Positions 1 through 64,000 of a DNA stretch of 64,000 nt are shown here, piece after piece (within the stretch, counting starts at the first letter, position 1; each line of letters begins with the position of its first letter). The stretch spans positions 186,001-250,000 of the forward strand of contig NZ_JAGHRO010000002.1 in NCBI RefSeq assembly GCF_017743735.1, given 5' to 3'. The notes beneath the pieces are model-generated. The model ran no database searches. It was not told the DNA's origin and saw nothing but the letters and a program-made list of their open reading frames with translations. Source of the stretch: Shimia sp. R9_2. Its GTDB lineage: Bacteria > Pseudomonadota > Alphaproteobacteria > Rhodobacterales > Rhodobacteraceae. The translations under genes and the position numbers were made by a program.

Positions 1-165
1 AATGATCCCACCAATCTGGCCAATCCGGCGGCGACGCTCTGTGTGGACAAGGGCAACCAGTATGAGATCCGCCAAGATGCGGAGGGCAATGCCGTGGGCT
101 ATTGCATCCTGCCAAGCGGTCAGGCGGTGGATGGCTGGGAATACTTCCGCACGCAGGCGACCTGA
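1..165 (+). CDS. DUF333 domain protein, C-terminal part (5' end outside window)
   Basis: Frame 1 is open from the first base to a TGA at 163-165 and gives 54 residues. The pattern NPAATLCVDKG, then EIRQDAEG, GYCILPSG and GWEYFR, fits the small DUF333 module (putative hemolysin family), whose members are usually secreted or lipoprotein-anchored. The start and any signal peptide lie before the window, so localisation cannot be judged. No function is known for the module. The 73 bases up to the next gene show nothing recognisable. Confidence 0.7.
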   Translation, partial: NDPTNLANPAATLCVDKGNQYEIRQDAEGNAVGYCILPSGQAVDGWEYFRTQAT

Positions 166-238
166 TTTAAACGGGCAACCTGATCCTTACGATCACATCG
201 CCCAGCGCGTGCGATGTGGCACGACGGGCGGTGCCTGA

Positions 239-811
239 TCAGCGAGAAAACTCGATCACCCGGCTTTGGGTGATCACCATATCCAGTGGCTGATCGGTGG
301 CTTCCAGCGGCAGGGCCTCGGCCATTTGCTCTTCAAAGGCAAAGCCGATTGCCAATGTGGCGCGGCGGCTGCGCAGCAGCTCCAGCGTGCGGTCATAAAA
401 GCCGCCACCATAGCCCAGACGCCCGCCCTTGAGATCAAAGCCCACCAGCGGGACAATCACGATTTCCGGCTCAAAATAATCATCCACCTCTGGCACCTTG
501 GCCCCAAACGGTCCATCGCGCAGCGGCGCATCAGGTTCCCAACGGGAAAATTTGAGCGGCATGGCTTCGCCCTGAATGACAGGCACCCCGACCGGGCCAT
601 GGGCCGCGGCCTCTGCCATGGCGGCCAGCGGCGAAATCTCTGTGCGGATCGGCATATAGCCCGCCAGCGGCACGCCACGATGGCCTGCGAGCACTTCAGA
701 GAGATGCCCGGCCTGACCGGGGCCTGCCATGGCAAAGGCCTCCTTGCGGCGGGCAAATGCGGCTTTGCGGGCGGCGGCTTTCTGATCGTTCAATGTCATT
801 TCAGGGGTCAT
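239..811 (-). CDS. fthC: 5-formyltetrahydrofolate cyclo-ligase
   Basis: This 190-residue cytosolic enzyme converts 5-formyl-THF to 5,10-methenyl-THF using ATP, recycling a storage form of folate. The family signature is at residues 121-140 (PLVGFDLKGGRLGYGGGFYD), the glycine-rich phosphate and folate site. An N-terminal Lys/Arg-rich helix (residues 10-25) is also typical. Length matches the family. The ATG at 811 is used; an in-frame ATG four codons later is possible, and neither has a strong ribosome binding site. The gene lies 10 bp downstream of mgtE on the same strand and is probably co-transcribed with it. Confidence 0.9.
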   Translation of the reverse strand: MTPEMTLNDQKAAARKAAFARRKEAFAMAGPGQAGHLSEVLAGHRGVPLAGYMPIRTEISPLAAMAEAAAHGPVGVPVIQGEAMPLKFSRWEPDAPLRDGPFGAKVPEVDDYFEPEIVIVPLVGFDLKGGRLGYGGGFYDRTLELLRSRRATLAIGFAFEEQMAEALPLEATDQPLDMVITQSRVIEFSR

Positions 812-821
812 GGTCAGTCAC

Positions 822-2222
822 TCACAAAAGGACCTGGGCGGCAAGCCCGAGGAAAAGGAAGAAGCCGACAACATCTGTCACCGTGGTGACAAAAGGGCCG
901 GAGGCCAGAGCCGGGTCGATGTTCATACGGTCGAGCGCCATGGGGATCAGGATGCCGCCCAGCGCGGCGGCAATCTGGGTGAGCAGCATGGCCACGCCAA
1001 TCACCACAGCCAGCATCGGCACGCCAAACCACGCGCCTGCCACAAGCGCCATGATGAAGCCAAAGAGCGCCCCATTGAGCGCGCCCACAGAAAGCTCCCG
1101 CCAGATTACCCGCATGGCGTTTTGTGCGGTGAGGTCTTTGGTGGCGAGCGCGCGCACGGTCACCGTCATGGTTTGCGTCCCGGCATTCCCGCCCATGGAG
1201 GCGACAATCGGCATCAGCACCGCAAGCGCCACCATCTGATCCACCGTATCGGCAAAGAGGTTGATCACGCCTGAGGCCAAAATGGCGGTCAGCAGGTTCA
1301 CAAACAGCCATGTGGCACGACCCTTGGCGGCGTTGAAGATCGTGTCTGAGAGGCTCGATTCATCGCTCACACCGGCGAGGCGCAGAATGTCCTCTTCGTG
1401 TTCCTCATCCAGCACCACCATGGCGTCATCAATGGTGATCACCCCCACCAGACGCTCGTCCTCATCCACCACAGGGGCGGAGATCAGGTGATACTGGTTG
1501 AAGGCATAGGCGACGTCTTCTTCGTCCTGTGTGATCGGGATGACCTGAAAGACCTCTTCCACCAATGTCGCCATCAGCACTTCGCGGCGCGCCGACATGA
1601 GCTTGCCCAGCGTGACATTGCCCACAGGCTTCATGCGCGGGTCGACAAGGATCACATGGTAAAACTGCTCCGGCAGCTCTTCGGCGTTGCGCAGGAAGTC
1701 GATGGTCTCCCCCACCGTCCAGTGCTCCGGGGCAAACACGGTCTCGCGCTGCATCAGACGGCCGGCGGTGTTCTCCGGATAGCTGAGCGCCTGTTCCACC
1801 GCGACACGGTCGGCATCCTCAAGCTGGTCAAGAATGGCTTCCTGCTGTGGCTCATCGAGATCTTCGACCAGATCAACGATGTCATCGCTTTCCAGATCGC
1901 GCACCGCTTCGGCCAGAACATCCGGGCGCAGGACGTTCATCACCTCTTCGCGCAGACCTTCATCCAGTTCGGAGAGGATCTCCCCGTCAAACTCCGCCCC
2001 GTAAAGCTGCACAAGGCGGCGGCGGTCAAAGGCGTTGATCTGTTCCAGAAGGTCGGCGATGTCCGCCGCGTGCAGCGGCTCCATCAGATCCAGCAGCGTG
2101 GCACGGTCACCCGCCTCAATGGCGTAGAGCACACCGGCCACCAGTTTCGGGCTCAGGGTGTAGTCGTCCTGCTCTTCGGTCTCAGCAGTAATCTCGGCGG
2201 TCTGATCGATGGCTTGGGTCAT
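822..2222 (-). CDS. mgtE: Magnesium transporter MgtE
   Basis: A 466-residue inner-membrane Mg2+ channel. In order, it has an acidic MgtE N-domain (a superhelix starting near DYTLSPKLVAGVL), two CBS domains (around VDPRMKPVGNVTLGKLM and ISAPVVDEDERLVGVITIDD), and a C-terminal block of five membrane helices containing MGGNAGTQ near residue 343, which lines the Mg2+ pore. In known MgtE proteins the N and CBS domains sense cytosolic Mg2+ and gate the pore. The frame is open 38 codons further upstream, but the ATG at 2222 is preferred because AGG lies just before it and it begins the usual acidic N-terminus. A hairpin followed by six U lies about 160 nt upstream in the presumed leader. Confidence 0.93.
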   Translation of the reverse strand: MTQAIDQTAEITAETEEQDDYTLSPKLVAGVLYAIEAGDRATLLDLMEPLHAADIADLLEQINAFDRRRLVQLYGAEFDGEILSELDEGLREEVMNVLRPDVLAEAVRDLESDDIVDLVEDLDEPQQEAILDQLEDADRVAVEQALSYPENTAGRLMQRETVFAPEHWTVGETIDFLRNAEELPEQFYHVILVDPRMKPVGNVTLGKLMSARREVLMATLVEEVFQVIPITQDEEDVAYAFNQYHLISAPVVDEDERLVGVITIDDAMVVLDEEHEEDILRLAGVSDESSLSDTIFNAAKGRATWLFVNLLTAILASGVINLFADTVDQMVALAVLMPIVASMGGNAGTQTMTVTVRALATKDLTAQNAMRVIWRELSVGALNGALFGFIMALVAGAWFGVPMLAVVIGVAMLLTQIAAALGGILIPMALDRMNIDPALASGPFVTTVTDVVGFFLFLGLAAQVLL

Positions 2223-2384
2223 GACACCTGCTCTCTCGTTCTGCCGCTTGAGCGCCGCGAATGTCATCGGTGGCTGCGGGGCGTTTGCTCTGATCCGCCC
2301 AGCCCTCTGGCAAGGCTTGGACTTGGCCCGGACCATAGTTTAAAGCAGGGAGAGAACTCAATGGGATGCGACGGTTTTGACGCC

Positions 2385-2410
2385 AAAAAAGGCCCGCTCT
2401 AAGAGCGGCC
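2385..2410 (-). terminator. Terminator-like hairpin upstream of mgtE
   Basis: Read on the minus strand, GGCCGCTC, loop TTA and GAGCGGGCC pair with one bulged G and are followed at once by TTTTTT. It lies between the divergent mgtE and guanine deaminase genes and points towards mgtE. It could be a transcription attenuator in a long mgtE leader, or could stop antisense transcription coming from the deaminase gene. Confidence 0.5.
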
Positions 2411-2456
2411 TGCGCCCCGTGATCAAATGATACCCGATACTGCGGAGTTTGCCGTG

Positions 2457-3746
2457 ATGACCCCTCCTGTTTTGCTGCTTGGTCAGACCCTGTCTTTTGA
2501 CGCGAGCCCGTTTGAAACGCCAATTGAGAGCGCGGTGCGGCACCTGACCCATGGGGGCGTTTTGATACAGGGCGGCAAGATCGCCGCGGTTGGGGATGGC
2601 GCAGCGCTGAAGGCCGCCCATCCGGAGGCACAGGTGGTGGAGTATGGCGATCAGCTGATCTGTGCAGGCTTTGTGGATGCCCATGTGCATTACCCCCAGA
2701 CCGGGATCATCGCGAGCTGGGGCAAGCGGCTGATTGACTGGCTCAACAGCTACACCTTCCCCGAAGAGATGCGGTTCAAAGATCGCGCCTATGCGGATGA
2801 AATTGCCAAGACCTATCTTGATCTGACAGCCCGGCACGGTGTCACCACGATGGCGAGCTATGGCACCAGCCATCCGGAGTCGGTGGAGGCGTTTTTCAGC
2901 GAGGCCCAGCGCCGGGGGCAACGGGTTGTGGCGGGCAAGACCTGTATGGACCGCCATGCGCCTGACGGGCTGCGCGACACGCCGCAGAGCGCCTATGACG
3001 ACAGCAAGGCGCTGATTGAGAGGTGGCACGGTGTAAGCAGGATCAGCTATGCGATCACGCCGCGGTTTTCGCCAACCTCCACGCCCGAGCAGCTAGAGGC
3101 GCTTGGCGCGCTCTGGGCCGAGCATCCCGATTGCCTGATGCAGACCCACCTGAGCGAGCAGACCGATGAGATCGCCTGGGTGGGCGAACTGTTCCCTGAG
3201 GCGCGGGACTATCTTGATACCTATGAGCAGTTCGGCCTGCTGGATGCGCGCGGGCTTTATGGTCATGCGATCCACCTTGAGCCGCGAGAGAAAGACCGGC
3301 TGCGCGAGGTTGGCGCGGGTTTGATCCATTGCCCCACTTCCAACACGTTTATTGGCTCGGGGCTGTTTGACCTCAAAGGGCTGATGGCCCAAGGGCAGAA
3401 GATCGGGCTTGCCTCCGACACCGGCGGCGGGTCAAGCTTTTCCACGCTGCGCACCTTGGCGACGGCCTATGAGGTGGCACAGCTGCGCCACCACCCGCTG
3501 CATGCGGCCGAGCTGATGTGGCTGGCCACCCAAGGCTCCGCGCAGACCCTGCATATGGCCGATCAGATCGGCAATTTGGCGGCGGGTATGGAGGCTGACA
3601 TTGTGGTGCTGAACCTCGCCAGCACACCCGAGATTGCCCAACGCAGCGCGCGGGCAGAGGATCTCTGGGAAGCGCTCTTCCCGACCGTCATGATGGGAGA
3701 TGACCGCGCGATTGCGGCAACCTGGATTGGCGGAAAGCTCACCTAG
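2457..3746 (+). CDS. guaD: Guanine deaminase
   Basis: A 429-residue amidohydrolase that deaminates guanine to xanthine in purine catabolism. Metal-binding motifs are visible: HVH at residues 76-78 within FVDAHVHYPQT, a second His in QTHLSEQ, a third in YGHAIHL, and the Asp of GLASDTGGG. The FVDAHVHYPQ and SDTGGGSSFS versions fit guanine deaminase better than cytosine or atrazine hydrolases. The ATG at 2457 is chosen because GGAG lies 9 nt upstream and the next residues begin the family beta-strand; an ATG at 2427 would add ten residues with no better signal. It is a single gene divergent from mgtE. The 84 bases after it hold nothing recognised. Confidence 0.88.
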   Translation: MTPPVLLLGQTLSFDASPFETPIESAVRHLTHGGVLIQGGKIAAVGDGAALKAAHPEAQVVEYGDQLICAGFVDAHVHYPQTGIIASWGKRLIDWLNSYTFPEEMRFKDRAYADEIAKTYLDLTARHGVTTMASYGTSHPESVEAFFSEAQRRGQRVVAGKTCMDRHAPDGLRDTPQSAYDDSKALIERWHGVSRISYAITPRFSPTSTPEQLEALGALWAEHPDCLMQTHLSEQTDEIAWVGELFPEARDYLDTYEQFGLLDARGLYGHAIHLEPREKDRLREVGAGLIHCPTSNTFIGSGLFDLKGLMAQGQKIGLASDTGGGSSFSTLRTLATAYEVAQLRHHPLHAAELMWLATQGSAQTLHMADQIGNLAAGMEADIVVLNLASTPEIAQRSARAEDLWEALFPTVMMGDDRAIAATWIGGKLT

Positions 3747-3830
3747 GCTGAGCCTTCATTCTGCCAAAAATACTCTCGCCGAAGGCCTCCAATGGGGGCA
3801 ACCCTCCGCTGTGCCCTGCGGCTTATGCGA

Positions 3831-4070
3831 TCAAAACGCCTTAAACGTCAGCGTCGTCAGCGTGCGCTCGATGTTGGGAATGTCGAGCATGTGGCTGTTG
3901 ATGAACTTACCCACGTCTTCGCCTTCCGGAATATAGAGCTTCATCAGGAGGTCGTAGTCACCGCTGGTGGAATGCAGCTCGGAGTGGATTTCCTTCAGCG
4001 CAATCTCTTCGGCGACGCGGTAGGTGGTGCCGGGTTTGCAGCGGATCTGGATAAAGACGCAGGTGGTCAT
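3831..4070 (-). CDS. Stand-alone Lrp/AsnC ligand-binding (RAM) domain protein
   Basis: These 79 residues match only the effector-binding half of an Lrp/AsnC regulator: FIQIRCKPG, then SGDYDLLMKLYI and IPNIERTLTTLTFKAF. There is no helix-turn-helix, so it is not a DNA-binding regulator by itself. Such stand-alone RAM domains form oligomers, bind amino acids, and may modulate full-length Lrp proteins. GAGG lies about 8 nt before the ATG at 4070; an ATG four codons upstream is an alternative. It diverges from hisB with 135 bp between them. Confidence 0.82.
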   Translation of the reverse strand: MTTCVFIQIRCKPGTTYRVAEEIALKEIHSELHSTSGDYDLLMKLYIPEGEDVGKFINSHMLDIPNIERTLTTLTFKAF

Positions 4071-4205
4071 GAAGGCCCTCATTTGATTTGGCCTCAAACT
4101 GGCACAAATGCCACCTGCCTCACAATCTGAAAATCCGCCCCCTTGGCCTGCCCCCTGCCCGCCCCTATAAGGGCGCGGCAATACAGAGAGCGAAGGACGT
4201 CTCCC

Positions 4206-4793
4206 ATGCGCAAGGCAAGCGTGACCCGCGCCACCGCGGAAACCAAAATCACCGTGGACATCAATCTGGATGGCAGCGGCACCTATGACAACAAAACCGG
4301 TGTGGGCTTTTTTGACCATATGCTGGACCAGCTGTCGCGCCACAGCCTGATTGACATGACGATCCGCGCCGAGGGCGATTATCACATTGATGACCACCAC
4401 ACCGTTGAGGATGTGGGCATCACGCTGGGTCAGGCGCTGACGCAGGCGCTTGGTGACAAGAAAGGCATCCGCCGCTATGCCACCTGCCACCTGCCGATGG
4501 ATGATGCGCAGGTTCGGGCCGCGCTGGATCTCTCCGCGCGGCCTTTCCTGATCTGGAACCTTGAGATGCCAACCCAGAAGATCGGTTCCTTTGACACCGA
4601 GTTGGTGCGCGAGTTCTTCCAGGGGTTTGCGACCCATGGCGGCATCACCCTGCATGTGGACCAGATCCACGGGTTCAACAGTCACCATATCGCCGAAGCC
4701 GCCTTCAAAGCGGTGGCACGCGCGCTGCGCGAAGCGGTTGAGGTGGACCCGCGCAAGGCGGATGCGATCCCTTCGACCAAAGGTGCGCTCTGA
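4206..4793 (+). CDS. hisB: Imidazoleglycerol-phosphate dehydratase
   Basis: This enzyme carries out the sixth step of histidine synthesis, dehydrating imidazole-glycerol phosphate to imidazole-acetol phosphate. The 195-residue length is that of the single-function bacterial enzyme; there is no phosphatase domain. Manganese-binding motifs are present: [10 protein letters not shown], then HHTVEDVGI and [12 protein letters not shown]. The ATG at 4206 begins the family N-terminus [13 protein letters not shown] lies upstream at a rather long spacing. It is followed after 49 bp by hisH, probably in the same operon. Confidence 0.95.
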
Positions 4794-4842
4794 GAGCGCA
4801 CCCTACAGCTACGACTAAAAAAGACATTTAGAGGGTTCGCTT

Positions 4843-5481
4843 ATGCTGACAGCGATCATCGACTATGAATCCGGCAATCTGCACTCTGCCGAGAAAGCCT
4901 TCCAGCGCATGGCGACGGAGGTGGATGGCGGTGAGGTTGTGGTGACCTCTGACGCGAATGTGGTAGCCAAGGCAGATCGTCTTGTACTGCCCGGTGACGG
5001 AGCCTTTCCCGCCTGTGCGGCAGAGCTGCGCGGACACAAAGGCATTTATGACGCCATGGTGGAAGCGGTCGAAACCAAAGGCCGTCCGTTTCTGGGCATC
5101 TGCGTTGGCATGCAGCTGATGGCCAGCCGGGGCCATGAATATGAGCTGACCGAGGGACTGGGCTGGATCGAAGGCGATGTGAAACGCATCACGCCAGAAG
5201 ACAGTTCCCTAAAAGTGCCGCATATGGGTTGGAACAATCTGGTGATTGACCACCCGCACGCGCTGCTAGATGGGATCAAGAGCGGCGATCACACCTATTT
5301 TGTACACTCCTACCAATTCCACGTGACCAAGGCCGAGGAACGTCTGGCGCATGTGGACTATGGGGGCGACGTGACCGCGATCATTGGGCGCGATACGATG
5401 GTGGGCATGCAGTTCCACCCGGAGAAGAGCCAGGACATCGGTTTGCGGATGATTGGCAACTTCCTGAAGTGGGCGCCGTAA
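4843..5481 (+). CDS. hisH: Imidazole glycerol phosphate synthase, glutaminase subunit
   Basis: HisH (212 residues) hydrolyses glutamine and channels ammonia to HisF, which is encoded 4 kb downstream at 9711. The class I amidotransferase triad is visible: the nucleophile Cys in FLGICVGMQLM, and His and Glu in GMQFHPEKSQ. The N-terminal IIDYESGNLHS is typical. GAGG precedes the ATG at 4843 by 8 nt. It ends 39 bp from the convergent AraC gene; an 8-bp inverted repeat spans this junction (5482-5489 and 5524-5531) but has no U tract. Confidence 0.95.
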   Translation: MLTAIIDYESGNLHSAEKAFQRMATEVDGGEVVVTSDANVVAKADRLVLPGDGAFPACAAELRGHKGIYDAMVEAVETKGRPFLGICVGMQLMASRGHEYELTEGLGWIEGDVKRITPEDSSLKVPHMGWNNLVIDHPHALLDGIKSGDHTYFVHSYQFHVTKAEERLAHVDYGGDVTAIIGRDTMVGMQFHPEKSQDIGLRMIGNFLKWAP

Positions 5482-5520
5482 GCGCCGCCTTGGATAGGGG
5501 CGTGTGGGGCCGCAGGGGCC

Positions 5521-6252
5521 TCAGGCGGCGCGCAAGGAAGATGGCGCTGCGCCATGGGCTTTACGAAAGGCGCGGGTAAAGCTCTCCGGGCTGGCGTAGG
5601 CATAGCGGCGCGCCACGGCATCGACACGATCGCCGCGCAGAATATCCTGATGGGCCAGAATCAAACGCCAACGGCGCAGATAGCCCATCGGGGTTTCCCC
5701 GACCGTGGCGGCAAAGAGCTCTGAGAAGCGCGACAGGGAAAGCCCCGCCTGCGCGGCGAGATCCGCGTTGCTCCAGAGGTGGCTGGGCTGATCATGCATC
5801 GCCACAATGGCGCGGGACAGGCGCGGGTCGGCCAGCCCGGCCAGCAACCCGGCCTCGGTGCTGCCTTTGGCAATCTGATCGCGCAGCAGCCGCACCATCA
5901 ATGCTTCACCGAGCCGGTTGACCACCGATTGCGCGCCGCAGCGGTTGCCTGCGGTTTCCTCGGCCATCAGCCGCACCAGCGCGCGGCTGTCCCCTTCATC
6001 GCGCAGATCATAACGCAGCGTTTCCGGCAAAGACGCCATCAGCGGATTTGAGCGCCCCATCCAGTCAACCTCCGCAGCAAAGATCGCGGCCGTGTCCGCG
6101 ACCTGTCCCTTGCGGCCCCGCGGCCAGAACACCACGTCGAGCGGAGCCCCGTCGTCATCGCCAAAGACCAGCAGATTGGCGCGCTCAAGCGGGGCGCTGC
6201 GCACCGTTAGGTGAAATTTATCCATTAATGTGGTTAAACGGTCCAAGGGCAC
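5521..6252 (-). CDS. AraC family transcriptional regulator
   Basis: A 243-residue regulator with an N-terminal cupin-like sensor domain (about residues 10-140, AraC cupin_6 type) and a C-terminal AraC double helix-turn-helix: first helix pair around LAAQAGLSLSRFSELF, second around VARRYAYASPESFTRAF. The frame begins with GTG at 6252; an ATG nine codons later at 6225 is the main alternative and neither has a clear ribosome site. It is divergent from the peroxiredoxin-like gene at 6349 with a 96-bp A/T-rich gap, so that gene is the likely target. It separates hisH from hisA. Confidence 0.85.
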   Translation of the reverse strand: MPLDRLTTLMDKFHLTVRSAPLERANLLVFGDDDGAPLDVVFWPRGRKGQVADTAAIFAAEVDWMGRSNPLMASLPETLRYDLRDEGDSRALVRLMAEETAGNRCGAQSVVNRLGEALMVRLLRDQIAKGSTEAGLLAGLADPRLSRAIVAMHDQPSHLWSNADLAAQAGLSLSRFSELFAATVGETPMGYLRRWRLILAHQDILRGDRVDAVARRYAYASPESFTRAFRKAHGAAPSSLRAA

Positions 6253-6348
6253 CTCGGATTTTCAGCACGATTATTCGGATTTAATGTGCCCAGAATACTG
6301 CAATAACACAAGCATGCTGTTTTTTTTAACCGTTACCAGGAGTTACTC

Positions 6349-6885
6349 ATGCTCATTCCCCGCCAGAAGACCCCCGACCTGACATTGCCGCTTGTGGGCG
6401 GCGGCACGTTTGATTTGGCCAGTGAAGGCTCAGAGCGCGGCACTGTGGTGTGTTTTTACCGCGGTCTGCATTGCCCGATTTGCGCCAACTATCTGAAAGA
6501 GCTGGAAAAGCTGGTTGATGCTTTTGCCGAGCGCGGGGTGACCTGTGTGGCGGTCAGCAGCGATGGCGAGGAGCGCGCGGCAGAGATGGTGGAGAAGATT
6601 GAGGCCAAACGGTTGCGGTTTGCCTACGATCTGCCGCTGACCAAGGCCAAGGAATGGGGCCTCTACATCTCCACGTCGCGTGGCAAGACGTCAATCGGGA
6701 TTGAAGAACCGGCCCTTTTTTCCGAGCCCGGGCTGTTTATGGTGAGCCCTGAGCAGGCGCTTTACTACGGTTCTGTGCAGACCATGCCATTTGTGCGGCC
6801 GCATTTTTCGGAACTGGTGGGGGCGTTGGATTTTGCGATTGCCAACAACTATCCGGCGCGTGGCGAATACACAGGCGCGCTGTAA
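6349..6885 (+). CDS. Peroxiredoxin-like (AhpC/TSA family) protein
   Basis: A 178-residue thioredoxin-fold protein. FYRGLHCPICANYLKEL contains a CPIC motif (Cys42, Cys45) where classical peroxiredoxins have a single peroxidatic Cys after PVC, so it belongs to the peroxiredoxin-like/DUF899-like side branch and may be a thiol reductase or atypical peroxidase. No signal peptide is seen, so it is presumably cytosolic. AGGAG lies 7 nt before the ATG at 6349. The divergent AraC gene is the probable regulator, and a strong bidirectional terminator follows. Confidence 0.82.
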   Translation: MLIPRQKTPDLTLPLVGGGTFDLASEGSERGTVVCFYRGLHCPICANYLKELEKLVDAFAERGVTCVAVSSDGEERAAEMVEKIEAKRLRFAYDLPLTKAKEWGLYISTSRGKTSIGIEEPALFSEPGLFMVSPEQALYYGSVQTMPFVRPHFSELVGALDFAIANNYPARGEYTGAL

Positions 6886-6914
6886 AAACGGGCGCGTCCT
6901 CAAGCCTGAACCGC

Positions 6915-6950
6915 AAACAAAAAAGGCGCAGATTGCTCTGCGCCTTTCTC
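6915..6950. terminator. Bidirectional intrinsic terminator
   Basis: A perfect 11-bp stem (AAAGGCGCAGA, loop TTGC, TCTGCGCCTTT) at 6922-6947 has T-rich sequence on both flanks. It separates the convergent peroxiredoxin-like and DUF2147 genes. Confidence 0.85.
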
Positions 6951-6968
6951 TAACTGGTTCAGCCAAGA

Positions 6969-7361
6969 TCAGTTGATACGCGTCCAGTCTTGGCCGCGGC
7001 AGATAATGGCCACACAGCCTTTGACTGTGAGCGTATTGCCTTTGAGTGTCATTTTGGACTTGTAAGTTTTGTCCGCATCCGGCGCCCAGATTTTGCCTCC
7101 AGAATAGGCCCCACCACCATCTGCGCTCATGTCCCAGAGCATCTTTTTGCCCTGATGTTCATAGTTGGCAATGGCTTGGCCGCTGGCGTCAAAGGCCTTG
7201 TCAATATTTCCGCAAACAGCATTGCCGCAGGGCGCAATTTTCACGTGCAGGTAACCGCCAGTGTCACCGGGTTGGGTTTTCCAAGTGCCTGCAACAGGCT
7301 CTGCAAAGGCTGTTGTTGCGGCTGAAATCGCCATGGCCGCTGCCAAAAAAGTCTTTTTCAT
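6969..7361 (-). CDS. DUF2147 family secreted protein
   Basis: The 130 residues start with a signal peptide (MKKTFLAAAMAISAATTAFA, cleavage after AFA). The mature part fits DUF2147: GTWKTQPGDTGGYLHVKI, CGNAVCGNI, then GKIWAPDADKTYKSKMTL and TLTVKGCV. Members are periplasmic or secreted, probably lipocalin-like, with unknown function. GGGAGG precedes the ATG at 7361. The gene is monocistronic, facing away from hisA, and shares the terminator at 6915-6950. Confidence 0.85.
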   Translation of the reverse strand: MKKTFLAAAMAISAATTAFAEPVAGTWKTQPGDTGGYLHVKIAPCGNAVCGNIDKAFDASGQAIANYEHQGKKMLWDMSADGGGAYSGGKIWAPDADKTYKSKMTLKGNTLTVKGCVAIICRGQDWTRIN

Positions 7362-7528
7362 AGTTTCCTCCCATGCGTGTTGGGCAAAGACTGCGCGAGC
7401 GGGCGATTCCGATCAACACTGACTTTGGGTCACGCGGCGGTATTGACCAAGCCCAGCCGCGTTGCAATTTGAGCAAGACCGTGCCACACGCTTGGCCAAC
7501 AATCACTCAGACAAAACAGGGCCCGCTT

Positions 7529-8251
7529 ATGATCCTCTACCCGGCCATCGACCTCAAAGACGGCAATGCCGTGCGCCTGCTGCATGGCGACATGGACAAA
7601 GAAACCGTGTTCAACGAAAACCCCGCCGCGCAGGCGATGGAGTTTGTCAACGCGGGCTGTGAATGGCTGCATCTGGTGGATCTGAACGGCGCCTTTGCCG
7701 GAGAGCCGGTGAATGCCGCGCCGGTAGAAGAGATCCTGAAACAGACCAATGTGCCGGCCCAGCTGGGCGGCGGCATCCGCGATATGGCCACCATCGCGCG
7801 CTGGATCGACAAAGGCCTGAGCCGCGTGATCCTGGGCACCGTGGCGGTTGAGAACCCCGATCTGGTGCGCGAAGCGGCCAAGGAGTTCCCTGGCAAAGTG
7901 GCTGTGGGCATTGATGCGCGCAACGGCAAAGTGGCGACCAAAGGCTGGGCGGAAGAGACCGACGTGATGGTCACCGATCTGGCCAAATCCTTTGAAGACG
8001 CAGGTGTGGCGGCGATCATCTACACCGACATCATGCGCGATGGCGCAATGAAAGGCCCCAATGTGGAGGCCACCGCAGCGCTTGCGCAGGCTGTTTCGAT
8101 CCCGGTGATTGCCTCTGGTGGTGTGAGCTCTCTGGAAGACCTGCAGGCGCTCAAGGACTGTGGTGCCGCGCTGAACGGGGCGATTTCGGGCCGGGCGCTC
8201 TATGACGGGGCGATTGATCTGGCTGAGGCGCTGAAAGTTCTGAAGGCATGA
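7529..8251 (+). CDS. hisA: ProFAR isomerase
   Basis: A 240-residue (beta/alpha)8-barrel enzyme of histidine synthesis that isomerises ProFAR to PRFAR by an Amadori rearrangement. The N-terminal [16 protein letters not shown] carries the catalytic Asp, [11 protein letters not shown] and [13 protein letters not shown] bind the two phosphates, and [15 protein letters not shown] carries the second catalytic Asp. AGGG lies upstream of the ATG at 7529. Its last four bases (ATGA) contain the start of the next gene, so the two are translationally coupled. Confidence 0.95.
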
Positions 8252-8550
8252 GCCTGCGCCGCCGGATCACCTATGGCGGGCTGGGCCTGATATTGGCCCT
8301 CTCCCTGATCCCGGCGGCATATGTGTATTGGGCCCAAAGCACGGCGGAAAAACACGGCTGTGACTTTGGGCTGGCGCTCCAGCAGAACGGCTGCTGGGTG
8401 GAGGGCGTCAATATTGCCAGCCAGCTTAACGCGGCCTACTCCAAGGCGGGGCTTGTTGTGCTGACGCTGCCGATCGGATTTGTGGCGATGCTGGCCCTGA
8501 TCCTGATGATTGCCGCCGACCTGAGACGCTGCGCAGCCCCCAAGGCGTGA
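8248..8550 (+). CDS. Small membrane protein coupled to hisA
   Basis: I do not recognise this 100-residue protein. It has two hydrophobic segments (about residues 10-30, [20 protein letters not shown], and 66-92) with a short loop containing two Cys (KHGCDFG and NGCWVEG) that would face the periplasm and could form a disulphide. The start overlaps the hisA stop by four bases, which supports it being real and co-expressed with hisA. A link to histidine synthesis is not implied by its sequence. Confidence 0.75.
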
Positions 8551-8622
8551 CGATTGGTCCTCTGGCTTAAAAGCTCCCGCACTCCCAGATTTTGAGGTGA
8601 GGCGACGAAAAGGAGCTGCAAA

Positions 8623-9099
8623 ATGTTGGGCGTATTCACCAAAGTCAGCGCAGCGCAGCTGCCAGCGGACAGTCTGCTGCAGAGTCGCGTGGCAGAGGAC
8701 GACTTTCTGGATTGTTATCGTGCAAAATGCGCCCTGCCCGCACGTGTGGCGGCGGATGAAGTCACGCGTTTTCCGGACTGGGCCCAGGTGTTGGTGGCGC
8801 TGCGCAATAAGCTCGTGGCACCGCTGGGCCTCAAAGGTGCATCAGATGTCGAGGTGGCCCATGCGGGCGCGGATCATGTTGGCATTTTCCCGATTGAAGC
8901 GCAGAACGATCAGGAGGTGATCGCCGGGTTCAACGATCACCATCTGGATTTCCGTGTGTCGATCTACAGCACCGGAGAGCATGTCTATCTGTCAACATGG
9001 GTGCATCGGCACAATCTGACAGGCCGCCTGTATCTGGCGACGATCATGCCCTTTCACGTGCTGATCATACGAGATGCCCTTCGTCGGGTCGCGGGCTGA
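8623..9099 (+). CDS. DUF2867-like protein
   Basis: This 158-residue soluble protein, with no signal peptide or membrane segment, resembles DUF2867: an N-terminal YRAKCALP stretch, a central NDHHLDFRVSI motif and a C-terminal LATIMPFHVLIIRDAL. Its function is unknown. AAGGAG lies 7 nt before the ATG at 8623. It follows hisA and the small membrane gene in the same direction and interrupts the histidine locus. Confidence 0.72.
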   Translation: MLGVFTKVSAAQLPADSLLQSRVAEDDFLDCYRAKCALPARVAADEVTRFPDWAQVLVALRNKLVAPLGLKGASDVEVAHAGADHVGIFPIEAQNDQEVIAGFNDHHLDFRVSIYSTGEHVYLSTWVHRHNLTGRLYLATIMPFHVLIIRDALRRVAG

Positions 9100-9120
9100 C
9101 GCCCGCAGCCCCAAGAGACG

Positions 9121-9567
9121 TTACTCGCCCGCCGCTGCGGCGGTCAGCTTGGCCAGAGCGCCGCGCATGGTGGCGATGAAGGCGGCATCCTCGGCAATAT
9201 CCAGACCCGCGAACATCTGCGCTGGGTCCTCATAGGTCAGGTGGACCTGCCCTTGTGCGTCCTCATAGGCCAGCACTTTGAGCGGCAGGAACAACCCGGC
9301 CTTGATGTCTGCCTGCATGGCGGGGGTGCCAATCTTCGGATTGCCAAAAATCAGCAACTCCGCATCCGACAGCTCTGCGCCCACTTTGGCGGCCCCGCCT
9401 GCGTGATCCACACGCGCAAAGACTTTGGCACCGGCGTTTTCCACGGCGGCGGCCAGCGCATCAACGGTCTGTGCGACCGATTTGTTGGACGGGACAGACA
9501 AAAGCTCCGCTTGGGCCGGAAGGGTGGAAGACAAGGCAATGGCTCCTGCAATGAGAATTTTTTTCAT
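9121..9567 (-). CDS. DUF302 domain secreted protein
   Basis: A 148-residue protein with a signal peptide (MKKILIAGAIALSSTLPAQA). The mature part fits DUF302: a repeated VAQTVDALAAAVENAGAKVF helix, then FARVDHAGGA, LLIFGNPKIGTPAM and LPLKVLAYEDAQGQVHLTY. DUF302 domains have a TT1751-like fold of unknown role. GGAG lies 9 nt before the ATG at 9567. The frame runs 48 codons further upstream, but that would bury the signal peptide. It is divergent from hisF. Confidence 0.85.
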   Translation of the reverse strand: MKKILIAGAIALSSTLPAQAELLSVPSNKSVAQTVDALAAAVENAGAKVFARVDHAGGAAKVGAELSDAELLIFGNPKIGTPAMQADIKAGLFLPLKVLAYEDAQGQVHLTYEDPAQMFAGLDIAEDAAFIATMRGALAKLTAAAAGE

Positions 9568-9710
9568 GGTGATCTGCTCCAAAAATGAGATCGTGGGATC
9601 AGTCACGACATCATAGCGCGATTTGCCAATCACGTTTTCTCGATAAGCGGAAAAACCGCGCTCTTGGCGTCCCGCAGATAAGCGGGTATGAGAGCGCAAA
9701 GAGGTGCCCA

Positions 9711-10508
9711 ATGCTAAAAACCCGCATCATTCCCTGTCTGGATGTCGCTGATGGCCGTGTGGTCAAAGGAGTGAACTTTGTTGGCCTGCGCGATGCGGGG
9801 GATCCGGTGGAGGCCGCGCGTGCCTATGACGCCGCTGGCGCGGATGAAATCTGCTTTCTGGACATCCATGCGACCCATGACAACCGGGGTGTGATGATCG
9901 ACATGGTGCAGCGCTGTGCCGAGCAATGCTTTGTGCCGCTGACCGTAGGTGGTGGCGTGCGCACCGTGGCCGATGTGCGGCGGCTGTTGCTGGCGGGGGC
10001 CGATAAGGTGAGCTTCAACTCCGCCGCTGTCGCCAACCCCGATGTGATTGCGGAAGCCTCAGCGCAATTTGGCAGCCAGTGCATTGTCTGCGCGATTGAT
10101 GCCAAGACCATTGGCCATGATGAGAACGGCGTGCCGAACAAATGGGGCATCTTCACCCATGGCGGCCGCAAAGCTGCGCTGGATCAGGACGGCAACCCGA
10201 TTGACGCGGTGGAATTTGCCAAGCTGGTGGTGGCCAAAGGCGCCGGGGAAATCCTGCTGACCTCGATGGACCGTGACGGCACCAAGGCGGGCTTCAACCT
10301 GCCGCTGACCAACGCCATCAGCGATGCGGTCAACGTGCCGGTGATTGCGTCGGGCGGCGTCGGCAATCTGGACCATCTGGTGGAAGGCGTGACCAAAGGC
10401 GGCGCAAGTGCAGTGCTGGCCGCATCGATTTTCCACTTTGGCGAATACACCGTGCAGGAAGCCAAGCAATATATGCATGACGCCGGTATCCCGATGAGGC
10501 TGACATGA
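9711..10508 (+). CDS. hisF: Imidazole glycerol phosphate synthase, cyclase subunit
   Basis: HisF (265 residues) uses ammonia from HisH to convert PRFAR into imidazole-glycerol phosphate and AICAR. The barrel motifs are clear: [18 protein letters not shown] with the catalytic Asp, [24 protein letters not shown] with the second Asp, and [17 protein letters not shown] precedes the ATG at 9711. The stop overlaps the hisE start by four bases (ATGA). It is separated from hisA by the DUF2867 and DUF302 genes. Confidence 0.95.
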
Positions 10509-10822
10509 GTGTTCTGAACGATCTTGCGGCCACCATTACCGAGCGCGCCAAAGCGGACCCGGACAGCAGCTGGACAGCCAAGCTGTTGGCCAAGGGTCCG
10601 GAGAAATGCGCCGAGAAATTTGGCGAAGAGGCCATTGAAGCGGTGATTGAAGCCGTGAAAGGGGATCGCGAAAAGCTGACCTATGAGGCGGCGGATGTGC
10701 TGTTTCACCTGCTGGTGATGCTGGAGGCGCGCGATGTGGCGCTGGACGATGTGCTGGCGGAGCTGGCGCGGCGGCAAGGCATGAGCGGCATTGCCGAAAA
10801 AGCGGCGCGCACCAAAGCGTGA
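10505..10822 (+). CDS. hisE: Phosphoribosyl-ATP diphosphatase
   Basis: A 105-residue all-helical enzyme of the MazG-like fold that removes pyrophosphate from phosphoribosyl-ATP, the second step of histidine synthesis. [13 protein letters not shown] and [16 protein letters not shown] carry the metal-binding Glu and Asp residues. It is the stand-alone HisE type, not fused to HisI. It is coupled to hisF by a four-base overlap. The downstream lipoprotein gene starts 67 bp later and may be co-transcribed. Confidence 0.94.
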
Positions 10823-10889
10823 TACGGGCCGCAATTGCCAAGTCCGGAGGGTTCCTATAGGTGGCCAACTGGTATTTGAGGCAGGCGGT

Positions 10890-11429
10890 ATGACACGTTT
10901 GGGATTGGTGATTTGGGGGCTTATTGCGGCCCTGTTTCTGACAGCATGTGGCGTGCCCCAAGAGGCCTTGAGGCCGAATCCCGCAGGGCTGGCACAGGAA
11001 ATCCTCGCGCTTGATGCTGATGTGGACATCGATGAGGCAAACCGCGTGGCGCGTATCGCCTATGAATACCCGCTGGAGCTGCGCGTGGTCTATAACGTCA
11101 CCGACGGCCCACTGATCCACAACACCAAGGTCAATCAAGGGCTTAGGCCGCGTGGGCTGTGCTGGCACTGGGCCGATGACCTTGAGGCGCGCCTGCGTCA
11201 GGAAGACCTGCAAAGTCTGACGCTGCACCGCGCCATCGCCAATCATGATAATATTCGCATCGAACACAGTACTGTCATTGTGAGTGCTAAGGGCGACAAC
11301 ATGCGCGAGGGCATCGTGCTCGACCCCTGGCGGTACGGCGGATACCTATATTGGGCGCCGGTTTTGGAAGATGAGCGTTACGTCTGGGAAGAACGCAACA
11401 AAGTCTTTGCTGCCAAGGGCCTGAGATAG
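10890..11429 (+). CDS. Hypothetical lipoprotein
   Basis: The 179 residues begin with a lipoprotein signal (MTRLGLVIWGLIAALFLTAC, lipobox LTAC, Cys20), so it is probably anchored to a membrane facing the periplasm. The remainder has an ELRVVYNVTDGPLIHNTKVNQG stretch and conserved Trp-rich segments (GLCWHWADDLEARL, DPWRYGGYLYWAPV). I do not recognise the family, although conservation-like motifs suggest a real protein. GAGG lies about 8 nt before the ATG. It follows hisE and precedes a sensor kinase. Confidence 0.8.
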   Translation: MTRLGLVIWGLIAALFLTACGVPQEALRPNPAGLAQEILALDADVDIDEANRVARIAYEYPLELRVVYNVTDGPLIHNTKVNQGLRPRGLCWHWADDLEARLRQEDLQSLTLHRAIANHDNIRIEHSTVIVSAKGDNMREGIVLDPWRYGGYLYWAPVLEDERYVWEERNKVFAAKGLR

Positions 11430-11527
11430 ATAATTCACGCATTTTGGAACAGAGTTCCGCTATATGTATTCAGCAGGCTTTAACGCTTGCTGGGTTACAG
11501 CGGCAGTGATCACGAGTACGATTGAGC

Positions 11528-13270
11528 ATGACCAAACCACTCAAGGCGATTTCCAGCGCATTCCTTGCCTACTTTTGGCCGGAGATGGCGGTCGACGACA
11601 ATTTCGACCACGCCCGGACACGCTTGGTCTGTGTCTTTTCCCTGATTGTAGGGACAATCGGCCTGCTGCACAGCATTCCGGTCTACTATATCTCTGACAC
11701 GCTGCCGGATCATGGGGTCCTGATCTCCAACTTGTTTTGCCTGACCTATTTTACCGTGCCCGCGATCTGGCACAGGACCCATAACATGCGTCTGGCTGCC
11801 TTTGTGCTGGTGGCGATCTTCTGGGTCCATATGGAATACCTGCTGATCGCGGATCGCTCTGACATCTGGCGGCGGGAGCTGTTTCTGATCGGGCCGCCCA
11901 TTATCCTGCTCATCCTTGTGGGACGTTTCAGCGCGCGCATTGCAACGGCACTGATGGTGGCAAATTTTCTGGTGCTTTCAATTGTGTTTGATGCCTTCCC
12001 TGTAGAAGGCACATTGGCGATGACCGCAGCGCTCTGCACGTTGATGGCCGGGCTGTCGATGTACTTCACCGAGGTGAACAAAAAAGAGGTCCACCTCAAA
12101 GAGCTGCGCGATGAGGCGCAGCTGGCAGATGCACAAAAATCTGAGTTTCTGGCCAAGATGAGCCATGAAATCCGCACCCCTCTCAATGGGTTAAGTGGCG
12201 TTCTTCAGCTGCTCGACGAAACGGATTTGACCCCGGAACAGAAAGAGCTGGTGCAGATAGGGCGCAGCTCCGGACGGAACCTGATGGGGCTGATCAACGG
12301 TGTGCTGGATTATTCCAAGATCGCGGCGGATGGCATCACCATTGAGCAGATCCCCTTTGCGCGCGATGCGCTTTTGACCACGGCGGTTCAGTCTCAGCAG
12401 GCGGCGGCCACGGCGGCGGGCCTTGAGCTCAAAGTCTATCAGGACCCGCGCCTGCCAAGCTGCCTGCGCGGGGATCCGGTGCGGCTCAATCAGGTGATCA
12501 CCAATCTGCTGAGCAATGCGATCAAATTCTCCAAAGAGGGCGACATTCGCTGCGAGATGATCCGGGATGGGGATTTTGTCAGGGTCTCTGTTACAGACCG
12601 GGGCATTGGCCTCACCGAGGAGGCCCAGACCCGGGTGTTCAACAAATTTGAGCAAGCCAGCACCGCCACCAGCCGCGAGTTTGGTGGCACGGGGTTGGGG
12701 CTTGCGATCTGCAAAGAGCTGGTGGAGCTGCTGGGCGGCCGGATTGGTGTGAACAGCACCCCGTTGCTAGGCAGCACCTTCTGGTTCACCTTCCCGCTGA
12801 TCGAAGCAGATACACGGGAGAGCCAGTCTGCGCTCCCTGTGGGTGACGCAGGTGAGCCGTCCGCCACTGATTTTGCCGGCACCCATGTACTGGTGGTGGA
12901 AGACAACAAGACCAACCAGCTGATCGTGCGTCGGTTTCTGCAGAGCATGCAGATCACCATGGATGTGGTCGATGATGGCCACCCTGCCCTGCAGCTCTGC
13001 GCGACGCGGCACTACGATCTGATCCTGATGGACATCCAGCTTCTGGATATGGACGGTATGGAAGCGGCAGCGATCCTGCGCAGCGGCCCCGGCCCCAACC
13101 AGCGCACGCCGATTGTGGCGCTATCAGCCAACATCCTGCCCGAACAGACCAACGCCTATCTGAAGGCGGGTATGAATGCCTGTCTGGGCAAACCTTATCG
13201 CAAAGATGAGCTGGTGAAAGTCATGGCCCGTCTGTTGGACCGCAGCAATACGGACGTCAGCGCAGCCTGA
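11528..13270 (+). CDS. Hybrid sensor histidine kinase/response regulator
   Basis: A 580-residue inner-membrane signalling protein. About six membrane helices fill residues 30-185. A short coiled coil then leads to the HisKA dimerisation domain (MSHEIRTPLNG, phospho-accepting His213), the HATPase domain with an N-box (NQVITNLLSNAIKFS), DRGIGL and GTGLGLAI, and a C-terminal receiver domain (VLVVEDNKTN; phospho-acceptor Asp502 in LILMDIQ; CLGKPY). No periplasmic sensor of a named type is seen. The ATG at 11528 is used; a TTG two codons upstream is possible and the ribosome site is weak. No partner regulator lies nearby, so it probably signals through a distant phosphotransfer protein. Confidence 0.9.
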   Translation: MTKPLKAISSAFLAYFWPEMAVDDNFDHARTRLVCVFSLIVGTIGLLHSIPVYYISDTLPDHGVLISNLFCLTYFTVPAIWHRTHNMRLAAFVLVAIFWVHMEYLLIADRSDIWRRELFLIGPPIILLILVGRFSARIATALMVANFLVLSIVFDAFPVEGTLAMTAALCTLMAGLSMYFTEVNKKEVHLKELRDEAQLADAQKSEFLAKMSHEIRTPLNGLSGVLQLLDETDLTPEQKELVQIGRSSGRNLMGLINGVLDYSKIAADGITIEQIPFARDALLTTAVQSQQAAATAAGLELKVYQDPRLPSCLRGDPVRLNQVITNLLSNAIKFSKEGDIRCEMIRDGDFVRVSVTDRGIGLTEEAQTRVFNKFEQASTATSREFGGTGLGLAICKELVELLGGRIGVNSTPLLGSTFWFTFPLIEADTRESQSALPVGDAGEPSATDFAGTHVLVVEDNKTNQLIVRRFLQSMQITMDVVDDGHPALQLCATRHYDLILMDIQLLDMDGMEAAAILRSGPGPNQRTPIVALSANILPEQTNAYLKAGMNACLGKPYRKDELVKVMARLLDRSNTDVSAA

Positions 13271-13291
13271 TCACAGCCCCCGTTTCAAAGG

Positions 13292-13759
13292 CTAAAGCTT
13301 GGACGAAATCACACCGGTGGCAAAACCGCCCATGCGCAGCTCTCCAAAGAGGCGCTGATATTCGATCTTGGGACAGCGGTTTTGAATGACATCAATCCCC
13401 TGCGCCTCTGCCTTGGCCGCCGCTTCGGCATGTTCCACACCGATCTGCATCCAGATCGTTTTGAGCGCGGGCAAATGGGTAAGCGCCTGATCGACAATTG
13501 GCGGCACCGCTTCTGAGCGGCGAAAGATATCCACCATATCCACAGGCGCGGAAATTTCGGACAAATCAGCCACCACGGTTTCCCCAAAGAGCGTTTTGCC
13601 CGCATGGCCCGGATTGACCGGAATGACCCGATAGCCTTTCAGCGACAGATACCGCGCCACATAGTAGCTGGGCCGCACCGTATTCATGGAGACGCCTACA
13701 ACGGCGATCACCTTGCTGCGTTTGAGAATCTTGCGGAGAAAATCGTCTGTGTCGCTCAT
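13292..13759 (-). CDS. CoA-binding domain protein
   Basis: This 155-residue protein is a single Rossmann-like CoA_binding domain (YccU/YneT type). It shows IAVVGVSMNTVRPSYYVARYL for nucleotide binding, then GYRVIPVNPGHAGKTLFGE, VDMVDIFRRSEAVP and IWMQIGVEHAEAAAKAEAQG, and ends with QNRCPKIEYQRL. These proteins resemble the CoA-binding part of succinyl-CoA ligase but have no ligase domain, and their role is not established. It is convergent with the sensor kinase, 21 bp apart. Confidence 0.87.
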   Translation of the reverse strand: MSDTDDFLRKILKRSKVIAVVGVSMNTVRPSYYVARYLSLKGYRVIPVNPGHAGKTLFGETVVADLSEISAPVDMVDIFRRSEAVPPIVDQALTHLPALKTIWMQIGVEHAEAAAKAEAQGIDVIQNRCPKIEYQRLFGELRMGGFATGVISSKL

Positions 13760-13864
13760 GGAGGCAGGCTAGAGCACCTGTGTGAGACTTAAAACGCTTA
13801 TTCGCAACGCCGCGCTTAAAGCACATCTAAAGCACATGGGCGCAGGCACATCCGGATGTCAGAC

Positions 13865-13954
13865 AAAAAAACGCCCAAGGGGGGACCTTGGGCGCAGGTT
13901 CGGAACGAGGGACAGTGAAGCGAAACACAGCGGCTCCGATGGCTGTGTTTCCTG
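13865..13954 (-). ncRNA. Candidate small RNA, about 90 nt
   Basis: On the minus strand a promoter-like pair (see 13961-13988) would start an RNA near 13954. The RNA would open with a perfect 10-bp hairpin (GAAACACAGC, 10-nt loop, GCTGTGTTTC; 13951-13922). A 27-nt unpaired stretch rich in C and U follows, including CTGTCCCTCG (13895-13921). It ends in an intrinsic terminator: CGCCCAAGG, five-base loop, CCTTGGGCG, then seven T (13894-13865). The hairpin-linker-terminator layout is typical of trans-acting bacterial small RNAs, and CCCUC could pair with a ribosome site. No coding frame fits. I do not recognise a named RNA. The call is inference from structure. Confidence 0.6.
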
Positions 13955-13960
13955 TTACTC

Positions 13961-13988
13961 TACATAAGATCGCAGAACTGGATGTGAA
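13961..13988 (-). promoter_or_regulatory. Putative sigma-70 promoter of the candidate small RNA
   Basis: TTCACA (13988-13983) and TATGTA (13966-13961) are separated by 16 bp on the minus strand, close to the sigma-70 consensus. The predicted start near 13954 falls just before the 5' hairpin of the small RNA. Confidence 0.45.
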
Positions 13989-14140
13989 GAGATGATCAGA
14001 TTCATGTGAAGATAGCGTTACCAAAACCTTTACAATTGCGCTTATTGAGCTGGTTAGCGGAGCGGTTTTGGGGCCTGAAACAGCGGCCTATCTTCAGATG
14101 CAGAAGCTGGCGCGGCGATGCGGTAAGCCGCGCCAACGGC

Positions 14141-14482
14141 TCAATCAAAGATGTCTTCAATCACATCAAACGCCTCTTTCAAAAACCAACCCACCGTGGA
14201 TTTCTTTTTGCGCTTTGGGCGTTTCTTATTCTTTGGCGGCTTGCTGGCCGATTTTGCGCTGTAGGCAGCATAGTCGGGCGATTTGGCTTTACGCCGCTTC
14301 TCGCCCTTGTCTTTGCTTCTGGGCGCTGCCTCCTGCACCGCGCTCACGCGCAGGTGTTTGAGATCATGCAGAGGCGCGCCGCAATTGGAACAGGCGAGCT
14401 CATGCCGGGCCTCGCCGCGCAGCACTAGGGCGGCGCGGGTGCCGCAATAACAGCAAGTGGCGATTTTGGATGCGTGTGCGAT
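14141..14482 (-). CDS. Small zinc-ribbon protein with apparent ATC start codon
   Basis: The frame encodes two Cys pairs, CCYCGTRAAL and ACSNCGAPLHDLK, that together would make one zinc ribbon, followed by a Lys/Arg-rich linker and a hydrophobic C-terminal helix (TVGWFLKEAFDVIEDIFD). The first standard start in frame is a GTG at 14425, but it lies after the first Cys pair and has no ribosome site. Upstream the frame is closed by a TAG and holds no ATG, GTG or TTG. GGAGGAGG ends five bases before an in-frame ATC at 14482, which gives 113 residues and the complete ribbon. The start is therefore either a rare ATC or an ATG altered by one base. Family unknown to me. Confidence 0.7.
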   Translation of the reverse strand: MAHASKIATCCYCGTRAALVLRGEARHELACSNCGAPLHDLKHLRVSAVQEAAPRSKDKGEKRRKAKSPDYAAYSAKSASKPPKNKKRPKRKKKSTVGWFLKEAFDVIEDIFD

Positions 14483-14594
14483 GAGCCCCTCCTCCGCGTT
14501 CTGGCGTTTCTGCCTCTACCTAAGCACTGCGCCGCGCCCTTGGGAGCCTCCTGCGGGGATATTTTTGGCAAGAGGAAGAGGCATCGCGCCGCGC

Positions 14595-15386
14595 TCAGCT
14601 TTGTGCGCTTTGCGGCAGTGAGGCATAAAGCGCGACCGCCGCAGCATTTGAGACATTGAGCGAGCCAAAAGCCCCGGCAAAATTGATTTTCACCAGTTGG
14701 TCCACGGTCTCTTTGGTTTTCTGCCGCAGGCCCGGACCTTCTGCGCCCAGAACCAGCGCGATGGGCATGTCGCGTTTACCCTCAAGCGCCTGCTCAATGG
14801 TGTGCTCCGCTTCGCCGTCCATGCCCAGCACCAGATAGCCCATGTTCTGCAGGGCGGTGATGGTGTCCGCCAGATTGCGCTCGCGCAGATACGGCTGGCG
14901 CTCCAGAGCTCCGCTGGCGGTTTTTGCCAGTGCGCCGGTTTCCGGTGCGGAGTGATGGCGCGTGCCAATCACGGCCAGTGCGCCAAACACTTCCGCAGAG
15001 CGCAGAATCGCGCCCACATTATGGGGGTCGGTCACCCGATCAAGCAGAATCAGCCGCTGTGGACGGTCATCAGACGCAATCGCCACATCGGAAAGGCGGC
15101 CCCAGTTGAGCGGTTTCACCTCAAGCGCGGCGCCCTGATGCACCGATTGCGGGTCAATCGGAGCTTTGAATTTGCGCGGATCCACCACTTCGGGTGTGAT
15201 GCCGGAAGCGGCGATGGCCTCATCCAATTTATCCGCCGCATTTTTGGTCACGATCAGGCGCAATTTTTCCCGCGCGGGATTCGCCAGTGCGTCCCGCACC
15301 GCGTGCAAACCGAACAACCAGACGGTTTCTGACGCCTCTTTGCGCTTGGCCTGTTCTTTTTCCACGACCCACTTGGGTTTTTTCAT
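14595..15386 (-). CDS. rlmB: 23S rRNA (guanosine-2'-O-)-methyltransferase, TrmH/SpoU family
   Basis: A 263-residue SPOUT methyltransferase, most likely RlmB, which methylates G2251 of 23S rRNA using SAM. A substrate-binding N-domain (WLFGLHAVRDAL...) is followed by the knotted catalytic domain with motif 1 LDRVTDPHNVGAILRSAEVFG (Asn and Arg), motif 2 ALVLGAEGPGLR and motif 3 GSLNVSNAAAVALY. The N-terminal KKPKWVVEKEQ is Lys-rich. The ATG is at 15386. It lies head-to-head with tRNA-Tyr, 140 bp apart. Confidence 0.9.
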   Translation of the reverse strand: MKKPKWVVEKEQAKRKEASETVWLFGLHAVRDALANPAREKLRLIVTKNAADKLDEAIAASGITPEVVDPRKFKAPIDPQSVHQGAALEVKPLNWGRLSDVAIASDDRPQRLILLDRVTDPHNVGAILRSAEVFGALAVIGTRHHSAPETGALAKTASGALERQPYLRERNLADTITALQNMGYLVLGMDGEAEHTIEQALEGKRDMPIALVLGAEGPGLRQKTKETVDQLVKINFAGAFGSLNVSNAAAVALYASLPQSAQS

Positions 15387-15526
15387 CGCTCTGCACCTTC
15401 AAAATAAGAGGGTTTCACCAATGGGCAAAAGAAGCGCCTCACGCAACCACTTTTCTGGTTGACGCCCCCCGCGCATCACAGTAATCACCCCCTCACACCA
15501 ACGAGGCTAGCGCGCCTCAGGAGAGT

Positions 15527-15610
15527 GGGCGACAGGCCGCAAGGTGTGGCAGGGGACTGTAACTCCCTCGCGGAGACGCACGCTTGGTTCGATTCCAAGG
15601 TCGCCCACCA
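15527..15610 (+). tRNA. tRNA-Tyr (GTA), integration target
   Basis: The cloverleaf is complete: acceptor GGGCGAC with GTCGCCC, D arm with loop GG, anticodon arm GGGGA-CTGTAAC-TCCCT (anticodon GTA), a 14-nt variable arm with a GCG/CGC stem as expected for bacterial tRNA-Tyr, T arm CTTGG-TTCGATT-CCAAG, discriminator A and encoded CCA. Position 8 reads A where U is usual. The 3' part from 15593 lies inside the attL repeat, so integration keeps this copy intact. Confidence 0.88.
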
Positions 15611-15634
15611 CTTTCCATCTTATCAGTGACTTAG
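15593..15634 (+). repeat. attL: 42-bp direct repeat at the tRNA-Tyr 3' end
   Basis: These 42 bases, from TTCCAAGG in the tRNA T arm through CCA to TCAGTGACTTAG, are repeated without change at 22118-22159. The repeat starts inside the tRNA and runs 24 bases past it, as expected for the recombination core of an element integrated at a tRNA gene. Confidence 0.93.
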
Positions 15635-15650
15635 CATATGCTTTACCCCG

Positions 15651-15673
15651 GTGCGCCGCACAGGTGAGACACA
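15651..15673 (+). promoter_or_regulatory. Putative integrase arm sites, left end
   Basis: GTGAGACACA (15664-15673) is preceded 13 bp upstream by the related GTGCGCCGCA (15651, 7 of 10 matches). The same 10-mer occurs twice at the right end with the same 13-bp step. Their position just inside attL, directly before the integrase ATG, suggests integrase binding and possible autoregulation. Confidence 0.5.
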
Positions 15674-15674
15674 T

Positions 15675-17315
15675 ATGCGTCCTGCAAGTTACCTCAGCAC
15701 GTCCCGTCACGGCGTCTTCTACCTCCGCCTTCCAATCCCCCGTTCCGCCCATCCGGAGCGTCGTAGGACCGATCTCAAGGTCTCTTTGGCGACCCGCGAA
15801 CCAAGAGTGGCCGCGACACTTTCCCGCCTCCTCACTGTCTCTGGACAATCCGCTCTGGCTGCGGCATCCGCTCGCGGCATGCGCTATGATGAAATCCGGC
15901 ACCACGTCCAAGAATATCTGAAAGTCGCCCTCTCAAACTTCAGGGAAGGCATTGGTCAAGATGGGCCGATGGAGGGGCTGCACCTAACTGCTCTGCAGAA
16001 CAGCCTGTGGGCCTCAGAGATGCCGTTTGAGGAGTGGTGTGACACCATCGGTGCCGAAGGGGCTGAGCGCGCTCTTAGGTCGCTCTGTGAGGCCCGGGAC
16101 ATTGAACCCGATCTTACTGAAAAGACACGAACACTCATGTTGAAGGAGTTGCACAAGATGTGGCGCGCCTTCACTTCTCAGGCTGTGGCCCACAATCAGT
16201 CCTTTGACAGCCTACAGACCGAAGCCCCGCCCTCAACCACTGTGGCGGCTGTGCCTGCTCCTCCAGTCCCGACACCAACGACAATCCCAGCTGAACCTTT
16301 CTGGGACGTTGTGGATCGCTACATGCGGGAGAAAGATCGCTCTCAAGAATGGGCTGCAAAAACGCGCTCCGAGAAAACCGAAGCCCTCAACCTGCTGGCT
16401 GAGCTCACCGACAGCAAGCCTCTGGCAAGTCTGACCAAGGCTGACGCACGTGAGATCAAGGACATCCTGCAAAGGATGCCCAAGAACCGCAGCAAGAACC
16501 CTCAGACACGCGGTAAGCCTGTCAGGGACATCTTGGACATGAAAGGTATTGAGACGCCCACAGCGCGCACGGTGAACGTCTACATCGGCCATTACCAATC
16601 CCTTCTCGGCTGGGCGAAACTGAATGGCTACGTTGAGGAGAATGTTTTTGATGGCTTGCGCTTGAAGCTGAAGAACGCGACCTCGGAGCCCGCGAGAAAA
16701 GCCTTCAGCGAGGAGCAACTGAGCCGCCTGCACCATCATCTTACCATCAACCCAGACGGGCTTGTGAAGAAGCCAGAACATAAGTGGGTGACGTTGGTGG
16801 CGATGTACACAGGTGCGCGGCTCAACGAAGTTGCTCAACTGGACGTGTCCGATGTCAAAGACCTAAGCGGGATAGCCTGTATCGACATCACAACTGAAGG
16901 TAGCCCCAACAAGCGCCTCAAGAACGCATCGTCCAAACGTGTCATACCTATCCATGCCGATCTGATAGCATTGGGTTTCTTGGAGTTCGTTGAGCAACTC
17001 CGTGCCCGAGGTACAGTGCGTCTTTTTCCAGCACTCTCCTATTGCCCAAAGAATGGCTACGGGCGCAACGTTGGGAGATGGTTCGGCGATAGCTTCCTGC
17101 CGCGTCTTGGGATCGACGATGAAGCTTTAGTGTTCCACAGCCTTCGGCACACTATGAATACCCAGCTTGCCCGCAAAAATGTTCCCGAGCAGCTTCAGAA
17201 AGCCATTCTTGGTCACAAGCAGAACGGCATGACGTATGACACTTATTTCACCGCTGGGTTTCTGCCCGATCAGTTATACCCGGAGGTCAATAAGTTCCGA
17301 GCTATACCGGATTAG
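15675..17315 (+). CDS. int: Tyrosine recombinase/integrase
   Basis: This 546-residue integrase has an N-terminal DUF6538-like domain (MRPASYLSTSRHGVFYLRLP), a SAM-like core-binding domain (about residues 205-320) and a C-terminal catalytic domain. Catalytic residues are visible: Arg382 (YTGARLNEV), His488 and Arg491 (HSLRH), His514 (LGHK) and the nucleophile, probably Tyr524 (TYDTYF). The ATG at 15675 is preferred because it begins the family N-terminus; the frame runs eight codons further. It abuts attL and reads away from the tRNA. It should catalyse insertion and, perhaps with an unseen directionality factor, excision of the island. Confidence 0.93.
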   Translation: MRPASYLSTSRHGVFYLRLPIPRSAHPERRRTDLKVSLATREPRVAATLSRLLTVSGQSALAAASARGMRYDEIRHHVQEYLKVALSNFREGIGQDGPMEGLHLTALQNSLWASEMPFEEWCDTIGAEGAERALRSLCEARDIEPDLTEKTRTLMLKELHKMWRAFTSQAVAHNQSFDSLQTEAPPSTTVAAVPAPPVPTPTTIPAEPFWDVVDRYMREKDRSQEWAAKTRSEKTEALNLLAELTDSKPLASLTKADAREIKDILQRMPKNRSKNPQTRGKPVRDILDMKGIETPTARTVNVYIGHYQSLLGWAKLNGYVEENVFDGLRLKLKNATSEPARKAFSEEQLSRLHHHLTINPDGLVKKPEHKWVTLVAMYTGARLNEVAQLDVSDVKDLSGIACIDITTEGSPNKRLKNASSKRVIPIHADLIALGFLEFVEQLRARGTVRLFPALSYCPKNGYGRNVGRWFGDSFLPRLGIDDEALVFHSLRHTMNTQLARKNVPEQLQKAILGHKQNGMTYDTYFTAGFLPDQLYPEVNKFRAIPD

Positions 17316-17339
17316 TATAATCCACTCTATTAATCCGGT
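17306..17339 (+). terminator. Hairpin at the integrase stop codon
   Basis: ACCGGATTA (17306-17314) and TAATCCGGT (17331-17339) form a perfect 9-bp inverted repeat with a 16-base loop, overlapping the integrase stop. No U tract follows, so termination is only possible. Confidence 0.3.
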
Positions 17340-18043
17340 TATGAGCTAACTGTATGATACCACAGCAACCCAAGGAGCACTGTCCAACATAAACGCCTCA
17401 GGTATTCTTGAGTTCTATTGGTTAGAAGTATTCTCTGTATACTCGACCACAGGAAATTCATTATTATATATTAATATCAATATTTTAAGTAGTAAAGTTC
17501 ACTTGTTGAATTTTCACATAGGTATCTTCATGCGATAACATTTTTTGGACCTAAGTATTTATACTAGCTGAGACAGATACCGAAACTGGTTCTGTCTAGG
17601 AACGGAGGGATAAGCCTCGGACCGAGGTTCATGGCCCATATGGTTCCCGTCGCTGTGGTCCGTCATGGCAAAAATGGGGCTGATGCCGGGCGGTCCCCAA
17701 ATACCGAAAGCAGACAGATACCGGGCGCAGAGGATTGACCATATTGGGATTGGCCACCCCGGACTGCAGCCATTGACGCGCCCCGGAGCGCCGCTCAGAG
17801 GCTCTGTCGGCAAGTCTCGGTCTCTGAGGCTCTGAAGATGCTCTCAAGCGCGTCTACGGTGCCCTAGCTTCCCCCTGCGAAACGGGCTTCCGGCTTCCCC
17901 CAAAAAAGCCCAAGTGCCAGCCCCGCGGCCGGAATACTCCCCCAAACATCAAGGCGATGCATCATCCATACATTCCCCTAAAGGTTGACAGAGTTGGCGG
18001 CTAGAGCGTTGAATACCTGCATTTCTTCCAAGTGGAATTTGTC
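17316..18043. other. Island intergenic region without a recognised gene
   Basis: The first 250 bases are very A/T-rich (for example around 17460-17500) and differ sharply from the host. The remainder has normal GC but no frame with believable codon use or motifs; the longest reading (17559-17813, minus) looks spurious. AGACAGATACCG occurs at about 17572 and again about 140 bp later, and GACAGA/TCTGTC can form a small hairpin there. It may hold remnants of lost cargo or a regulatory region for the next gene. Confidence 0.5.
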
Positions 18044-19384
18044 ATGCCCATTACTGATCTCCCCGAAAATGTCGTACAAGGCGACCAAGCTCGGCTCTTT
18101 CCGGTTCTCGCAACCACGTCGAAAGAAGGGCGCACCACGGCCATAGTGCTTTCCTGCCTGAGTTTGGTTAGGGAGTTTGGCGCGACCCTTCTTGGCGGAG
18201 TTGGACAAAAGCTGGGCACAAGGGCCAAGGTCAGCACTTATACAGAAGTCGTTTTTAAGAGCCAGACAGGCAAGTCGGGTGATAGACCAGACGGCCTCAT
18301 CGTTGTCAAAGTCGGCTCGCGAGAGTGGAAGGCTTTGGTAGAAGCCAAGGTTGGAAACTCAGACCTCGATGCTGATCAGATAGAACGCTATCGGACTTTG
18401 GCAAAAGAGAATGGCATCGACTGCGTCATCACCATATCAAACCAATTCGCAACCTCTCCTGATGCTCACCCTATTGAAGACGTGCGTAAGAGCCGCTCAA
18501 AGATACCTGTCTACCATTGGTCTTGGATGCATGTCCTCACCACTGCCGATCTGCTGTTGAATACCGAAAGCGTTGATGACGACGACCAGACATTCTTGCT
18601 GCATGAGCTTCACCGCTTCCTGAGCCATGAGAGCGCAGGCGTCAAAGGCTTCGATAAGATGCCGAAGGCTTGGACAGAGCTCAACAGGCTGGTCTCCAGC
18701 GGTGGGGTCATTCCCGCACGGTCACCCGAAGCCAAAGAAGTGATCTATGCTTGGCACCAAGAGACGCGAGACCTGACCTTAATATTGAGCCGCATGACGG
18801 AGACCATTGTGCTAGAAAAGCTTCCTCGGAAGCACCAGAGCGATCCAGCACTGAGGCAGAAGGATGAACTCACTGATCTTAAAGATAACTGCCGCTTATC
18901 CGTTTCACTCAGCGTGCCTGACGCCGCTGCGAATGTGGATGTCACAGCCGACCTTATGCGTCGCACTGTCGAGGTGGGAATGAGCCTGCGCGCCCCGGAT
19001 GACAAGAAAACCACAAAGGCCCGGGTGAACTGGCTACTACGTCAGATAAAGACTGAGGACACGACAGACCTACATGTGAGATTGTTATGGCCCGGAGCTA
19101 GCGAGCCAACGCAACACCTCGTCTCAGACCTGAGTGAGAATGTGGAACTGTGCAACGAGGGCAAGGAGCATCTCGTTGCTCATGGCTTTCATGTGTTCCA
19201 CAGCAAGAGGCTGGGTGGACGCTTCACACAGCAGAGCAACTTTATCGCTGACCTTGAAGCCATCGTGCCCGATTTCTACGGCACCGTGGGATCAGAACTC
19301 AAAGCATGGCAACGCCCAGCGCCGCGCATCAAACACTCGGATGATCTACAAGAAACCGGAAGCGCCGGAGAGGCGGCAGAGTGA
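18044..19384 (+). CDS. Unrecognised protein with a PD-(D/E)XK nuclease-like core
   Basis: I cannot name this 446-residue protein. Its first 130 residues show a restriction-endonuclease-like pattern: Glu68 (TYTEVVF), Asp83 (DRPDGLIVV), the pair Glu100-x-Lys102 (ALVEAKVG) and Gln112 (DADQIERY), which would be a PD-(D/E)XK metal site. The rest is a long charged region without known motifs, perhaps a recognition domain. A nuclease role is inferred from this pattern only. The ATG at 18044 is preferred over a GTG at 18032; ribosome signals are weak for both. It lies alone between the integrase and the serine recombinase, and such proteins are common in defence islands. Confidence 0.75.
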   Translation: MPITDLPENVVQGDQARLFPVLATTSKEGRTTAIVLSCLSLVREFGATLLGGVGQKLGTRAKVSTYTEVVFKSQTGKSGDRPDGLIVVKVGSREWKALVEAKVGNSDLDADQIERYRTLAKENGIDCVITISNQFATSPDAHPIEDVRKSRSKIPVYHWSWMHVLTTADLLLNTESVDDDDQTFLLHELHRFLSHESAGVKGFDKMPKAWTELNRLVSSGGVIPARSPEAKEVIYAWHQETRDLTLILSRMTETIVLEKLPRKHQSDPALRQKDELTDLKDNCRLSVSLSVPDAAANVDVTADLMRRTVEVGMSLRAPDDKKTTKARVNWLLRQIKTEDTTDLHVRLLWPGASEPTQHLVSDLSENVELCNEGKEHLVAHGFHVFHSKRLGGRFTQQSNFIADLEAIVPDFYGTVGSELKAWQRPAPRIKHSDDLQETGSAGEAAE

Positions 19385-19444
19385 TGCTCTGACCGCGTTC
19401 CAGCCTCAGACACGCCAACGGCCTCTGAGCACCTCTGAGGGCGC

Positions 19445-20119
19445 TCACAGAGGCTCTTGGGGCACGTCCAATCGGTCCAAAGTGCGTTTGATCTGCGACG
19501 CCTGCCATCGACCGCCCCGAGCGGTTACAACGCCTGCTGTGTTGAGGTGTTCTGCTATCTCTCTCAATGACTTACCAGCATCGCGCAAAGGTATGATCAG
19601 TCCTGCGACCTTCTCTGCCCGGGCTCTTGCGTTGGCCTTGACGGCATCGTTGCGCTTCATGGTCTTGTCTCTCAAACCACCCAGCTTTGTGCCACGTGCT
19701 TTTGCCTCCGACAGTGCCGCCTTGGTACGTTCTGAGATGAAGGCGCGCTCTTGCTCTGCCAATGCCGCATAGATGTGAAGCTGAAAGTTGTCGGCATTGG
19801 GCATCTGGGCAACTCGGAAGGTGACCTTCTTGTCTTCCATGAGGGCGGCGATGACAGACACCTTACGTGACAGCCTATCCAACTTACTGACGAGGAGAAT
19901 GGCTCCGGTCTGTCGCGCCAAAGTCAAGGCTGCATCTAGCTCTGGTCTAGTGTTGTCAGCACCGCTCAGGACATCGGTAAAGGTGCCTACCACTTCATAG
20001 GGTGCCGGACTGAACCGCTCCAAGTACAAGTCGATGTCGCGCTCTTGGGCATCCAAGCCTAAGCCACTGCGCCCCTGCTCCTTGGTGCTGACACGCTTGT
20101 AGATGATGTATTGCTGCAT
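19445..20119 (-). CDS. Small serine recombinase (resolvase/invertase family)
   Basis: A 224-residue serine recombinase. The catalytic Ser11 sits in [21 protein letters not shown], the active-site Arg and Asp are in [13 protein letters not shown], and the long E helix ([19 protein letters not shown]) is clear. A helix-turn-helix follows at the C-terminus ([14 protein letters not shown]...[12 protein letters not shown]). The size and domain order fit resolvases and invertases, not large serine integrases. The ATG at 20119 begins the family N-terminus; 14 codons upstream remain open. Inverted repeats lie just upstream (20166-20222). Its role beside a tyrosine integrase is unclear: resolution, inversion or a nested older element. 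Confidence 0.9.
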
Positions 20120-20165
20120 GACCGTTGGCCCTACCCTGTCTTTAGAGGTCAAGGTAAGCACCTAC

Positions 20166-20222
20166 GTTGCAATCGTCAACGTTGGTTGTGCATGATACAC
20201 TCAGCAATCTTCATGCAACCGA
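20166..20222. other. Inverted repeats upstream of the serine recombinase (possible res sites)
   Basis: Two inverted repeats lie side by side: ACGTTG/CAACGT (20166-20184, 7-base spacer) and GGTTG-T-GCATGA against TCATGCAACC (20186-20222). Resolvase crossover and accessory sites are short inverted repeats upstream of the gene, so these are candidates by position and form. Confidence 0.35.
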
Positions 20223-20273
20223 GTGAAGGGGTATGGGGGCCGTTCGACTGTCGCCTCACATAGATGGGGGCAT

Positions 20274-20306
20274 GAAAAAATTTGTCAAAAAATCTAAATC
20301 GACAAC
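20274..20306 (-). terminator. Possible terminator of the SIR2 operon
   Basis: On the minus strand TTGTC and GACAA (20305-20282) can pair around a 14-base A/T-rich loop and are followed by ATTTTTT. The stem is only 5 bp, so it is weak, but it lies just after the SIR2-like stop codon. Confidence 0.35.
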
Positions 20307-20309
20307 TTG

Positions 20310-21278
20310 CTACCAGTCGACAAAGTCAAGGATGCTATCCAAGTGAACGACCTCGACATCGTTCTTGAGTTTGTCTCGCCAGTAGGCCAACCTGTCATTG
20401 TCGGGCTGTGACCCGCTCCACTCCACCACACGCACATGTTTGTTTGTGCACCTACTTGCTAGCTGATTGTTGAGATGAGTGTCATAGCCAGAGTAACCAA
20501 AGAGCACGACCTCACTGCTCTCCTTCAAAGCCTTACCCAAGAAGCGCCAATACTCTGACAATAAACTTGATGCAGAAATGATAGCGGTCTTATGCCTTAC
20601 ATGAGTGAGAACTAAGTGGGTGCTGTCAACCTGCTCGCCAATGAGTTGGTGCCTCCGAAACTTTTTGATACGTCCGTTTGGTGCATCATAGAATAGAGGT
20701 GAGCCATGCAGGTGTAGATACCAACCAAGCCTGTCGGGGTTTTTCCTCATCATGTTGTTTTTGGAGAACCCGGTCCGTGTCATACCGTCTATTAGGTCAC
20801 CGTTGTACCCACGCAGAACATGCGAACCGAGAAACGCTTCGTATAGCAGAGGATCGTAGTTAAGTGTCGCCACGTGCGATTTCGTTTCATGGATGAAATC
20901 AGTGAGGGGCTCAACAAACTCATATGGCAATTCCTCTCCGGTATCGTGAAAGCAGCATGCAACCTGATGCACGAACTTTCGGATCGAAGACGGAAACTCT
21001 CTACCGTGCTCTGAAAGCCAGTGCGCATCGTCCTCTAGCTCAATACCATCTAGGAAATCGCACGAAGCCAAAACACGCTGCAGGACATACAAGTCCTCCT
21101 CGCTGCTGGGTCTCTCATACTCTGTGTCTTCGGGAAGACAGGCGCGGATCATTCCTTTCTGAGCATCAGAAAGGATGTCATCCTCCCACACACTAGCAAG
21201 CGCATTGTCGAGAGAAAACAACTCAGGCGACAGGCCCATACCCAGCCCATTGCCGAAGATCAACGTCTTACGGGTCAT
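20310..21278 (-). CDS. SIR2-like (divergent sirtuin-fold) protein
   Basis: The 322 residues follow the order of SIR2_2/DUF4917-type proteins: a glycine-rich N-terminal nucleotide loop (LIFGNGLGMGLSPELF, residues 6-21), THVATLNYD-like ATLNYD with Asn140 and Asp142, LHLHGSPLF with His191 as candidate catalytic base, and LFGYSGYDTHLN (residues 259-270). No zinc site and no membrane segment are seen. SIR2 domains in bacterial defence systems cleave NAD+ during phage infection; that this one does is inference. It starts inside the stop codon of the upstream gene (TAATG), so the pair is translationally coupled. Assignment to SIR2 is probable, not certain. Confidence 0.8.
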   Translation of the reverse strand: MTRKTLIFGNGLGMGLSPELFSLDNALASVWEDDILSDAQKGMIRACLPEDTEYERPSSEEDLYVLQRVLASCDFLDGIELEDDAHWLSEHGREFPSSIRKFVHQVACCFHDTGEELPYEFVEPLTDFIHETKSHVATLNYDPLLYEAFLGSHVLRGYNGDLIDGMTRTGFSKNNMMRKNPDRLGWYLHLHGSPLFYDAPNGRIKKFRRHQLIGEQVDSTHLVLTHVRHKTAIISASSLLSEYWRFLGKALKESSEVVLFGYSGYDTHLNNQLASRCTNKHVRVVEWSGSQPDNDRLAYWRDKLKNDVEVVHLDSILDFVDW

Positions 21279-21886
21279 TAGCTTACGTCCGCTATCAAAT
21301 TTGCAATGGTGCTGGCGTCGCTTCGCAGAATAGCCCGTGTAGTATTGGACACAGACTTCTCCCCGGTTCTGCTTCCATTGGTGAGGTTAGCAAGTGCGAA
21401 AGTGCTGTTGGCAAGTGCGGTGCTTCGGTAGCACTCGCGCAGCAATAAACAGCCGACAGCGGCGTACTTTCTTTGGAGCTGTGGAGTTCTTGCAGCCCAA
21501 ATCGAATGCACCCAGCTGGTGTCCTTCTCAAGTGTTAGGAAGAGCGGATCGCAGGCAATCGATATATTGTGTCCGGGAATTTCGTATGTGCGCGGCCTCT
21601 TAATGGCTTCGATCTTGCGTTTGCTGGCATATCTCTCAGAAAATCCTTGGTACGCGGCTGTGTTGTACTCGCGCTCAACTGCATTAGTGGGCGATTGCAA
21701 TATATCGTCGACTACATCGCTACTCTCACCTGCAAGATGAGCCCGGATGGCTCGCGTTAAGCTCTGATAGAAGTTATAGCTCGCTCCACCGTTTATCTTC
21801 TTGTCAATGGCGGCAATCTTCTGGTCGGTGTCCAACTGACAAAGGCGAATGAAAGAAGATAGCGTGAACACTTGAATTGTAGCCAT
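21278..21886 (-). CDS. Unrecognised partner protein of the SIR2-like gene
   Basis: I do not recognise this 202-residue soluble protein. It has an N-terminal helical half (residues about 1-70, with TDQKIAAIDKKINGG) and a basic centre (RYASKRKIEAIKRPRTYEIPG), then a likely mixed alpha/beta part with Trp and Cys (SWVHSIWAA, GCLLLRECYR). No transmembrane segment is seen. The start at 21886 is chosen because GGAGGA lies right before it; an ATG at 21937 has no ribosome site and would fall at the predicted transcription start. The stop shares a base with the SIR2-like start, so the two form one operon and probably one system, for example as sensor or regulator and effector. Confidence 0.72.
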   Translation of the reverse strand: MATIQVFTLSSFIRLCQLDTDQKIAAIDKKINGGASYNFYQSLTRAIRAHLAGESSDVVDDILQSPTNAVEREYNTAAYQGFSERYASKRKIEAIKRPRTYEIPGHNISIACDPLFLTLEKDTSWVHSIWAARTPQLQRKYAAVGCLLLRECYRSTALANSTFALANLTNGSRTGEKSVSNTTRAILRSDASTIANLIADVS

Positions 21887-21946
21887 TGGTCCTCCGACAA
21901 ACCGCTTTAGCGGCTCTGTGATCGAATGCTTAGTCATATCTAGGAA

Positions 21947-21974
21947 ACTCTACCCTCGAGCGACAGAAGGTCAA
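21947..21974 (-). promoter_or_regulatory. Putative promoter of the SIR2 operon
   Basis: TTGACC (21974-21969) and TAGAGT (21952-21947) are spaced by 16 bp on the minus strand. A start near 21940 would give a leader of about 50 nt before the ATG at 21886. Confidence 0.4.
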
Positions 21975-22036
21975 CGACATTCAATCTTAGGCAACCACAC
22001 TCACCTACGCTGTGACGCCTTGCCTAAACGCCCTAA

Positions 22037-22059
22037 GTGAGACACAAAGGTGAGACACA
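22037..22059 (+). promoter_or_regulatory. Putative integrase arm sites, right end
   Basis: Two exact copies of GTGAGACACA at 22037-22046 and 22050-22059 (13-bp step) lie 58 bp inside attR. They match the site at 15664-15673 in sequence and orientation. Confidence 0.55.
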
Positions 22060-22117
22060 ACCGCTAACCCGCGCTGGATTGTTGAGTTATTGCGGTCACT
22101 TAGAGGAGTGGTGGACT

Positions 22118-22159
22118 TTCCAAGGTCGCCCACCACTTTCCATCTTATCAGTGACTTAG
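22118..22159 (+). repeat. attR: 42-bp direct repeat
   Basis: An exact copy of 15593-15634. Here only the 3' piece of the tRNA (T arm to CCA) is present, preceded by unrelated island DNA, so it marks the far end of the element. Host sequence resumes at about 22160. Confidence 0.93.
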
Positions 22160-22276
22160 AGCACATTTTGGATGTGGCGACATGCCATATCGCCGTCGTT
22201 ATTGAGACCTTTGGTGATCTCTTCGCACTGAGCAGTCGCCCCTTAAGACATTTAGCGCTCATCTAGCGCTTCACGC

Positions 22277-23077
22277 TCAGCGATCCGTCGCCTCGCCCGT
22301 TTCGCCTTTGATCGTGCGCGCCATGAGCCATTGATAGAAGGCTGGCGAAACGCGGTTGAGCATATGGGCGAGTTTGGACACGCGGCCCACTGCCACAAAA
22401 TCCCTGCCTTGGCTGAACCCGCGCAGAATTGCGGTGGCGGCCTGTTCCGGTGTCATGGCGTCCACCGCGTCAGCCGCACTGCCCGGCGGCGAGATGCCGA
22501 GCGTATCGGTGCCACCCTCTGGGTTGGTTGCGACAAAGGACGGGGCGGCGACACAGACCCGCACGCCAAAGGCTTTCTCTTCTGCCCTGAGGGAGCCGAA
22601 AAAACCGGCCATGGCGTGTTTGGAGGCGGCATAGGCCGCGCGTTGGTAAAGCGGCGCAAATCCTGCCACGGAGGTGAGCACGAGATGGGCGCCCTGACTT
22701 CGGCGCAGGGCATTCTGAAACGCCTGCGCCATGGCGACGGCGGCGAAATAGTTGACCTCAAAGAGATGCCGGTGCGCGGGATCTGAGAGTTTGGCCACCG
22801 GTCCAATCGTGGTGACGCCCGCCGCATAGACCAACAGGTCGATTTGCTCAAAGCAGGCAAGAATTTTCTCACAACAGGCGGCCAGCTGCGCGGGATCTGT
22901 GAGATCACATTTCATCGGCAATTGCGTGTCTGAGATTTGCAGCCCGCTGACCTCCCGGTCGAGCAGCACCACCTGCCAGCCTTGGCCTTGCAGCTGTTTT
23001 GACAGGGCAGAGCCGAGCCCACCGCCGCCACCGGAGATCACGGCGGTTTTGCGCCCTGCCCCGCGCAGCTTACTCAT
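22277..23077 (-). CDS. Short-chain dehydrogenase/reductase
   Basis: A 266-residue SDR oxidoreductase. The cofactor motif is GGGGGLGSALSKQL (the expected TGxxxGxG in the variant SGGGGGLG), the structural motif is YAAGV in place of NNAG, and the catalytic set includes Ser of LTSVAGF and YAASK (Tyr, Lys). A hydrophobic, basic C-terminus may touch the membrane. It is the last gene of a four-gene operon and overlaps its upstream neighbour by four bases. The substrate is unknown; with the monooxygenase and transporter it may act on a hydrophobic or steroid-like alcohol or ketone (inference). Confidence 0.88.
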   Translation of the reverse strand: MSKLRGAGRKTAVISGGGGGLGSALSKQLQGQGWQVVLLDREVSGLQISDTQLPMKCDLTDPAQLAACCEKILACFEQIDLLVYAAGVTTIGPVAKLSDPAHRHLFEVNYFAAVAMAQAFQNALRRSQGAHLVLTSVAGFAPLYQRAAYAASKHAMAGFFGSLRAEEKAFGVRVCVAAPSFVATNPEGGTDTLGISPPGSAADAVDAMTPEQAATAILRGFSQGRDFVAVGRVSKLAHMLNRVSPAFYQWLMARTIKGETGEATDR

Positions 23078-24012
23078 GAGCGCTGGTTCCGATGCCAGAA
23101 CTCAAACACCTCACGGCTGGACTTCTCCGGTGTGTAGCCAAAATCTCGTTTCAGAGCGGTGTTGGAGAGCACGGGGCGGTATTGCAGAAAGCTGACCTGT
23201 TCCGGACCATATTGGGACAGACCAAGCGGGCGCGCTACGGCGAGCGCAGTGCGCAGCAGCCAGGCGGGCAGCCGCAACACGGGCTTGCCCATCATATCGG
23301 AGAGATCATCGACGCTGAGCGCGCCGTCGCCAGCGACATTATAGATGCCTGCGGGCCCATCCGTGGCCGCGCGCAGCAGGATACGGGCGAGATCGCGGTT
23401 CCAGACAAAGACAAAGGGGCTGTCGCTGCCCTGCACCGCCAGAAGGCGCGGTTTGTGGAAGAGATCGGTGATCTGATTGTCGGTGCGACGCCCAAGCACC
23501 GTGCCGACCCGCAGCACAACCTGCTCGAGGAACGGCGCGTTGTGGCGCACCTCGGCCAGAAACTCCTCGACCAGACGTTTGTGATGGGCGTAGGCGAATT
23601 CCGCATTGCCCCGGATATCATCACTTTCGCGCAGCGGCACAGGGTTGTCGGCGTGATAGCCGTAAGCAGCGCCCGAAGAGGTGATCACCAAGCGTTTGGT
23701 GCCAGCTGCAAGGGCTGCGGTGACCACGGAGCGGGTCCCGACCACATCCACCGCATAGGCCATCTCCCGCGTGCTGTCTTTGGGGGGCGTCACAACGGAG
23801 GCCAGATGCACAATCACATCCGGCTGATAGCGTGCAATCACCCGCAGCGGGGCATCGGTGGTGACATCCATGGGATGAAACCGCGCATTGGCGGGCAGCT
23901 CTTCGGGGGCCTGCACATCACAGGCGATGACCTCATGGCTGGTTCTGGCGAGCTCTGCCAAAAGCGCTGAGCCGACCATGCCAGCGGCCCCGGTTATCAG
24001 GATACGGGTCAT
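23074..24012 (-). CDS. NAD-dependent epimerase/dehydratase family protein
   Basis: A 312-residue extended SDR. MTRILITGAAGMVGSALL holds the GxxGxxG dinucleotide motif. VIVHLASVVTP follows, and the catalytic area is TSSGAAYGYHA with FAYAHHKRL, where Tyr-x-x-x-Lys is replaced by YAHHK. An ATG 23 codons upstream exists, but the chosen ATG at 24012 begins directly at the Rossmann strand with GAGG upstream. It overlaps both neighbours by four bases. The substrate cannot be read from the sequence. Confidence 0.87.
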   Translation of the reverse strand: MTRILITGAAGMVGSALLAELARTSHEVIACDVQAPEELPANARFHPMDVTTDAPLRVIARYQPDVIVHLASVVTPPKDSTREMAYAVDVVGTRSVVTAALAAGTKRLVITSSGAAYGYHADNPVPLRESDDIRGNAEFAYAHHKRLVEEFLAEVRHNAPFLEQVVLRVGTVLGRRTDNQITDLFHKPRLLAVQGSDSPFVFVWNRDLARILLRAATDGPAGIYNVAGDGALSVDDLSDMMGKPVLRLPAWLLRTALAVARPLGLSQYGPEQVSFLQYRPVLSNTALKRDFGYTPEKSSREVFEFWHRNQRS

Positions 24013-24917
24013 CGTGCCGCCTCTGTCCGGTTCATGATCATGGCCAGACCGAGGCCGGTAATCGCATGCCAAATCCCCCAAAACGCAGCCACCACGGCCA
24101 TGCCGCCAAGCCCGCCAAAAAAGCCAAAAATAAGGATCAGGCCGAGGCCAGAGTTCTGAATACCGGTTTCGATGGTGACCGCGCGCCGGTCATAGGCAGA
24201 AAGCCCCATCACGCTGGCGATGCTGAAGCCGGTGGTCAGGGCCAAAGCGTTGTGCAGGAGCACCAGCGCCGCCACAGCGGCCGCAAATTGCAAAAAGTAG
24301 TCCCAGTTGGAAATCAGCGCCAAGACAATAAAGGCGATGAAAATGGCCATGGCCACATTCTGCAGCGGGCGGCGCAGGCGGGTTGTCAGCTCGGGGCGCG
24401 CGCTGTTGAGCGACACGCCAAGCACCAGAGGTAGGATCAGCATCAGCCCCACCGTGATCGCAACCGTCACAGGATCAATCTGCGTGGCTTGCAGGATTGC
24501 GCGCGTTGGCGCGTAAAGCGCGCCCCAGAACGCGATATTGAGCGGCGTCATCAGGATGGCGCCGACGGTGGCAAATGCGGTCATGGACACGGAAAGGGCC
24601 GCGTTTCCGCCCGCACGATGGGTGATGTAGTTGGAGATATTGCCGCCCGGACATGCCGCCACCAGCATCAGGCCCAAAGCGATAGAGGGCTGCGGCTGGG
24701 TGAGCAGAACCAGCACAAAGGTCACGGCAGGCAGCAATAAAAATTGCGACACCAATCCCGTGACCAGCGCGCGCGGCGCCTGGACCAGCCGACGGAAATC
24801 GGCAGGTGTCAGGTCGATGGCAATGGCAAACATCACCACCGCCAGAACCGCATTAAGCACGGTCAATGAGGTCGCGCTGAAGTTCAGCACAACCGCATCC
24901 AGACTGGCCTCAGTCAT
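24009..24917 (-). CDS. Bile acid:sodium symporter family transporter
   Basis: An inner-membrane transporter of 302 residues with about nine or ten hydrophobic helices. SBF-family signatures are LVAACPGGNISNYITHRAGGN (sodium site region) and IETGIQNSGLGLIL in the crossed helix. Bacterial members move bile acids, pantoate or other organic anions with sodium; the substrate here is unknown. It is coupled by four-base overlaps to the monooxygenase gene upstream and the epimerase gene downstream, so it probably imports or exports the compound that these enzymes handle. Confidence 0.88.
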   Translation of the reverse strand: MTEASLDAVVLNFSATSLTVLNAVLAVVMFAIAIDLTPADFRRLVQAPRALVTGLVSQFLLLPAVTFVLVLLTQPQPSIALGLMLVAACPGGNISNYITHRAGGNAALSVSMTAFATVGAILMTPLNIAFWGALYAPTRAILQATQIDPVTVAITVGLMLILPLVLGVSLNSARPELTTRLRRPLQNVAMAIFIAFIVLALISNWDYFLQFAAAVAALVLLHNALALTTGFSIASVMGLSAYDRRAVTIETGIQNSGLGLILIFGFFGGLGGMAVVAAFWGIWHAITGLGLAMIMNRTEAAR

Positions 24918-26233
24918 TTGGGTTGCTCCGCCTCTAGCGCTTTGATCCAGCGCGTCACAGCGCCACGGTATGTGGCCTTGTCAACGTAGTAGGCCATGCG
25001 CGGCAGTTCGAGGTAAGACATTCCACCGGTTGCGCGCGTGAAGCCGGACCGCTTCTCACGCTGGAGTTTTTTCGCCGCAGCACTGCCGCTTCTCAGCCCC
25101 CGCAGGTATCTCGCGACCATTTCCGCCTGCTCGTGCCGCCCCTGCCAGCCAAGCCCTGTGGCCTCCACCATGCCCAGCACAAAGAGGTCATCGCGCTCAG
25201 GATGCATGGCGTTCAGATAGAGATGTGGTGCATCTTTTTGCCAGTTGAGCAGTTTTTGGTCGATGAACGGATAGTCGAGTTTGTAGCCGGTTGCAGCAAG
25301 GATCATATCATAGTCGGCCTGCGCGCCGTCCGTGAAAGTCACCGTTTTCCCGGAAATATCGGCAATATCCGCGCGGATGGTCAGATCGCCGTGGCCTGCG
25401 TGATAGAGCACCAGCGAATTCACCACTGGATGGCTTTCATAAAGTTTGTAGTCGGGCTTGGGAAAACCATACTTCTGGGGATTGCCGACAAACCACTTGA
25501 GGATCAGCCCATCGATCCGACGTTTGAGCCACATCGGCAGCTTGATTGCGCCGCCTATGGTGTCAGCCGGTTTGCCAAAGACGTATTTGGGCACGAAATA
25601 ATAGCCGCGCCGCATCGACAGATCGCAGCTTTGTGCGTGATGCACCGCATCCACCGCGATGTCGCAACCCGAGTTGCCTGCCCCCACCACCAGCACACGT
25701 TTGCCGGCAAATTGCTCCGGGTGGCGATAGGCGGCGGCATGCAGCAGCTCGCCGTCAAACTGCCCCGGAAACTTGGGCATATTAGGGGTACTGAGCGTGC
25801 CATTTGCGATCAAAACGCCCGCATAGACGGCGCTATGCGTTTGCCCTCCCTGTCGCCAAATGACACGCCAGCCCGCGCCGTTGTCCCCTTCCGGCGTTAA
25901 CTCTGTGATCTCCGCCCCAAACCGAAAATGGGGACGCAGATCAAAATGCTCTGCGAAGTCGCGAAAATAGCGGGCCATCTCGCGGTGAGACGGGTACTCC
26001 GCCACCTCCGCATCCATGGGAAAATCCGCAAACTCCGTCATGGTCTTTGAGGAGATCAGATGCGCGCTTTCATACATAGTCGAGCGCGGCCCCTCGATGT
26101 CCCACAGCCCACCCACATCAGAGTGCAGCTCAAAGCCATCAAAAGCGATGCCCTGCGCGCGCAGCACCTTGGCCGTGGCCAAACCCATCGGCCCCGCCCC
26201 GACGAGGGCGAATTTTTCGCGCGTTTCTGACAT
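24914..26233 (-). CDS. Flavin-containing monooxygenase
   Basis: A 439-residue FAD- and NADPH-dependent enzyme of the FMO class. The FAD loop is GAGPMG (residues 12-17), the FMO signature region is FPGQFDGELLHAAAYR (155-170), and the NADPH loop is GAGNSG (184-189). A later ATGYKLDYP motif is also typical. Such enzymes oxygenate N, S or carbonyl groups. It is the first gene of a four-gene operon (monooxygenase, transporter, epimerase, SDR) that diverges from a TetR regulator. The ATG at 26233 follows GGAGACC closely. Confidence 0.9.
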   Translation of the reverse strand: MSETREKFALVGAGPMGLATAKVLRAQGIAFDGFELHSDVGGLWDIEGPRSTMYESAHLISSKTMTEFADFPMDAEVAEYPSHREMARYFRDFAEHFDLRPHFRFGAEITELTPEGDNGAGWRVIWRQGGQTHSAVYAGVLIANGTLSTPNMPKFPGQFDGELLHAAAYRHPEQFAGKRVLVVGAGNSGCDIAVDAVHHAQSCDLSMRRGYYFVPKYVFGKPADTIGGAIKLPMWLKRRIDGLILKWFVGNPQKYGFPKPDYKLYESHPVVNSLVLYHAGHGDLTIRADIADISGKTVTFTDGAQADYDMILAATGYKLDYPFIDQKLLNWQKDAPHLYLNAMHPERDDLFVLGMVEATGLGWQGRHEQAEMVARYLRGLRSGSAAAKKLQREKRSGFTRATGGMSYLELPRMAYYVDKATYRGAVTRWIKALEAEQPK

Positions 26234-26262
26234 TCCGGTCTCCTTGAGAACGTTATTTAAGT

Positions 26263-26276
26263 TGAACGGTCGTTAA
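26263..26276. promoter_or_regulatory. Putative TetR operator
   Basis: TGAACG-GT-CGTTAA is a 14-bp palindrome with one mismatch, set in the 63-bp gap between the monooxygenase operon and the TetR gene. Its form and place fit autoregulation and repression of the operon. Confidence 0.55.
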
Positions 26277-26296
26277 ATATAAGGCAAGCTGTTTTT

Positions 26297-26965
26297 ATGA
26301 GCCGTGATTTCCTGCAAGAAAAACAAAGACAAAGGGCCCCTTCCAAGAAGGCTTTGGAGACCCGGACACGGATCTTTGACGCAGCGGAAAGGGTGTTCTC
26401 GCGCCACGGTTACGATGCGGCATCGATTCGCGATATCGCCGCTGAGGCCGGGGTTCAGGGCGCGCTGGTGAACCACCATGGCGGCAGTAAGGAAGAGCTG
26501 TTCTGGCGGGTGGTGGCGCGCCGTGCCGACATCCTGAACGCCGCGCGGACCGAGGCGCTTGAGGCCTGCAAATCCGAAGGCGGGTTCACACTCAACGCCG
26601 CGCTCACATGCTATTTTGAGCCCTATCTGTCCCGGGCAGACTGCGGCGATGCACAGTGGCTGGCCTATGCGCGGCTGGTGGCGATTGTCTCCTCCGACAC
26701 CCGCTGGCAAGAGCTGGCTTCTGTGTGTTTTGACCCCACCGCCATGCAGTTTGTGGAAGAAATCGCAGCGCTCTACCCGCCTCAGGCCAGTGCCGCGGTG
26801 GCCACCGGATTTGTCTATTCCGTTGCCGGAATGCTGGCGCTTTTGACCGCGCAATGGCGGATGGAAGCACTTGGCGACAGCCGCAAGGATGCCCAAAGCC
26901 GCCTGAGTGAGCTGGTGACCTTCTGCGCGGCGGGGATAGAGGCCAGTGCTGCGCAGGCACGGTGA
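26297..26965 (+). CDS. TetR/AcrR family regulator
   Basis: A 222-residue repressor. The N-terminal helix-turn-helix is at residues 20-65 (TRTRIFDAAERVFSRHGYDAASIRDIAAEAGV, with the recognition helix after GVQGALVNHHG). A ligand-binding helical domain (LTCYFEPYLSR..., and a CefD/TetR_C-like end) follows. It diverges from the four-gene operon and has a palindrome in the shared promoter region, so it likely controls that operon and itself. The ligand is presumably the compound handled by the operon. Confidence 0.88.
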   Translation: MSRDFLQEKQRQRAPSKKALETRTRIFDAAERVFSRHGYDAASIRDIAAEAGVQGALVNHHGGSKEELFWRVVARRADILNAARTEALEACKSEGGFTLNAALTCYFEPYLSRADCGDAQWLAYARLVAIVSSDTRWQELASVCFDPTAMQFVEEIAALYPPQASAAVATGFVYSVAGMLALLTAQWRMEALGDSRKDAQSRLSELVTFCAAGIEASAAQAR

Positions 26966-27064
26966 CCGGAAAGACCGCGTTTGCAAAAAAATCGAATGCG
27001 CGCTTTTGCAACTCTGCCTGCAGGCCTATAGTTGCAAAAACAATCGCGCAGAGCAGCAGAGCAG

Positions 27065-28069
27065 ATGGCAAAAAAGCCTTTGAAATCACAGAGCTTCAAC
27101 ATCGTTGTTGTGGGGCAGAACGGGCGCTTGCAATATGAGGCGGCGCTGTTTGCGGCCTCGTTGCGCGCCAAATCCCCCAATTTTGCAGGCCGCCTGTTTG
27201 TGGCTGAACCGCAGCCCGGGCCGCGATGGGAAAAAGACGGGCGCATCGGCAACCCGCAGGTGCGTGAGTTGCTGGAAGAGCTGGAGGCCGAGATCCTGCC
27301 GTTTGAAAGCCGCGCCTTTGGCGAGGACTATCCTTATGGCAATAAGATCGAGCTGCTGAGCGCGCTGCCTGAAGGGGAACCTTTTGTCTTCTTTGACAGT
27401 GACACGCTGATCCTTGATGACATCACCAAAGTGCCGTTTGACTTTGAGCGCCCCTCCGCAAGCCTGCGGGTGGAAGGCACATGGCCGGAGCCGCCGCTTT
27501 ATGGGCCGGGCTACAACGGGATCTGGAAAGCGCTTTATGACCGCTTCGGGCTCGACTTTGAAAGCTCCCTCGATCTGAGCCAGCCCGATGAATACTGGCG
27601 GCGCTATCTCTATTTCAACGCCGGGTTCTTCTACTACAAATGCCCCAAGATGTTTGGCGCGCGCTTTCTGAAATATGCCACCAGCATTCAGAACGACCCG
27701 CCGGACGCGCTGGCCTCCCAAACATTGCGGCCCTGGCTTGATCAGATTGCGCTGCCGCTGGTGATCCACGGGCTTGGCGGCGGGCGGGATGCTCTGCCTG
27801 AGGGGCTACTTGATGGGTCGGTGAGCTGTCACTACCGGCTGATGCCACTGCTTTATGCACGGGAGGCCGATCATGTGGTCGCAGCGCTGGAAGAGATTGC
27901 CGCCCCCAACCGGATCAAGAAGGTGCTGAAACAATATGAGCCCTTCAAGCGGATGATCTATCAAAAGCGCGGGCATAAAGCGCGGGCGCTGTTTGATCGC
28001 GAACACCTGCCGCGACGTGAACAAGCTATACGTAACACACTGAAAAAGAACGGATATTGGCTGCGCTAG
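27065..28069 (+). CDS. Glycosyltransferase-like protein (unassigned)
   Basis: A 334-residue protein with the look of a GT-A type nucleotide-sugar transferase: an N-terminal beta-strand (FNIVVVGQNGRLQYEAAL) and a DxD-like motif, VFFDSDTLILDD, near residues 110-120. A Tyr/Trp-rich middle (YGPGYNGIWKALYDRFG) and a basic C-terminus (RIKKVLKQYEPFKRM, KKNGYWLR) follow. No signal or membrane segment is seen. The acceptor is unknown. The ATG at 27065 is used with only a weak ribosome site; a TTG eleven codons upstream is possible. It stands alone between the TetR and metY genes. Confidence 0.78.
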   Translation: MAKKPLKSQSFNIVVVGQNGRLQYEAALFAASLRAKSPNFAGRLFVAEPQPGPRWEKDGRIGNPQVRELLEELEAEILPFESRAFGEDYPYGNKIELLSALPEGEPFVFFDSDTLILDDITKVPFDFERPSASLRVEGTWPEPPLYGPGYNGIWKALYDRFGLDFESSLDLSQPDEYWRRYLYFNAGFFYYKCPKMFGARFLKYATSIQNDPPDALASQTLRPWLDQIALPLVIHGLGGGRDALPEGLLDGSVSCHYRLMPLLYAREADHVVAALEEIAAPNRIKKVLKQYEPFKRMIYQKRGHKARALFDREHLPRREQAIRNTLKKNGYWLR

Positions 28070-28347
28070 CTTTGCCATTTGAAAGGCGACGGGGCGAGGT
28101 AGCATTGCCGCCTCTAACAGCTCATAGCGCGACCCAGGCTGCCAAGATTATGTTCTCTTTTTTGACGCTTATTCATCGACATGATCCAAGAGTGAACTGC
28201 TTTAGAGAACACTCCTTCTGAATTCTTGATGTACGGCCAATTTTGCTCTGGGCCGAATGGACTTCATCACAAAGTTGTGCGTTGTTCTGTTGCGCGGTAG
28301 CCGACAGCCCCCTATCACTTTGGCAAGACTTTTTAGGGAGAAAAAAC

Positions 28348-29640
28348 ATGACCGACGGACCCACCTACGGTTTTGACACATTGCAAATTCATGCGGGCGC
28401 GCGGCCGGATCCGGCGACCGGCGCACGCCAGACACCGATCTATCAGTCCACCGCCTATGTGTTTCGCGATGCAGAACACGCGGCGGCGCTCTTCAACCTG
28501 CAGGAAGTGGGCTACATCTACTCCCGCCTGACCAACCCGACCGTGGCGGTTCTGCAAGAGCGCATTGCCACGCTTGAAGGGGGCGTTGGTGCGGTCTGCT
28601 GTTCTTCCGGTCACGCGGCCCAGATCATGGCGCTGTTCCCGCTGATGCAGCCGGGCTGTAATGTGGTGGCTTCCAACCGGCTTTATGGCGGCACCGTCAC
28701 GCAGTTCAGCCAGACCATCAAACGCTTTGGCTGGTCCGCGAAATTTGTCGACACCGATGATCTGGACGCGGTGAAAGCCGCCGTGGATGAGAACACCCGC
28801 GCGGTGTTCTGTGAATCTGTGGCCAACCCTGGCGGCTATATCAGCGACATCGAAGCGCTTGCCGCTATCGCGGATGAGGCAGGTGTGCCGCTGATCGTCG
28901 ACAACACCTCGGCCACGCCGTACCTCTGCAACCCGATCAGCCTTGGCGCCACATTGGTTGTGCACTCCACCACCAAGTATCTGACCGGCAATGGCACCGT
29001 CACCGGTGGCTGTATTGTGGACAGCGGCAAATTTGACTGGTCCGCCAGCGACAAATTCCCCTCCATGAGCCAGCCGGAGCCCGCCTATCACGGGCTGAAG
29101 TTCCACGAGACCTTTGGCCCGCTGGCCTTTACCTTCCACGGCATTGCGGTGGGGCTGCGTGATTTGGGCATGACCATGAACCCGCAGGCGGCGCATTACA
29201 CGTTGATGGGCATTGAAACCCTCAGCCTGCGCATGGAGCGCCATGTGCAAAACGCCAAGGAGATCGCGGGCTGGCTCGAGACCCATGAGCTGGTGGACTA
29301 TGTCACCTACGCGGGGCTTGAGAGCTCGCCCTACCACGATCGTGTGGAGAGGATTTGCCCGAAAGGCGCTGGTGGCCTGTTCACTGTGGCGCTCAAGGGC
29401 GGCTACGCGGCCTGCGTGAAATTTGTCGAGAACCTTGAGATTTTCTCGCATGTGGCCAACCTCGGCGATGCGCGCAGCCTTGTGATCCATTCGGCTTCCA
29501 CCACGCACCGCCAGCTGACACCAGAGCAGCAGGAAGCGGCAGGAGCCGGGCCAAATGTGGTGCGGATTTCCATCGGCATCGAGGCGGCGGCAGACCTGAT
29601 TGCCGATCTCGACCAGGCGCTGAGAAAGGCGCATGGCTAA
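28348..29640 (+). CDS. metY: O-acetylhomoserine sulfhydrylase (Cys/Met metabolism PLP enzyme)
   Basis: A 430-residue PLP enzyme that makes homocysteine from O-acetylhomoserine and sulfide. The PLP lysine is Lys210 in VHSTTKYLTGNG. CSSGHAAQ and VDNTSATPYL bind the cofactor, and the N-terminal TLQIHAGARPDPATGARQTPIYQSTAYVF is characteristic of the MetY branch. GGGAG lies 7 nt before the ATG at 28348. The 278-bp upstream region has no recognised methionine riboswitch. A strong terminator follows. Confidence 0.92.
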   Translation: MTDGPTYGFDTLQIHAGARPDPATGARQTPIYQSTAYVFRDAEHAAALFNLQEVGYIYSRLTNPTVAVLQERIATLEGGVGAVCCSSGHAAQIMALFPLMQPGCNVVASNRLYGGTVTQFSQTIKRFGWSAKFVDTDDLDAVKAAVDENTRAVFCESVANPGGYISDIEALAAIADEAGVPLIVDNTSATPYLCNPISLGATLVVHSTTKYLTGNGTVTGGCIVDSGKFDWSASDKFPSMSQPEPAYHGLKFHETFGPLAFTFHGIAVGLRDLGMTMNPQAAHYTLMGIETLSLRMERHVQNAKEIAGWLETHELVDYVTYAGLESSPYHDRVERICPKGAGGLFTVALKGGYAACVKFVENLEIFSHVANLGDARSLVIHSASTTHRQLTPEQQEAAGAGPNVVRISIGIEAAADLIADLDQALRKAHG

Positions 29641-29671
29641 GCCTGCGCGCCGGATCTGACGACAGCTTTTC

Positions 29672-29707
29672 AAAACGCCCCGCGCAAACCCGCCGGGGCG
29701 TTTTTTC
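29672..29707 (+). terminator. Intrinsic terminator of metY
   Basis: AACGCCCCG (29674-29682) pairs with CGGGGCGTT (29694-29702) and runs straight into a T tract. Confidence 0.88.
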
Positions 29708-29855
29708 TATGGCGATGGAACTTTGGCTCAAATGGCAGGCATCAAGGGGCGGATCACACCAAGTGTTTGCTTCCCCTTCGGCGATAACTTGCTATAAATT
29801 CGGCAATTCCGCAGGAACACGGGCATCCTGCACATCACCATGTTAGGGCTGTTCC

Positions 29856-32381
29856 ATGACTCCGGATCTTGCGCTCACCCTGTCTTATCAAGGCATTAGC
29901 CTCCTCACCCGCGTTCAAGGCGGCTGGCATCTTCTGGGGGAGGTGTCGCTGGAGTCTGACGATCTCACGGCCAAACTGGCCGAGCTGCGCGAGATGGCGA
30001 CCGCTTTGGGCGGCGTGGGGTTTCAGACGATGCTGGTGCTCCCCAATGACCAGATCAAATATCTGGACCTGCCCGCAGGTGAGATGAGCGAGAGCCGTCG
30101 CCGGATGCAGACCGAAGAGGTGCTGGAGAGCGCCACGCCTTACCGTGCCGATCAGCTGATGTTTGATGTGTCGCTGCAAGGGGACACGCCGCAAGTGGCA
30201 GCTGTGGCGCGCGAGACCCTGGCCGAGGCGGAGGCTTTTGCCACGGAGCATGATTTCAATCCGGTGTGTTTCACGGCGATCCCGCCTGCGGGGAGCTTTG
30301 CCGGAGCACCGGATTTTGGCCTGACTGACGCGGCACAGCGCGCGGGCCTGCAGCTGGTGGCTGATCGCAGCGCGATAGAGGTGGTCGGATCCGGCCCCCT
30401 GCCTGTCGCCGAGGCGCCAGTGCCTGAGAGCGCTGCCCCTGAGAGCCTCCCGGAAGATATCGAGGTGGAAGCTGAGCCAGAGCTGCCTGAAACCGCGCCC
30501 GAGGAGCCTGTTATTGAAGCGCCAGCCGAGGTGGCTGTGGAGGCACCAGCGGAAGTTGAGGTCTCTGCCCCCGATGATGTGGCCACAGATCAGGACACTG
30601 ACGAAAGCGCCTCAGCCTCAGCGACCACCCCTGAGACTCCGGCAGGTTTTGCCTCTGTTCGCGCGCATCGGGATGCGCCGGACGCCGCGCCCAAACGCGC
30701 CTTGGGCGGTGCCACCCGCGATGTGACCGGCACCAATGCCCCCAGCATCCCCGTACCCCGCGACAGCGATGCGACCGCCATCCGGTTTGATCCGGCCAAG
30801 GCGGTTGCCGGGCTGACCGCAGATCGCGGTGAGGAGGATGCCCCTGATCTGATGCGTGATGCAGACAGCGGTGGCGACACCAGCACCTTCGCCAGCGCGC
30901 GCAACAAGACCAAAGTGGCCGGCCCAGCGCCAAAGACGCCGCGCAATGATCCCAAGCCGCGCCGCAACAAAAAACAGGCCTCCAAACCGGCAAATGCAGA
31001 CCAACAGAACCTTACGATGTTTGGCGCACGCAGAGGCGAAGTGGGCGGCAAGCCACGCCATCTCGGGCTGATCCTGACCACGCTGTTGCTTGTGTTTATG
31101 GGGCTTGTGGCGCTCTGGGCCTCGTTGTTTCTGGAAAACGGCATTGCGGGGCTGATCGGTCGCGAACAGGCGGTTGAGGTTGCGACAGCACCGTCGTCTG
31201 AAAGCGGTGAGACTGAAGAGACGCCGGTTCTGGCCGAAGACGCGACAGACGCTGACGCGCTGCCTGCGGCGGAAGAGGTGATTGCGATCACGGTTCCGGA
31301 CGGGCTGACGCCTGATGGGACAAATGGCTCGCAAACCGCATTGCTGGAGCCCCTGCCCCCTGAAGACCTCGCGCCAGAAGAGCTGGCAGAGAGCGTTGAG
31401 GACGGCGGCGAAGCGGCCACCATCGTTGCGCAAGCCCCGGCGCTGACCCCTGAAGAAGCTGAGGCGCGTTACGCGGTGACCGGCATTTGGCAACTGGCAC
31501 CGGAGCCTCTGGCCGAACTGACCGAAGACAGCAGCGACACAATCTATGTGGCCTCCATTGACCGCCTGACATTTGGCTTGGACGCAGTGGCGCTGCCGGG
31601 TGTGGACGCCCTGACCACAGATGAGGTGCTGCCGACACAGGTCAATCCGCTGGCCGCCAGTGTCGCCTTTGATGTGGACGCGCGCGGTCTGGTGGTGGCC
31701 ACACGTGAAGGGGCACTGAATGCGGAAGGTGTGATGGTCTATGCAGGGCGGCCGCCTGTGGTGCCTGCGGCCTATCCCAAACGGATCATCGTGGCAGATG
31801 CCCTGCGCCTGCAAAGCGATGCGCGGCTGGCGAGCGTCAGGCCGAAACTGCGGCCAAGTGATCTGCTGGAGCAAAACGAGCGCGCTACCTTTGGCGGCCT
31901 GTCGCGCGCAGAACTCGCCAGCATTCGCCCGCAGTTGCGCCCAGAAAGCGCGCAAGACGTGGGTGTCGCGGATCGTGCCCCGACCCAATACGCAGTGACA
32001 GCCTCCCTGCGCCCACGCCAGAAACCTGCCAACATTGCCCAACTGGCCGCCCGCGCCGCGCAGAATGAGGCGGAAACAGCGACGCCGGTTGCTGCCGCAC
32101 CGCCAGCCGCCACTGTGGTGCCGACCATTCCGTCGACCGCTTCCGTCGCCCGTCAGGCCACCATCAACAACGCAATCAACCTGAGAAAAACCAGCCTGAT
32201 CGGGGTCTATGGCACCTCGTCAAACCGCCGCGCCTTGGTGCGTTTGCCAAGCGGACGCTACAAAAAGGTGCAGGTGGGTGACCGGATCGACGGCGGCAAA
32301 GTGGCGGCGATTGGCGAAGATGAGCTGCGCTATGTCAAAAGTGGCCGCAACCTCGTTCTGAAGATGCCGAAAGACGGCTGA
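29856..32381 (+). CDS. Large single-pass membrane protein with a PilP/GspC-like C-terminus
   Basis: An 841-residue protein. Residues 1-165 form a compact domain (TLSYQGISLLTRVQGGWHLLGEV...) like the actin-type N-half of PilM/GspL proteins. A long acidic Pro/Ala-rich linker follows, then one membrane helix (403-426), a second acidic linker, and several conserved Arg-Pro repeats (ASVRPKLRPSDL, ASIRPQLRPES, TASLRPRQKP). The last 60 residues (GVYGTSSNRRALVRLPSGRY, VQVGDRIDGGKVAAIGED) look like the PilP/GspC fold. The protein may link cytosol and periplasm in an envelope complex; that is inference. No pilus genes are nearby. AGGG lies just before the ATG. Confidence 0.8.
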   Translation: MTPDLALTLSYQGISLLTRVQGGWHLLGEVSLESDDLTAKLAELREMATALGGVGFQTMLVLPNDQIKYLDLPAGEMSESRRRMQTEEVLESATPYRADQLMFDVSLQGDTPQVAAVARETLAEAEAFATEHDFNPVCFTAIPPAGSFAGAPDFGLTDAAQRAGLQLVADRSAIEVVGSGPLPVAEAPVPESAAPESLPEDIEVEAEPELPETAPEEPVIEAPAEVAVEAPAEVEVSAPDDVATDQDTDESASASATTPETPAGFASVRAHRDAPDAAPKRALGGATRDVTGTNAPSIPVPRDSDATAIRFDPAKAVAGLTADRGEEDAPDLMRDADSGGDTSTFASARNKTKVAGPAPKTPRNDPKPRRNKKQASKPANADQQNLTMFGARRGEVGGKPRHLGLILTTLLLVFMGLVALWASLFLENGIAGLIGREQAVEVATAPSSESGETEETPVLAEDATDADALPAAEEVIAITVPDGLTPDGTNGSQTALLEPLPPEDLAPEELAESVEDGGEAATIVAQAPALTPEEAEARYAVTGIWQLAPEPLAELTEDSSDTIYVASIDRLTFGLDAVALPGVDALTTDEVLPTQVNPLAASVAFDVDARGLVVATREGALNAEGVMVYAGRPPVVPAAYPKRIIVADALRLQSDARLASVRPKLRPSDLLEQNERATFGGLSRAELASIRPQLRPESAQDVGVADRAPTQYAVTASLRPRQKPANIAQLAARAAQNEAETATPVAAAPPAATVVPTIPSTASVARQATINNAINLRKTSLIGVYGTSSNRRALVRLPSGRYKKVQVGDRIDGGKVAAIGEDELRYVKSGRNLVLKMPKDG

Positions 32382-32493
32382 GCCTTTCTGACAGCGCGGC
32401 GCACAAGCGCAAAAGGAAAACGCGCCGCCCGCATATCTGCGGAACGGCGCTCCCCTCCCTCCCGGACTTCGCCGGATCTCGTGGCGGCGGTTG

Positions 32494-33591
32494 TTACTCA
32501 GCCGCCTGAATTTCCCCGTTGTTGATCTGCTCCTGTTCGATGGATTCGAACAGCGCTTTGAAGTTGCCCTCGCCAAAGCCATCGTCACCCTTGCGCTGGA
32601 TGAACTCAAAGAAGATCGGGCCGATCACGGTTTTAGAGAAGATCTGCAGCAGGATCTTGGTCTCACCACCGTTCACCACACCTTCGCCGTCAATCAGGAT
32701 GCCATGCTTTTTCATGCGTTCAAGCGGCTCTTCATGATCCGCCACGCGGGTTTTTGACAGCTCATAGTAAGCATCGTTCGGCCCCGGCATGAACTTGATG
32801 CCTTTTTCGGCAATCGCATCGGTGGAGGCGTAGATGTCGTCGCTGCCCACCGCGATGTGCTGAATGCCTTCCCCGTTGTATTTCTTCAGATAGCTTACGA
32901 TCTGGCCGGTTTCGCCGCGGTCCTCGTTGATCGGGATACGGATCTTTCCGCAAGGCGATGTGAGCGCGCGGGAGAACAGGCCGGTGAATTTGCCTTCGAT
33001 GTCAAAGAAGCGGATTTCGCGGAAGTTGAAGAGATCGCCGTAGAACTTGAACCACTTGTCCATGTTTCCCTTAAAAACGTTGTGGGTCAGGTGATCGAGG
33101 TAGAAGAAGCCATCGCCCTCAGGCTTGGAGGTCACCAGCCAGTCGAATTCTTCGTTGAAGGGCGAGCTGTCATAATACTGGTCGGTGAAATAGATCAGAG
33201 AGCCGCCAATGCCCTTGATCGCAGGCCAGTTCAGGGTCTTGTCGTCCGCGTCATAAGGCTCTGCGCCTTTGGAGACCGCATGTTCATAGGCCTGCTGCGC
33301 ATCAACAACACGCCAGCCCATCGACGGCGCACAGGGACCGTGCTCTTCCACAAAGCGTGCAGCAAAGCTGCCGGGCTCCATGTTGAGGATGTAGGTCACA
33401 TCCCCCTGCTGCCACAGCTCAATCGCCTTGGTCTTGTGGTTGGCTACATGAGTGTAGCCCATTTTGGCAAAGAGCGTGCGCAGCTCGTGCGGCTCGGGAT
33501 GGGCGAATTCGACAAATTCAAATCCGTCGGTGCCTGCCGGGTTGAAATCGGAAATCTCTGCGCGCGGTGCATCGTGGGGGAATGGGCCCAT
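32494..33591 (-). CDS. hppD: 4-hydroxyphenylpyruvate dioxygenase
   Basis: A 365-residue Fe(II) enzyme of tyrosine breakdown that forms homogentisate. Both vicinal-oxygen-chelate halves are present. The iron ligands are His of LDHLTHNV, His of GIQHIAVGSDD and Glu of FFEFIQRKG; the C-terminal FGEGNFKALFESIE helix closes the active site. AAGGAGGAG lies before the ATG at 33591, a strong start; the open frame continues 49 codons upstream without a ribosome site. It is divergent from an AsnC regulator that probably controls it. Confidence 0.93.
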   Translation of the reverse strand: MGPFPHDAPRAEISDFNPAGTDGFEFVEFAHPEPHELRTLFAKMGYTHVANHKTKAIELWQQGDVTYILNMEPGSFAARFVEEHGPCAPSMGWRVVDAQQAYEHAVSKGAEPYDADDKTLNWPAIKGIGGSLIYFTDQYYDSSPFNEEFDWLVTSKPEGDGFFYLDHLTHNVFKGNMDKWFKFYGDLFNFREIRFFDIEGKFTGLFSRALTSPCGKIRIPINEDRGETGQIVSYLKKYNGEGIQHIAVGSDDIYASTDAIAEKGIKFMPGPNDAYYELSKTRVADHEEPLERMKKHGILIDGEGVVNGGETKILLQIFSKTVIGPIFFEFIQRKGDDGFGEGNFKALFESIEQEQINNGEIQAAE

Positions 33592-33749
33592 GGTGCGTCT
33601 CCTCCTTTGGTAAGCCAAAATGGCATTTGCCTGTTCACATTCAAGAATAAGGCGCAATTGCCGCGCAAACACCGCAAAGTGACGTGCAATATTTACATTC
33701 AGCGCGTAGAATCCTCTTAGACACCAAAATCCATGCAAGAATTCCGCAT

Positions 33750-34205
33750 ATGCTTGATGACACAGACATGCGCCTGCTCACCGCGTTGCAGCGCGACGCC
33801 CATCTCACCGCGCAGGAGCTGGGCGAGATCCTGAATCTGTCGCCAAGCCAGGCCGGGCGGCGACGTCAGCGGCTGGAGGCAGAGGGCTATATTGAGGGCT
33901 ATATCGCGCGGCTGAGTGCCGGCCATCTTGGGCTGTCGGTGCAGGCCTTTGTGCAGGTGCAGCTCGGCACCCATGGGCCGGAGCAATCGCAGAGCTTTGC
34001 CACGCTGATCAGCACCCGTCCCGAAATTGTCAGCGCTTGGACATTGACCGGCGATGCGGACTATCTTTTGCGCGCCTATTGCGAAGACCTGACAGCGCTT
34101 AACCGTTTGATACACGAAGTGTTGCTACCGCATCCCGCAGTGAGCCGTGTGCAAAGCCAGATCGTGATGGATCAGCTCAAGCGCGACGCCCCGTTGCCAA
34201 CGTAA
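33750..34205 (+). CDS. Lrp/AsnC family regulator
   Basis: A 151-residue regulator with an N-terminal helix-turn-helix (DMRLLTALQRDAHLTAQELGEILNLSPSQAGRR) and a C-terminal RAM effector domain (VQAFVQVQL..., AWTLTGDADYLLRAYCEDL). The ATG at 33750 begins the typical LDDTDMRLL start. It is divergent from the 4-hydroxyphenylpyruvate dioxygenase gene with a 158-bp A/T-rich gap, so it probably responds to an aromatic amino acid and controls that gene. The Kef-type antiporter gene follows 28 bp downstream. Confidence 0.88.
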   Translation: MLDDTDMRLLTALQRDAHLTAQELGEILNLSPSQAGRRRQRLEAEGYIEGYIARLSAGHLGLSVQAFVQVQLGTHGPEQSQSFATLISTRPEIVSAWTLTGDADYLLRAYCEDLTALNRLIHEVLLPHPAVSRVQSQIVMDQLKRDAPLPT

Positions 34206-34233
34206 CCCAAGCAGAAAGGCCCGGACGACCAGA

Positions 34234-36117
34234 ATGGAAGAAGCCCTCTACACAGCCACTATTTTTCTGATGACAACGGTGATTGCCGTGCCGATTTCCG
34301 CGCGGCTGGGGCTGGGATCGGTGCTCGGCTATCTCGCTGCGGGCATTCTCATTGGCCCGATCTTCGGGCTGGTGGGTACCCATGAGGCGGATGAGCTGTT
34401 GCATTATGCCGAGTTCGGCGTGGTCATGATGCTGTTTATCATCGGGCTTGAGCTGGACCCGCGCGCGCTTTGGGCGATGCGTGACAAGCTTGTGGGTTTG
34501 GGCGGATTGCAGGTGGGGCTTACCGGGCTGGCCGTGTTTGCCCTTGCCGTGGCGCTGGACCGGCCCATCAATGTGGCGATTGCCTGCGGCATGATCTTTG
34601 CCCTCTCCTCCACGGCGATTGTGCTGCAAACGCTTACGGAAAAGGGCCTGATGCAGACCGGTGGCGGGCGATCAACCTTTGCGGTGCTTCTGACGCAGGA
34701 CATCTCGGTGATCCCGATGCTCATCATCCTGCCCCTGCTGGCGGGTGCTGCGGTGCCGCAGGTGATGGCCGATGGATCTATTTCGGTGGGCGCGCATAGC
34801 CATGAAGACTCCGCGCATGGGCTGTCTCTTGTGGATGGTCTCCCCGGTTGGGGCATCGCGCTGGTGACGCTGGGTGTGGTGGCGGCGATTGTCATTGGCG
34901 GGCGCTACCTGACCCGGCCTGTGTTCCGCTTTATCCATGCTGCGCACCTGCCAGAGATGTACACGGCGCTGGCCCTGCTGATTGTGGTCGGCATTGCCTT
35001 TCTCATGCATCTGGTCGGCCTGTCCCCCGCGCTTGGCACCTTTCTCGCTGGCGTGCTGCTTGCTAACTCCGAGTTCCGACACGAGCTTGAGAGCGATATT
35101 GCCCCCTTCAAGGGCCTGCTGCTTGGGCTGTTCTTCATTACGGTCGGTGCACAAATTGATCTGGATGTGTTTATTGCCGCGCCCGGTGATATTCTTGGGC
35201 TGACGCTTGCGGTGATGGCGCTGAAAGCCATGGTGCTCTATGGCATCGGCCGCGCCTTTGGCCTGCGTCACCGCGCGCTGTGGCTGTTCACGCTTGGGCT
35301 CGCGCAGGCGGGGGAATTTGGCTTTGTGCTGATCACCACCGCCATGGGGCAAAATGTGCTGCCCCCTGCGCTGGCGGAGCGTTTGTTGCTGATTGTTGCG
35401 TTGAGCATGCTGATCACGCCGCTGCTGTTCATCCTTTACGATCAGATCTCCAAACGGTTTGGCGACAAGGAAGAAGAGCGGCAGGAGCCAGACACGATTG
35501 ACCGCACAGGGCCGGTGATCATCGCAGGCATTGGCCGGTTCGGGCAGATCGTAAACCGCCTTGTCCGCGCCTCGGGCTTTGAGACGGTTGTGCTGGATCA
35601 CAACATTCAAACCATCGAGACCATGCGCCATTTTGGCGTCAAAGGGTTCTTCGGCGATCCGACCCGCCCTGAGATGCTGCATGCCGCCGGGCTGAAGGAG
35701 GCAAGCGTGCTGGTGGTGGCGCTGGATGATCCGGCCGCGGCCATCAAGCTCACGCATTACGCGCGGCGCGAACGCCCTGATCTGCACATCATCGCGCGCG
35801 CCAACAACCGCGGCACGGTCTATCAGCTCTATAATGCCGGGGCGAATGACATTGTGCGGGAGATGTTTGACAGCTCGCTGCGCGCAGGCCGCTATGTGCT
35901 GGAAAACATTGGCCTCAGCGAATATGAGGCCGCCCGCGCCGAACAGGCGTTTTACAAACACGACCGCTATGCCGTGCAGGAGCTTGCGCAGGTCTGGCGC
36001 GAAGGTGTGCCAAGCGCGCAGAACGCCGAATATATCAAGCGTGCCAAAGAGTTGGAAAGCGAACTTGAGGCAGTGCTCCTCGCGCAACTTCAGGAGAAGC
36101 CAAGCGAGGAAGCCTGA
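34234..36117 (+). CDS. Kef-type cation:proton antiporter (CPA2) with TrkA-N domain
   Basis: A 627-residue inner-membrane protein. About twelve helices fill residues 1-390, with the CPA2 motif (GLELDPRALW; SSTAIVLQTL; TFLAGVLLANSEF; FFITVGAQIDL). A TrkA-N/RCK domain follows (VIIAGIGRFGQIVNRLVRASG, GxGxxG) and binds a nucleotide. It fits KefB/KefC-like glutathione-gated or related K+/H+ antiporters; no KefF/KefG partner is nearby. A His-rich loop (SVGAHSHEDSAHG, near residue 190) is unusual. It follows the AsnC gene closely and converges on cobT 15 bp away. Confidence 0.9.
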   Translation: MEEALYTATIFLMTTVIAVPISARLGLGSVLGYLAAGILIGPIFGLVGTHEADELLHYAEFGVVMMLFIIGLELDPRALWAMRDKLVGLGGLQVGLTGLAVFALAVALDRPINVAIACGMIFALSSTAIVLQTLTEKGLMQTGGGRSTFAVLLTQDISVIPMLIILPLLAGAAVPQVMADGSISVGAHSHEDSAHGLSLVDGLPGWGIALVTLGVVAAIVIGGRYLTRPVFRFIHAAHLPEMYTALALLIVVGIAFLMHLVGLSPALGTFLAGVLLANSEFRHELESDIAPFKGLLLGLFFITVGAQIDLDVFIAAPGDILGLTLAVMALKAMVLYGIGRAFGLRHRALWLFTLGLAQAGEFGFVLITTAMGQNVLPPALAERLLLIVALSMLITPLLFILYDQISKRFGDKEEERQEPDTIDRTGPVIIAGIGRFGQIVNRLVRASGFETVVLDHNIQTIETMRHFGVKGFFGDPTRPEMLHAAGLKEASVLVVALDDPAAAIKLTHYARRERPDLHIIARANNRGTVYQLYNAGANDIVREMFDSSLRAGRYVLENIGLSEYEAARAEQAFYKHDRYAVQELAQVWREGVPSAQNAEYIKRAKELESELEAVLLAQLQEKPSEEA

Positions 36118-36132
36118 TCAGGGGGCGCGGGA

Positions 36133-37143
36133 TCAGCCGTCTGTCACCCCCGCTTCGGCAAAGGTGGCCATGCCCGAGTGGCAGACCACTGCCGCTTTCA
36201 GGATGTTGATGGCCACCGCCGCGCCGGAGCCTTCGCCCAGACGCATGTTGAGGCTCAGGATCGGCTCTTTGCCGAGCCGTGCAAGCACCGCGCCATGGGC
36301 TGCTTCGGCGCTGACGTGGCCTGAGATCACGTGATCCAATGCGCCGTCTTGGGCGTCCGCCAGCGTGGCCGCCGCCGCAGAGGCAATAAAGCCATCCAGG
36401 ATCACCGGAATGCGCAGGCTGCGCGCACGCGCAATCGCGCCGACCATGCCTGCCAGCTCTCGCCCGCCAAGGCAGCGCAGCGCCTCAAGACCTTTGGGTG
36501 TGCCATTGGCGGCCACACCTTCGCGCACCACACGGGCTTTGTTGGCGAGACCTGCGTCATCGACACCGGTGCCGCGGCCCACCCAATCCTCAGAGGTCCC
36601 ACCAAAGAGCGCGTGGGAAATCGCCGCGCCACTGGTGGTGTTGCCAATACCCATTTCACCCACAACCAGCAGATCGGTGCCCTCTTTGACCGCAGACCAA
36701 CCTGCTTGCAGCGCGGCCACCACCTCGGCTTCGCTCATGGCGGGGCCTTGAGTGAAGTCTGCCGTAGGTGTGTCCAGATCCAGCGCAATCACGTCCAGAT
36801 CGGCACCGGCGGCACGGCTCAATTGGTTGATGGCAGCGCCGCCATGCTGAAAGTTCAGCACCATCTGTTCGGTCACTTCCGCCGGAAAGGCAGACACGCC
36901 CTGCGCGGTCACGCCGTGGTTGCCCGCAAAGATGATCACCTGCGGTGCCTTGATGGAGGGGCGTGGATTGCCGCGCCAGCCCGCATACCAAATCGCCATA
37001 TCCTCAAGGCGTCCAAGCGCGCCGGGGGGCTTGGTCAGCTGGCCATTGCGGGCCTCAGCTTCGCCCATGGCTTGCTGATCCACGCCGGGGGCCTGCGCCA
37101 AAAGCGATTGAAACGCGGCGAGAGTGGAAAATTCTGCGGACAT
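36133..37143 (-). CDS. cobT: Nicotinate-nucleotide--dimethylbenzimidazole phosphoribosyltransferase
   Basis: A 336-residue enzyme of cobalamin nucleotide-loop assembly that makes alpha-ribazole phosphate. Family motifs are [34 protein letters not shown]-like [26 protein letters not shown], and [14 protein letters not shown], with Glu in the C-terminal active-site region. AGGAG lies 8 nt before the ATG at 37143. It is divergent from cobS, the enzyme that uses its product, with 82 bp between them. Confidence 0.93.
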
Positions 37144-37225
37144 CGGCGGGGCTCCTGTTGAATTCTTATCGTCAGCACTGTTTAGCTCATTGCCAGCCCC
37201 CGGCAATACAGGAAAAGACGCAGAC

Positions 37226-37999
37226 ATGCCTGCTACCGACACGTCACCCTTTCGCCCCCGCGATATCAACACCGCGATTGCACTTCTGACGCGATTGCCG
37301 GTGCGCGCTGATTTCAGCCGGGGCGCCCGCGCCGCATGGGCCTACGGGCTGGCCGGCGCTGTGCTTGCGCTTCTGGCCGCCCTGCCCACAGCCGCAGCTC
37401 TGCTGATTGGCCTGCCCCCTGTGCTGGCGGCGATCATCTGGCTCACCGCGATGATCGTGATGAGCGGCGCGATGCATGAAGACGGCTTGGCGGACACCGC
37501 AGACGGCTTCTGGGGCGGCTGGGATCCAGCACGTCGGCTGGAGATCATGAAGGACAGCCGCATCGGCGCTTACGGCGTGATTGCGCTCTGCCTGTCGATT
37601 GCCGCGCGCTGGGGCGCGGTGACCCTGTTGCTGGAGGCGGATGTCTGGCTCTTCGGGCTGTTGGCGATTGCCATGCTCTCGCGCAGCACCATGGTGCTGG
37701 TGATGACCGCCCTGCCCCATGCGCGCGCAAGCGGGCTGAGCCATTCTCAGGGCCGCGCGCCGCGCGGTGGTGCGATCACCGGCTTTGCACTGGCCGCAGT
37801 GGTGGCCTTTGGCTGCGCCGGTATTCCCGGCGTGGCGATGGGAGGCGTGGCCTTTGTGATGGCGGCGCTCTGTTCCGCCACCGCCAAGGTCAAGATCGGC
37901 GGGCAAACCGGCGATGTACTGGGCGCGACGCAGCAGGTCACCGAGATTGCGCTGCTGTTCACGTTGGTGGCGGCCGCGCAGTTTGACTGGCCGGTCTGA
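37226..37999 (+). CDS. cobS: Adenosylcobinamide-GDP ribazoletransferase
   Basis: A 257-residue inner-membrane enzyme that joins adenosylcobinamide-GDP to alpha-ribazole (the penultimate or last step of cobalamin synthesis). [15 protein letters not shown] carries the metal-binding acidic cluster, and [10 protein letters not shown] follows. About six hydrophobic helices are seen. AGGA lies upstream of the ATG at 37226; an ATG 34 codons earlier is less likely because it would overlap cobT. It ends at 37999 just before a palindromic repeat. Confidence 0.92.
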
Positions 38000-38040
38000 C
38001 CGACCCAGCCAGAGAGATTTGGCAGGCCTTATGCGGGCCT

Positions 38041-38215
38041 GCCTAGAGCCTCGTCCTGAAAATTGGCAACGGTTACATCCAGTCGCACAGACCAGCCCCC
38101 GATCCTGGGTGGGGGTGAAGCCCCCTCCCTTGGGGAGGGTCGGGCGCTGGTCGGCTTCGCCTCCTGAGAAATGGTCGAAATCGCGCGTTCAGGTTTTCAG
38201 GACGAGGCTTTAGGC
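38041..38215. repeat. 175-bp palindromic repeat element
   Basis: The ends are inverted repeats of 22 bp with 21 matches (38041-38062 and 38194-38215, core AGCCTCGTCCTGAAAA and TTTTCAGGACGAGGCT). Inside is a second inverted repeat of 13 bp with one mismatch (GACCAGCCCCCGA at 38090, TCGGGCGCTGGTC at 38140) and inner G/C hairpins. It has no reading frame. It lies between the converging cobS and channel genes and its right arm covers the channel stop codon. It looks like a small non-autonomous (MITE- or REP-like) element that may also end transcription. Confidence 0.75.
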
Positions 38216-38980
38216 CCCGCGCGTCTTGATGTGCACGATGCTGCCGCAGTGTTTGCAGTGGATGGCATCCGGGTCATGACGCATCAGACCACAGGTCTGG
38301 CAGGTAAAATTGACCTTCTCGGGCTGAAAAATCGCCTGCGCGAGCCGCACGAACAGGGTCACCCCCACCACCATCACAAAGACGGAGAAGAGTTTTCCGA
38401 GCGGCGTGCCCAGCGTGATGTCGCCGTAGCCCGTGGTTGAGAGCGTGGCCACCGTGAAATAGAGCGCGTCGACATAGGGCGTGTCGGTCACGGTTTCATC
38501 AATGAAGAACGCCCGCGTGGTCGCAGCCGCCAGCATCACAAAGACAAAGAGGTTGATGCCCGCCGCCATGGCGTCTTCGTGTTTGCGAAACCAGCCGCTG
38601 CCCCGGCGCAGGTCATAGAGCAGGTGGTAAGACTGGATCAGGCGCAGACCGCGCAGCACCCAGAGGAAGGCGAGGTTTCCGGCCACAAAGAGATCGAGAA
38701 ACAGGCTGGCGATCACCACGATGTCGGCCAGCGTGTAGATGCGTGTGAGCAGAAACCAGCGGTCTTCTGACACCCAGAGCCGCGCCAGAAGCTCCAGCAG
38801 AATCGCCGCCCCCGCCACCCGGCTGAGCACCGTCAGCGCAAAGCCATACTCAAAGTTCACGGTCAGGAAAAAGAACAGCACCGTGAGCGCGTCAAAGATG
38901 ACCAGCCCGTAGCGAAACCGCACAGCTCCTGGCGTGTGCGCCGTATAAAGCCCGGTCAGAAACTTTTTCAGATCGCGCAT
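38210..38980 (-). CDS. Potassium channel protein with C-terminal zinc ribbon
   Basis: A 256-residue membrane protein. Four helices are followed by a pore: the selectivity filter is STTGYGD (residues 181-187) before a last helix (about 195-215). An Arg-rich S4-like helix (LWVLRGLRLIQSYHLLYDLRR) suggests the six-helix voltage-sensor type. After the pore come four Cys in two pairs (Cys227, Cys230, Cys242, Cys245: FTCQTCG and HCKHCG) that would bind zinc, an unusual fusion. Its stop codon TAA (38210-38212) lies in the right arm of the repeat element. Confidence 0.87.
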   Translation of the reverse strand: MRDLKKFLTGLYTAHTPGAVRFRYGLVIFDALTVLFFFLTVNFEYGFALTVLSRVAGAAILLELLARLWVSEDRWFLLTRIYTLADIVVIASLFLDLFVAGNLAFLWVLRGLRLIQSYHLLYDLRRGSGWFRKHEDAMAAGINLFVFVMLAAATTRAFFIDETVTDTPYVDALYFTVATLSTTGYGDITLGTPLGKLFSVFVMVVGVTLFVRLAQAIFQPEKVNFTCQTCGLMRHDPDAIHCKHCGSIVHIKTRGA

Positions 38981-39043
38981 CTCTGTCTCCTGGACTGGCG
39001 GAACCTAAGGTCAGGTATCACAGGCAAGACCCTGTATAAAAAT

Positions 39044-39075
39044 AAAAAAGACCGCACCAGAGTGCAGTCTTTTTC
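39044..39075 (-). terminator. Terminator of carD
   Basis: On the minus strand AAAAAGAC, A, GCAC, loop, GTGC, C and GTCTTTTT pair with one mismatch and end in TTTTTT. It lies just after the carD stop. Confidence 0.8.
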
Positions 39076-39097
39076 TGAAAGATATGGGGCGCTGGCC

Positions 39098-39607
39098 TTA
39101 TGCGGCGCGCGACACCAGCACGTCGTCGACCTGCTTGGCTGCGGCGACTTCATCACCACCGGCCACAGCGGCCACTTCGCGGGTCAGACGCTCCAGCGCG
39201 GCTTCGTAAAGCTGACGCTCGGAATAGCTCTGCTCGCGCTGATCATCGGTGCGGTGCAGGTCGCGCACCACTTCGGCAATTGCGATCAGATCACCGGAGT
39301 TGATCTTCTGTTCGTATTCCTGTGCGCGGCGCGACCACATGGCGCGTTTGACCTTGGCTTTGCCCTTCAGGGTCTTCATCGCCTGATCAATCACGTCAGG
39401 GGAGCTCAGACCGCGCATGCCAAAATGGGTGGCTTTGTTGGTCGGAACCCGCAGGGTCATCTTGTCTTTCTCAAACGAGATCACGAAAAGCTCCAGCTGC
39501 ATGCCGGCAACTTCCTGCTCTTCGATGGAAATGATCTGCCCAACACCATGTGCGGGATAAACAACATAGTCGTTCGGGCTGAACTCGTTCTTCTTGGCTT
39601 TGCTCAT
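39098..39607 (-). CDS. carD: CarD family transcriptional regulator
   Basis: A 169-residue RNA-polymerase-binding protein. The N-terminal RID-like domain (FSPNDYVVYPAHGVGQI, then FEKDKMTLRVPTNKA) contacts the beta subunit, and a helical DNA-binding domain follows (VKRAMWSRRAQEYEQKINSGDLIAIAEVVRDLHR). CarD stabilises promoter open complexes, and in Rhodobacter is needed at many promoters lacking a T at -7. AAAGGA precedes the ATG at 39607. It has a leader with two terminator-like hairpins, a possible own promoter at 39758-39786, and follows fdxA on the same strand. Confidence 0.94.
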   Translation of the reverse strand: MSKAKKNEFSPNDYVVYPAHGVGQIISIEEQEVAGMQLELFVISFEKDKMTLRVPTNKATHFGMRGLSSPDVIDQAMKTLKGKAKVKRAMWSRRAQEYEQKINSGDLIAIAEVVRDLHRTDDQREQSYSERQLYEAALERLTREVAAVAGGDEVAAAKQVDDVLVSRAA

Positions 39608-39643
39608 GCAGTGCTTCCTTTGTGGGCCCCAGTCCTGCCAGAC

Positions 39644-39728
39644 AAAAAATTTCGCTCGGGAAAGGCGCTTTCCCGACACGGAATGTCCTCTGGTAGAAAA
39701 AGCCACCCTCAGCAAATGCGGGGATGGC
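39644..39728 (-). promoter_or_regulatory. carD leader with two terminator-like hairpins
   Basis: On the minus strand a stem of GCCA/TGGC plus CCC/GGG (39728-39702) leads straight into a T tract. A perfect 9-bp stem, TCGGGAAAG/CTTTCCCGA (39676-39656), is followed six bases later by TTTTTT. Both precede the carD start, so they could attenuate transcription from the upstream promoter or from fdxA. Judged by eye only. Confidence 0.4.
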
Positions 39729-39757
39729 TCTCAGGCAGTTATGTCCTCTGTGAAGGA

Positions 39758-39786
39758 TATATAACACAAAAAACGGACCCTTTAAA
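39758..39786 (-). promoter_or_regulatory. Putative carD promoter
   Basis: TTTAAA (39786-39781) and TATATA (39763-39758), spacing 17 bp, on the minus strand upstream of the carD leader hairpins. Confidence 0.35.
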
Positions 39787-39904
39787 GCGCAGCCCGCTTA
39801 AAAAGGTGTTTTGCGTAGCGTCTTCAGAGCGTTACGCTCTTTTTAGGCCGGAGCGGCGATCCCAATATGCACAGGGCAGACCGAATCGCCTCGACACCGA
39901 TAGC

Positions 39905-40243
39905 TTAACCGCCTTCGCCCGGTGCTTCGGAGAAATATTTCTCCAATTTGCCGGTCTCGCCGTCTTTTTCTTCGTGACCGGGCAGCGGATCTTTCTTGGT
40001 GATAATCACTGGCCAGATTTCAGAATACTTGCGGTTGAACTCAACCCATTTTTCCATATCCGGCTCCGTGTCCGGACGGATGGCGTCCGCCGGGCATTCC
40101 GGTTCGCACACACCACAGTCGATGCATTCGTCCGGGTGGATCACCAGCGTGTTCTCACCTTCGTAAAAACAATCTACCGGGCATACCTCTACGCAGTCCG
40201 TATATTTGCATGCGATGCAATTGTCGGTCACAACATAGGTCAT
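39905..40243 (-). CDS. fdxA: Ferredoxin FdxA (7Fe type)
   Basis: A 112-residue ferredoxin. [20 protein letters not shown] and [16 protein letters not shown] carry the Cys residues for one [3Fe-4S] and one [4Fe-4S] cluster, and the Asp/Tyr pattern fits the FdxA (Azotobacter FdI-like) class. The C-terminal extension ([18 protein letters not shown]) is typical of this class. It acts as a soluble low-potential electron carrier; the partner is unknown. It lies between the S4 protein and CarD genes, an order that I recall as common in this bacterial family. Confidence 0.92.
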
Positions 40244-40296
40244 TTTGGGTTAGCTCACTTATCGTCAGATCACGTGCCTGACTAAATCAGCACGAC

Positions 40297-40674
40297 TTAA
40301 TCTTCAAGGCGGGAAGATATCATAAGATCGAGATTGCGGCGATCCCTCTTGGTGGGACGCCCTTTTCCGTCTGAACCCGGTGCCTTTGGAACAGGTTTCT
40401 CTTCCGGGGTCAGATCATCGTATAATGTTTGCGCCTCAGGTGCCGGGCCACGCCGTTCTCCAAGCGCTGCCACCTTCACCACACGCACACGCCGCGCCTG
40501 TGGGAAGGTCAGCACGTCACCAACGCTCACCGCATGGCTCGCTTTGGCAACTTTCTGGCCGTTCACCCGCAGATGCCCGCCGGTGACAAGTTTGGCCGAC
40601 AGGCTGCGGGTCTTAAAGAACCGCGCCTGCCAGAGCCATTTGTCGACCCGCAGTTTTGGGGACGGCCCGCTCAC
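40297..40674 (-). CDS. S4-domain RNA-binding protein (Hsp15/HslR-like)
   Basis: A 125-residue protein. The N-terminal S4 domain (RVDKWLWQARFFKTRSLSAKLVTGGHLRVNGQKV) binds structured RNA, and a basic C-terminal tail (PTKRDRRNLDLM) is typical of Hsp15, which rescues stalled 50S subunits carrying peptidyl-tRNA. The start at 40674 lies three bases after the helicase stop, so the two are co-translated. The link to heat shock is by family only. Confidence 0.9.
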   Translation of the reverse strand: MSGPSPKLRVDKWLWQARFFKTRSLSAKLVTGGHLRVNGQKVAKASHAVSVGDVLTFPQARRVRVVKVAALGERRGPAPEAQTLYDDLTPEEKPVPKAPGSDGKGRPTKRDRRNLDLMISSRLED

Positions 40675-40677
40675 GCG

Positions 40678-43554
40678 TCAGTCCTTGGACTTCAGCCCCA
40701 TAAGCGCTGCGGCAAAGGGGTTGTCCGGATCAATCGCCTTCTCTTTTTTGGGAGGACGGGATTGGAACTGTTTGGGGCCATTGTCGCGACGGGGGCCTTT
40801 GCCTTTTGGCTTGCCACCTTTGCCGCGCGGTTTGTCACCGCCCTGCGTGTCGTTGCGGCGCTTGTTGCCGCCTTGAGCGTTGCCACCGCGACGCTGACCA
40901 CCACGGTTGCCACCCTGACGACCGGCCCAGGTGAAGGTGTAAAACACTTCCACCTCAGGCGCTTGTGCTTCCGCATCAGCGGCAGTCTCAGCGTCTTGCG
41001 CAGGCGCCTCTGCAGCCGCGGCTTCCGCTTCCGGCGCGTCCGCAACGGCCACTTCAGCGGCAGCCTCACCGGCTGCGTCTTCGGTAGGCGCTTCCGCATG
41101 TACCTCAGCGGCGGCTTCCTCTGCCGGTGCTTCGCTGGCGTCAGCTTCGGCTGCTGGCGCAGCTTCTGGCGCGGCCTTCACCTTTTCACGCTCGCCTTTC
41201 TCGGCAGCATAGCCCAGACCCTGCATAAGGTCGGCAAACTGCTCCAGCGTCATGCCGGTGATCGACAGCATGTCAGCCTTGGCTTCAAAGCCGCCACGGC
41301 TGTCTTCCGCGCGCAGCATATCTGCCAGACGCTCCAGCATATCGATACGGATCGCACGTTCACCAGCGGCGCGGTAGCCCGCCATGGCGTGATAGCCACG
41401 CGGCAGGCTGGTGCCCGATGGCACGGTCACGAGACCCGGAGGCGGTGCTTCGGGGAACTCCTGCAGGCCTTGCGCCAAGGACCACAGCACCAAACGCAGA
41501 CGGGTTGGCGCAGGCTTCAGCAGCAGCGGCATGAAGATGGTGAACTGACCAAAGCGGATGCCGTGCTTGCGCAGCGCGCCACGGGCGTCCTGATCCAGCT
41601 CTTTGACTTCGGTGGCCACGTCACCGCGCGGGATGATGCCCAGCGCTTCGACCATGCGGAACGCAAAGCCACGGGCCAGACCTGTCAGCTCTTCGTCGCG
41701 GCTGAGGTTCAACAGCGGCTCAAACAGCGCGGCGATCTTGCGATCGATGAAGTGCTGCAGGCGGCGCTCAACCTTCTGAGCAACCTCGGCACCGGCCTCG
41801 TCATCCACAAACACGGAAATACCGGGCTTGAGCGGATCGTCACCGGCCACCAACTTACCGACAGCCTGTTCGCCCCACATGAGGCCACCCTGCTCGGTGA
41901 AGTCGATTTCCGTATCCGGCGCGTTGTAGAAGCGGTCCGCGCGCAGATGGAACTGCGGCGCGAGGGCTTGCAAGCTCGCCTGTTTCAGCGTCTTGGCTTC
42001 CTGCCCGCTGGCTTCTTTGTCCGCGATGAAACGGAACCCTTCAAGACGACCGACGAATTGTCCTTCGACGGTCACCTCACCCTTGTCATTCACTTCGGCC
42101 AAAAGGGCCTCCTTCTGCTTGAGCCGGCGCAAAAGCACTGACGTGCGCCGATCCACAAATCTCTGCGTCAAACGCTCGTGTAAAGCATCCGACAGGCGAT
42201 CTTCTACCGCGCGCGTTTCGCCACGCCAATGATTTTCATCACTCACCCAGTTATTGCGCTGTGCGACATAAGTCCACGTCCGTATAAACGCCAATCGTTT
42301 TGACAGCGCGTCAATGTCGCCATCGGTGCGATCAAGCCGTTTGACCTGTCGCGCCATCCAGTCATCCGGCACCCGCCCGCTCTCATGCAGGAAGCCGAAG
42401 ATTCGCTCGATCATCTGAGCGTGTTCGGCGTGGCTGATGCCGCGGAAATCCGGAATGCGGCAAACGTCCCACAGCAGGCGCACGGATTTGCCGTCGCTGG
42501 CGCGGGCCTGAATTTCGGCCTCCGCGGCCACGGTTTTGAGCGCGCGGAGATCATCGGCCTCCCGCGCTTTCATCAAAAGCGGATCATCTGGTGCCTCTTC
42601 GAGCGAGCGGATCAGCGCGTCCACCTTGCCAAACTCCAGCCGCGCGTTGCGCCAGTTGAGTTTCTGCACAGGGGTGAAGCGGTGATCCATGATCGCCTCA
42701 GCCACGCCTTCGTCCAGAGGTGGCGCTTCGCCGGTCACCCCAAAGGTGCCGTGGCTCATGCCCCGCCCTGCCCGTCCGGCAATCTGCGCAAGCTCGTTTG
42801 GCGCCAAAGGGCGCATCCGGCGGCCGTCAAATTTGGTGGTGGAGGCAAAGGCCACATGGTCGATATCGAGATTGAGGCCCATACCAATCGCATCGGTCGC
42901 CACCAGATAATCCACATCACCGTTCTGATAGAGCGCCACCTGCGCGTTGCGCGTGCGCGGGCTGAGCGCGCCCATCACCACAGCCGCCCCGCCTTTCTGA
43001 CGGCGGATCAGCTCGGCAATGGCATAGACGCTATCTACGGAAAACCCGACAATCGCGGAGCGCGGCTGCATCCGGCTGATCTTGCGGCTGCCGGAATAAC
43101 TGAGCGTGGACATGCGCTCACGGCGCTTGAACTGCGCCTCAGGCACCAGCTCCGCGATGGTGCTGCGCATGGTGTCGCTGCCCAGAAACAGGGTTTCCTG
43201 CGTGCCGCGCATCCTGAGCAGCCGGTCCGTGAAGACATGCCCCCGCTCCGGATCGGCGCAGAGCTGGATTTCGTCGATCGCAACAAAATCCGCACCAAGA
43301 CCTTCCGGCATCGCCTCAACCGTGGCCACCCAATATTGGGCGCGCGGCGGCACGATCCGCTCTTCGCCGGTGACCAGCGCCACCACAGAGGGCCCGCGCG
43401 CAGCCACGATCCGGTCATAGACCTCCCGTGCCAGCAGGCGCAGAGGCAAGCCGATCACGCCTGTGCGATAGCCCAACATGCGCTCGATCGCATAATGCGT
43501 CTTGCCCGTGTTGGTGGGACCCAACACTGCGGTGATCCGCCGATCTGCGGCCAT
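40678..43554 (-). CDS. SUV3-like RNA helicase
   Basis: A 958-residue superfamily-2 helicase. Walker A is GPTNTGKT (residues 12-19), motif II is DEIQ (near 94), and motif VI is QIAGRAGRGMSHGTFG. The order and the sparse middle fit the mitochondrial SUV3/bacterial SUV3-like family. A long C-terminal region is acidic with Glu/Ala repeats, then a Gly/Arg/Lys-rich tail (RQGGNRGGQRRGGNAQGG) that likely binds RNA. Its targets are unknown; the neighbours (S4 protein, ferredoxin, CarD) suggest RNA or growth-linked work. It starts 39 bp after the TPR gene. Confidence 0.9.
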   Translation of the reverse strand: MAADRRITAVLGPTNTGKTHYAIERMLGYRTGVIGLPLRLLAREVYDRIVAARGPSVVALVTGEERIVPPRAQYWVATVEAMPEGLGADFVAIDEIQLCADPERGHVFTDRLLRMRGTQETLFLGSDTMRSTIAELVPEAQFKRRERMSTLSYSGSRKISRMQPRSAIVGFSVDSVYAIAELIRRQKGGAAVVMGALSPRTRNAQVALYQNGDVDYLVATDAIGMGLNLDIDHVAFASTTKFDGRRMRPLAPNELAQIAGRAGRGMSHGTFGVTGEAPPLDEGVAEAIMDHRFTPVQKLNWRNARLEFGKVDALIRSLEEAPDDPLLMKAREADDLRALKTVAAEAEIQARASDGKSVRLLWDVCRIPDFRGISHAEHAQMIERIFGFLHESGRVPDDWMARQVKRLDRTDGDIDALSKRLAFIRTWTYVAQRNNWVSDENHWRGETRAVEDRLSDALHERLTQRFVDRRTSVLLRRLKQKEALLAEVNDKGEVTVEGQFVGRLEGFRFIADKEASGQEAKTLKQASLQALAPQFHLRADRFYNAPDTEIDFTEQGGLMWGEQAVGKLVAGDDPLKPGISVFVDDEAGAEVAQKVERRLQHFIDRKIAALFEPLLNLSRDEELTGLARGFAFRMVEALGIIPRGDVATEVKELDQDARGALRKHGIRFGQFTIFMPLLLKPAPTRLRLVLWSLAQGLQEFPEAPPPGLVTVPSGTSLPRGYHAMAGYRAAGERAIRIDMLERLADMLRAEDSRGGFEAKADMLSITGMTLEQFADLMQGLGYAAEKGEREKVKAAPEAAPAAEADASEAPAEEAAAEVHAEAPTEDAAGEAAAEVAVADAPEAEAAAAEAPAQDAETAADAEAQAPEVEVFYTFTWAGRQGGNRGGQRRGGNAQGGNKRRNDTQGGDKPRGKGGKPKGKGPRRDNGPKQFQSRPPKKEKAIDPDNPFAAALMGLKSKD

Positions 43555-43593
43555 ATCTTTGCCTAGCTCTTGGTCGTGGTCGTCTGATCTTGC

Positions 43594-44208
43594 TTAGAGC
43601 GATTTGCCGCGCACCTGCGGCTCGAGTCGCTCTAAGGCCTCTGTTAGGCCTGCCTGATGGGGATGTATAGCCTTGACCTGCAGATAGGCTTCATAGGCGT
43701 CTTCCGGCTTGCCCATCTGATCCAGCATCACCGCGAGCCCCATGATCGCATCAAAATGCTGCGGGTTCAGCGCCAGAACATGCTCCAGATCGCTGATCGC
43801 AGGCCCGTAAAGATCCAGCGCATAGAAGGTGCGCGCGCGCTCGGCCCAGCCTTGGGCGAATTCCGGCGCATGATCTGTCAGCGCTGTGGCATGGGCCAGA
43901 GCCGCCTGCAGATCCTCAACCTCGATGGCTTTGCGGGTGCGGCGCAAAAGATAATCGGCACTGGCAGAACCCGAGGCATCCCAGATGTGGCGGATCTGTC
44001 CCGCCAGACGATCTGCCTCGCCGGGATCAGCATCGGCCAAGGCAGCCAGCAGAGCGCCCACATCCTGCGTGTCCGCCGCCTGTTCGGCTGCGCTTTCAGC
44101 CGCGTCCTGCGCCTGTGCCGGTCCTGCGGCAATCACGGGTTGCAAAATCCCCATTGCGATAGGAATTGCCGCGACGATAAGTTTGAGACGACTCGGTAAG
44201 TTGACCAT
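43594..44208 (-). CDS. Periplasmic tetratricopeptide-repeat protein
   Basis: A 204-residue protein with a signal peptide (MVNLPSRLKLIVAAIPIAMG..., cleavage near AAGPAQAQD). TPR-like helices follow: ALLAALADADPGEADRLAGQI, AAALAHATALTDHAPEFAQGW, ALDLYGPAISDLEHVLALNP, and FDAIMGLAVMLDQMGKPEDAYEAYLQV. It is probably a protein-protein scaffold in the periplasm. No ribosome site is clear before the ATG at 44208, although this start begins the signal peptide. It heads the leftward gene run to the SUV3-like helicase. Confidence 0.83.
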   Translation of the reverse strand: MVNLPSRLKLIVAAIPIAMGILQPVIAAGPAQAQDAAESAAEQAADTQDVGALLAALADADPGEADRLAGQIRHIWDASGSASADYLLRRTRKAIEVEDLQAALAHATALTDHAPEFAQGWAERARTFYALDLYGPAISDLEHVLALNPQHFDAIMGLAVMLDQMGKPEDAYEAYLQVKAIHPHQAGLTEALERLEPQVRGKSL

Positions 44209-44278
44209 AACGTAAATTATTGTAGCCCTTGCACATGTGATTCCCAAGATGTGCACAACAAAGTGAAGGATCAAGCAG

Positions 44279-44569
44279 ATGAGCGATATCGTAACTGCCG
44301 CAGTGACCGCCCTGACCGAAAAACTCGGCGGTGAGAGCTTTGACGGCTCCGCCAAATTTGCCATCGAAGGCGAAGGCGCCATCATCATCGACGCAGACGG
44401 CGTGCGCGCAGGCGACGAAGACGCTGATGTGACCATGACCGCGGATGTGGAAACATTCCAGGCCATCCTGGAAGGTGAGTTGAACCCAACCGCCGCTTTC
44501 ATGTCCGGCAAGCTGGCGATTGACGGCGACATGGGTGCCGCCATGAAGTTGGGCGGCGTTCTGTCCTGA
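44279..44569 (+). CDS. SCP2 sterol-binding domain protein
   Basis: A 96-residue single SCP2 domain: FAIEGEGAIIIDADGVRAGDEDADVTM, then FQAILEGELNPTAAFMSGKLAIDGDMGAAMKLGGVL. The last helix is the lipid-pocket helix. Such small domains bind acyl chains or sterol-like lipids in the cytosol. AAGGA lies 9 nt before the ATG at 44279. Its stop overlaps the start of the hydrolase gene by one base, so the two are coupled and may work on the same lipid. Confidence 0.9.
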   Translation: MSDIVTAAVTALTEKLGGESFDGSAKFAIEGEGAIIIDADGVRAGDEDADVTMTADVETFQAILEGELNPTAAFMSGKLAIDGDMGAAMKLGGVLS

Positions 44570-45519
44570 TGAGTTTGCAGCGCGCCCCATTTTATCATGA
44601 CGTAGCCGACGGCCCTGAGGCAGATGCCTATTGGGTCAAGGCAGAAGACGGGGTGCGCCTGCGCTTTGCCCATTGGCAGCGCGAAGCGGCCGCTGGCCCG
44701 ACCAAAGGCACGGTGCTGCTGTTTCCGGGCCGCACCGAATATGTGGAAAAATATGGCCGCGCGGCCGCCGATTTTGGCGCGCGCGGTTATGAAATGATCG
44801 CCATTGACTGGCGCGGTCAGGGTCTGGCCGATCGCCTGATCAAAAATCCGATCGCCGGATACGTTGGCCACTTTGATGATTTTCAGCGCGATGTCGCCGC
44901 CGTGATGGCAGCTGTCGAGGCGCTGGAACTTCCCAAACCCTACCATCTGGTCGGCCACTCCATGGGTGGCTGCATCGGGCTGCGCGCGATCTATGACGGC
45001 TTGCCGGTGAGGTCCGCGGTCTTCTCTGGGCCGATGTGGGGCATTCATCTTTCCCCCACCATGCGCCCAACCGCCTGGGTCACCAGCGCGCTTTCCAAAG
45101 TCTTTGGCTTTGACCAGATGATTTCACCGGGCACCAGCGACACAACCTATGTGCTGGATCAGGATTTTGACGGCAACGCCCTGACCAAAGACGCGGGCAT
45201 GTACGCCTATATGCAGCGCCAGATGACGGATCATCCTGATCTCTCCCTGGCCGGCCCCAGCCTGCGCTGGGTCTATGAGGCGCTGATGGAATGCCGCAAG
45301 CTTGAGAAAAAAGCCTCTCCTGACACGCCCTGCCTCACCTTCCTTGGAGCGGATGAACAGATCGTGGACACCAGCGCCATTCACGACCGCATGCGCCGCT
45401 GGCCCAACGGCACGCTGGATATCGTGCCTGCCGGAGAACACGAGGTGTTGATGGAAGTGCCGGAAAGCCGCAATCGCATCTTTGATGACTGCGCCGCCTT
45501 CTTTGCCGAACACAGCTGA
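44569..45519 (+). CDS. Alpha/beta hydrolase (lysophospholipase-like)
   Basis: A 316-residue hydrolase. The nucleophile elbow is GHSMGG (Ser131), the oxyanion region is FPGRTEYVEKYG, and IDWRGQGLADRL follows. The catalytic Asp is in FLGADEQIVDTSAI and His in PAGEHEVLME. The pattern fits PldB/monoacylglycerol-lipase-like esterases. It is translationally coupled to the SCP2 gene. Cytosolic, without a signal peptide. Confidence 0.9.
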   Translation: MSLQRAPFYHDVADGPEADAYWVKAEDGVRLRFAHWQREAAAGPTKGTVLLFPGRTEYVEKYGRAAADFGARGYEMIAIDWRGQGLADRLIKNPIAGYVGHFDDFQRDVAAVMAAVEALELPKPYHLVGHSMGGCIGLRAIYDGLPVRSAVFSGPMWGIHLSPTMRPTAWVTSALSKVFGFDQMISPGTSDTTYVLDQDFDGNALTKDAGMYAYMQRQMTDHPDLSLAGPSLRWVYEALMECRKLEKKASPDTPCLTFLGADEQIVDTSAIHDRMRRWPNGTLDIVPAGEHEVLMEVPESRNRIFDDCAAFFAEHS

Positions 45520-45708
45520 GCGCCAACCAGCCTTTTCTCATTCGCAAAATATCCCGGGGTGAATGGCACAGCTCGCTGTGGCAGAGGGGCTGCCCCCACT
45601 CTCTTTGCAGGCGTCGTAAACACACGTCCATCGCTGCTGCCCCTTGAACCTCCCCCGCCGCTCTGCCTATCTGAGCGACAACAGTTATTCACAACACAGG
45701 GTGCTTTC

Positions 45709-47526
45709 ATGCTGAACCTTCCGTTTCCCGTCCGCGATGCCAATGCGTCTTCTGGCACGCAAGAATTCGGCGATCTGCCCGAATGGGATCTGAGCGATCT
45801 TTACGCGGGGGACGACGCGCCGGAGCTGATCGCGGATCTGGAATGGCTTGAGGGCGAATGTGCCGCCTTTGCCGCCGATTATGAGGGCAAGCTTGCCGGG
45901 CTTTCTGCGGCTGACCTGCTCACCTGTGTGCAGCGCAACGAGAAGATCTCCCAAATCTCCGGCCGCATCATGTCTTACGCCGGTCTGCGCTACTATCAGC
46001 TGACCACCGATGCAGAACGGGCGCAGTTCATGGCGAATATGCAGGAGAAGCTGACCAATTTCTCCACCCCGCTGGTGTTCTTTACGCTGGAACTGAACCG
46101 CATCGAAGATGACACCCTGGCCGCAGCCTTTGCAGAAAACGAAGAGCTGGAGCGCTATGAGCCGGTCTTCCGCCGCATTCGCGCAATGAAGCCGCACCAG
46201 CTCTCTGATGAACTGGAGAAATTCCTGCACGATCTGGGGGTCGTGGGCGACGCCTGGGAGCGCCTGTTTGACGAAACAATTGCCGGTCTGACCTTTGACG
46301 TGCTTGGTGAAGAGTACAACATCGAAGGCACGCTGAACTGCCTGACCGATCCGGATCGCGAAAAGCGGGAAGCCGCCGCCCATGAGCTGGCGCGGGTTTT
46401 CAACGACAACATCAAGATCTTCTCCCGCGTGCACAACACCGCCGCCAAGGAAAAAGAAGTGCTCGACCGTTGGCGCAATATGCCAAGCGCGCAGACCGGC
46501 CGCCACCTCTCCAACGATGTGGAACCCGAGGTGGTTGAAGCGCTGCGCGATGCGGTTGTGGCCGCCTACCCCAAGCTCAGCCACCGCTATTACGAGCTGA
46601 AGCGCAAATGGCTGGGTCTGGACCGCATGCAGGTCTGGGACCGCAACGCACCGCTGCCGATGGAAGATCCCTCCACCGTGGATTGGGCCACCGCACAGAA
46701 AACCGTGATGGATGCCTATAACGCTTTTGATCCGCGCATGGGCGAGATTGCAGAGCCGTTCTTCACCAAAGGTTGGATTGATGCGGGCGTGAAGCCGGGC
46801 AAGGCACCGGGCGCTTTCGCGCATCCCACCGTAACCAGTGTCCACCCATACGTGATGCTGAACTACCTCGGCAAACCGCGCGACGTGATGACACTGGCGC
46901 ATGAGCTGGGCCATGGCGTGCACCAGGTGCTGGCAGCGGAACAGGGCGAGATGCTCTCCTCCACCCCGCTGACACTGGCGGAAACTGCTTCTGTCTTTGG
47001 CGAAATGCTGACCTTCCGCGCGATGCTGGACAAGGCCGAAACCCAGGAGCAGCGCAAGATCCTGCTGGCGGGCAAGGTTGAGGACATGATCAACACGGTT
47101 GTGCGCCAGATTGCCTTCTATGACTTTGAATGCAAACTGCACGCCGCACGCCGTGAAAGTGAGCTGACCCCGGAAGACATCAACGCGATCTGGATGTCGG
47201 TGCAGGCGGAAAGCCTCGGCGAAGCCTTCGACTTCATGGAAGGCTATGAGACCTTCTGGGCCTATATCCCGCATTTTGTGCACTCGCCCTTCTATGTCTA
47301 CGCCTACGCCTTTGGTGACGGCCTCGTAAACGCGCTCTATGCGGTTTACGCAGAAGGGGACGAAGGCTTTGAGGACAAGTATTTTGACATGCTCAAGGCA
47401 GGTGGCTCCAAACACCACAAAGAGCTGCTGGCACCTTTCGGTCTGGATGCCTCTGATCCTAAGTTCTGGGACAAGGGCCTGTCGATGATTTCATCCATGA
47501 TCGACGAGCTGGAAGCGATGGAGTGA
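45709..47526 (+). CDS. pepF: Oligoendopeptidase F (M3 family)
   Basis: A 605-residue zinc peptidase. The zinc motif is HELGH (His398, Glu399, His402) in LAHELGHGVHQ, and the second Glu lies in LAETASVFGEMLTF. The N-terminal helical domain is typical of the family. The enzyme cleaves short peptides in the cytosol. The ATG at 45709 begins the protein; the frame extends 50 codons upstream through a low-complexity stretch and is unlikely. It stands alone and ends in a strong terminator. Confidence 0.93.
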   Translation: MLNLPFPVRDANASSGTQEFGDLPEWDLSDLYAGDDAPELIADLEWLEGECAAFAADYEGKLAGLSAADLLTCVQRNEKISQISGRIMSYAGLRYYQLTTDAERAQFMANMQEKLTNFSTPLVFFTLELNRIEDDTLAAAFAENEELERYEPVFRRIRAMKPHQLSDELEKFLHDLGVVGDAWERLFDETIAGLTFDVLGEEYNIEGTLNCLTDPDREKREAAAHELARVFNDNIKIFSRVHNTAAKEKEVLDRWRNMPSAQTGRHLSNDVEPEVVEALRDAVVAAYPKLSHRYYELKRKWLGLDRMQVWDRNAPLPMEDPSTVDWATAQKTVMDAYNAFDPRMGEIAEPFFTKGWIDAGVKPGKAPGAFAHPTVTSVHPYVMLNYLGKPRDVMTLAHELGHGVHQVLAAEQGEMLSSTPLTLAETASVFGEMLTFRAMLDKAETQEQRKILLAGKVEDMINTVVRQIAFYDFECKLHAARRESELTPEDINAIWMSVQAESLGEAFDFMEGYETFWAYIPHFVHSPFYVYAYAFGDGLVNALYAVYAEGDEGFEDKYFDMLKAGGSKHHKELLAPFGLDASDPKFWDKGLSMISSMIDELEAME

Positions 47527-47534
47527 GAAGCGGT

Positions 47535-47574
47535 CCGGGGCTTTGCCCCGGCATTCGCTCCAGTGGAGCGAATG
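47535..47574. repeat. Two tandem palindromes after pepF
   Basis: CCGGGGC-TTT-GCCCCGG (47535-47551) and CATTCGCTCC-AGT-GGAGCGAATG (47552-47574) are perfect hairpins placed end to end between the pepF stop and its terminator. They look like REP-type or transcript-stabilising elements. Confidence 0.6.
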
Positions 47575-47632
47575 TGTTGCGAACGGGCGGAGCCCCAAAC
47601 CCACCCGAGGCGCAGCCCTAAAGCGCGCTGAG

Positions 47633-47661
47633 AAACCGGAGCCCCCGCTCCGGTTTTTTTT
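47633..47661 (+). terminator. Intrinsic terminator of pepF
   Basis: AAACCGGAGC (47633-47642) pairs with GCTCCGGTTT (47647-47656) and runs into eight T. It also lies before the end of a convergent gene. Confidence 0.9.
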
Positions 47662-47665
47662 CGTT

Positions 47666-47986
47666 TCAGACCGCCGCCAAAATCGTGCTGACAATCAGGT
47701 CTTTCATGCTGTTCATCAGGTGTTTGACCCGCGCCCGCGCGATGCCTTTGGCGGAGATGGCCAAGAGCTCTGCGTTGTCGGCTTTCATCTTCATCAGGAA
47801 CTTCAGCTCAAACTCGGAGAGCTTCCCTTCCGCAAAGAGTTTTGCATAGCGGCGGATGTCTTCCTCGGACTCTTTCACAAAGGCTTTCAAATCCCGCTCC
47901 GCCTCATTGGCAAAGGTCTTGGCCGCGTTTTTGACCAGGTCCGCCAATCCGTCCTGGATCGCGTCTAATATCGCGTCTGTGTCCAT
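47666..47986 (-). CDS. Hypothetical helical protein
   Basis: A 106-residue protein predicted to be nearly all helix (ILDAIQDGLADLVKNAAKTFANEAERDLKAF..., then RRYAKLFAEGKLSEFELKFLMKMKADNAEL), with alternating charges that suggest a coiled coil. No signal peptide. I do not recognise a family. The gene shares a leftward run with a lipoprotein gene 24 bp upstream. Confidence 0.75.
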   Translation of the reverse strand: MDTDAILDAIQDGLADLVKNAAKTFANEAERDLKAFVKESEEDIRRYAKLFAEGKLSEFELKFLMKMKADNAELLAISAKGIARARVKHLMNSMKDLIVSTILAAV

Positions 47987-48010
47987 GATCTCTCTCCTTG
48001 CCCGCGGGCG

Positions 48011-48472
48011 TTACTGTTCGATATCAGCACAAGCGGTGGCTTGGCCTTTGTTCGCTTCCAAACAGATCAGGCGATCGAAGCTGAAGGTGATGTTCTTTTT
48101 GAACTCATTGATGAATGCACTGTCTGCACTCACGCCGCCGGGGAACTCTGTGCGCCAAGCGGTGAGAAAACCGCCCACCAGATTGCCATCAGGATCGCGC
48201 AATTTATCCCAGATATCAGCGGCTTCTTCGTTGTTCTCAATGCCGTTGGCAAACTCATACGCCACGTCCATATCCAGCAACAACGCCTCAGCGGCCGCCC
48301 GATTGGCGCTGTAGCTGCCGTTGGCTTTGCTCACCAGTTTGAGCGTTTTGGCCTTGGCCTCGGTGGCGTAGGTGTAGGCTTGCAGCGAATAATCAGCGTA
48401 GTTGGTGCAAGCGGCGAGAAGTAAGGCAAGCGCAAAGAGCGCGGCCTTTTTGGGGAAATACAACAGAAACAT
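48011..48472 (-). CDS. Hypothetical lipoprotein
   Basis: The 153 residues begin with a lipoprotein signal (FPKKAALFALALLLAACTNY; lipobox LAAC). The mature part is helical (YSLQAYTYATEAKAKTLKLVSKANG) with two further Cys near the end (RLICLEANKGQATACADIEQ). Family unknown to me. The ATG at 48472 is used; a TTG two codons earlier is possible, and ribosome signals are weak. Confidence 0.75.
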   Translation of the reverse strand: MFLLYFPKKAALFALALLLAACTNYADYSLQAYTYATEAKAKTLKLVSKANGSYSANRAAAEALLLDMDVAYEFANGIENNEEAADIWDKLRDPDGNLVGGFLTAWRTEFPGGVSADSAFINEFKKNITFSFDRLICLEANKGQATACADIEQ

Positions 48473-48575
48473 ACCCAAAATCCCATAAACAAATAAGCGG
48501 TATGGTACACTGCCGCGCGCGTTTCACCAAATTAGCATCAGCAAAGCGATGCCGAGCCGCAAGCGGTCGTGTGGC

Positions 48576-49058
48576 TCAGAACACGCCAAGCGCCAGTCCG
48601 GCAGAAAGCGCGGCGCCAAGGTCACCGCAGGGGGCCAGCTCCGTTTCAGAGAGGGTTTTCTCCGCCATTATCGCCTCTGGCGTCTGCGCATGGGTGCAGA
48701 CAATCAGCGCGGGCTGCACCTCCTTGAGCCGCCAGCCCGTGGCAATGCGTGCCAGTTGCCGCGCGGCACCTGCGCCGTCTGATCCGGCACAAATCATCTG
48801 CGCATAAGGCCGCCCCTCGACCTGCCCCAGAACTGGGTAGTAGCAGCGATCAAAGAACTCTTTCATCGCGCCTGAAAGCGTTGCGAGGTTTTCCGGCGCG
48901 CAAAAAAGATAGCCTGTTGCGGTCAACAGATCTTCCGGATGGGCGTCTTCTGCCCGCAGCAAGCGCGCTGCGCCCTCCGCCTGCGCGGCGGCAAAGGCCG
49001 CTTCGGCCATCAGACGACTGCCTCCGGTGCGGGAGTGGTAAACAATCAGCAAGCTCAT
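48576..49058 (-). CDS. Flavodoxin-like NAD(P)H oxidoreductase
   Basis: A 160-residue flavodoxin-fold protein. LLIVYHSRTGGSRLMAEA is the FMN phosphate loop (SRTGGS), and FCAPENLATLSGAMKEFFDRCYY is the next conserved segment. It probably transfers electrons through FMN. It lies 10 bp downstream of the small zinc protein gene, so the two likely form an operon. Confidence 0.85.
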   Translation of the reverse strand: MSLLIVYHSRTGGSRLMAEAAFAAAQAEGAARLLRAEDAHPEDLLTATGYLFCAPENLATLSGAMKEFFDRCYYPVLGQVEGRPYAQMICAGSDGAGAARQLARIATGWRLKEVQPALIVCTHAQTPEAIMAEKTLSETELAPCGDLGAALSAGLALGVF

Positions 49059-49068
49059 CAGAGGGGTC

Positions 49069-49338
49069 TCACTTCAACTGGCTGTCCTTGGAGCCACGCC
49101 GGTTGATGCCGCCACGGGCTTGATAGGCGCTATCGCGCTCCTGCTGACATTCAATACAGAGCTTTACGCCGGGCCGCGCAAGGCGGCGTGCTTCGGGGAT
49201 TTCCTCCTCGCATTCCGCACAGAACCTGAGGCTCTCACCCACCGGCTGACGCTGCGCCTGAAGACGGGCCAGCTCATCGTTGATGCTGGCCTCGATCTGT
49301 TCGCTCACCGCGCCATCTTTTGCCCAACCACCAGCCAT
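49069..49338 (-). CDS. DksA/TraR-type C4 zinc finger protein
   Basis: An 89-residue protein. Cys40, Cys43, Cys61 and Cys64 (RFCAECEEEIPEAR and KLCIECQQERD) form a DksA/TraR zinc finger after a short helix (SEQIEASINDELARLQAQ). It lacks the long coiled-coil tip of DksA, so it is TraR-sized and could act at the RNA polymerase secondary channel; that is inferred from family. It is the first gene of a leftward run. Confidence 0.87.
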   Translation of the reverse strand: MAGGWAKDGAVSEQIEASINDELARLQAQRQPVGESLRFCAECEEEIPEARRLARPGVKLCIECQQERDSAYQARGGINRRGSKDSQLK

Positions 49339-49476
49339 GTGATCCTCCTTTGCCCATCCCCCAATCTAAGCACACCACCGGCAAGGAGCAACGCCCCGCC
49401 CCGACGTAAAGCTTTGAGACTGCCCCCTTTCCAGCCTAGGCTCTGCACAAGACAAGGGTGCATCGGGGGAGAACAT

Positions 49477-50664
49477 ATGCGCACATTTGGCAAATGGTTG
49501 GGCAGGCTGCTTTTGACTTTGGCTGTGGCGGTAGCTGCGTTTCTGATCGTGGCACCGGGGCATGTGGAAAGATCCCGCAACGCGATCACCAGCGAGGGTG
49601 GCTTTCCGGTCAGCGATGTAGCGCGCAGATTGCACGGTGATCTCTTCATTGGCGACTGGCATGCTGACACGCTGCTTTGGAAACGCGATGTTCTGGACCG
49701 CGCGGATCGCGGCCATGTGGACCTGCCCCGCCTGATTGAGGGCAATGTGGCGCTGCAGGTGTTCACCGCCGTGACCAAATCTCCGGCCGGACAGAACTAT
49801 GAAGAGAACTCAGCAGATGCGCGCGACAACATCACCCTGTTGGCGGTTGGACAACTCTGGCCTGCGCGCACCTGGGATTCTATCTTTGAGCGCGCGGTCT
49901 ATCAGGCGGAGCGCCTGCAAAAGGCCGAGGCAGACTCCGGCGGGCAATTGCGCATTCTGCGCAGCAGCGCCGACATCGACGCGCTGCTTGCGGACCGCGA
50001 CGCGGGGCAGACCGTTGTTGGCGGTATGCTGGGCATCGAAGGGGCGCACCCTTTGGAGGGCGACATCGCCAACCTGCAAAGACTGCAGGACGAAGGCTAC
50101 CGCGTGATTGGTCTGCAGCACTTCTTTGACAACGCGCTGGGTGGCTCCCTGCACGGGATTGGCAACAAAGGGCTGACCGACTTTGGCCGCGAGGTGGTCA
50201 GCGCCATCACAGAGCGCAATCTGGTGCTTGATCTCGCCCACTCCAGCCCGAAGGTGGCAGAAGAGGTCATCGCGTTGACCGACATTCCCCTGATCGTCAG
50301 CCACACCGGTATCTACGGAAATTGCCCCGTGAAACGGAACTACGAAGACGCGCTGATGCAGGCGATCGTGGCCAATGGCGCAGCAGATGGCGGCGGCGTT
50401 GTGGGGATCGGCTACTGGGCAGATGTGACCTGCGATGACAGCCCTGCCGGGGTGGCCAAAACCGTGAAAGCGGCGGTGGACCTGCTTGGGGAAGACCACG
50501 TGTCGCTGGGCTCCGATTATGACGGCTCGGTCGCCACAGCCTTTGACACATCCCAGCTCGTCGCGCTGACCCACGCGCTGATTGAGGTAGGTCTGAGCGA
50601 AGCGCAAATCCGCAAGGTTATGGGAGAGAATATGCTGCGGGTGCTCAAGGCACGGTTGGGCTGA
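49477..50664 (+). CDS. Membrane dipeptidase (peptidase M19)
   Basis: A 395-residue zinc enzyme with one N-terminal membrane helix (WLGRLLLTLAVAVAAFLIVA), so the catalytic domain is likely periplasmic. GDWHADTLLW holds His62 and Asp64 for zinc. MLGIEGAHPLEGD, LIVSHTGIYG and LGSDYDG are family motifs. Renal-dipeptidase-like members split dipeptides and some D-amino-acid peptides. GGGGGAG precedes the ATG at 49477. A bidirectional terminator follows. Confidence 0.9.
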   Translation: MRTFGKWLGRLLLTLAVAVAAFLIVAPGHVERSRNAITSEGGFPVSDVARRLHGDLFIGDWHADTLLWKRDVLDRADRGHVDLPRLIEGNVALQVFTAVTKSPAGQNYEENSADARDNITLLAVGQLWPARTWDSIFERAVYQAERLQKAEADSGGQLRILRSSADIDALLADRDAGQTVVGGMLGIEGAHPLEGDIANLQRLQDEGYRVIGLQHFFDNALGGSLHGIGNKGLTDFGREVVSAITERNLVLDLAHSSPKVAEEVIALTDIPLIVSHTGIYGNCPVKRNYEDALMQAIVANGAADGGGVVGIGYWADVTCDDSPAGVAKTVKAAVDLLGEDHVSLGSDYDGSVATAFDTSQLVALTHALIEVGLSEAQIRKVMGENMLRVLKARLG

Positions 50665-50681
50665 TAGAGGCTGTAGCGCAA

Positions 50682-50713
50682 CAAAAAAGGGCGGCCTCTC
50701 GGGGCCGCCCTTT
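50682..50713. terminator. Bidirectional intrinsic terminator
   Basis: AAAGGGCGGCC (50686-50696) pairs with GGCCGCCCTTT (50703-50713); six A on the left give a T tract for the minus strand. It separates the convergent dipeptidase and iron-binding protein genes. Confidence 0.85.
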
Positions 50714-50740
50714 GGCATTCTATCGCGCTATCGCGTGGCC

Positions 50741-51754
50741 TCAGCCGTCAAAATCGACTTCTTCAACCAGCTTGAGCGCCTCGGCGCGGTGACCGGCGAG
50801 GGTCATCAGGTTCACATCGTCAGCCGTGAATTCGCCCCAGCTCTGCACCAATGGGTCCGCTTCCATGCCCGGTGCAATCGGGTATTCGAAGTTGGCGGAG
50901 GCATAGACTTCCTGTGCTTTGGAGCCGGTCAGGAATTCCATCATCTTGATGGCGTTTTCCTTGTTGGGCGCAGCTTTGGTCAGCGCAATGCCGGAGATGT
51001 TCACGTGGGTGCCGCCGTCTTCAAAGGTCGGGAAGACGATGTTCACGCTGTCGGCCCAAGCCTGCTGCTCTGTGTCTTTGAGCATTTTGCCCATGTAGTA
51101 GGTGTTGCCCACAGCGAGGTCACATTCGCCGGCCCAGATCGCCTTGACCTGCGCGCGGTCGTTGCCCTGCGGCTTGCGCGCGAGGTTGTTTTTCACGCCT
51201 TCCAGCCAGGTTTTGGCTTCGGCTTCGCCGTGATGCTCGATCACAGCGGAGGTCAGAGCGACGTTATAGGCATGGGTGCCGGAACGGGTGCAGATGCGGC
51301 CTTCCCATTTCGGGTCTGCGAGATCCTCATAGGTGGTGACTTCGCCCTCTGCGACGCGGTCTTTGGAAGCGTAGACAATCCGTGCGCGGGTGGTCAGGCC
51401 AAACCAGTGGCCTTCCGGATCACGGTAAGCTTCCGGCACATTGGCGGCGATCACATCGCTGATCACAGGCTGGGTTACACCGGCCTCAACCACCGCGTTC
51501 AGGCGGGAGATATCAACGGTCAGCACCAGATCGGCAGGGGAGCGATCCCCCTCTGCCTGCAGACGCTCCACCATGCCTTTTTTGAGGTAGGCCACATTCA
51601 CCTTGATGCCGGTTTCTTCGGTAAAGGCATCGGTCAGCGGCTTGATCAGCTCTGGCTGACGGTAGGAGTAGACGTTGACTTCATCAGCCATCGCCGGCGC
51701 AGCCACGGCCGCTGCGGCAAAAGCAAAAATGGAGGTGGAAAGCGCTTTGGTCAT
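50741..51754 (-). CDS. Fe(3+) ABC transporter substrate-binding protein
   Basis: A 337-residue periplasmic protein with a signal peptide (MTKALSTSIFAFAAAAVAAPAMA). NVYSYRQPELIKPLTDAFTEETGIKV and the paired Tyr of VGNTYYMGKM match the FbpA/FutA iron-binding class. No permease or ATPase genes are adjacent. A run of hydrophobic Ala before the cleavage site supports the start at 51754; a GTG four codons earlier is possible. Confidence 0.9.
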   Translation of the reverse strand: MTKALSTSIFAFAAAAVAAPAMADEVNVYSYRQPELIKPLTDAFTEETGIKVNVAYLKKGMVERLQAEGDRSPADLVLTVDISRLNAVVEAGVTQPVISDVIAANVPEAYRDPEGHWFGLTTRARIVYASKDRVAEGEVTTYEDLADPKWEGRICTRSGTHAYNVALTSAVIEHHGEAEAKTWLEGVKNNLARKPQGNDRAQVKAIWAGECDLAVGNTYYMGKMLKDTEQQAWADSVNIVFPTFEDGGTHVNISGIALTKAAPNKENAIKMMEFLTGSKAQEVYASANFEYPIAPGMEADPLVQSWGEFTADDVNLMTLAGHRAEALKLVEEVDFDG

Positions 51755-51936
51755 GTCATCCCTCACGGTGTCATGGTTTCGATGGGCTGCGTTAAATTTG
51801 AGTTTTTCAGTCAGGTCAATACCTGAACAAATTATTCAGGTTTGATATTTGCGTGAACGGAGGCGTCGCAGCGCCAAATCCTGCGCCCCTGTTTGGCGCA
51901 GGTTTCAGGGGCAAGTCGCCCGCTCAGACGCGGGTT

Positions 51937-52767
51937 TTACCCCTGCCCTTTGGCCGCTTTCTCTTCGGCCTTGACCGCATCCCAGAGCGCATCCATCTCG
52001 GCCAGATCGCTCTGCTCCGGACGTTTGCCTTGGGCCGCGAGCTTGGCCTCAACCCCTTCAAAACGCCGCACAAATTTGGCGTTTGTGGCGCGCAGGGCGG
52101 CTTCGGGATCAATCTTGAGATGCCGCGCGAGATTGGCCATCACAAAGAGAAGGTCGCCAAACTCCTCCTCAATCTCATCTTGGGTCAACCGGTCACGTGC
52201 CTCGGCAAGCTCACCGGCCTCTTCCACAATCTTATCAACCACTTGCTCGGTATCCGGCCAGTCAAATCCCACACGTGCGGCGCGTTTTTGCAGCTTCACG
52301 GCGCGCAGCAAGGCAGGCAGGCCCAGAGCCACACCATCCAGCGTGCCCTCCTGCGCCTTCCCGGCACGCTCCGCGGCCTTCACGGTCTCCCAATCGCGGG
52401 TCTGCTGCTCGGCGGATTTGTCGCGGCTTTCATCGCCAAAGACATGCGGATGCCGCGCGACCATCTTGTCAGACATGGTGTCTGCCACCTGATCAAAGGT
52501 GAAAAGCCCCTTCTCAGCCGCCATCTGGGCGTGAAACACCGATTGAAACAGCAGATCGCCCAACTCGCCTTTCAGCTCATCCCAGGCCTCACGCTCAATC
52601 GCATCGGCCACCTCATAGGCCTCCTCAATGGTGTAAGGCGCGATGGTGGCGAAATCCTGCTCGATATCCCAAGGGCAGCCATGGTCCGGATCCCGCAAAC
52701 GGCGCATAATCTCCAAAAGGCGCGGCATGCCGCCATTGGGATCAAGGATAAGGGGGTCTTCGGCCAT
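51937..52767 (-). CDS. mazG: Nucleoside triphosphate pyrophosphohydrolase MazG
   Basis: A 276-residue house-cleaning enzyme with two MazG domains. Each has an EExxE...D metal motif: TIEEAYEVADAIE with GELGDLLFQSVFHAQ, and IVEEAGELAEARD with EEEFGDLLFVMANLA. It hydrolyses nucleoside triphosphates (and in E. coli can lower ppGpp). Divergent from the M20 amidohydrolase gene 63 bp away. The ATG at 52767 gives the usual N-terminus. Confidence 0.93.
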   Translation of the reverse strand: MAEDPLILDPNGGMPRLLEIMRRLRDPDHGCPWDIEQDFATIAPYTIEEAYEVADAIEREAWDELKGELGDLLFQSVFHAQMAAEKGLFTFDQVADTMSDKMVARHPHVFGDESRDKSAEQQTRDWETVKAAERAGKAQEGTLDGVALGLPALLRAVKLQKRAARVGFDWPDTEQVVDKIVEEAGELAEARDRLTQDEIEEEFGDLLFVMANLARHLKIDPEAALRATNAKFVRRFEGVEAKLAAQGKRPEQSDLAEMDALWDAVKAEEKAAKGQG

Positions 52768-52830
52768 TGCGCTACGCTCCAGTCTTTGGTTTGGAGGCAT
52801 CTGAGCGAATTGATGGAGGGGAGTCCAGAC

Positions 52831-53991
52831 ATGCCAATCGTGAATCGCATCGCAGATTACGCGGAAGAGATGAAAACATGGCGGCGTCACCTGCACGCCC
52901 ACCCGGAGTTGGAATTTGACTGCGTGGAAACGGCGGCATTTGTGGTGGAGCGTCTGAAAGAATTTGGCGTGGATGAAATCCACGAAGGCATCGCCAAAAC
53001 CGGCGTGGTCGCGATCATCAATGGTGAGGGCAACGGAGAAACCATTGGTCTGCGCGCGGATATGGACGCCTTGCCCATGGATGAAATCACCGGGGCGGAC
53101 TACGCCAGCAAGGTCGCAGGCAAAATGCACGCCTGTGGTCATGACGGGCACACCACCATGCTGCTCGGGGCGGCCAAATACCTTGCCGAGACCCGCAATT
53201 TCTCCGGCCGTGTGGCATTGATCTTCCAACCAGCCGAAGAAGAAGGCGGCGGCGGCAATATCATGGTGCAGGAAGGCGTGATGGAACGCTTTGAAGTCAA
53301 AGAGGTCTATGCGCTGCACAATGTGCCGGGCCAGCCTCTGGGCAGCTTTCATACCACGCCGGGGCCGATCATGGCGGCAGTGGATACCTTCACCATCCAC
53401 ATTCAGGGCAAGGGCGGCCATGGGGCCTACCCGCAGGACACGGTTGATCCGGTGGTGGCTGCAGTGGCCATGGTCAATGCGATCCAGACCATTGTCAGCC
53501 GCAACCATGACACCCGTCAGCAGGCGGTGGTCTCGGTGACGCAGATCCATGCAGGCAGCGCCAACAATGTGATCCCCGATGGCGGCTTCATCAATGGCAC
53601 CATCCGCACCTTTGACAAGGATGTGCAGGCGATGATCCACCGCCGCCTTGAGGAGATTTCAAAAGGCACCGCAGCCGCTTACGGGCTGGACGCGACGCTG
53701 GAGCTGGATGTGGATTACCCAGCCACCATCAACCACCCCAAGCAGACCCATTTTGCCGCTGACGTCGCCCGCGAGATCGCCGGGGAGGCCAATGTGGATG
53801 CTGAGCAGTGGATGGAAATGGGTGCGGAAGATTTCTCCTACATGCTGGAAGCGCGCCCCGGGGCTTATCTCTTCCTTGGTGCGGGCGAAGGCGCCGGGTT
53901 GCACCACCCGGCCTTTGACTTCAACGACGAGATCAGCCCGATTGGCGCGTCTTTCTTTGCCAAGCTCGTGGAAACGGCACAGCCACGCTGA
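52831..53991 (+). CDS. M20 family amidohydrolase (hippurate hydrolase-like)
   Basis: A 386-residue zinc or manganese enzyme. The metal motifs are MHACGHDGHTTMLLG, FQPAEEEGGGG and HIQGKGGHGAYPQ; DDALPMDE-like DMDALPMDE precedes them. The pattern fits N-acyl-amino-acid or hippurate hydrolases. GGAGGGGAG lies just before the ATG at 52831. Its neighbours are mazG (divergent) and agmatinase downstream, separated by a terminator. Confidence 0.9.
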   Translation: MPIVNRIADYAEEMKTWRRHLHAHPELEFDCVETAAFVVERLKEFGVDEIHEGIAKTGVVAIINGEGNGETIGLRADMDALPMDEITGADYASKVAGKMHACGHDGHTTMLLGAAKYLAETRNFSGRVALIFQPAEEEGGGGNIMVQEGVMERFEVKEVYALHNVPGQPLGSFHTTPGPIMAAVDTFTIHIQGKGGHGAYPQDTVDPVVAAVAMVNAIQTIVSRNHDTRQQAVVSVTQIHAGSANNVIPDGGFINGTIRTFDKDVQAMIHRRLEEISKGTAAAYGLDATLELDVDYPATINHPKQTHFAADVAREIAGEANVDAEQWMEMGAEDFSYMLEARPGAYLFLGAGEGAGLHHPAFDFNDEISPIGASFFAKLVETAQPR

Positions 53992-54024
53992 TCCACCCCA
54001 GATTTTAGGCAGCAGCCTCACAAC

Positions 54025-54060
54025 AAGCCCTTCCGCAATCGGGAGGGCTTGACCTTTTTG
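54025..54060 (+). terminator. Terminator after the M20 gene
   Basis: AAGCCCTTCC (54025-54034) pairs with GGGAGGGCTT (54041-54050) with one G-U pair; a T tract begins four bases later. Confidence 0.6.
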
Positions 54061-54105
54061 TGTCTACAGACGAAATTTGATCAAATTTTCAGATGAGGAC
54101 TCCCC

Positions 54106-55071
54106 ATGGCGCTCGAAGATGCCAAAACCCAGGTCGACAATGCCTTCACGCGCAAAGCGCCGCACGGATTGAGCTTTGAAAACACCTTTGGGGGGGCCAC
54201 GTCCTTTCTGCGCCGCCGCTACTCCAAAGATCTGACAGGCGTGGACATCGCAGTGACGGGCGTGCCGTTTGACATGGCGGTGACCAACCGCCCCGGCACC
54301 CGCCTTGGCCCACGCGCCATCCGCGAAGCCAGCGCCATTCAGGCCTTTGATCCGCCTTACGGCTGGGGCTATGATCCGATGACCGAACTCAGCATCGTGG
54401 ATTATGGTGATCTGGCTTTTGACTATGCGCGGGTGATGGAGTTCCCCGACGCGCTGACCAGCCACATCCGCAGCATTCTGGAGACCGACACCGCCAGCAT
54501 TGCGCTGGGGGGGGACCACTACATCACCTACCCGATCCTGAAGGCCTATGCCGAAAAGTTCGGCCCCATGAGCCTTTTGCAATTTGACGCCCACACAGAC
54601 ACTTGGGCCGATGATGAGCCGAACCGGATCGACCATGGCACCATGCTTTACAAAGCGGTGAAAGACGGGCTTGTGGACCCATCGCGCTCGGTTCAGGTGG
54701 GGATCCGCACCGAGAACCCTGACACGCTTGGCTTCAACATCATTGATGCGCGCGAAGTGCATGTGAGTGGCCCTGTGGCGGTGGCAGAAAAGATCAAAGG
54801 CATTCTGGGCGATCACCCGACCTATCTGACCTTTGACATCGACGGGCTTGATCCGGCCTTTGCGCCCGGCACCGGCACCCCGGTTTGGGGTGGTCTCTCC
54901 AGCGGTCAGGCCAGCATCATCCTGCGTGATATTGCTGGCATCAATATGGTGGGTGGCGATGTGGTTGAGGTGTCCCCGCCGTTTGACACCACCGGCGCAA
55001 CCGCCGTGGCAGGGGCCCATGTGGCGCTCGAGCTGATCTGTCTGTGGGGGTGGACGCTGCGGAAAGCTTGA
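54106..55071 (+). CDS. speB: Agmatinase (ureohydrolase family)
   Basis: A 321-residue manganese enzyme that forms putrescine and urea from agmatine. The metal motifs are ALGGDHYITYP, LQFDAHTDTWAD and FDIDGLDPAFAPGTGTP. The N-terminal FENTFGGATSFLRRRYS is typical of the Rhodobacteraceae SpeB branch. The ATG at 54106 is used. It stands alone after a terminator. Related ureohydrolases (guanidinobutyrase) cannot be excluded by sequence alone. Confidence 0.9.
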   Translation: MALEDAKTQVDNAFTRKAPHGLSFENTFGGATSFLRRRYSKDLTGVDIAVTGVPFDMAVTNRPGTRLGPRAIREASAIQAFDPPYGWGYDPMTELSIVDYGDLAFDYARVMEFPDALTSHIRSILETDTASIALGGDHYITYPILKAYAEKFGPMSLLQFDAHTDTWADDEPNRIDHGTMLYKAVKDGLVDPSRSVQVGIRTENPDTLGFNIIDAREVHVSGPVAVAEKIKGILGDHPTYLTFDIDGLDPAFAPGTGTPVWGGLSSGQASIILRDIAGINMVGGDVVEVSPPFDTTGATAVAGAHVALELICLWGWTLRKA

Positions 55072-55186
55072 CGCGCCCCGCATCTGCTTTGATCCTGATC
55101 CACAACAGAGGCGGCAGCGTATCATGAAGGATGCGGGCGAAGACCTTGCCCGCAAACAAAAAACCGCATCTCACAGGAGACCGACG

Positions 55187-55594
55187 ATGAGCTATATCTG
55201 GGTATTTTTTGCGGTGGTGGCGCTTCTAGCGGTCTATGTGCGTGTGGCGCCAAGTGATCCGACAAAATGGCATGTGGCGGCGCAATTTGATCAAAACAGC
55301 GACGGCGAAAACAGCGCCCGCCGGATTGTCGACACCGGCCCTGACGGCCTCACACGGTTAAACGAAATAGCGCTGAGCACACCGCGTACAACGGTGCTCG
55401 CTGGCGCGCTAGAGGACGGCATGATCACCTATGTGACCCGCTCCAAACTGCTGTCTTATCCGGATTACACCACCGCCCAACAGGTCGGTGACACACTCAA
55501 GATCAACGCGCGTTCACGATTTGGGAAAAAGGACTTCGGTGTGAATGCCAAACGCATCGAGGCTTGGATCGCGGCTCTGGGGCAACGGGGATAG
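55187..55594 (+). CDS. DUF1499 domain membrane protein
   Basis: A 135-residue protein with one N-terminal hydrophobic helix (YIWVFFAVVALLAVYVRV). The rest fits DUF1499: YVTRSKLLSYPDYTTAQ and LKINARSRFGKKDFGVNAKRIEAWI. Function unknown. AGGAGA lies 7 nt before the ATG at 55187. Its 3' end overlaps the convergent small secreted protein gene by 81 bp. Confidence 0.85.
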   Translation: MSYIWVFFAVVALLAVYVRVAPSDPTKWHVAAQFDQNSDGENSARRIVDTGPDGLTRLNEIALSTPRTTVLAGALEDGMITYVTRSKLLSYPDYTTAQQVGDTLKINARSRFGKKDFGVNAKRIEAWIAALGQRG

Positions 55595-55825
55595 GTTGGA
55601 GCTGAGGCAGCCAGGCGAGATTTCGCGCCACATCGGTACGTTCAGCGACATCTGACATTGCGCCATGAACATGCGCCCATCGACCTGCAAACAGATGGTT
55701 TCGCCCAGCTCGATCCGCTGCCCCTGCTTGTCGGTGCAATAGCAATCCACCGGCACGCCGTTGATCATCCCATCCGCCAAGGCGGGGGGCGCAAAGAGCA
55801 TCATCATCACAAACAACCGTCTCAT
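55514..55825 (-). CDS. Small secreted hypothetical protein
   Basis: A 103-residue protein with a signal peptide (MRRLFVMMMLFAPPALADG). The mature part has Cys-rich CYCTDKQGQRIELGETICLQVDG and QCQMSLNVPMWREISPGC. I recall similar small secreted proteins in this bacterial family but know no function. The last 27 codons overlap the DUF1499 gene on the other strand; the recognisable part ends before the overlap. Confidence 0.75.
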   Translation of the reverse strand: MRRLFVMMMLFAPPALADGMINGVPVDCYCTDKQGQRIELGETICLQVDGRMFMAQCQMSLNVPMWREISPGCLSSNLSPLPQSRDPSLDAFGIHTEVLFPKS

Positions 55826-55887
55826 AAGGCCATGCTACACCAAAAGGCAGCCCTTGACCAAACCCCGAGATTGTCCCACTTAGCGAC

Positions 55888-56937
55888 ATGGTTCCGATAG
55901 AGCGACTACATCAGATCACCCAGCGTTTTGAGTTCCTTGAGGCGCAGATGGCCGAAGGCGGCGGCGACATTGCTGCGCTGGCCAAGGAATATGCCGATCT
56001 CAAGCCCGTGGTGGAGCAGATCGCAGCGTATCAGCGCCTACTTTCCGACATTGAGGAAGCCGAAGAGATGCTCGGCGATCCCGATATGAAAGCGCTTGCA
56101 GAAGAAGAGTTGCCGGAGCTGCGCGCGGCTGTGCCCGAGGCAGAACATGCCCTGCAGCTCGCGCTTTTGCCCAAGGACGCAGCAGACGCCCGCCCGGCCA
56201 TTCTCGAAATCCGCCCCGGCACCGGCGGCGATGAGGCCGCGCTTTTTGCAGGTGACCTGCTGCGCATGTATCAGCGCTATGCCGAAGCACGCGGCTGGAA
56301 GCTTGAAATCCTTGAGGAAAACGCCACCGAACTTGGCGGCATCAAGGAAGTGGTCGCCCATATCAAAGGCGAAAACGTCTTTGCACGGATGAAGTTTGAA
56401 TCCGGCGTGCACCGTGTGCAGCGGGTGCCCACCACCGAAAGCGGCGGGCGCATCCATACCTCGGCGGCCACTGTCGCTGTGCTGCCGGAAGCCGAAGACG
56501 TGGACATTCAGATCGACGCGAATGACATCCGCATCGACACCATGCGCGCCTCAGGCTCCGGTGGTCAGCACGTGAACACCACCGACTCGGCAGTGCGGAT
56601 CACCCACCTGCCCACCGGCATCATCGTGACCAGCTCGGAAAAATCCCAGCACCGCAACCGAGAGATTGCCATGCAGGTGCTGAAAACCCGCCTGTTTGAT
56701 CTGGAGCGTCAGCGCATTGCCGATGAGCGCGCCGCGGATCGGGCTGGTCAGGTGGGCTCGGGCGATCGCTCGGAACGCATCCGCACCTACAACTTCCCTC
56801 AGGGCCGCATGACCGACCACCGCATCAACCTCACGCTTTATAAGCTGGATCAGGTGATGCAGGGCGATCTGGATGAAACCATCGATGCGCTCACCGCAGA
56901 CGCACAGGCGGCGGCACTGGCGGAGATGGAAGGGTGA
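55888..56937 (+). CDS. prfA: Peptide chain release factor 1
   Basis: A 349-residue class I release factor for UAA and UAG. The peptidyl-hydrolysis motif is [18 protein letters not shown], and the anticodon-like PxT region is present ([19 protein letters not shown]). Domain order is normal and length matches. It overlaps prmC by four bases, giving the common prfA-prmC pair in which PrmC methylates the Gln of GGQ. Confidence 0.96.
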
Positions 56938-57773
56938 GCCTGACCATCGCTGACCTGATCAAACAGGCGCAGAACTCTCTCACCGCTGGCGCAATTGACA
57001 GCGCCGCACGTGATGCACGGTTTCTGGTGGCCAAAGCGGTCGACATACCTGCCGACCGTCTCACGCTTGAAGCGCGCAGCGACGCGACGCTGGCCCAGCA
57101 AACCGCCCTGCTCGGCCTTGTCGCCCGCCGCCTGTCACGCGAGCCTTTGTCGCATATTCTGGGCAAACGGGCCTTCTTCAATCACAGCTTTGCGGTCACT
57201 GCGGCGACGCTTGACCCGCGCCCGGAAACCGAGGCCTTGGTGCTTGAGGCGTTAAAACGCCCCTTCAAATCCGTGCTGGATCTCGGCACAGGCACCGGTG
57301 CCATCGCCATTTCCCTGTTGGCCGAGCGGCCCGATGCGCGCGGCACCGCCACCGATGTTTCCGCCGACGCGCTCGCGGTCGCACGCCAAAATGCAGATGC
57401 GATTGGCGTGGCCGACCGGATAACGCTAACAGAAAGCAATTGGTTTGCCGCCGTCGACGGCAGCTTTGACCTCATCGTCTCCAACCCGCCCTATATCGCT
57501 TTGGTTGAAATGGACGCCCTCGCACCAGAGCTGTCTTATGAGCCGCGCATCGCGTTGACGGATGAAGCGGACGGGCTCACCGCCTACCGCGCCATCACCA
57601 AAGGCGCGCCAGACCATCTGGCGCCACAGGGCTGGTTGATGGTGGAGATCGGCTGGCAGCAGGGGCCGGATGTGGCCGCGCTTTTTGAGGAGGCCGGGTT
57701 GCGCAACGTTGCCGTGCTCCCGGATCTGGATGGGCGTGACCGCGTGGTGATCGGGCAAAAACGCCCAACATAA
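56934..57773 (+). CDS. prmC: Release factor glutamine methyltransferase
   Basis: A 279-residue SAM enzyme that methylates the GGQ glutamine of release factors. [21 protein letters not shown] is the SAM loop and [15 protein letters not shown] the NPPY active-site motif. The N-terminal helical bundle is also typical. Its start overlaps the prfA stop by four bases (ATGA is not in frame; GTG/ATG at 56934 reads GTGAGCCTG as MSL), so coupling is tight. Confidence 0.95.
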
Positions 57774-57991
57774 CGAGATATTTTTGCAATTGAGCGCATT
57801 CTAGACAGAAAACCTCTTGTGTGAGAACCAAATGCGCCATATCAAGTTCATGTCCTTTTGCTGGATGCCCTATTTTCAGGGCCGTCCCGATCGGACACCA
57901 AGCCACAAATTGTCGCCCCCGGAAGACAGAGCGCACGAGGCGTGAAACGGGATGAGCGACCGCCATGGACCAAGGCTGGATTGCTGAAAAC

Positions 57992-58612
57992 ATGAGATCT
58001 TCGAAGTCACGTTCGCGGAATAAGTCAAACCGCAACCGTCCCTCCGGCAATATCGTCAACCGTGTGTTTGACAGTTCCGGCCCGGAAGGAAAAGTACGCG
58101 GCACCCCACAACAGGTGATCGACAAATACAACCAGCTGGCCCGCGACAGCCAGCTTTCCAATGACCGTGTTGCGACGGAGAACTTCCAGCAGCACGCAGA
58201 GCATTACCAGCGCATGCTGAATGAAGCGCAGCGCGAGCAAGAGGCGCGCCGCGAAGAGCAAGAACGCCAGAACCGTGAGCGCCAGGCAGAGCGTGATCGC
58301 GAGCGCCGCGAACGTATGGAACGCCAGGAACGTGAGGCCAACGGTGGCGAGGGCAAAGCCCAGCCGCAGGCGGACGAAGCGATGCCAACGGTGGACCCGT
58401 CTGAGGCCGAACAGCCTGATCTGATCGTGGATGTGGCCGAAGAAAGCGCTCTGGTAGAAACACCGGAAACGCAGCCGGAAGCGCCAAAGCCTGCGCCCAA
58501 GAAAGCGCCACGCAAGCGCGCGCCGCGCAAGAAGGCCCCTGCCCCAGCGGCAGAGGACGCCCCAGCAGAGGCACCTGCGCCAGAAGCAGAGAGCAACGAC
58601 GCGGCCGAATAA
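57992..58612 (+). CDS. DUF4167 domain protein
   Basis: A 206-residue protein with the conserved DUF4167 N-terminus (MRSSKSRSRNKSNRNRPSG, then VNRVFDSSGPEGKVRGTPQQ and QHAEHYQRML). It then has a Glu/Arg-rich coiled coil and a Pro/Ala/Lys-rich tail (PKKAPRKRAPRKKAPAPA). It may bind nucleic acid. The ATG at 57992 is chosen because it is the family start; an ATG nine codons earlier is possible. It follows prmC after 218 bp, the usual alphaproteobacterial order. Confidence 0.9.
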   Translation: MRSSKSRSRNKSNRNRPSGNIVNRVFDSSGPEGKVRGTPQQVIDKYNQLARDSQLSNDRVATENFQQHAEHYQRMLNEAQREQEARREEQERQNRERQAERDRERRERMERQEREANGGEGKAQPQADEAMPTVDPSEAEQPDLIVDVAEESALVETPETQPEAPKPAPKKAPRKRAPRKKAPAPAAEDAPAEAPAPEAESNDAAE

Positions 58613-58633
58613 GCCAACTCTGTTAAAGACATC

Positions 58634-58674
58634 AAAAAAGCCCTCGGCGGAAATTTTCCCCCGAGGGCTTTTTT
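58634..58674. terminator. Bidirectional intrinsic terminator
   Basis: AAAAAGCCCTCGG (58635-58647) pairs with CCGAGGGCTTTTT (58661-58673). It lies between the convergent DUF4167 and Gfo/Idh genes. Confidence 0.85.
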
Positions 58675-58695
58675 ATTTGAAAGGCGTGGCTGCGC

Positions 58696-59664
58696 TTAAG
58701 CGGTGGCAAGCACCTGGTCCACCATGGCCTGCGTGCCACGGGCCTGCTCCAGCGGCCAAAGGTAAGCCTCACCTGTCCGCAGCGCATGCCCAAAGGCCTC
58801 CACCTGCAGCACATAGTGGTTCACACCGGGGAACCGCTCCACGCGGCGGCTTTGATCGGGCCGTGACAGCACCAGCTCCGCCTGATCAAACACGGCGGCA
58901 TTGAAAGGACACGTCAGGCTCATCACCCCGGCGTCGCCATGAAAATGCACTTCCTGACGCGGAGCCATGCGGATGGCGGTGTAGCCCTGATAGGTGAAGC
59001 TGGGGAAAGTGAAGCTCATATCGGCAAAGAGGTCGATGCCGTTTTCCATCTGCACCCGCGTGTGATCCAGCGAGACCGGCTCCTCTCCGGTGACAAAACG
59101 CGCGCCGCCCAGCACGTAACAGCCGATGTCGCGCAAGCCGCCGCCGCCAATATCAGCCTGATTGCGGATGTTGGCAGGATCATCATTGAAATAGGAAAAC
59201 ACCGCATTCACATGGCGCAGCGTGCCTATGGCCCCCTCCTCCAGCAGTGCCTTGGCGCGCTGCCACTGCGGGTGATGCACAATCATGAAGGCCTCTGCCG
59301 CCAGAATACCGGCCTTGTCCCGCGCGGCGATCAGACGGTCGATCTCTGCCACATCCATGCCAATCGGCTTTTCGCAGAGCACCGCCTTACCGGCCTCAAG
59401 CGTCTTGATCGCCCATTCCACATGCAAATGGTTGGGCAGCGGGATGTAGACCGCATCAATCTCCGGATCGGCGAGCAGTGCCTCATAGCTTGTGTGGTGA
59501 CGCATCCCCGGCGCGAAAGCCTCAAAAGCGGCCACCTTCTCCGCGCTGGAACTCGCCACCGCCGCCAGCCGCGCGCCTTTGGCCGCATGGATCGCCGGCC
59601 CCATGTGAATGAGGGCAAAATTTGCCGCCCCGAGAATACCCCATCGAATGGTTTTGTCAGACAT
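58696..59664 (-). CDS. Gfo/Idh/MocA family oxidoreductase
   Basis: A 322-residue NAD(P)-dependent dehydrogenase. IRWGILGAANFALIHMGPAI is the dinucleotide loop and VLCEKPIGMDVAEIDRL the conserved EKP motif. A C-terminal beta-sheet domain (GGGGLRDIGCYVLGGARFVTG) follows. The sugar or cyclitol substrate is unknown. It stands alone, convergent with DUF4167, with rpoH upstream on the same strand. Confidence 0.9.
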   Translation of the reverse strand: MSDKTIRWGILGAANFALIHMGPAIHAAKGARLAAVASSSAEKVAAFEAFAPGMRHHTSYEALLADPEIDAVYIPLPNHLHVEWAIKTLEAGKAVLCEKPIGMDVAEIDRLIAARDKAGILAAEAFMIVHHPQWQRAKALLEEGAIGTLRHVNAVFSYFNDDPANIRNQADIGGGGLRDIGCYVLGGARFVTGEEPVSLDHTRVQMENGIDLFADMSFTFPSFTYQGYTAIRMAPRQEVHFHGDAGVMSLTCPFNAAVFDQAELVLSRPDQSRRVERFPGVNHYVLQVEAFGHALRTGEAYLWPLEQARGTQAMVDQVLATA

Positions 59665-59775
59665 GTTAGCGCTCCCTCCCTCTGATCGTGCAGAGCCTAG
59701 TCTCCGCTTTCCCTAGAGGCAACCGCCCGCGTCATCTAAGAGATCACAGATCCATGAGACAAGGTAGGCCGCAAT

Positions 59776-59806
59776 GAAAAACGCCGATCCTGAAAGGACC
59801 GGCGCT
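59776..59806 (-). terminator. Terminator of rpoH
   Basis: On the minus strand CGCCGGTCC, loop, GGATCGGCG (59804-59782) pair with one mismatch and run into TTTTT. Confidence 0.7.
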
Positions 59807-59830
59807 CTTATCTGTGTGGTGCGGCTGCGC

Positions 59831-60727
59831 TCAGTTCGCTGCCAGCATCCCGCGGCTGGAGGCCAGCTCACGCATGCGCTTTTGCAGTTTTTCAAAGGCG
59901 CGCACTTCGATTTGGCGGATGCGTTCGCGGCTCACGTCATACTGGCCACTCAGGTCTTCCAGCGTCACCGCTTTTTCGGCCAGACGGCGCTGGGTGAGAA
60001 TGTCCTTCTCGCGGTCATTCAGCACATCCATCGCTTCAACCAACAGCTCACGGCGGGCGGCGAGCTCGTCCTTGGCCTCATAATCCGCCGCCTGATCCGC
60101 GGTTTCATCTTCCAGCCAATCCTGCCACTCCATGGTGCCTTCACCCTCGGAGCCGACCTGTGCGTTCAGGGAGGCATCCCCGCCCGACAGGCGCCGGTTC
60201 ATCGAGATCACCTCTTCTTCGGTCACCCCGAGATCATTGGCAATGCGCTCCACGTTTTCAGGACGAAGATCGCCTTCTTCCAGCGCGCCGATGCGGGCCT
60301 TGGCTTTGCGCAGGTTGAAGAACAGCTTCTTCTGCGCGCTGGTGGTGCCGAGCTTCACCATGGACCAGCTGCGCAGCACATACTCCTGAATGCTCGCGCG
60401 GATCCACCACATGGCATAGGTCGCCAGACGGAAGCCTTTTTCCGGATCAAACTTCTTGACCGCCTGCATCAGGCCCACATTGGCCTCGGAGATCACCTCC
60501 GCCTGAGGCAGGCCGTAGCCGCGATAGCCCATGGCGATCTTGGCCGCCAGACGCAGGTGTGAGGTCACCATTTTATGGGCCGCTGTCGCGTCCTGTTCCT
60601 CAACCCAGCGCTTGGCCAGCATGTATTCTTCTTCCGGCTCAAGGAGCGGGAATTTGCGAATTTCCTGCAAGTAACGGTTCAGACCGCCCTCTGGTGTCGG
60701 TGCGGGCAGGTTTGCATAATTTGCCAT
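59831..60727 (-). CDS. rpoH: RNA polymerase sigma factor RpoH
   Basis: A 298-residue heat-shock sigma factor. Region 2 is clear (VTSHLRLAAKIAMGYRGYGLPQAEVISEANVGLMQAVKKFDPEKGFRLATYAMWWIRASIQEYVLRSW), with the RpoH box QKKLFFNLRKAK after it, and region 4 ends in SRERIRQIEVRAFEKLQ. Alphaproteobacteria often carry two RpoH proteins; which one this is cannot be told. Repeats lie upstream at 60864-60898. Confidence 0.94.
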   Translation of the reverse strand: MANYANLPAPTPEGGLNRYLQEIRKFPLLEPEEEYMLAKRWVEEQDATAAHKMVTSHLRLAAKIAMGYRGYGLPQAEVISEANVGLMQAVKKFDPEKGFRLATYAMWWIRASIQEYVLRSWSMVKLGTTSAQKKLFFNLRKAKARIGALEEGDLRPENVERIANDLGVTEEEVISMNRRLSGGDASLNAQVGSEGEGTMEWQDWLEDETADQAADYEAKDELAARRELLVEAMDVLNDREKDILTQRRLAEKAVTLEDLSGQYDVSRERIRQIEVRAFEKLQKRMRELASSRGMLAAN

Positions 60728-60863
60728 AAGTCTTGCCTCCCAATCGTATGTTTATCTGCTTAACATTGATCTAGGTCGCCAAATGCGTGTTTCAATAGGC
60801 AGATGTGAATTTCTGACTCTCAGAGTAGGGTTTACTACGCGGCCGCACCAGCTTTAGACCAGT

Positions 60864-60898
60864 GTTTCACACGCATTTGCGCTTTGTTTCAAACGCAT
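60864..60898 (+). repeat. Direct repeats upstream of rpoH
   Basis: GTTTCACACGCAT (60864-60876) and GTTTCAAACGCAT (60886-60898) differ by one base and are 22 bp apart, two helix turns. A partial inverted copy lies near 60783. They may be regulator sites for rpoH, whose start is about 140 bp away. Confidence 0.4.
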
Positions 60899-60917
60899 GG
60901 CTGGCGAAAAATGTCGC

Positions 60918-61946
60918 TCAAACCCCGCCGAGATCCTCAATCAACTGCGCCATGTCCTCAGGCAAGGGCGCTTCAAACCGCAGCATGTCCCCTGTGACCG
61001 GATGCTCAAAGCCGAGAACAGCAGCGTGCAGCGCCTGCCGGTCAAAACTGCGCGCAGCGGCTGCGCCTTTGACGCCAATTGCCTTTTCGGCCAGCTTGCG
61101 ACGCCCGCCATAGACCGGATCCCCGATCAGCCCATGGCCGGCATGGGCCATATGCACGCGGATCTGGTGGGTGCGGCCAGTTTCCAGCCAGCATTCCACC
61201 AGACAGGCCACCGCCGGATTGCCAAAGGGCTGCACGATCCGCACCCGCGTGACCGCATGGCGTCCGCCTTCAAACAGCACCGCCTGACGCTGTCGGTCTG
61301 TCTTGTGACGCGCCAGATGGGTGGTGATTTTCATGATGTTTCCGGATTCAAAATTCACGCCGCGCACACCGCGCAGGCGCGGGTCATTGGCATCCGGCAC
61401 CCCGTAGCACACCGCGCGGTAATAGCGCTTCACGGTATGAGCCTCAAACTGCGCCGCCAGCCCCTGATGGGCCGCGTCGGTCTTGGCCACCACCAAGAGG
61501 CCGCTGGTTTCCTTGTCGATGCGGTGCACAATACCGGGGCGCTTCATGCCGCCCACGCCGGAAAGCGTGTCGCCGCAATGATGCAGCAGCGCATTCACCA
61601 AGGTGCCATTGGGCGTGCCCGGTGCCGGATGCACCACCATGCCCGCAGGTTTGTTGATCACAATGAGATCATCATCTTCCCAGATCACCTCAAGCGGGAT
61701 GTCCTCTGGCCCGATGTGGCTGTCCTCAGCCACAGGCACGGTGATGACAACCGCATCGCCCTCTGCCACCTTGTGCTTTGGGTCGGTCACGGCAACCCCA
61801 TTGAGCGCCACGCCGCCCTCAGCGATGAGTTTGGCAAGCCGGGTGCGGCTCAGGCTGGCTTCCACTGGCACATCACGCGAAAGCGCCTTATCAAGACGCT
61901 TGGGCGGGTCTTCCGCGATCACAAATTCTACAAGGGTTTCCGCCAT
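60918..61946 (-). CDS. rluD: RluA-family pseudouridine synthase (RluD-like)
   Basis: A 342-residue enzyme with an N-terminal S4 domain (RLDKALSRDVPVEASLSRTRLAKLIAEGGVALNGVAV) and an RluA catalytic domain with the Asp motif HRIDKETSGLLVVAKT. RHKTDRQRQAV and ETGRTHQIRVHMAHAGHGLIGDPVYGG are family motifs. The architecture fits RluD (23S rRNA 1911/1915/1917). Its start codon and that of the divergent gene overlap as CATG. Confidence 0.92.
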   Translation of the reverse strand: MAETLVEFVIAEDPPKRLDKALSRDVPVEASLSRTRLAKLIAEGGVALNGVAVTDPKHKVAEGDAVVITVPVAEDSHIGPEDIPLEVIWEDDDLIVINKPAGMVVHPAPGTPNGTLVNALLHHCGDTLSGVGGMKRPGIVHRIDKETSGLLVVAKTDAAHQGLAAQFEAHTVKRYYRAVCYGVPDANDPRLRGVRGVNFESGNIMKITTHLARHKTDRQRQAVLFEGGRHAVTRVRIVQPFGNPAVACLVECWLETGRTHQIRVHMAHAGHGLIGDPVYGGRRKLAEKAIGVKGAAAARSFDRQALHAAVLGFEHPVTGDMLRFEAPLPEDMAQLIEDLGGV

Positions 61947-62271
61947 GGAAGAGTCTCCGGAACCAATTGAGCCAACCAACCTGCGCTTTCTGCGCCTACT
62001 GGTCACGGGCCTGACTGTGGTGATGATGGTGGGGCTTGTAACGGTGGTTGCGCTGATTGTCATGCGCTTCCGTGACGATGGGCCGATCCTGCCGGAAAAC
62101 CTCACGCTGGACGGCGGTGCAGAGGCGCAGGCGGTCACTATGGGAGACGGCTGGGTGGCCATTGTGACCACCGACAACCGCATTTTGATTCACGACCGCA
62201 TCACAGGTGCATTGCGCCAGGAGATCGCGCTGTCCGCAGGGGGTTTTGGCGCGTCTGTCGGCGAAGACTAG
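61945..62271 (+). CDS. DUF6476-like small membrane protein
   Basis: A 108-residue protein with one membrane helix (LRLLVTGLTVVMMVGLVTVVALIVM) and a short periplasmic C-domain (WVAIVTTDNRILIHDRITGALRQEI). I recall it as a Rhodobacterales-type protein of unknown function (DUF6476-like). Its ATG overlaps the divergent rluD ATG by two bases, so each gene's upstream signals lie in the other's coding sequence. Confidence 0.8.
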   Translation: MEESPEPIEPTNLRFLRLLVTGLTVVMMVGLVTVVALIVMRFRDDGPILPENLTLDGGAEAQAVTMGDGWVAIVTTDNRILIHDRITGALRQEIALSAGGFGASVGED

Positions 62272-62321
62272 ACACTCAAAGCCCAAACCGTACTGCCCTG
62301 ACAGCCCAAAGAACGCCAAAA

Positions 62322-62360
62322 AACAAAAAAGCTCCCAGCCATAACAGCTGAGAGCTTTTT
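62322..62360. terminator. Bidirectional intrinsic terminator
   Basis: AAAAAGCTC, C, CAGC pair with GCTG, A, GAGCTTTTT (62326-62360; one mismatch). It ends the DUF6476-like gene on the plus strand and tRNA-His on the minus strand. Confidence 0.8.
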
Positions 62361-62362
62361 GA

Positions 62363-62439
62363 TGGTACCGCCTCCCCGGCTCGAACGGGGGACCTCTGGA
62401 TCCACAATCCAGCGCTCTAACCTACTGAGCTAAGGCGGC
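62363..62439 (-). tRNA. tRNA-His (GTG)
   Basis: The cloverleaf is complete on the minus strand: acceptor GCCGCCT with AGGCGGT, anticodon loop TTGTGGA (anticodon GTG), T loop TTCGAGC, discriminator A and encoded CCA. Base -1 would be T, so the extra G-1 is not encoded, and G1 faces U72. This fits the known alphaproteobacterial form of tRNA-His. Confidence 0.95.
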
Positions 62440-62484
62440 ACTGTGAGGGGCGGTTTACAGATACCATTCGGGGGATGCAAGCAC

Positions 62485-62973
62485 CTAAAACACGATTTCC
62501 CAGGTTTGTTCGACAAGATCGCATCCAAAGCTATGCACCGGTCGTTCCGCCACACAGCGCCAGCCGTTTTTGGCATATAAAGCGCAGGCTGCCTCATGGC
62601 TTTTGTGGGTCCAGAGCGTCATGCCCTCATAGCCAACGCCCCGCGCAAACCCCATGCAGGTGTCCAAAAGCCGTTGACCCAAGCCAAAGCCGCGCGCCTC
62701 CGGCAGCACCAGAAACAGGCGCAGCTTTGCGAATCCCTCCCGGTCTGCGCGCACGCAGAAAATACATCCCAGCCGGTGCCCGTCGTGCTCGGCAATCCAG
62801 CCTGATTCTTTGCCGATCTCGTGATAGACAAGAAATCCGCGGGCGATCTCCGCCACCAGAGGGCCAAAGCTGTCATCAAACCCTTCTTCGCGCGCATAGA
62901 GCGTGGCGTGGCTTTCCACCAGCCAGTCCAGATCCTGCGCGGCAAACTTCCGGAAGGTGATTCCGTCATCCAC
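62485..62973 (-). CDS. GNAT family N-acetyltransferase
   Basis: A 162-residue acetyltransferase. The acetyl-CoA loop is LVLPEARGFGLGQRLLDTC and the later MTLWTHKSHEAACALYAKNGW is the MarR-associated GNAT pattern. The substrate is unknown. The start is taken as a GTG at 62973 close to a GGGGG run; the frame remains open to a GTG at 63030, so the N-terminus is uncertain. Confidence 0.87.
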   Translation of the reverse strand: MDDGITFRKFAAQDLDWLVESHATLYAREEGFDDSFGPLVAEIARGFLVYHEIGKESGWIAEHDGHRLGCIFCVRADREGFAKLRLFLVLPEARGFGLGQRLLDTCMGFARGVGYEGMTLWTHKSHEAACALYAKNGWRCVAERPVHSFGCDLVEQTWEIVF

Positions 62974-63150
62974 TGCCCTGCCCCCCTTCAACCTCTCCAC
63001 AGCCGACCTCTCCACCACGCGCCTCACCACCGCAACCGCAAACCGCCAGATCCGCGCACAGCTTGCCTTTGGCGCAAGTTCACGCTACCGCAATCGGCAC
63101 AACATGGAACCCCCAAGACCGACCATCAGACTGACCCCAAGGAGATCGCC

Positions 63151-63336
63151 ATGGGCATCAACACCGAAAGCAACATCGAAGCCAACATGCAAATCGGCCC
63201 CACCGATCAGGGTTTTGTGCGCATCTACATCGAAGCCGGTGGCTTGGAAATCCCGATGGATTTTGACCCTGAGGAAGCCGAGGAAATCGCCGAAGAAATT
63301 CGCGCAGCCGCAGCCACGGCGCGTCAGGTGAAGTGA
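63151..63336 (+). CDS. DUF6324-like small protein
   Basis: A 61-residue acidic protein (MGINTESNIEANMQIGPTDQ..., then EIPMDFDPEEAEEIAEEIR). AAGGAGATCGCC directly before the ATG makes it a convincing gene despite its size. I recall it as a Rhodobacteraceae-restricted family of unknown function. Confidence 0.82.
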   Translation: MGINTESNIEANMQIGPTDQGFVRIYIEAGGLEIPMDFDPEEAEEIAEEIRAAAATARQVK

Positions 63337-63519
63337 GGCTGGTTAGGGGCGCAGCCCCTGCCACATCTGCGATGTTGATACCCTGGGATATTTGAAGAAT
63401 GAGAAGCCAGGGCGGCTTCAGGCGCGGTCAGCTCAGGATCTCTCCCGGGTCTTTGAGTTCAAAGGCTTTGATCTCAAACTCATAAAACCCATTTCGGTCG
63501 CCGCGCTCTGCACGCGCGA

Positions 63520-63984
63520 TCAGCCTTCCTCTTCCGCCTCCTCCGGCAAGGCCGAAAGCTTGGGATCGCGGTAGCGCTGGAGGCGCCGCGCCGCATCCAT
63601 GGCAAATTTCTGGATCATCTTTTTGCGCCGCGCCGGAGCCAGCTTTTCTTCGGGCCCCATGCGAATGATCTCCGCATCATAGGCATCCGCAAAGATCAGC
63701 CCCGTGCCCTCGGGCAAAAGCTCGGTGGGAAAATCCGTGTCCACCGCCCAGAAATAGCGGTCGCCCCACTCAAGATAGCCCTGCCATTTCTTGTCGGTCT
63801 GAAAATCTTCGCGGCTGGATTTGCACTCAATCACCCAAAGTTCGCCTTTAGGTCCCAAGGCCATCACATCCACGCGCAGACCGCGGGCGGGCACAAATTC
63901 CTCAACAGAGACAAAGCCATGGCTGCGCAGATGGCGGCTGACACCGCGCGCGAGGCGCTGTCCGGGTTGCAAATTCTCTTCCAT
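63520..63984 (-). CDS. mmcB: MmcB family DNA repair protein
   Basis: A 154-residue putative PD-(D/E)XK nuclease. RVDVMALGPKGELWVIECKSSREDF holds the Asp and the Glu-x-Lys; QKFAMDAARRLQRYR ends the domain. In Caulobacter MmcB is an SOS-independent DNA-damage protein. An ATG at 63984 and a GTG at 63990 are both possible starts; the region upstream lies mostly outside the window. Confidence 0.88.
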   Translation of the reverse strand: MEENLQPGQRLARGVSRHLRSHGFVSVEEFVPARGLRVDVMALGPKGELWVIECKSSREDFQTDKKWQGYLEWGDRYFWAVDTDFPTELLPEGTGLIFADAYDAEIIRMGPEEKLAPARRKKMIQKFAMDAARRLQRYRDPKLSALPEEAEEEG

Positions 63985-64000
63985 GCTCACAGCGTGAACA

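Follow-up and report, generated by a model that had tools for sequence, protein, structure and literature searches.

The two genes at the far end of a mobile element in the window (the whole 64,000-nucleotide stretch of Shimia sp. R9_2 DNA analysed here) may together form an anti-phage cassette, in which a SIR2-like protein would act as an NAD-consuming effector and a 202-aa protein as its regulator or sensor. We give this reading a probability of about one half. In the mechanism that we propose, the SIR2-like protein would destroy NAD upon infection, and the 202-aa protein would hold or switch it by direct contact. The two genes are probably translationally coupled, and some relatives of the small protein may play the same role for effectors of the dGTPase, dCTP deaminase and ThsB-type TIR classes.

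The element that carries the pair is about 6.5 kb in size and lies between two perfect 42-bp direct repeats (Table 1). An earlier note, made from the letters of this DNA, had placed the genes in an integrase island, which the repeat at tRNA-Tyr, the integrase and the base composition all confirm: GC is 53% in the island vs 58.6 and 59.6% in its flanks, and about 50% in the SIR2-like and small genes. In the one genome of the same genus that we examined (G210), the tRNA-Tyr region was matched and no element was present there; 173 bp of the SDR gene, which in the window comes after the right repeat, were matched at 70% identity 4.3 kb beyond that region, with two ORFs of about 610 aa each in between. 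Besides its tyrosine integrase the element also houses a serine recombinase on the minus strand. Its 450-aa cargo protein, which matched no family above cut-off, contains a D...EAK motif that by eye resembles a PD-(D/E)XK nuclease.

Table 1. Features of the tRNA-Tyr element and of the two-gene unit, in window coordinates.
Feature	Position	Strand	Evidence or remark
tRNA-Tyr	15527-15610		3' end overlapped by left repeat
Left attachment repeat, 42 bp	15593..15634	+	perfect copy of 22118-22159; overlaps tRNA-Tyr 3' end
Tyrosine integrase of element	15651..17315	+	Pfam Phage_integrase 5.7e-13
450-aa cargo, possible PD-(D/E)XK nuclease-like	18032..19384	+	VRR_NUC E 0.13, below cut-off
Serine recombinase	19445..20161	-	Pfam Resolvase 1.3e-25
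SIR2-like effector (predicted), 322 aa	20310..21278	-	Pfam SIR2_2 5.8e-8
TAATG stop/start junction	21276..21280	-	sequence; translational coupling predicted
202-aa partner protein	21278..21886	-	1-nt overlap with SIR2-like start; L037 homologue; family profile
Right attachment repeat, 42 bp	22118..22159	+	perfect copy of 15593-15634

Both reading frames described in the earlier note are present with the one-base overlap that it reported: in the junction sequence, AGCTAATGACC, one base belongs both to the small gene's stop codon, TAA, and to the ATG that starts the SIR2-like gene. For the small gene, the start at 21886 (202 aa) is preferred over that at 21937 (219 aa) because a GGAGG lies just 5' of it and the alignment with the closest homologue begins at that Met. 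The promoter that had been proposed for the pair exists as a motif, TTGACC-16-TAGAGT, located 5' of the small gene, but such sites occur at chance level (3 found vs 2.0, sd 1.5, expected in shuffled sequence). The proposed weak terminator did not hold up, as the sole terminator-like site on the minus strand is inside the SIR2-like gene and none is found 3' of that gene on its strand; 3 such sites were found in all vs 1.8 (sd 1.1) expected.

The SIR2-like identity of the larger protein is upheld by the profile search that the earlier note had suggested, with SIR2_2 (PF13289) scoring 33.4 bits vs a curated Pfam cut-off of 24.5, while the other profile named there, DUF4917 (PF16263), gave no match at E 1. 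Among five relatives scanned, three exceeded the SIR2_2 cut-off and two fell below it, and two relatives gave sub-threshold matches to DUF4917 (E 0.044 and 0.0034). Two PADLOC models, PDC-S21 (2.5e-7) and Aga_SIR2 (1.1e-6), matched the window protein weakly. The catalytic residues that had been pointed out, Asn140, Asp142 and His191, are invariant together with the loop FGNGLG in an alignment of 36 rows (the window and 35 of 51 loci, 39 of these from genome contigs and 12 from viral contigs), so the divergent nucleotide loop, also remarked on earlier, is a trait of the family itself. A homologue outside this alignment (L006, 1471-2580), broken-looking with an in-frame stop, has the loop IGNGVG, and another broken-looking homologue (L045, 8001-9007) has a split frame. 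When the 36-row profile was compared with the sequences of solved structures, four matches were obtained at E 0.1, three of them designed proteins. The sole natural protein among the four was the SIR2-like chain 8w9l, which we take to be the SIR2-HerA enzyme; it ranked second (E 0.0065) after a designed protein, and the match spans residues 128-284, the catalytic region.

Homologues of the SIR2-like protein were found at 39 loci in genome contigs, mostly of Proteobacteria with one each in Chloroflexota and Nitrospinota, as well as in 12 viral contigs and one plasmid. They occur in 4 of 295 host-family genomes, own genome included. In E. coli, 45 of 5426 genomes carry the gene, and the single context opened there shows it alone within a prophage, next to dicB and YdaT-type genes. 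Deposited phage records yielded no homologue by tblastn at E 1e-3. The SIR2_2 match, the invariant catalytic residues, the occurrence of homologues on mobile DNA (the viral-contig loci and the E. coli prophage) and the att-flanked element in the window all favour the two-gene cassette.

We then asked how far the pair travels as a unit. The neighbourhood survey outlined in the earlier note found the pair once more, and most SIR2 homologues lack the small gene: it is present at one of 55 SIR2 homologue loci (L004-L058), which represent at most 53 places (L005 and L043 are the same place, as are L007 and L044) and include many viral-contig rows that are near copies and some loci with short upstream flanks (L047, L054). 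At that locus, L037 in Erythrobacter (phmmer 8.6e-21), the small gene comes immediately before the SIR2 homologue and overlaps it by 4 nt, in the same order as in the window. We therefore rejected the idea of a small gene confined to this genome and, given the count of 1/55, also that of a partner dedicated to this SIR2 family. The small proteins of the window and of L037 group together with support of 92/86, which falls below the tool's 95/80 mark, on long branches and with the bootstrap not settled; the SIR2 tree does not settle whether the two enzymes are neighbours. Recurrence in Erythrobacter and this grouping are further points in favour of the cassette.

Only at two of the 55 loci, L037 and L036, does an ORF of 100 aa or more lie upstream and run into the SIR2 start, which tells against the cassette. 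In the latter (Limnohabitans, 2845-4898) it encodes a different protein of 355 aa, with a 4-nt overlap and by eye an HNH-like end. At several other loci a gene on the same strand lies 37-50 nt upstream and appears by eye to be unrelated: a DHFR-like gene at L014, an H-NS-like gene in the Pseudomonas prophage group (such as L020 and L048), and a nicotinate phosphoribosyltransferase-like gene (NAD salvage) at L041, L042 and L045. At these last three loci (about 6568-9023) the SIR2 homologue follows that gene at 43-47 nt.

Judged by sequence comparison, the 202-aa protein is a member of an unnamed protein family. A window-type branch of 4 proteins and a branch of 7 proteins around query A6 (A6-type) were joined by hhalign with a probability of 93.4 (E 2.5e-7, 171 columns), and the profile score of 53.0 compares with 17.6 for the best of 60 column shuffles and 14.3 for the reversed profile. 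The two SIR2-linked small proteins alone did not match the family significantly (E 0.012, probability 3.6), and the family link therefore leans on L059 and L061. This result, and the identity of only 11-17% between the window protein and 12 A6-type proteins, weigh against the two-gene cassette. No member scanned matched a described family at cut-off in Pfam (window, L037, L059 and seven A6 members), PADLOC (window, L037, L059, L061, L062), PHROGs (window, L037) or NCBIfam (window protein only), and a sequence search against solved structures returned one chance-like match (E 1.3). As candidate relatives of the window small protein, CPT (E 0.12, below the CPT cut-off) and an MTase (E 0.046) were rejected.

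Counting the query's own genome where drawn, the window small protein was found in 2 of 295 host-family genomes at E 0.01, own genome included, the second match (G023) being weak (E 0.008) with two stops in frame. Other members used as queries were found in 2/385 (A3) and 4/385 (A8) genomes of the class, in 3/398 genomes of the phylum (A4; the third at E 2.9e-4) and in 7/219 genomes of another alphaproteobacterial family (A6). The A6-type branch also extends to 13 plasmid records (12 of which were opened, H11 being left out), one viral contig and one phage record. Homologues of the window type were absent from plasmids and none was confirmed in viral contigs, and the window small protein, as sole query, had no homologue in phages. 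In Methylobacterium-group plasmids (L067, L072, L096-L098) the small gene is near ParA and recombinase genes, and on two of these plasmids a RelE/ParE-type toxin is close by as well. By eye, a GFA-like (CxCGAV) protein gene was noticed close to the small gene in L059, L078 and L087, three genomes that belong to different families.

To describe what adjoins the family, we took as a neighbour any same-strand ORF of at least 100 aa, measured the gap, and called it tight within 50 nt. The resulting count is one of raw adjacency at 20 loci, a small sample from searches that favour close relatives. It leaves out a broken copy (L068), two loci where only the C-terminal part was matched (L080, L086), near copies of counted plasmid loci (L071, L097-L099) and duplicates of counted loci (L002, L059, L061, L064, L074-L078, L088, L089). 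Seven of the 20 loci have a tight neighbour and 13 have none. The neighbours are SIR2 genes in the window (gap -1 nt) and at L037 (-4 nt), a dGTPase at L062 (32 nt; PADLOC 8.1e-139), a dCTP deaminase at L084 (-14 nt; PADLOC dCTPase 1.7e-142 plus a Pfam deaminase domain), a ThsB-type TIR at L065 (17 nt; 4e-121), an 8xMP-like membrane protein at L082 (38 nt; just under its cut-off), and at L083 a doubtful 106-aa ORF antisense to a longer one. Five of the seven are nucleotide- or NAD-directed effectors, and the small gene precedes the effector in four of these five pairs. The partners change even among close relatives: the small proteins of L062, L065, L073 and L082 share 62-72% mutual identity, yet have a dGTPase, a ThsB, nothing and an 8xMP beside them. 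Among the loci without a tight neighbour, L079 is cut by a contig end, the viral contig L073 has the small gene between terminase and portal genes (by eye), and the Synechococcus phage record L081 also has ParA and RepA-like genes.

Two loci may be mentioned here. In L082 (6129-8151) the small gene is followed by genes for the 8xMP-like membrane protein, a DUF4406-like protein and an HNH endonuclease, possibly as a larger defence locus. In L063 (7791-8441) a divergent family member lies 256 nt after a long ribonucleotide reductase-like ORF (by eye).

The family profile score, the tight dGTPase, dCTPase and ThsB neighbours and the differing neighbours of the small proteins that share 62-72% identity favour the two-gene cassette. 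We also put forward, tentatively, the broader proposal that the 202-aa protein represents a new sensor or regulator family common to SIR2 NADase, dGTPase, dCTP deaminase and TIR/ThsB effectors. The suggestion in the earlier note that the small protein senses phage or regulates the effector is strengthened by some relatives placed tightly beside anti-phage effectors and weakened by its presence at 1/55 SIR2 loci and by the 13/20 family loci without a neighbour, counts that also tell against the cassette as a whole. So does the tendency of defence genes to cluster.

In a rival account the SIR2-like protein would be a self-sufficient exclusion protein, sensing phage and depleting NAD alone, and the small gene would be an independent defence or accessory neighbour. 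We consider it somewhat unlikely. It would accommodate the 54 of 55 SIR2 homologue loci that lack the small gene, the lone prophage gene in the E. coli context, and the viral contig and phage record where the small gene has no tight partner; it sits poorly with the overlapping junctions in the window and L037, with the grouping of their small proteins, and with the predominance of nucleotide- or NAD-directed effectors among the tight neighbours of the wider family. Since the junctions overlap, a plug-in control module is favoured over an independent defence gene, whereas the occurrence of solitary small-family copies favours an independent defence gene or a dual role.

A toxin-antitoxin or addiction pair seems to us improbable. 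Here the SIR2-like protein would be a toxin (NADase or ADP-ribosyltransferase) that the small protein neutralises, stabilising the element, as might be expected from a small gene that comes first, an overlapping junction, a mobile location, and plasmid-borne family relatives near partition genes; the portions of PMC9503650 available to us describe a sirtuin type-II toxin-antitoxin-like pair with a Macro-domain partner. However, the SIR2 homologue does without the small protein at 54/55 loci, which disfavours a strictly required antitoxin, and most small-family loci (13/20) have no tight partner. For the 202-aa protein we favour the role of a regulator or sensor of an anti-phage effector; gene order, overlapping ends and varying partners are consistent with it.

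For the control and triggering of defence proteins of the dGTPase, dCTP deaminase and small SIR2 kinds, Clover is to our knowledge one solved case. With members of about 200 aa placed directly next to each of these effector classes, the small-protein family is a specific candidate for a control step that they share. If the proposal is true, one sensing module would be plugged into interchangeable enzymes that starve the phage, and the SIR2 family, which is widespread and elsewhere mostly lacks the small gene, would gain a partnered form.

Assignment to Thoeris, SIR2-HerA, DSR or Clover was rejected, their defining partners or domains not having been found; Thoeris and SIR2-HerA are ruled out because of the partner and DSR-type systems because of length. 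The earlier observation that no partner from a known SIR2 system is recognisable holds among the five element proteins scanned. DSR1/DSR2, AVAST SIR2 and SIR2-pAgo have SIR2 domain effectors; the window differs in that no long sensor domain, STAND or Argonaute partner was found among the element proteins scanned, and a protein of 322 aa in all is without the long C-terminal sensor domain of DSR2-type proteins. Thoeris (ThsA SIR2-SLOG and ThsB TIR) resembles the window in pairing a SIR2 effector with a separate partner, and one small-family relative (L065) is 17 nt from ThsB, but the 322-aa protein matches SIR2_2 only, with no SLOG, and no TIR was found among the element proteins scanned. Defence proteins of the dGTPase and dCTP deaminase kinds resemble effectors found beside small-family relatives, and those that we know of are described as acting without a partner from this family.

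SIR2-HerA (Nezha) is, in the portions of PMC11559045 available to us, a two-gene SIR2-like anti-phage pair that depletes NAD. The window likewise has two genes with a SIR2-like protein that would deplete NAD, and 8w9l was matched by the SIR2 profile, but no HerA ATPase was found among the five element proteins scanned and the partner is an unrelated 202-aa protein. The list of sirtuin systems in PMC9503650, as far as it was available, has none with a partner of the 202-aa type, and we recognised no description of the pair or of the small family in the accessible portions of the open-licence literature. In Clover, according to the available portions of PMC12265719, the dGTPase CloA is restrained by a partner enzyme, the nucleotidyltransferase CloB. 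The small-family members scanned differ in giving no Pfam nucleotidyltransferase match and in the variety of their effectors; with a regulatory partner beside a dGTPase, Clover, as described there, is the nearest analogue in logic to the arrangement that we propose.
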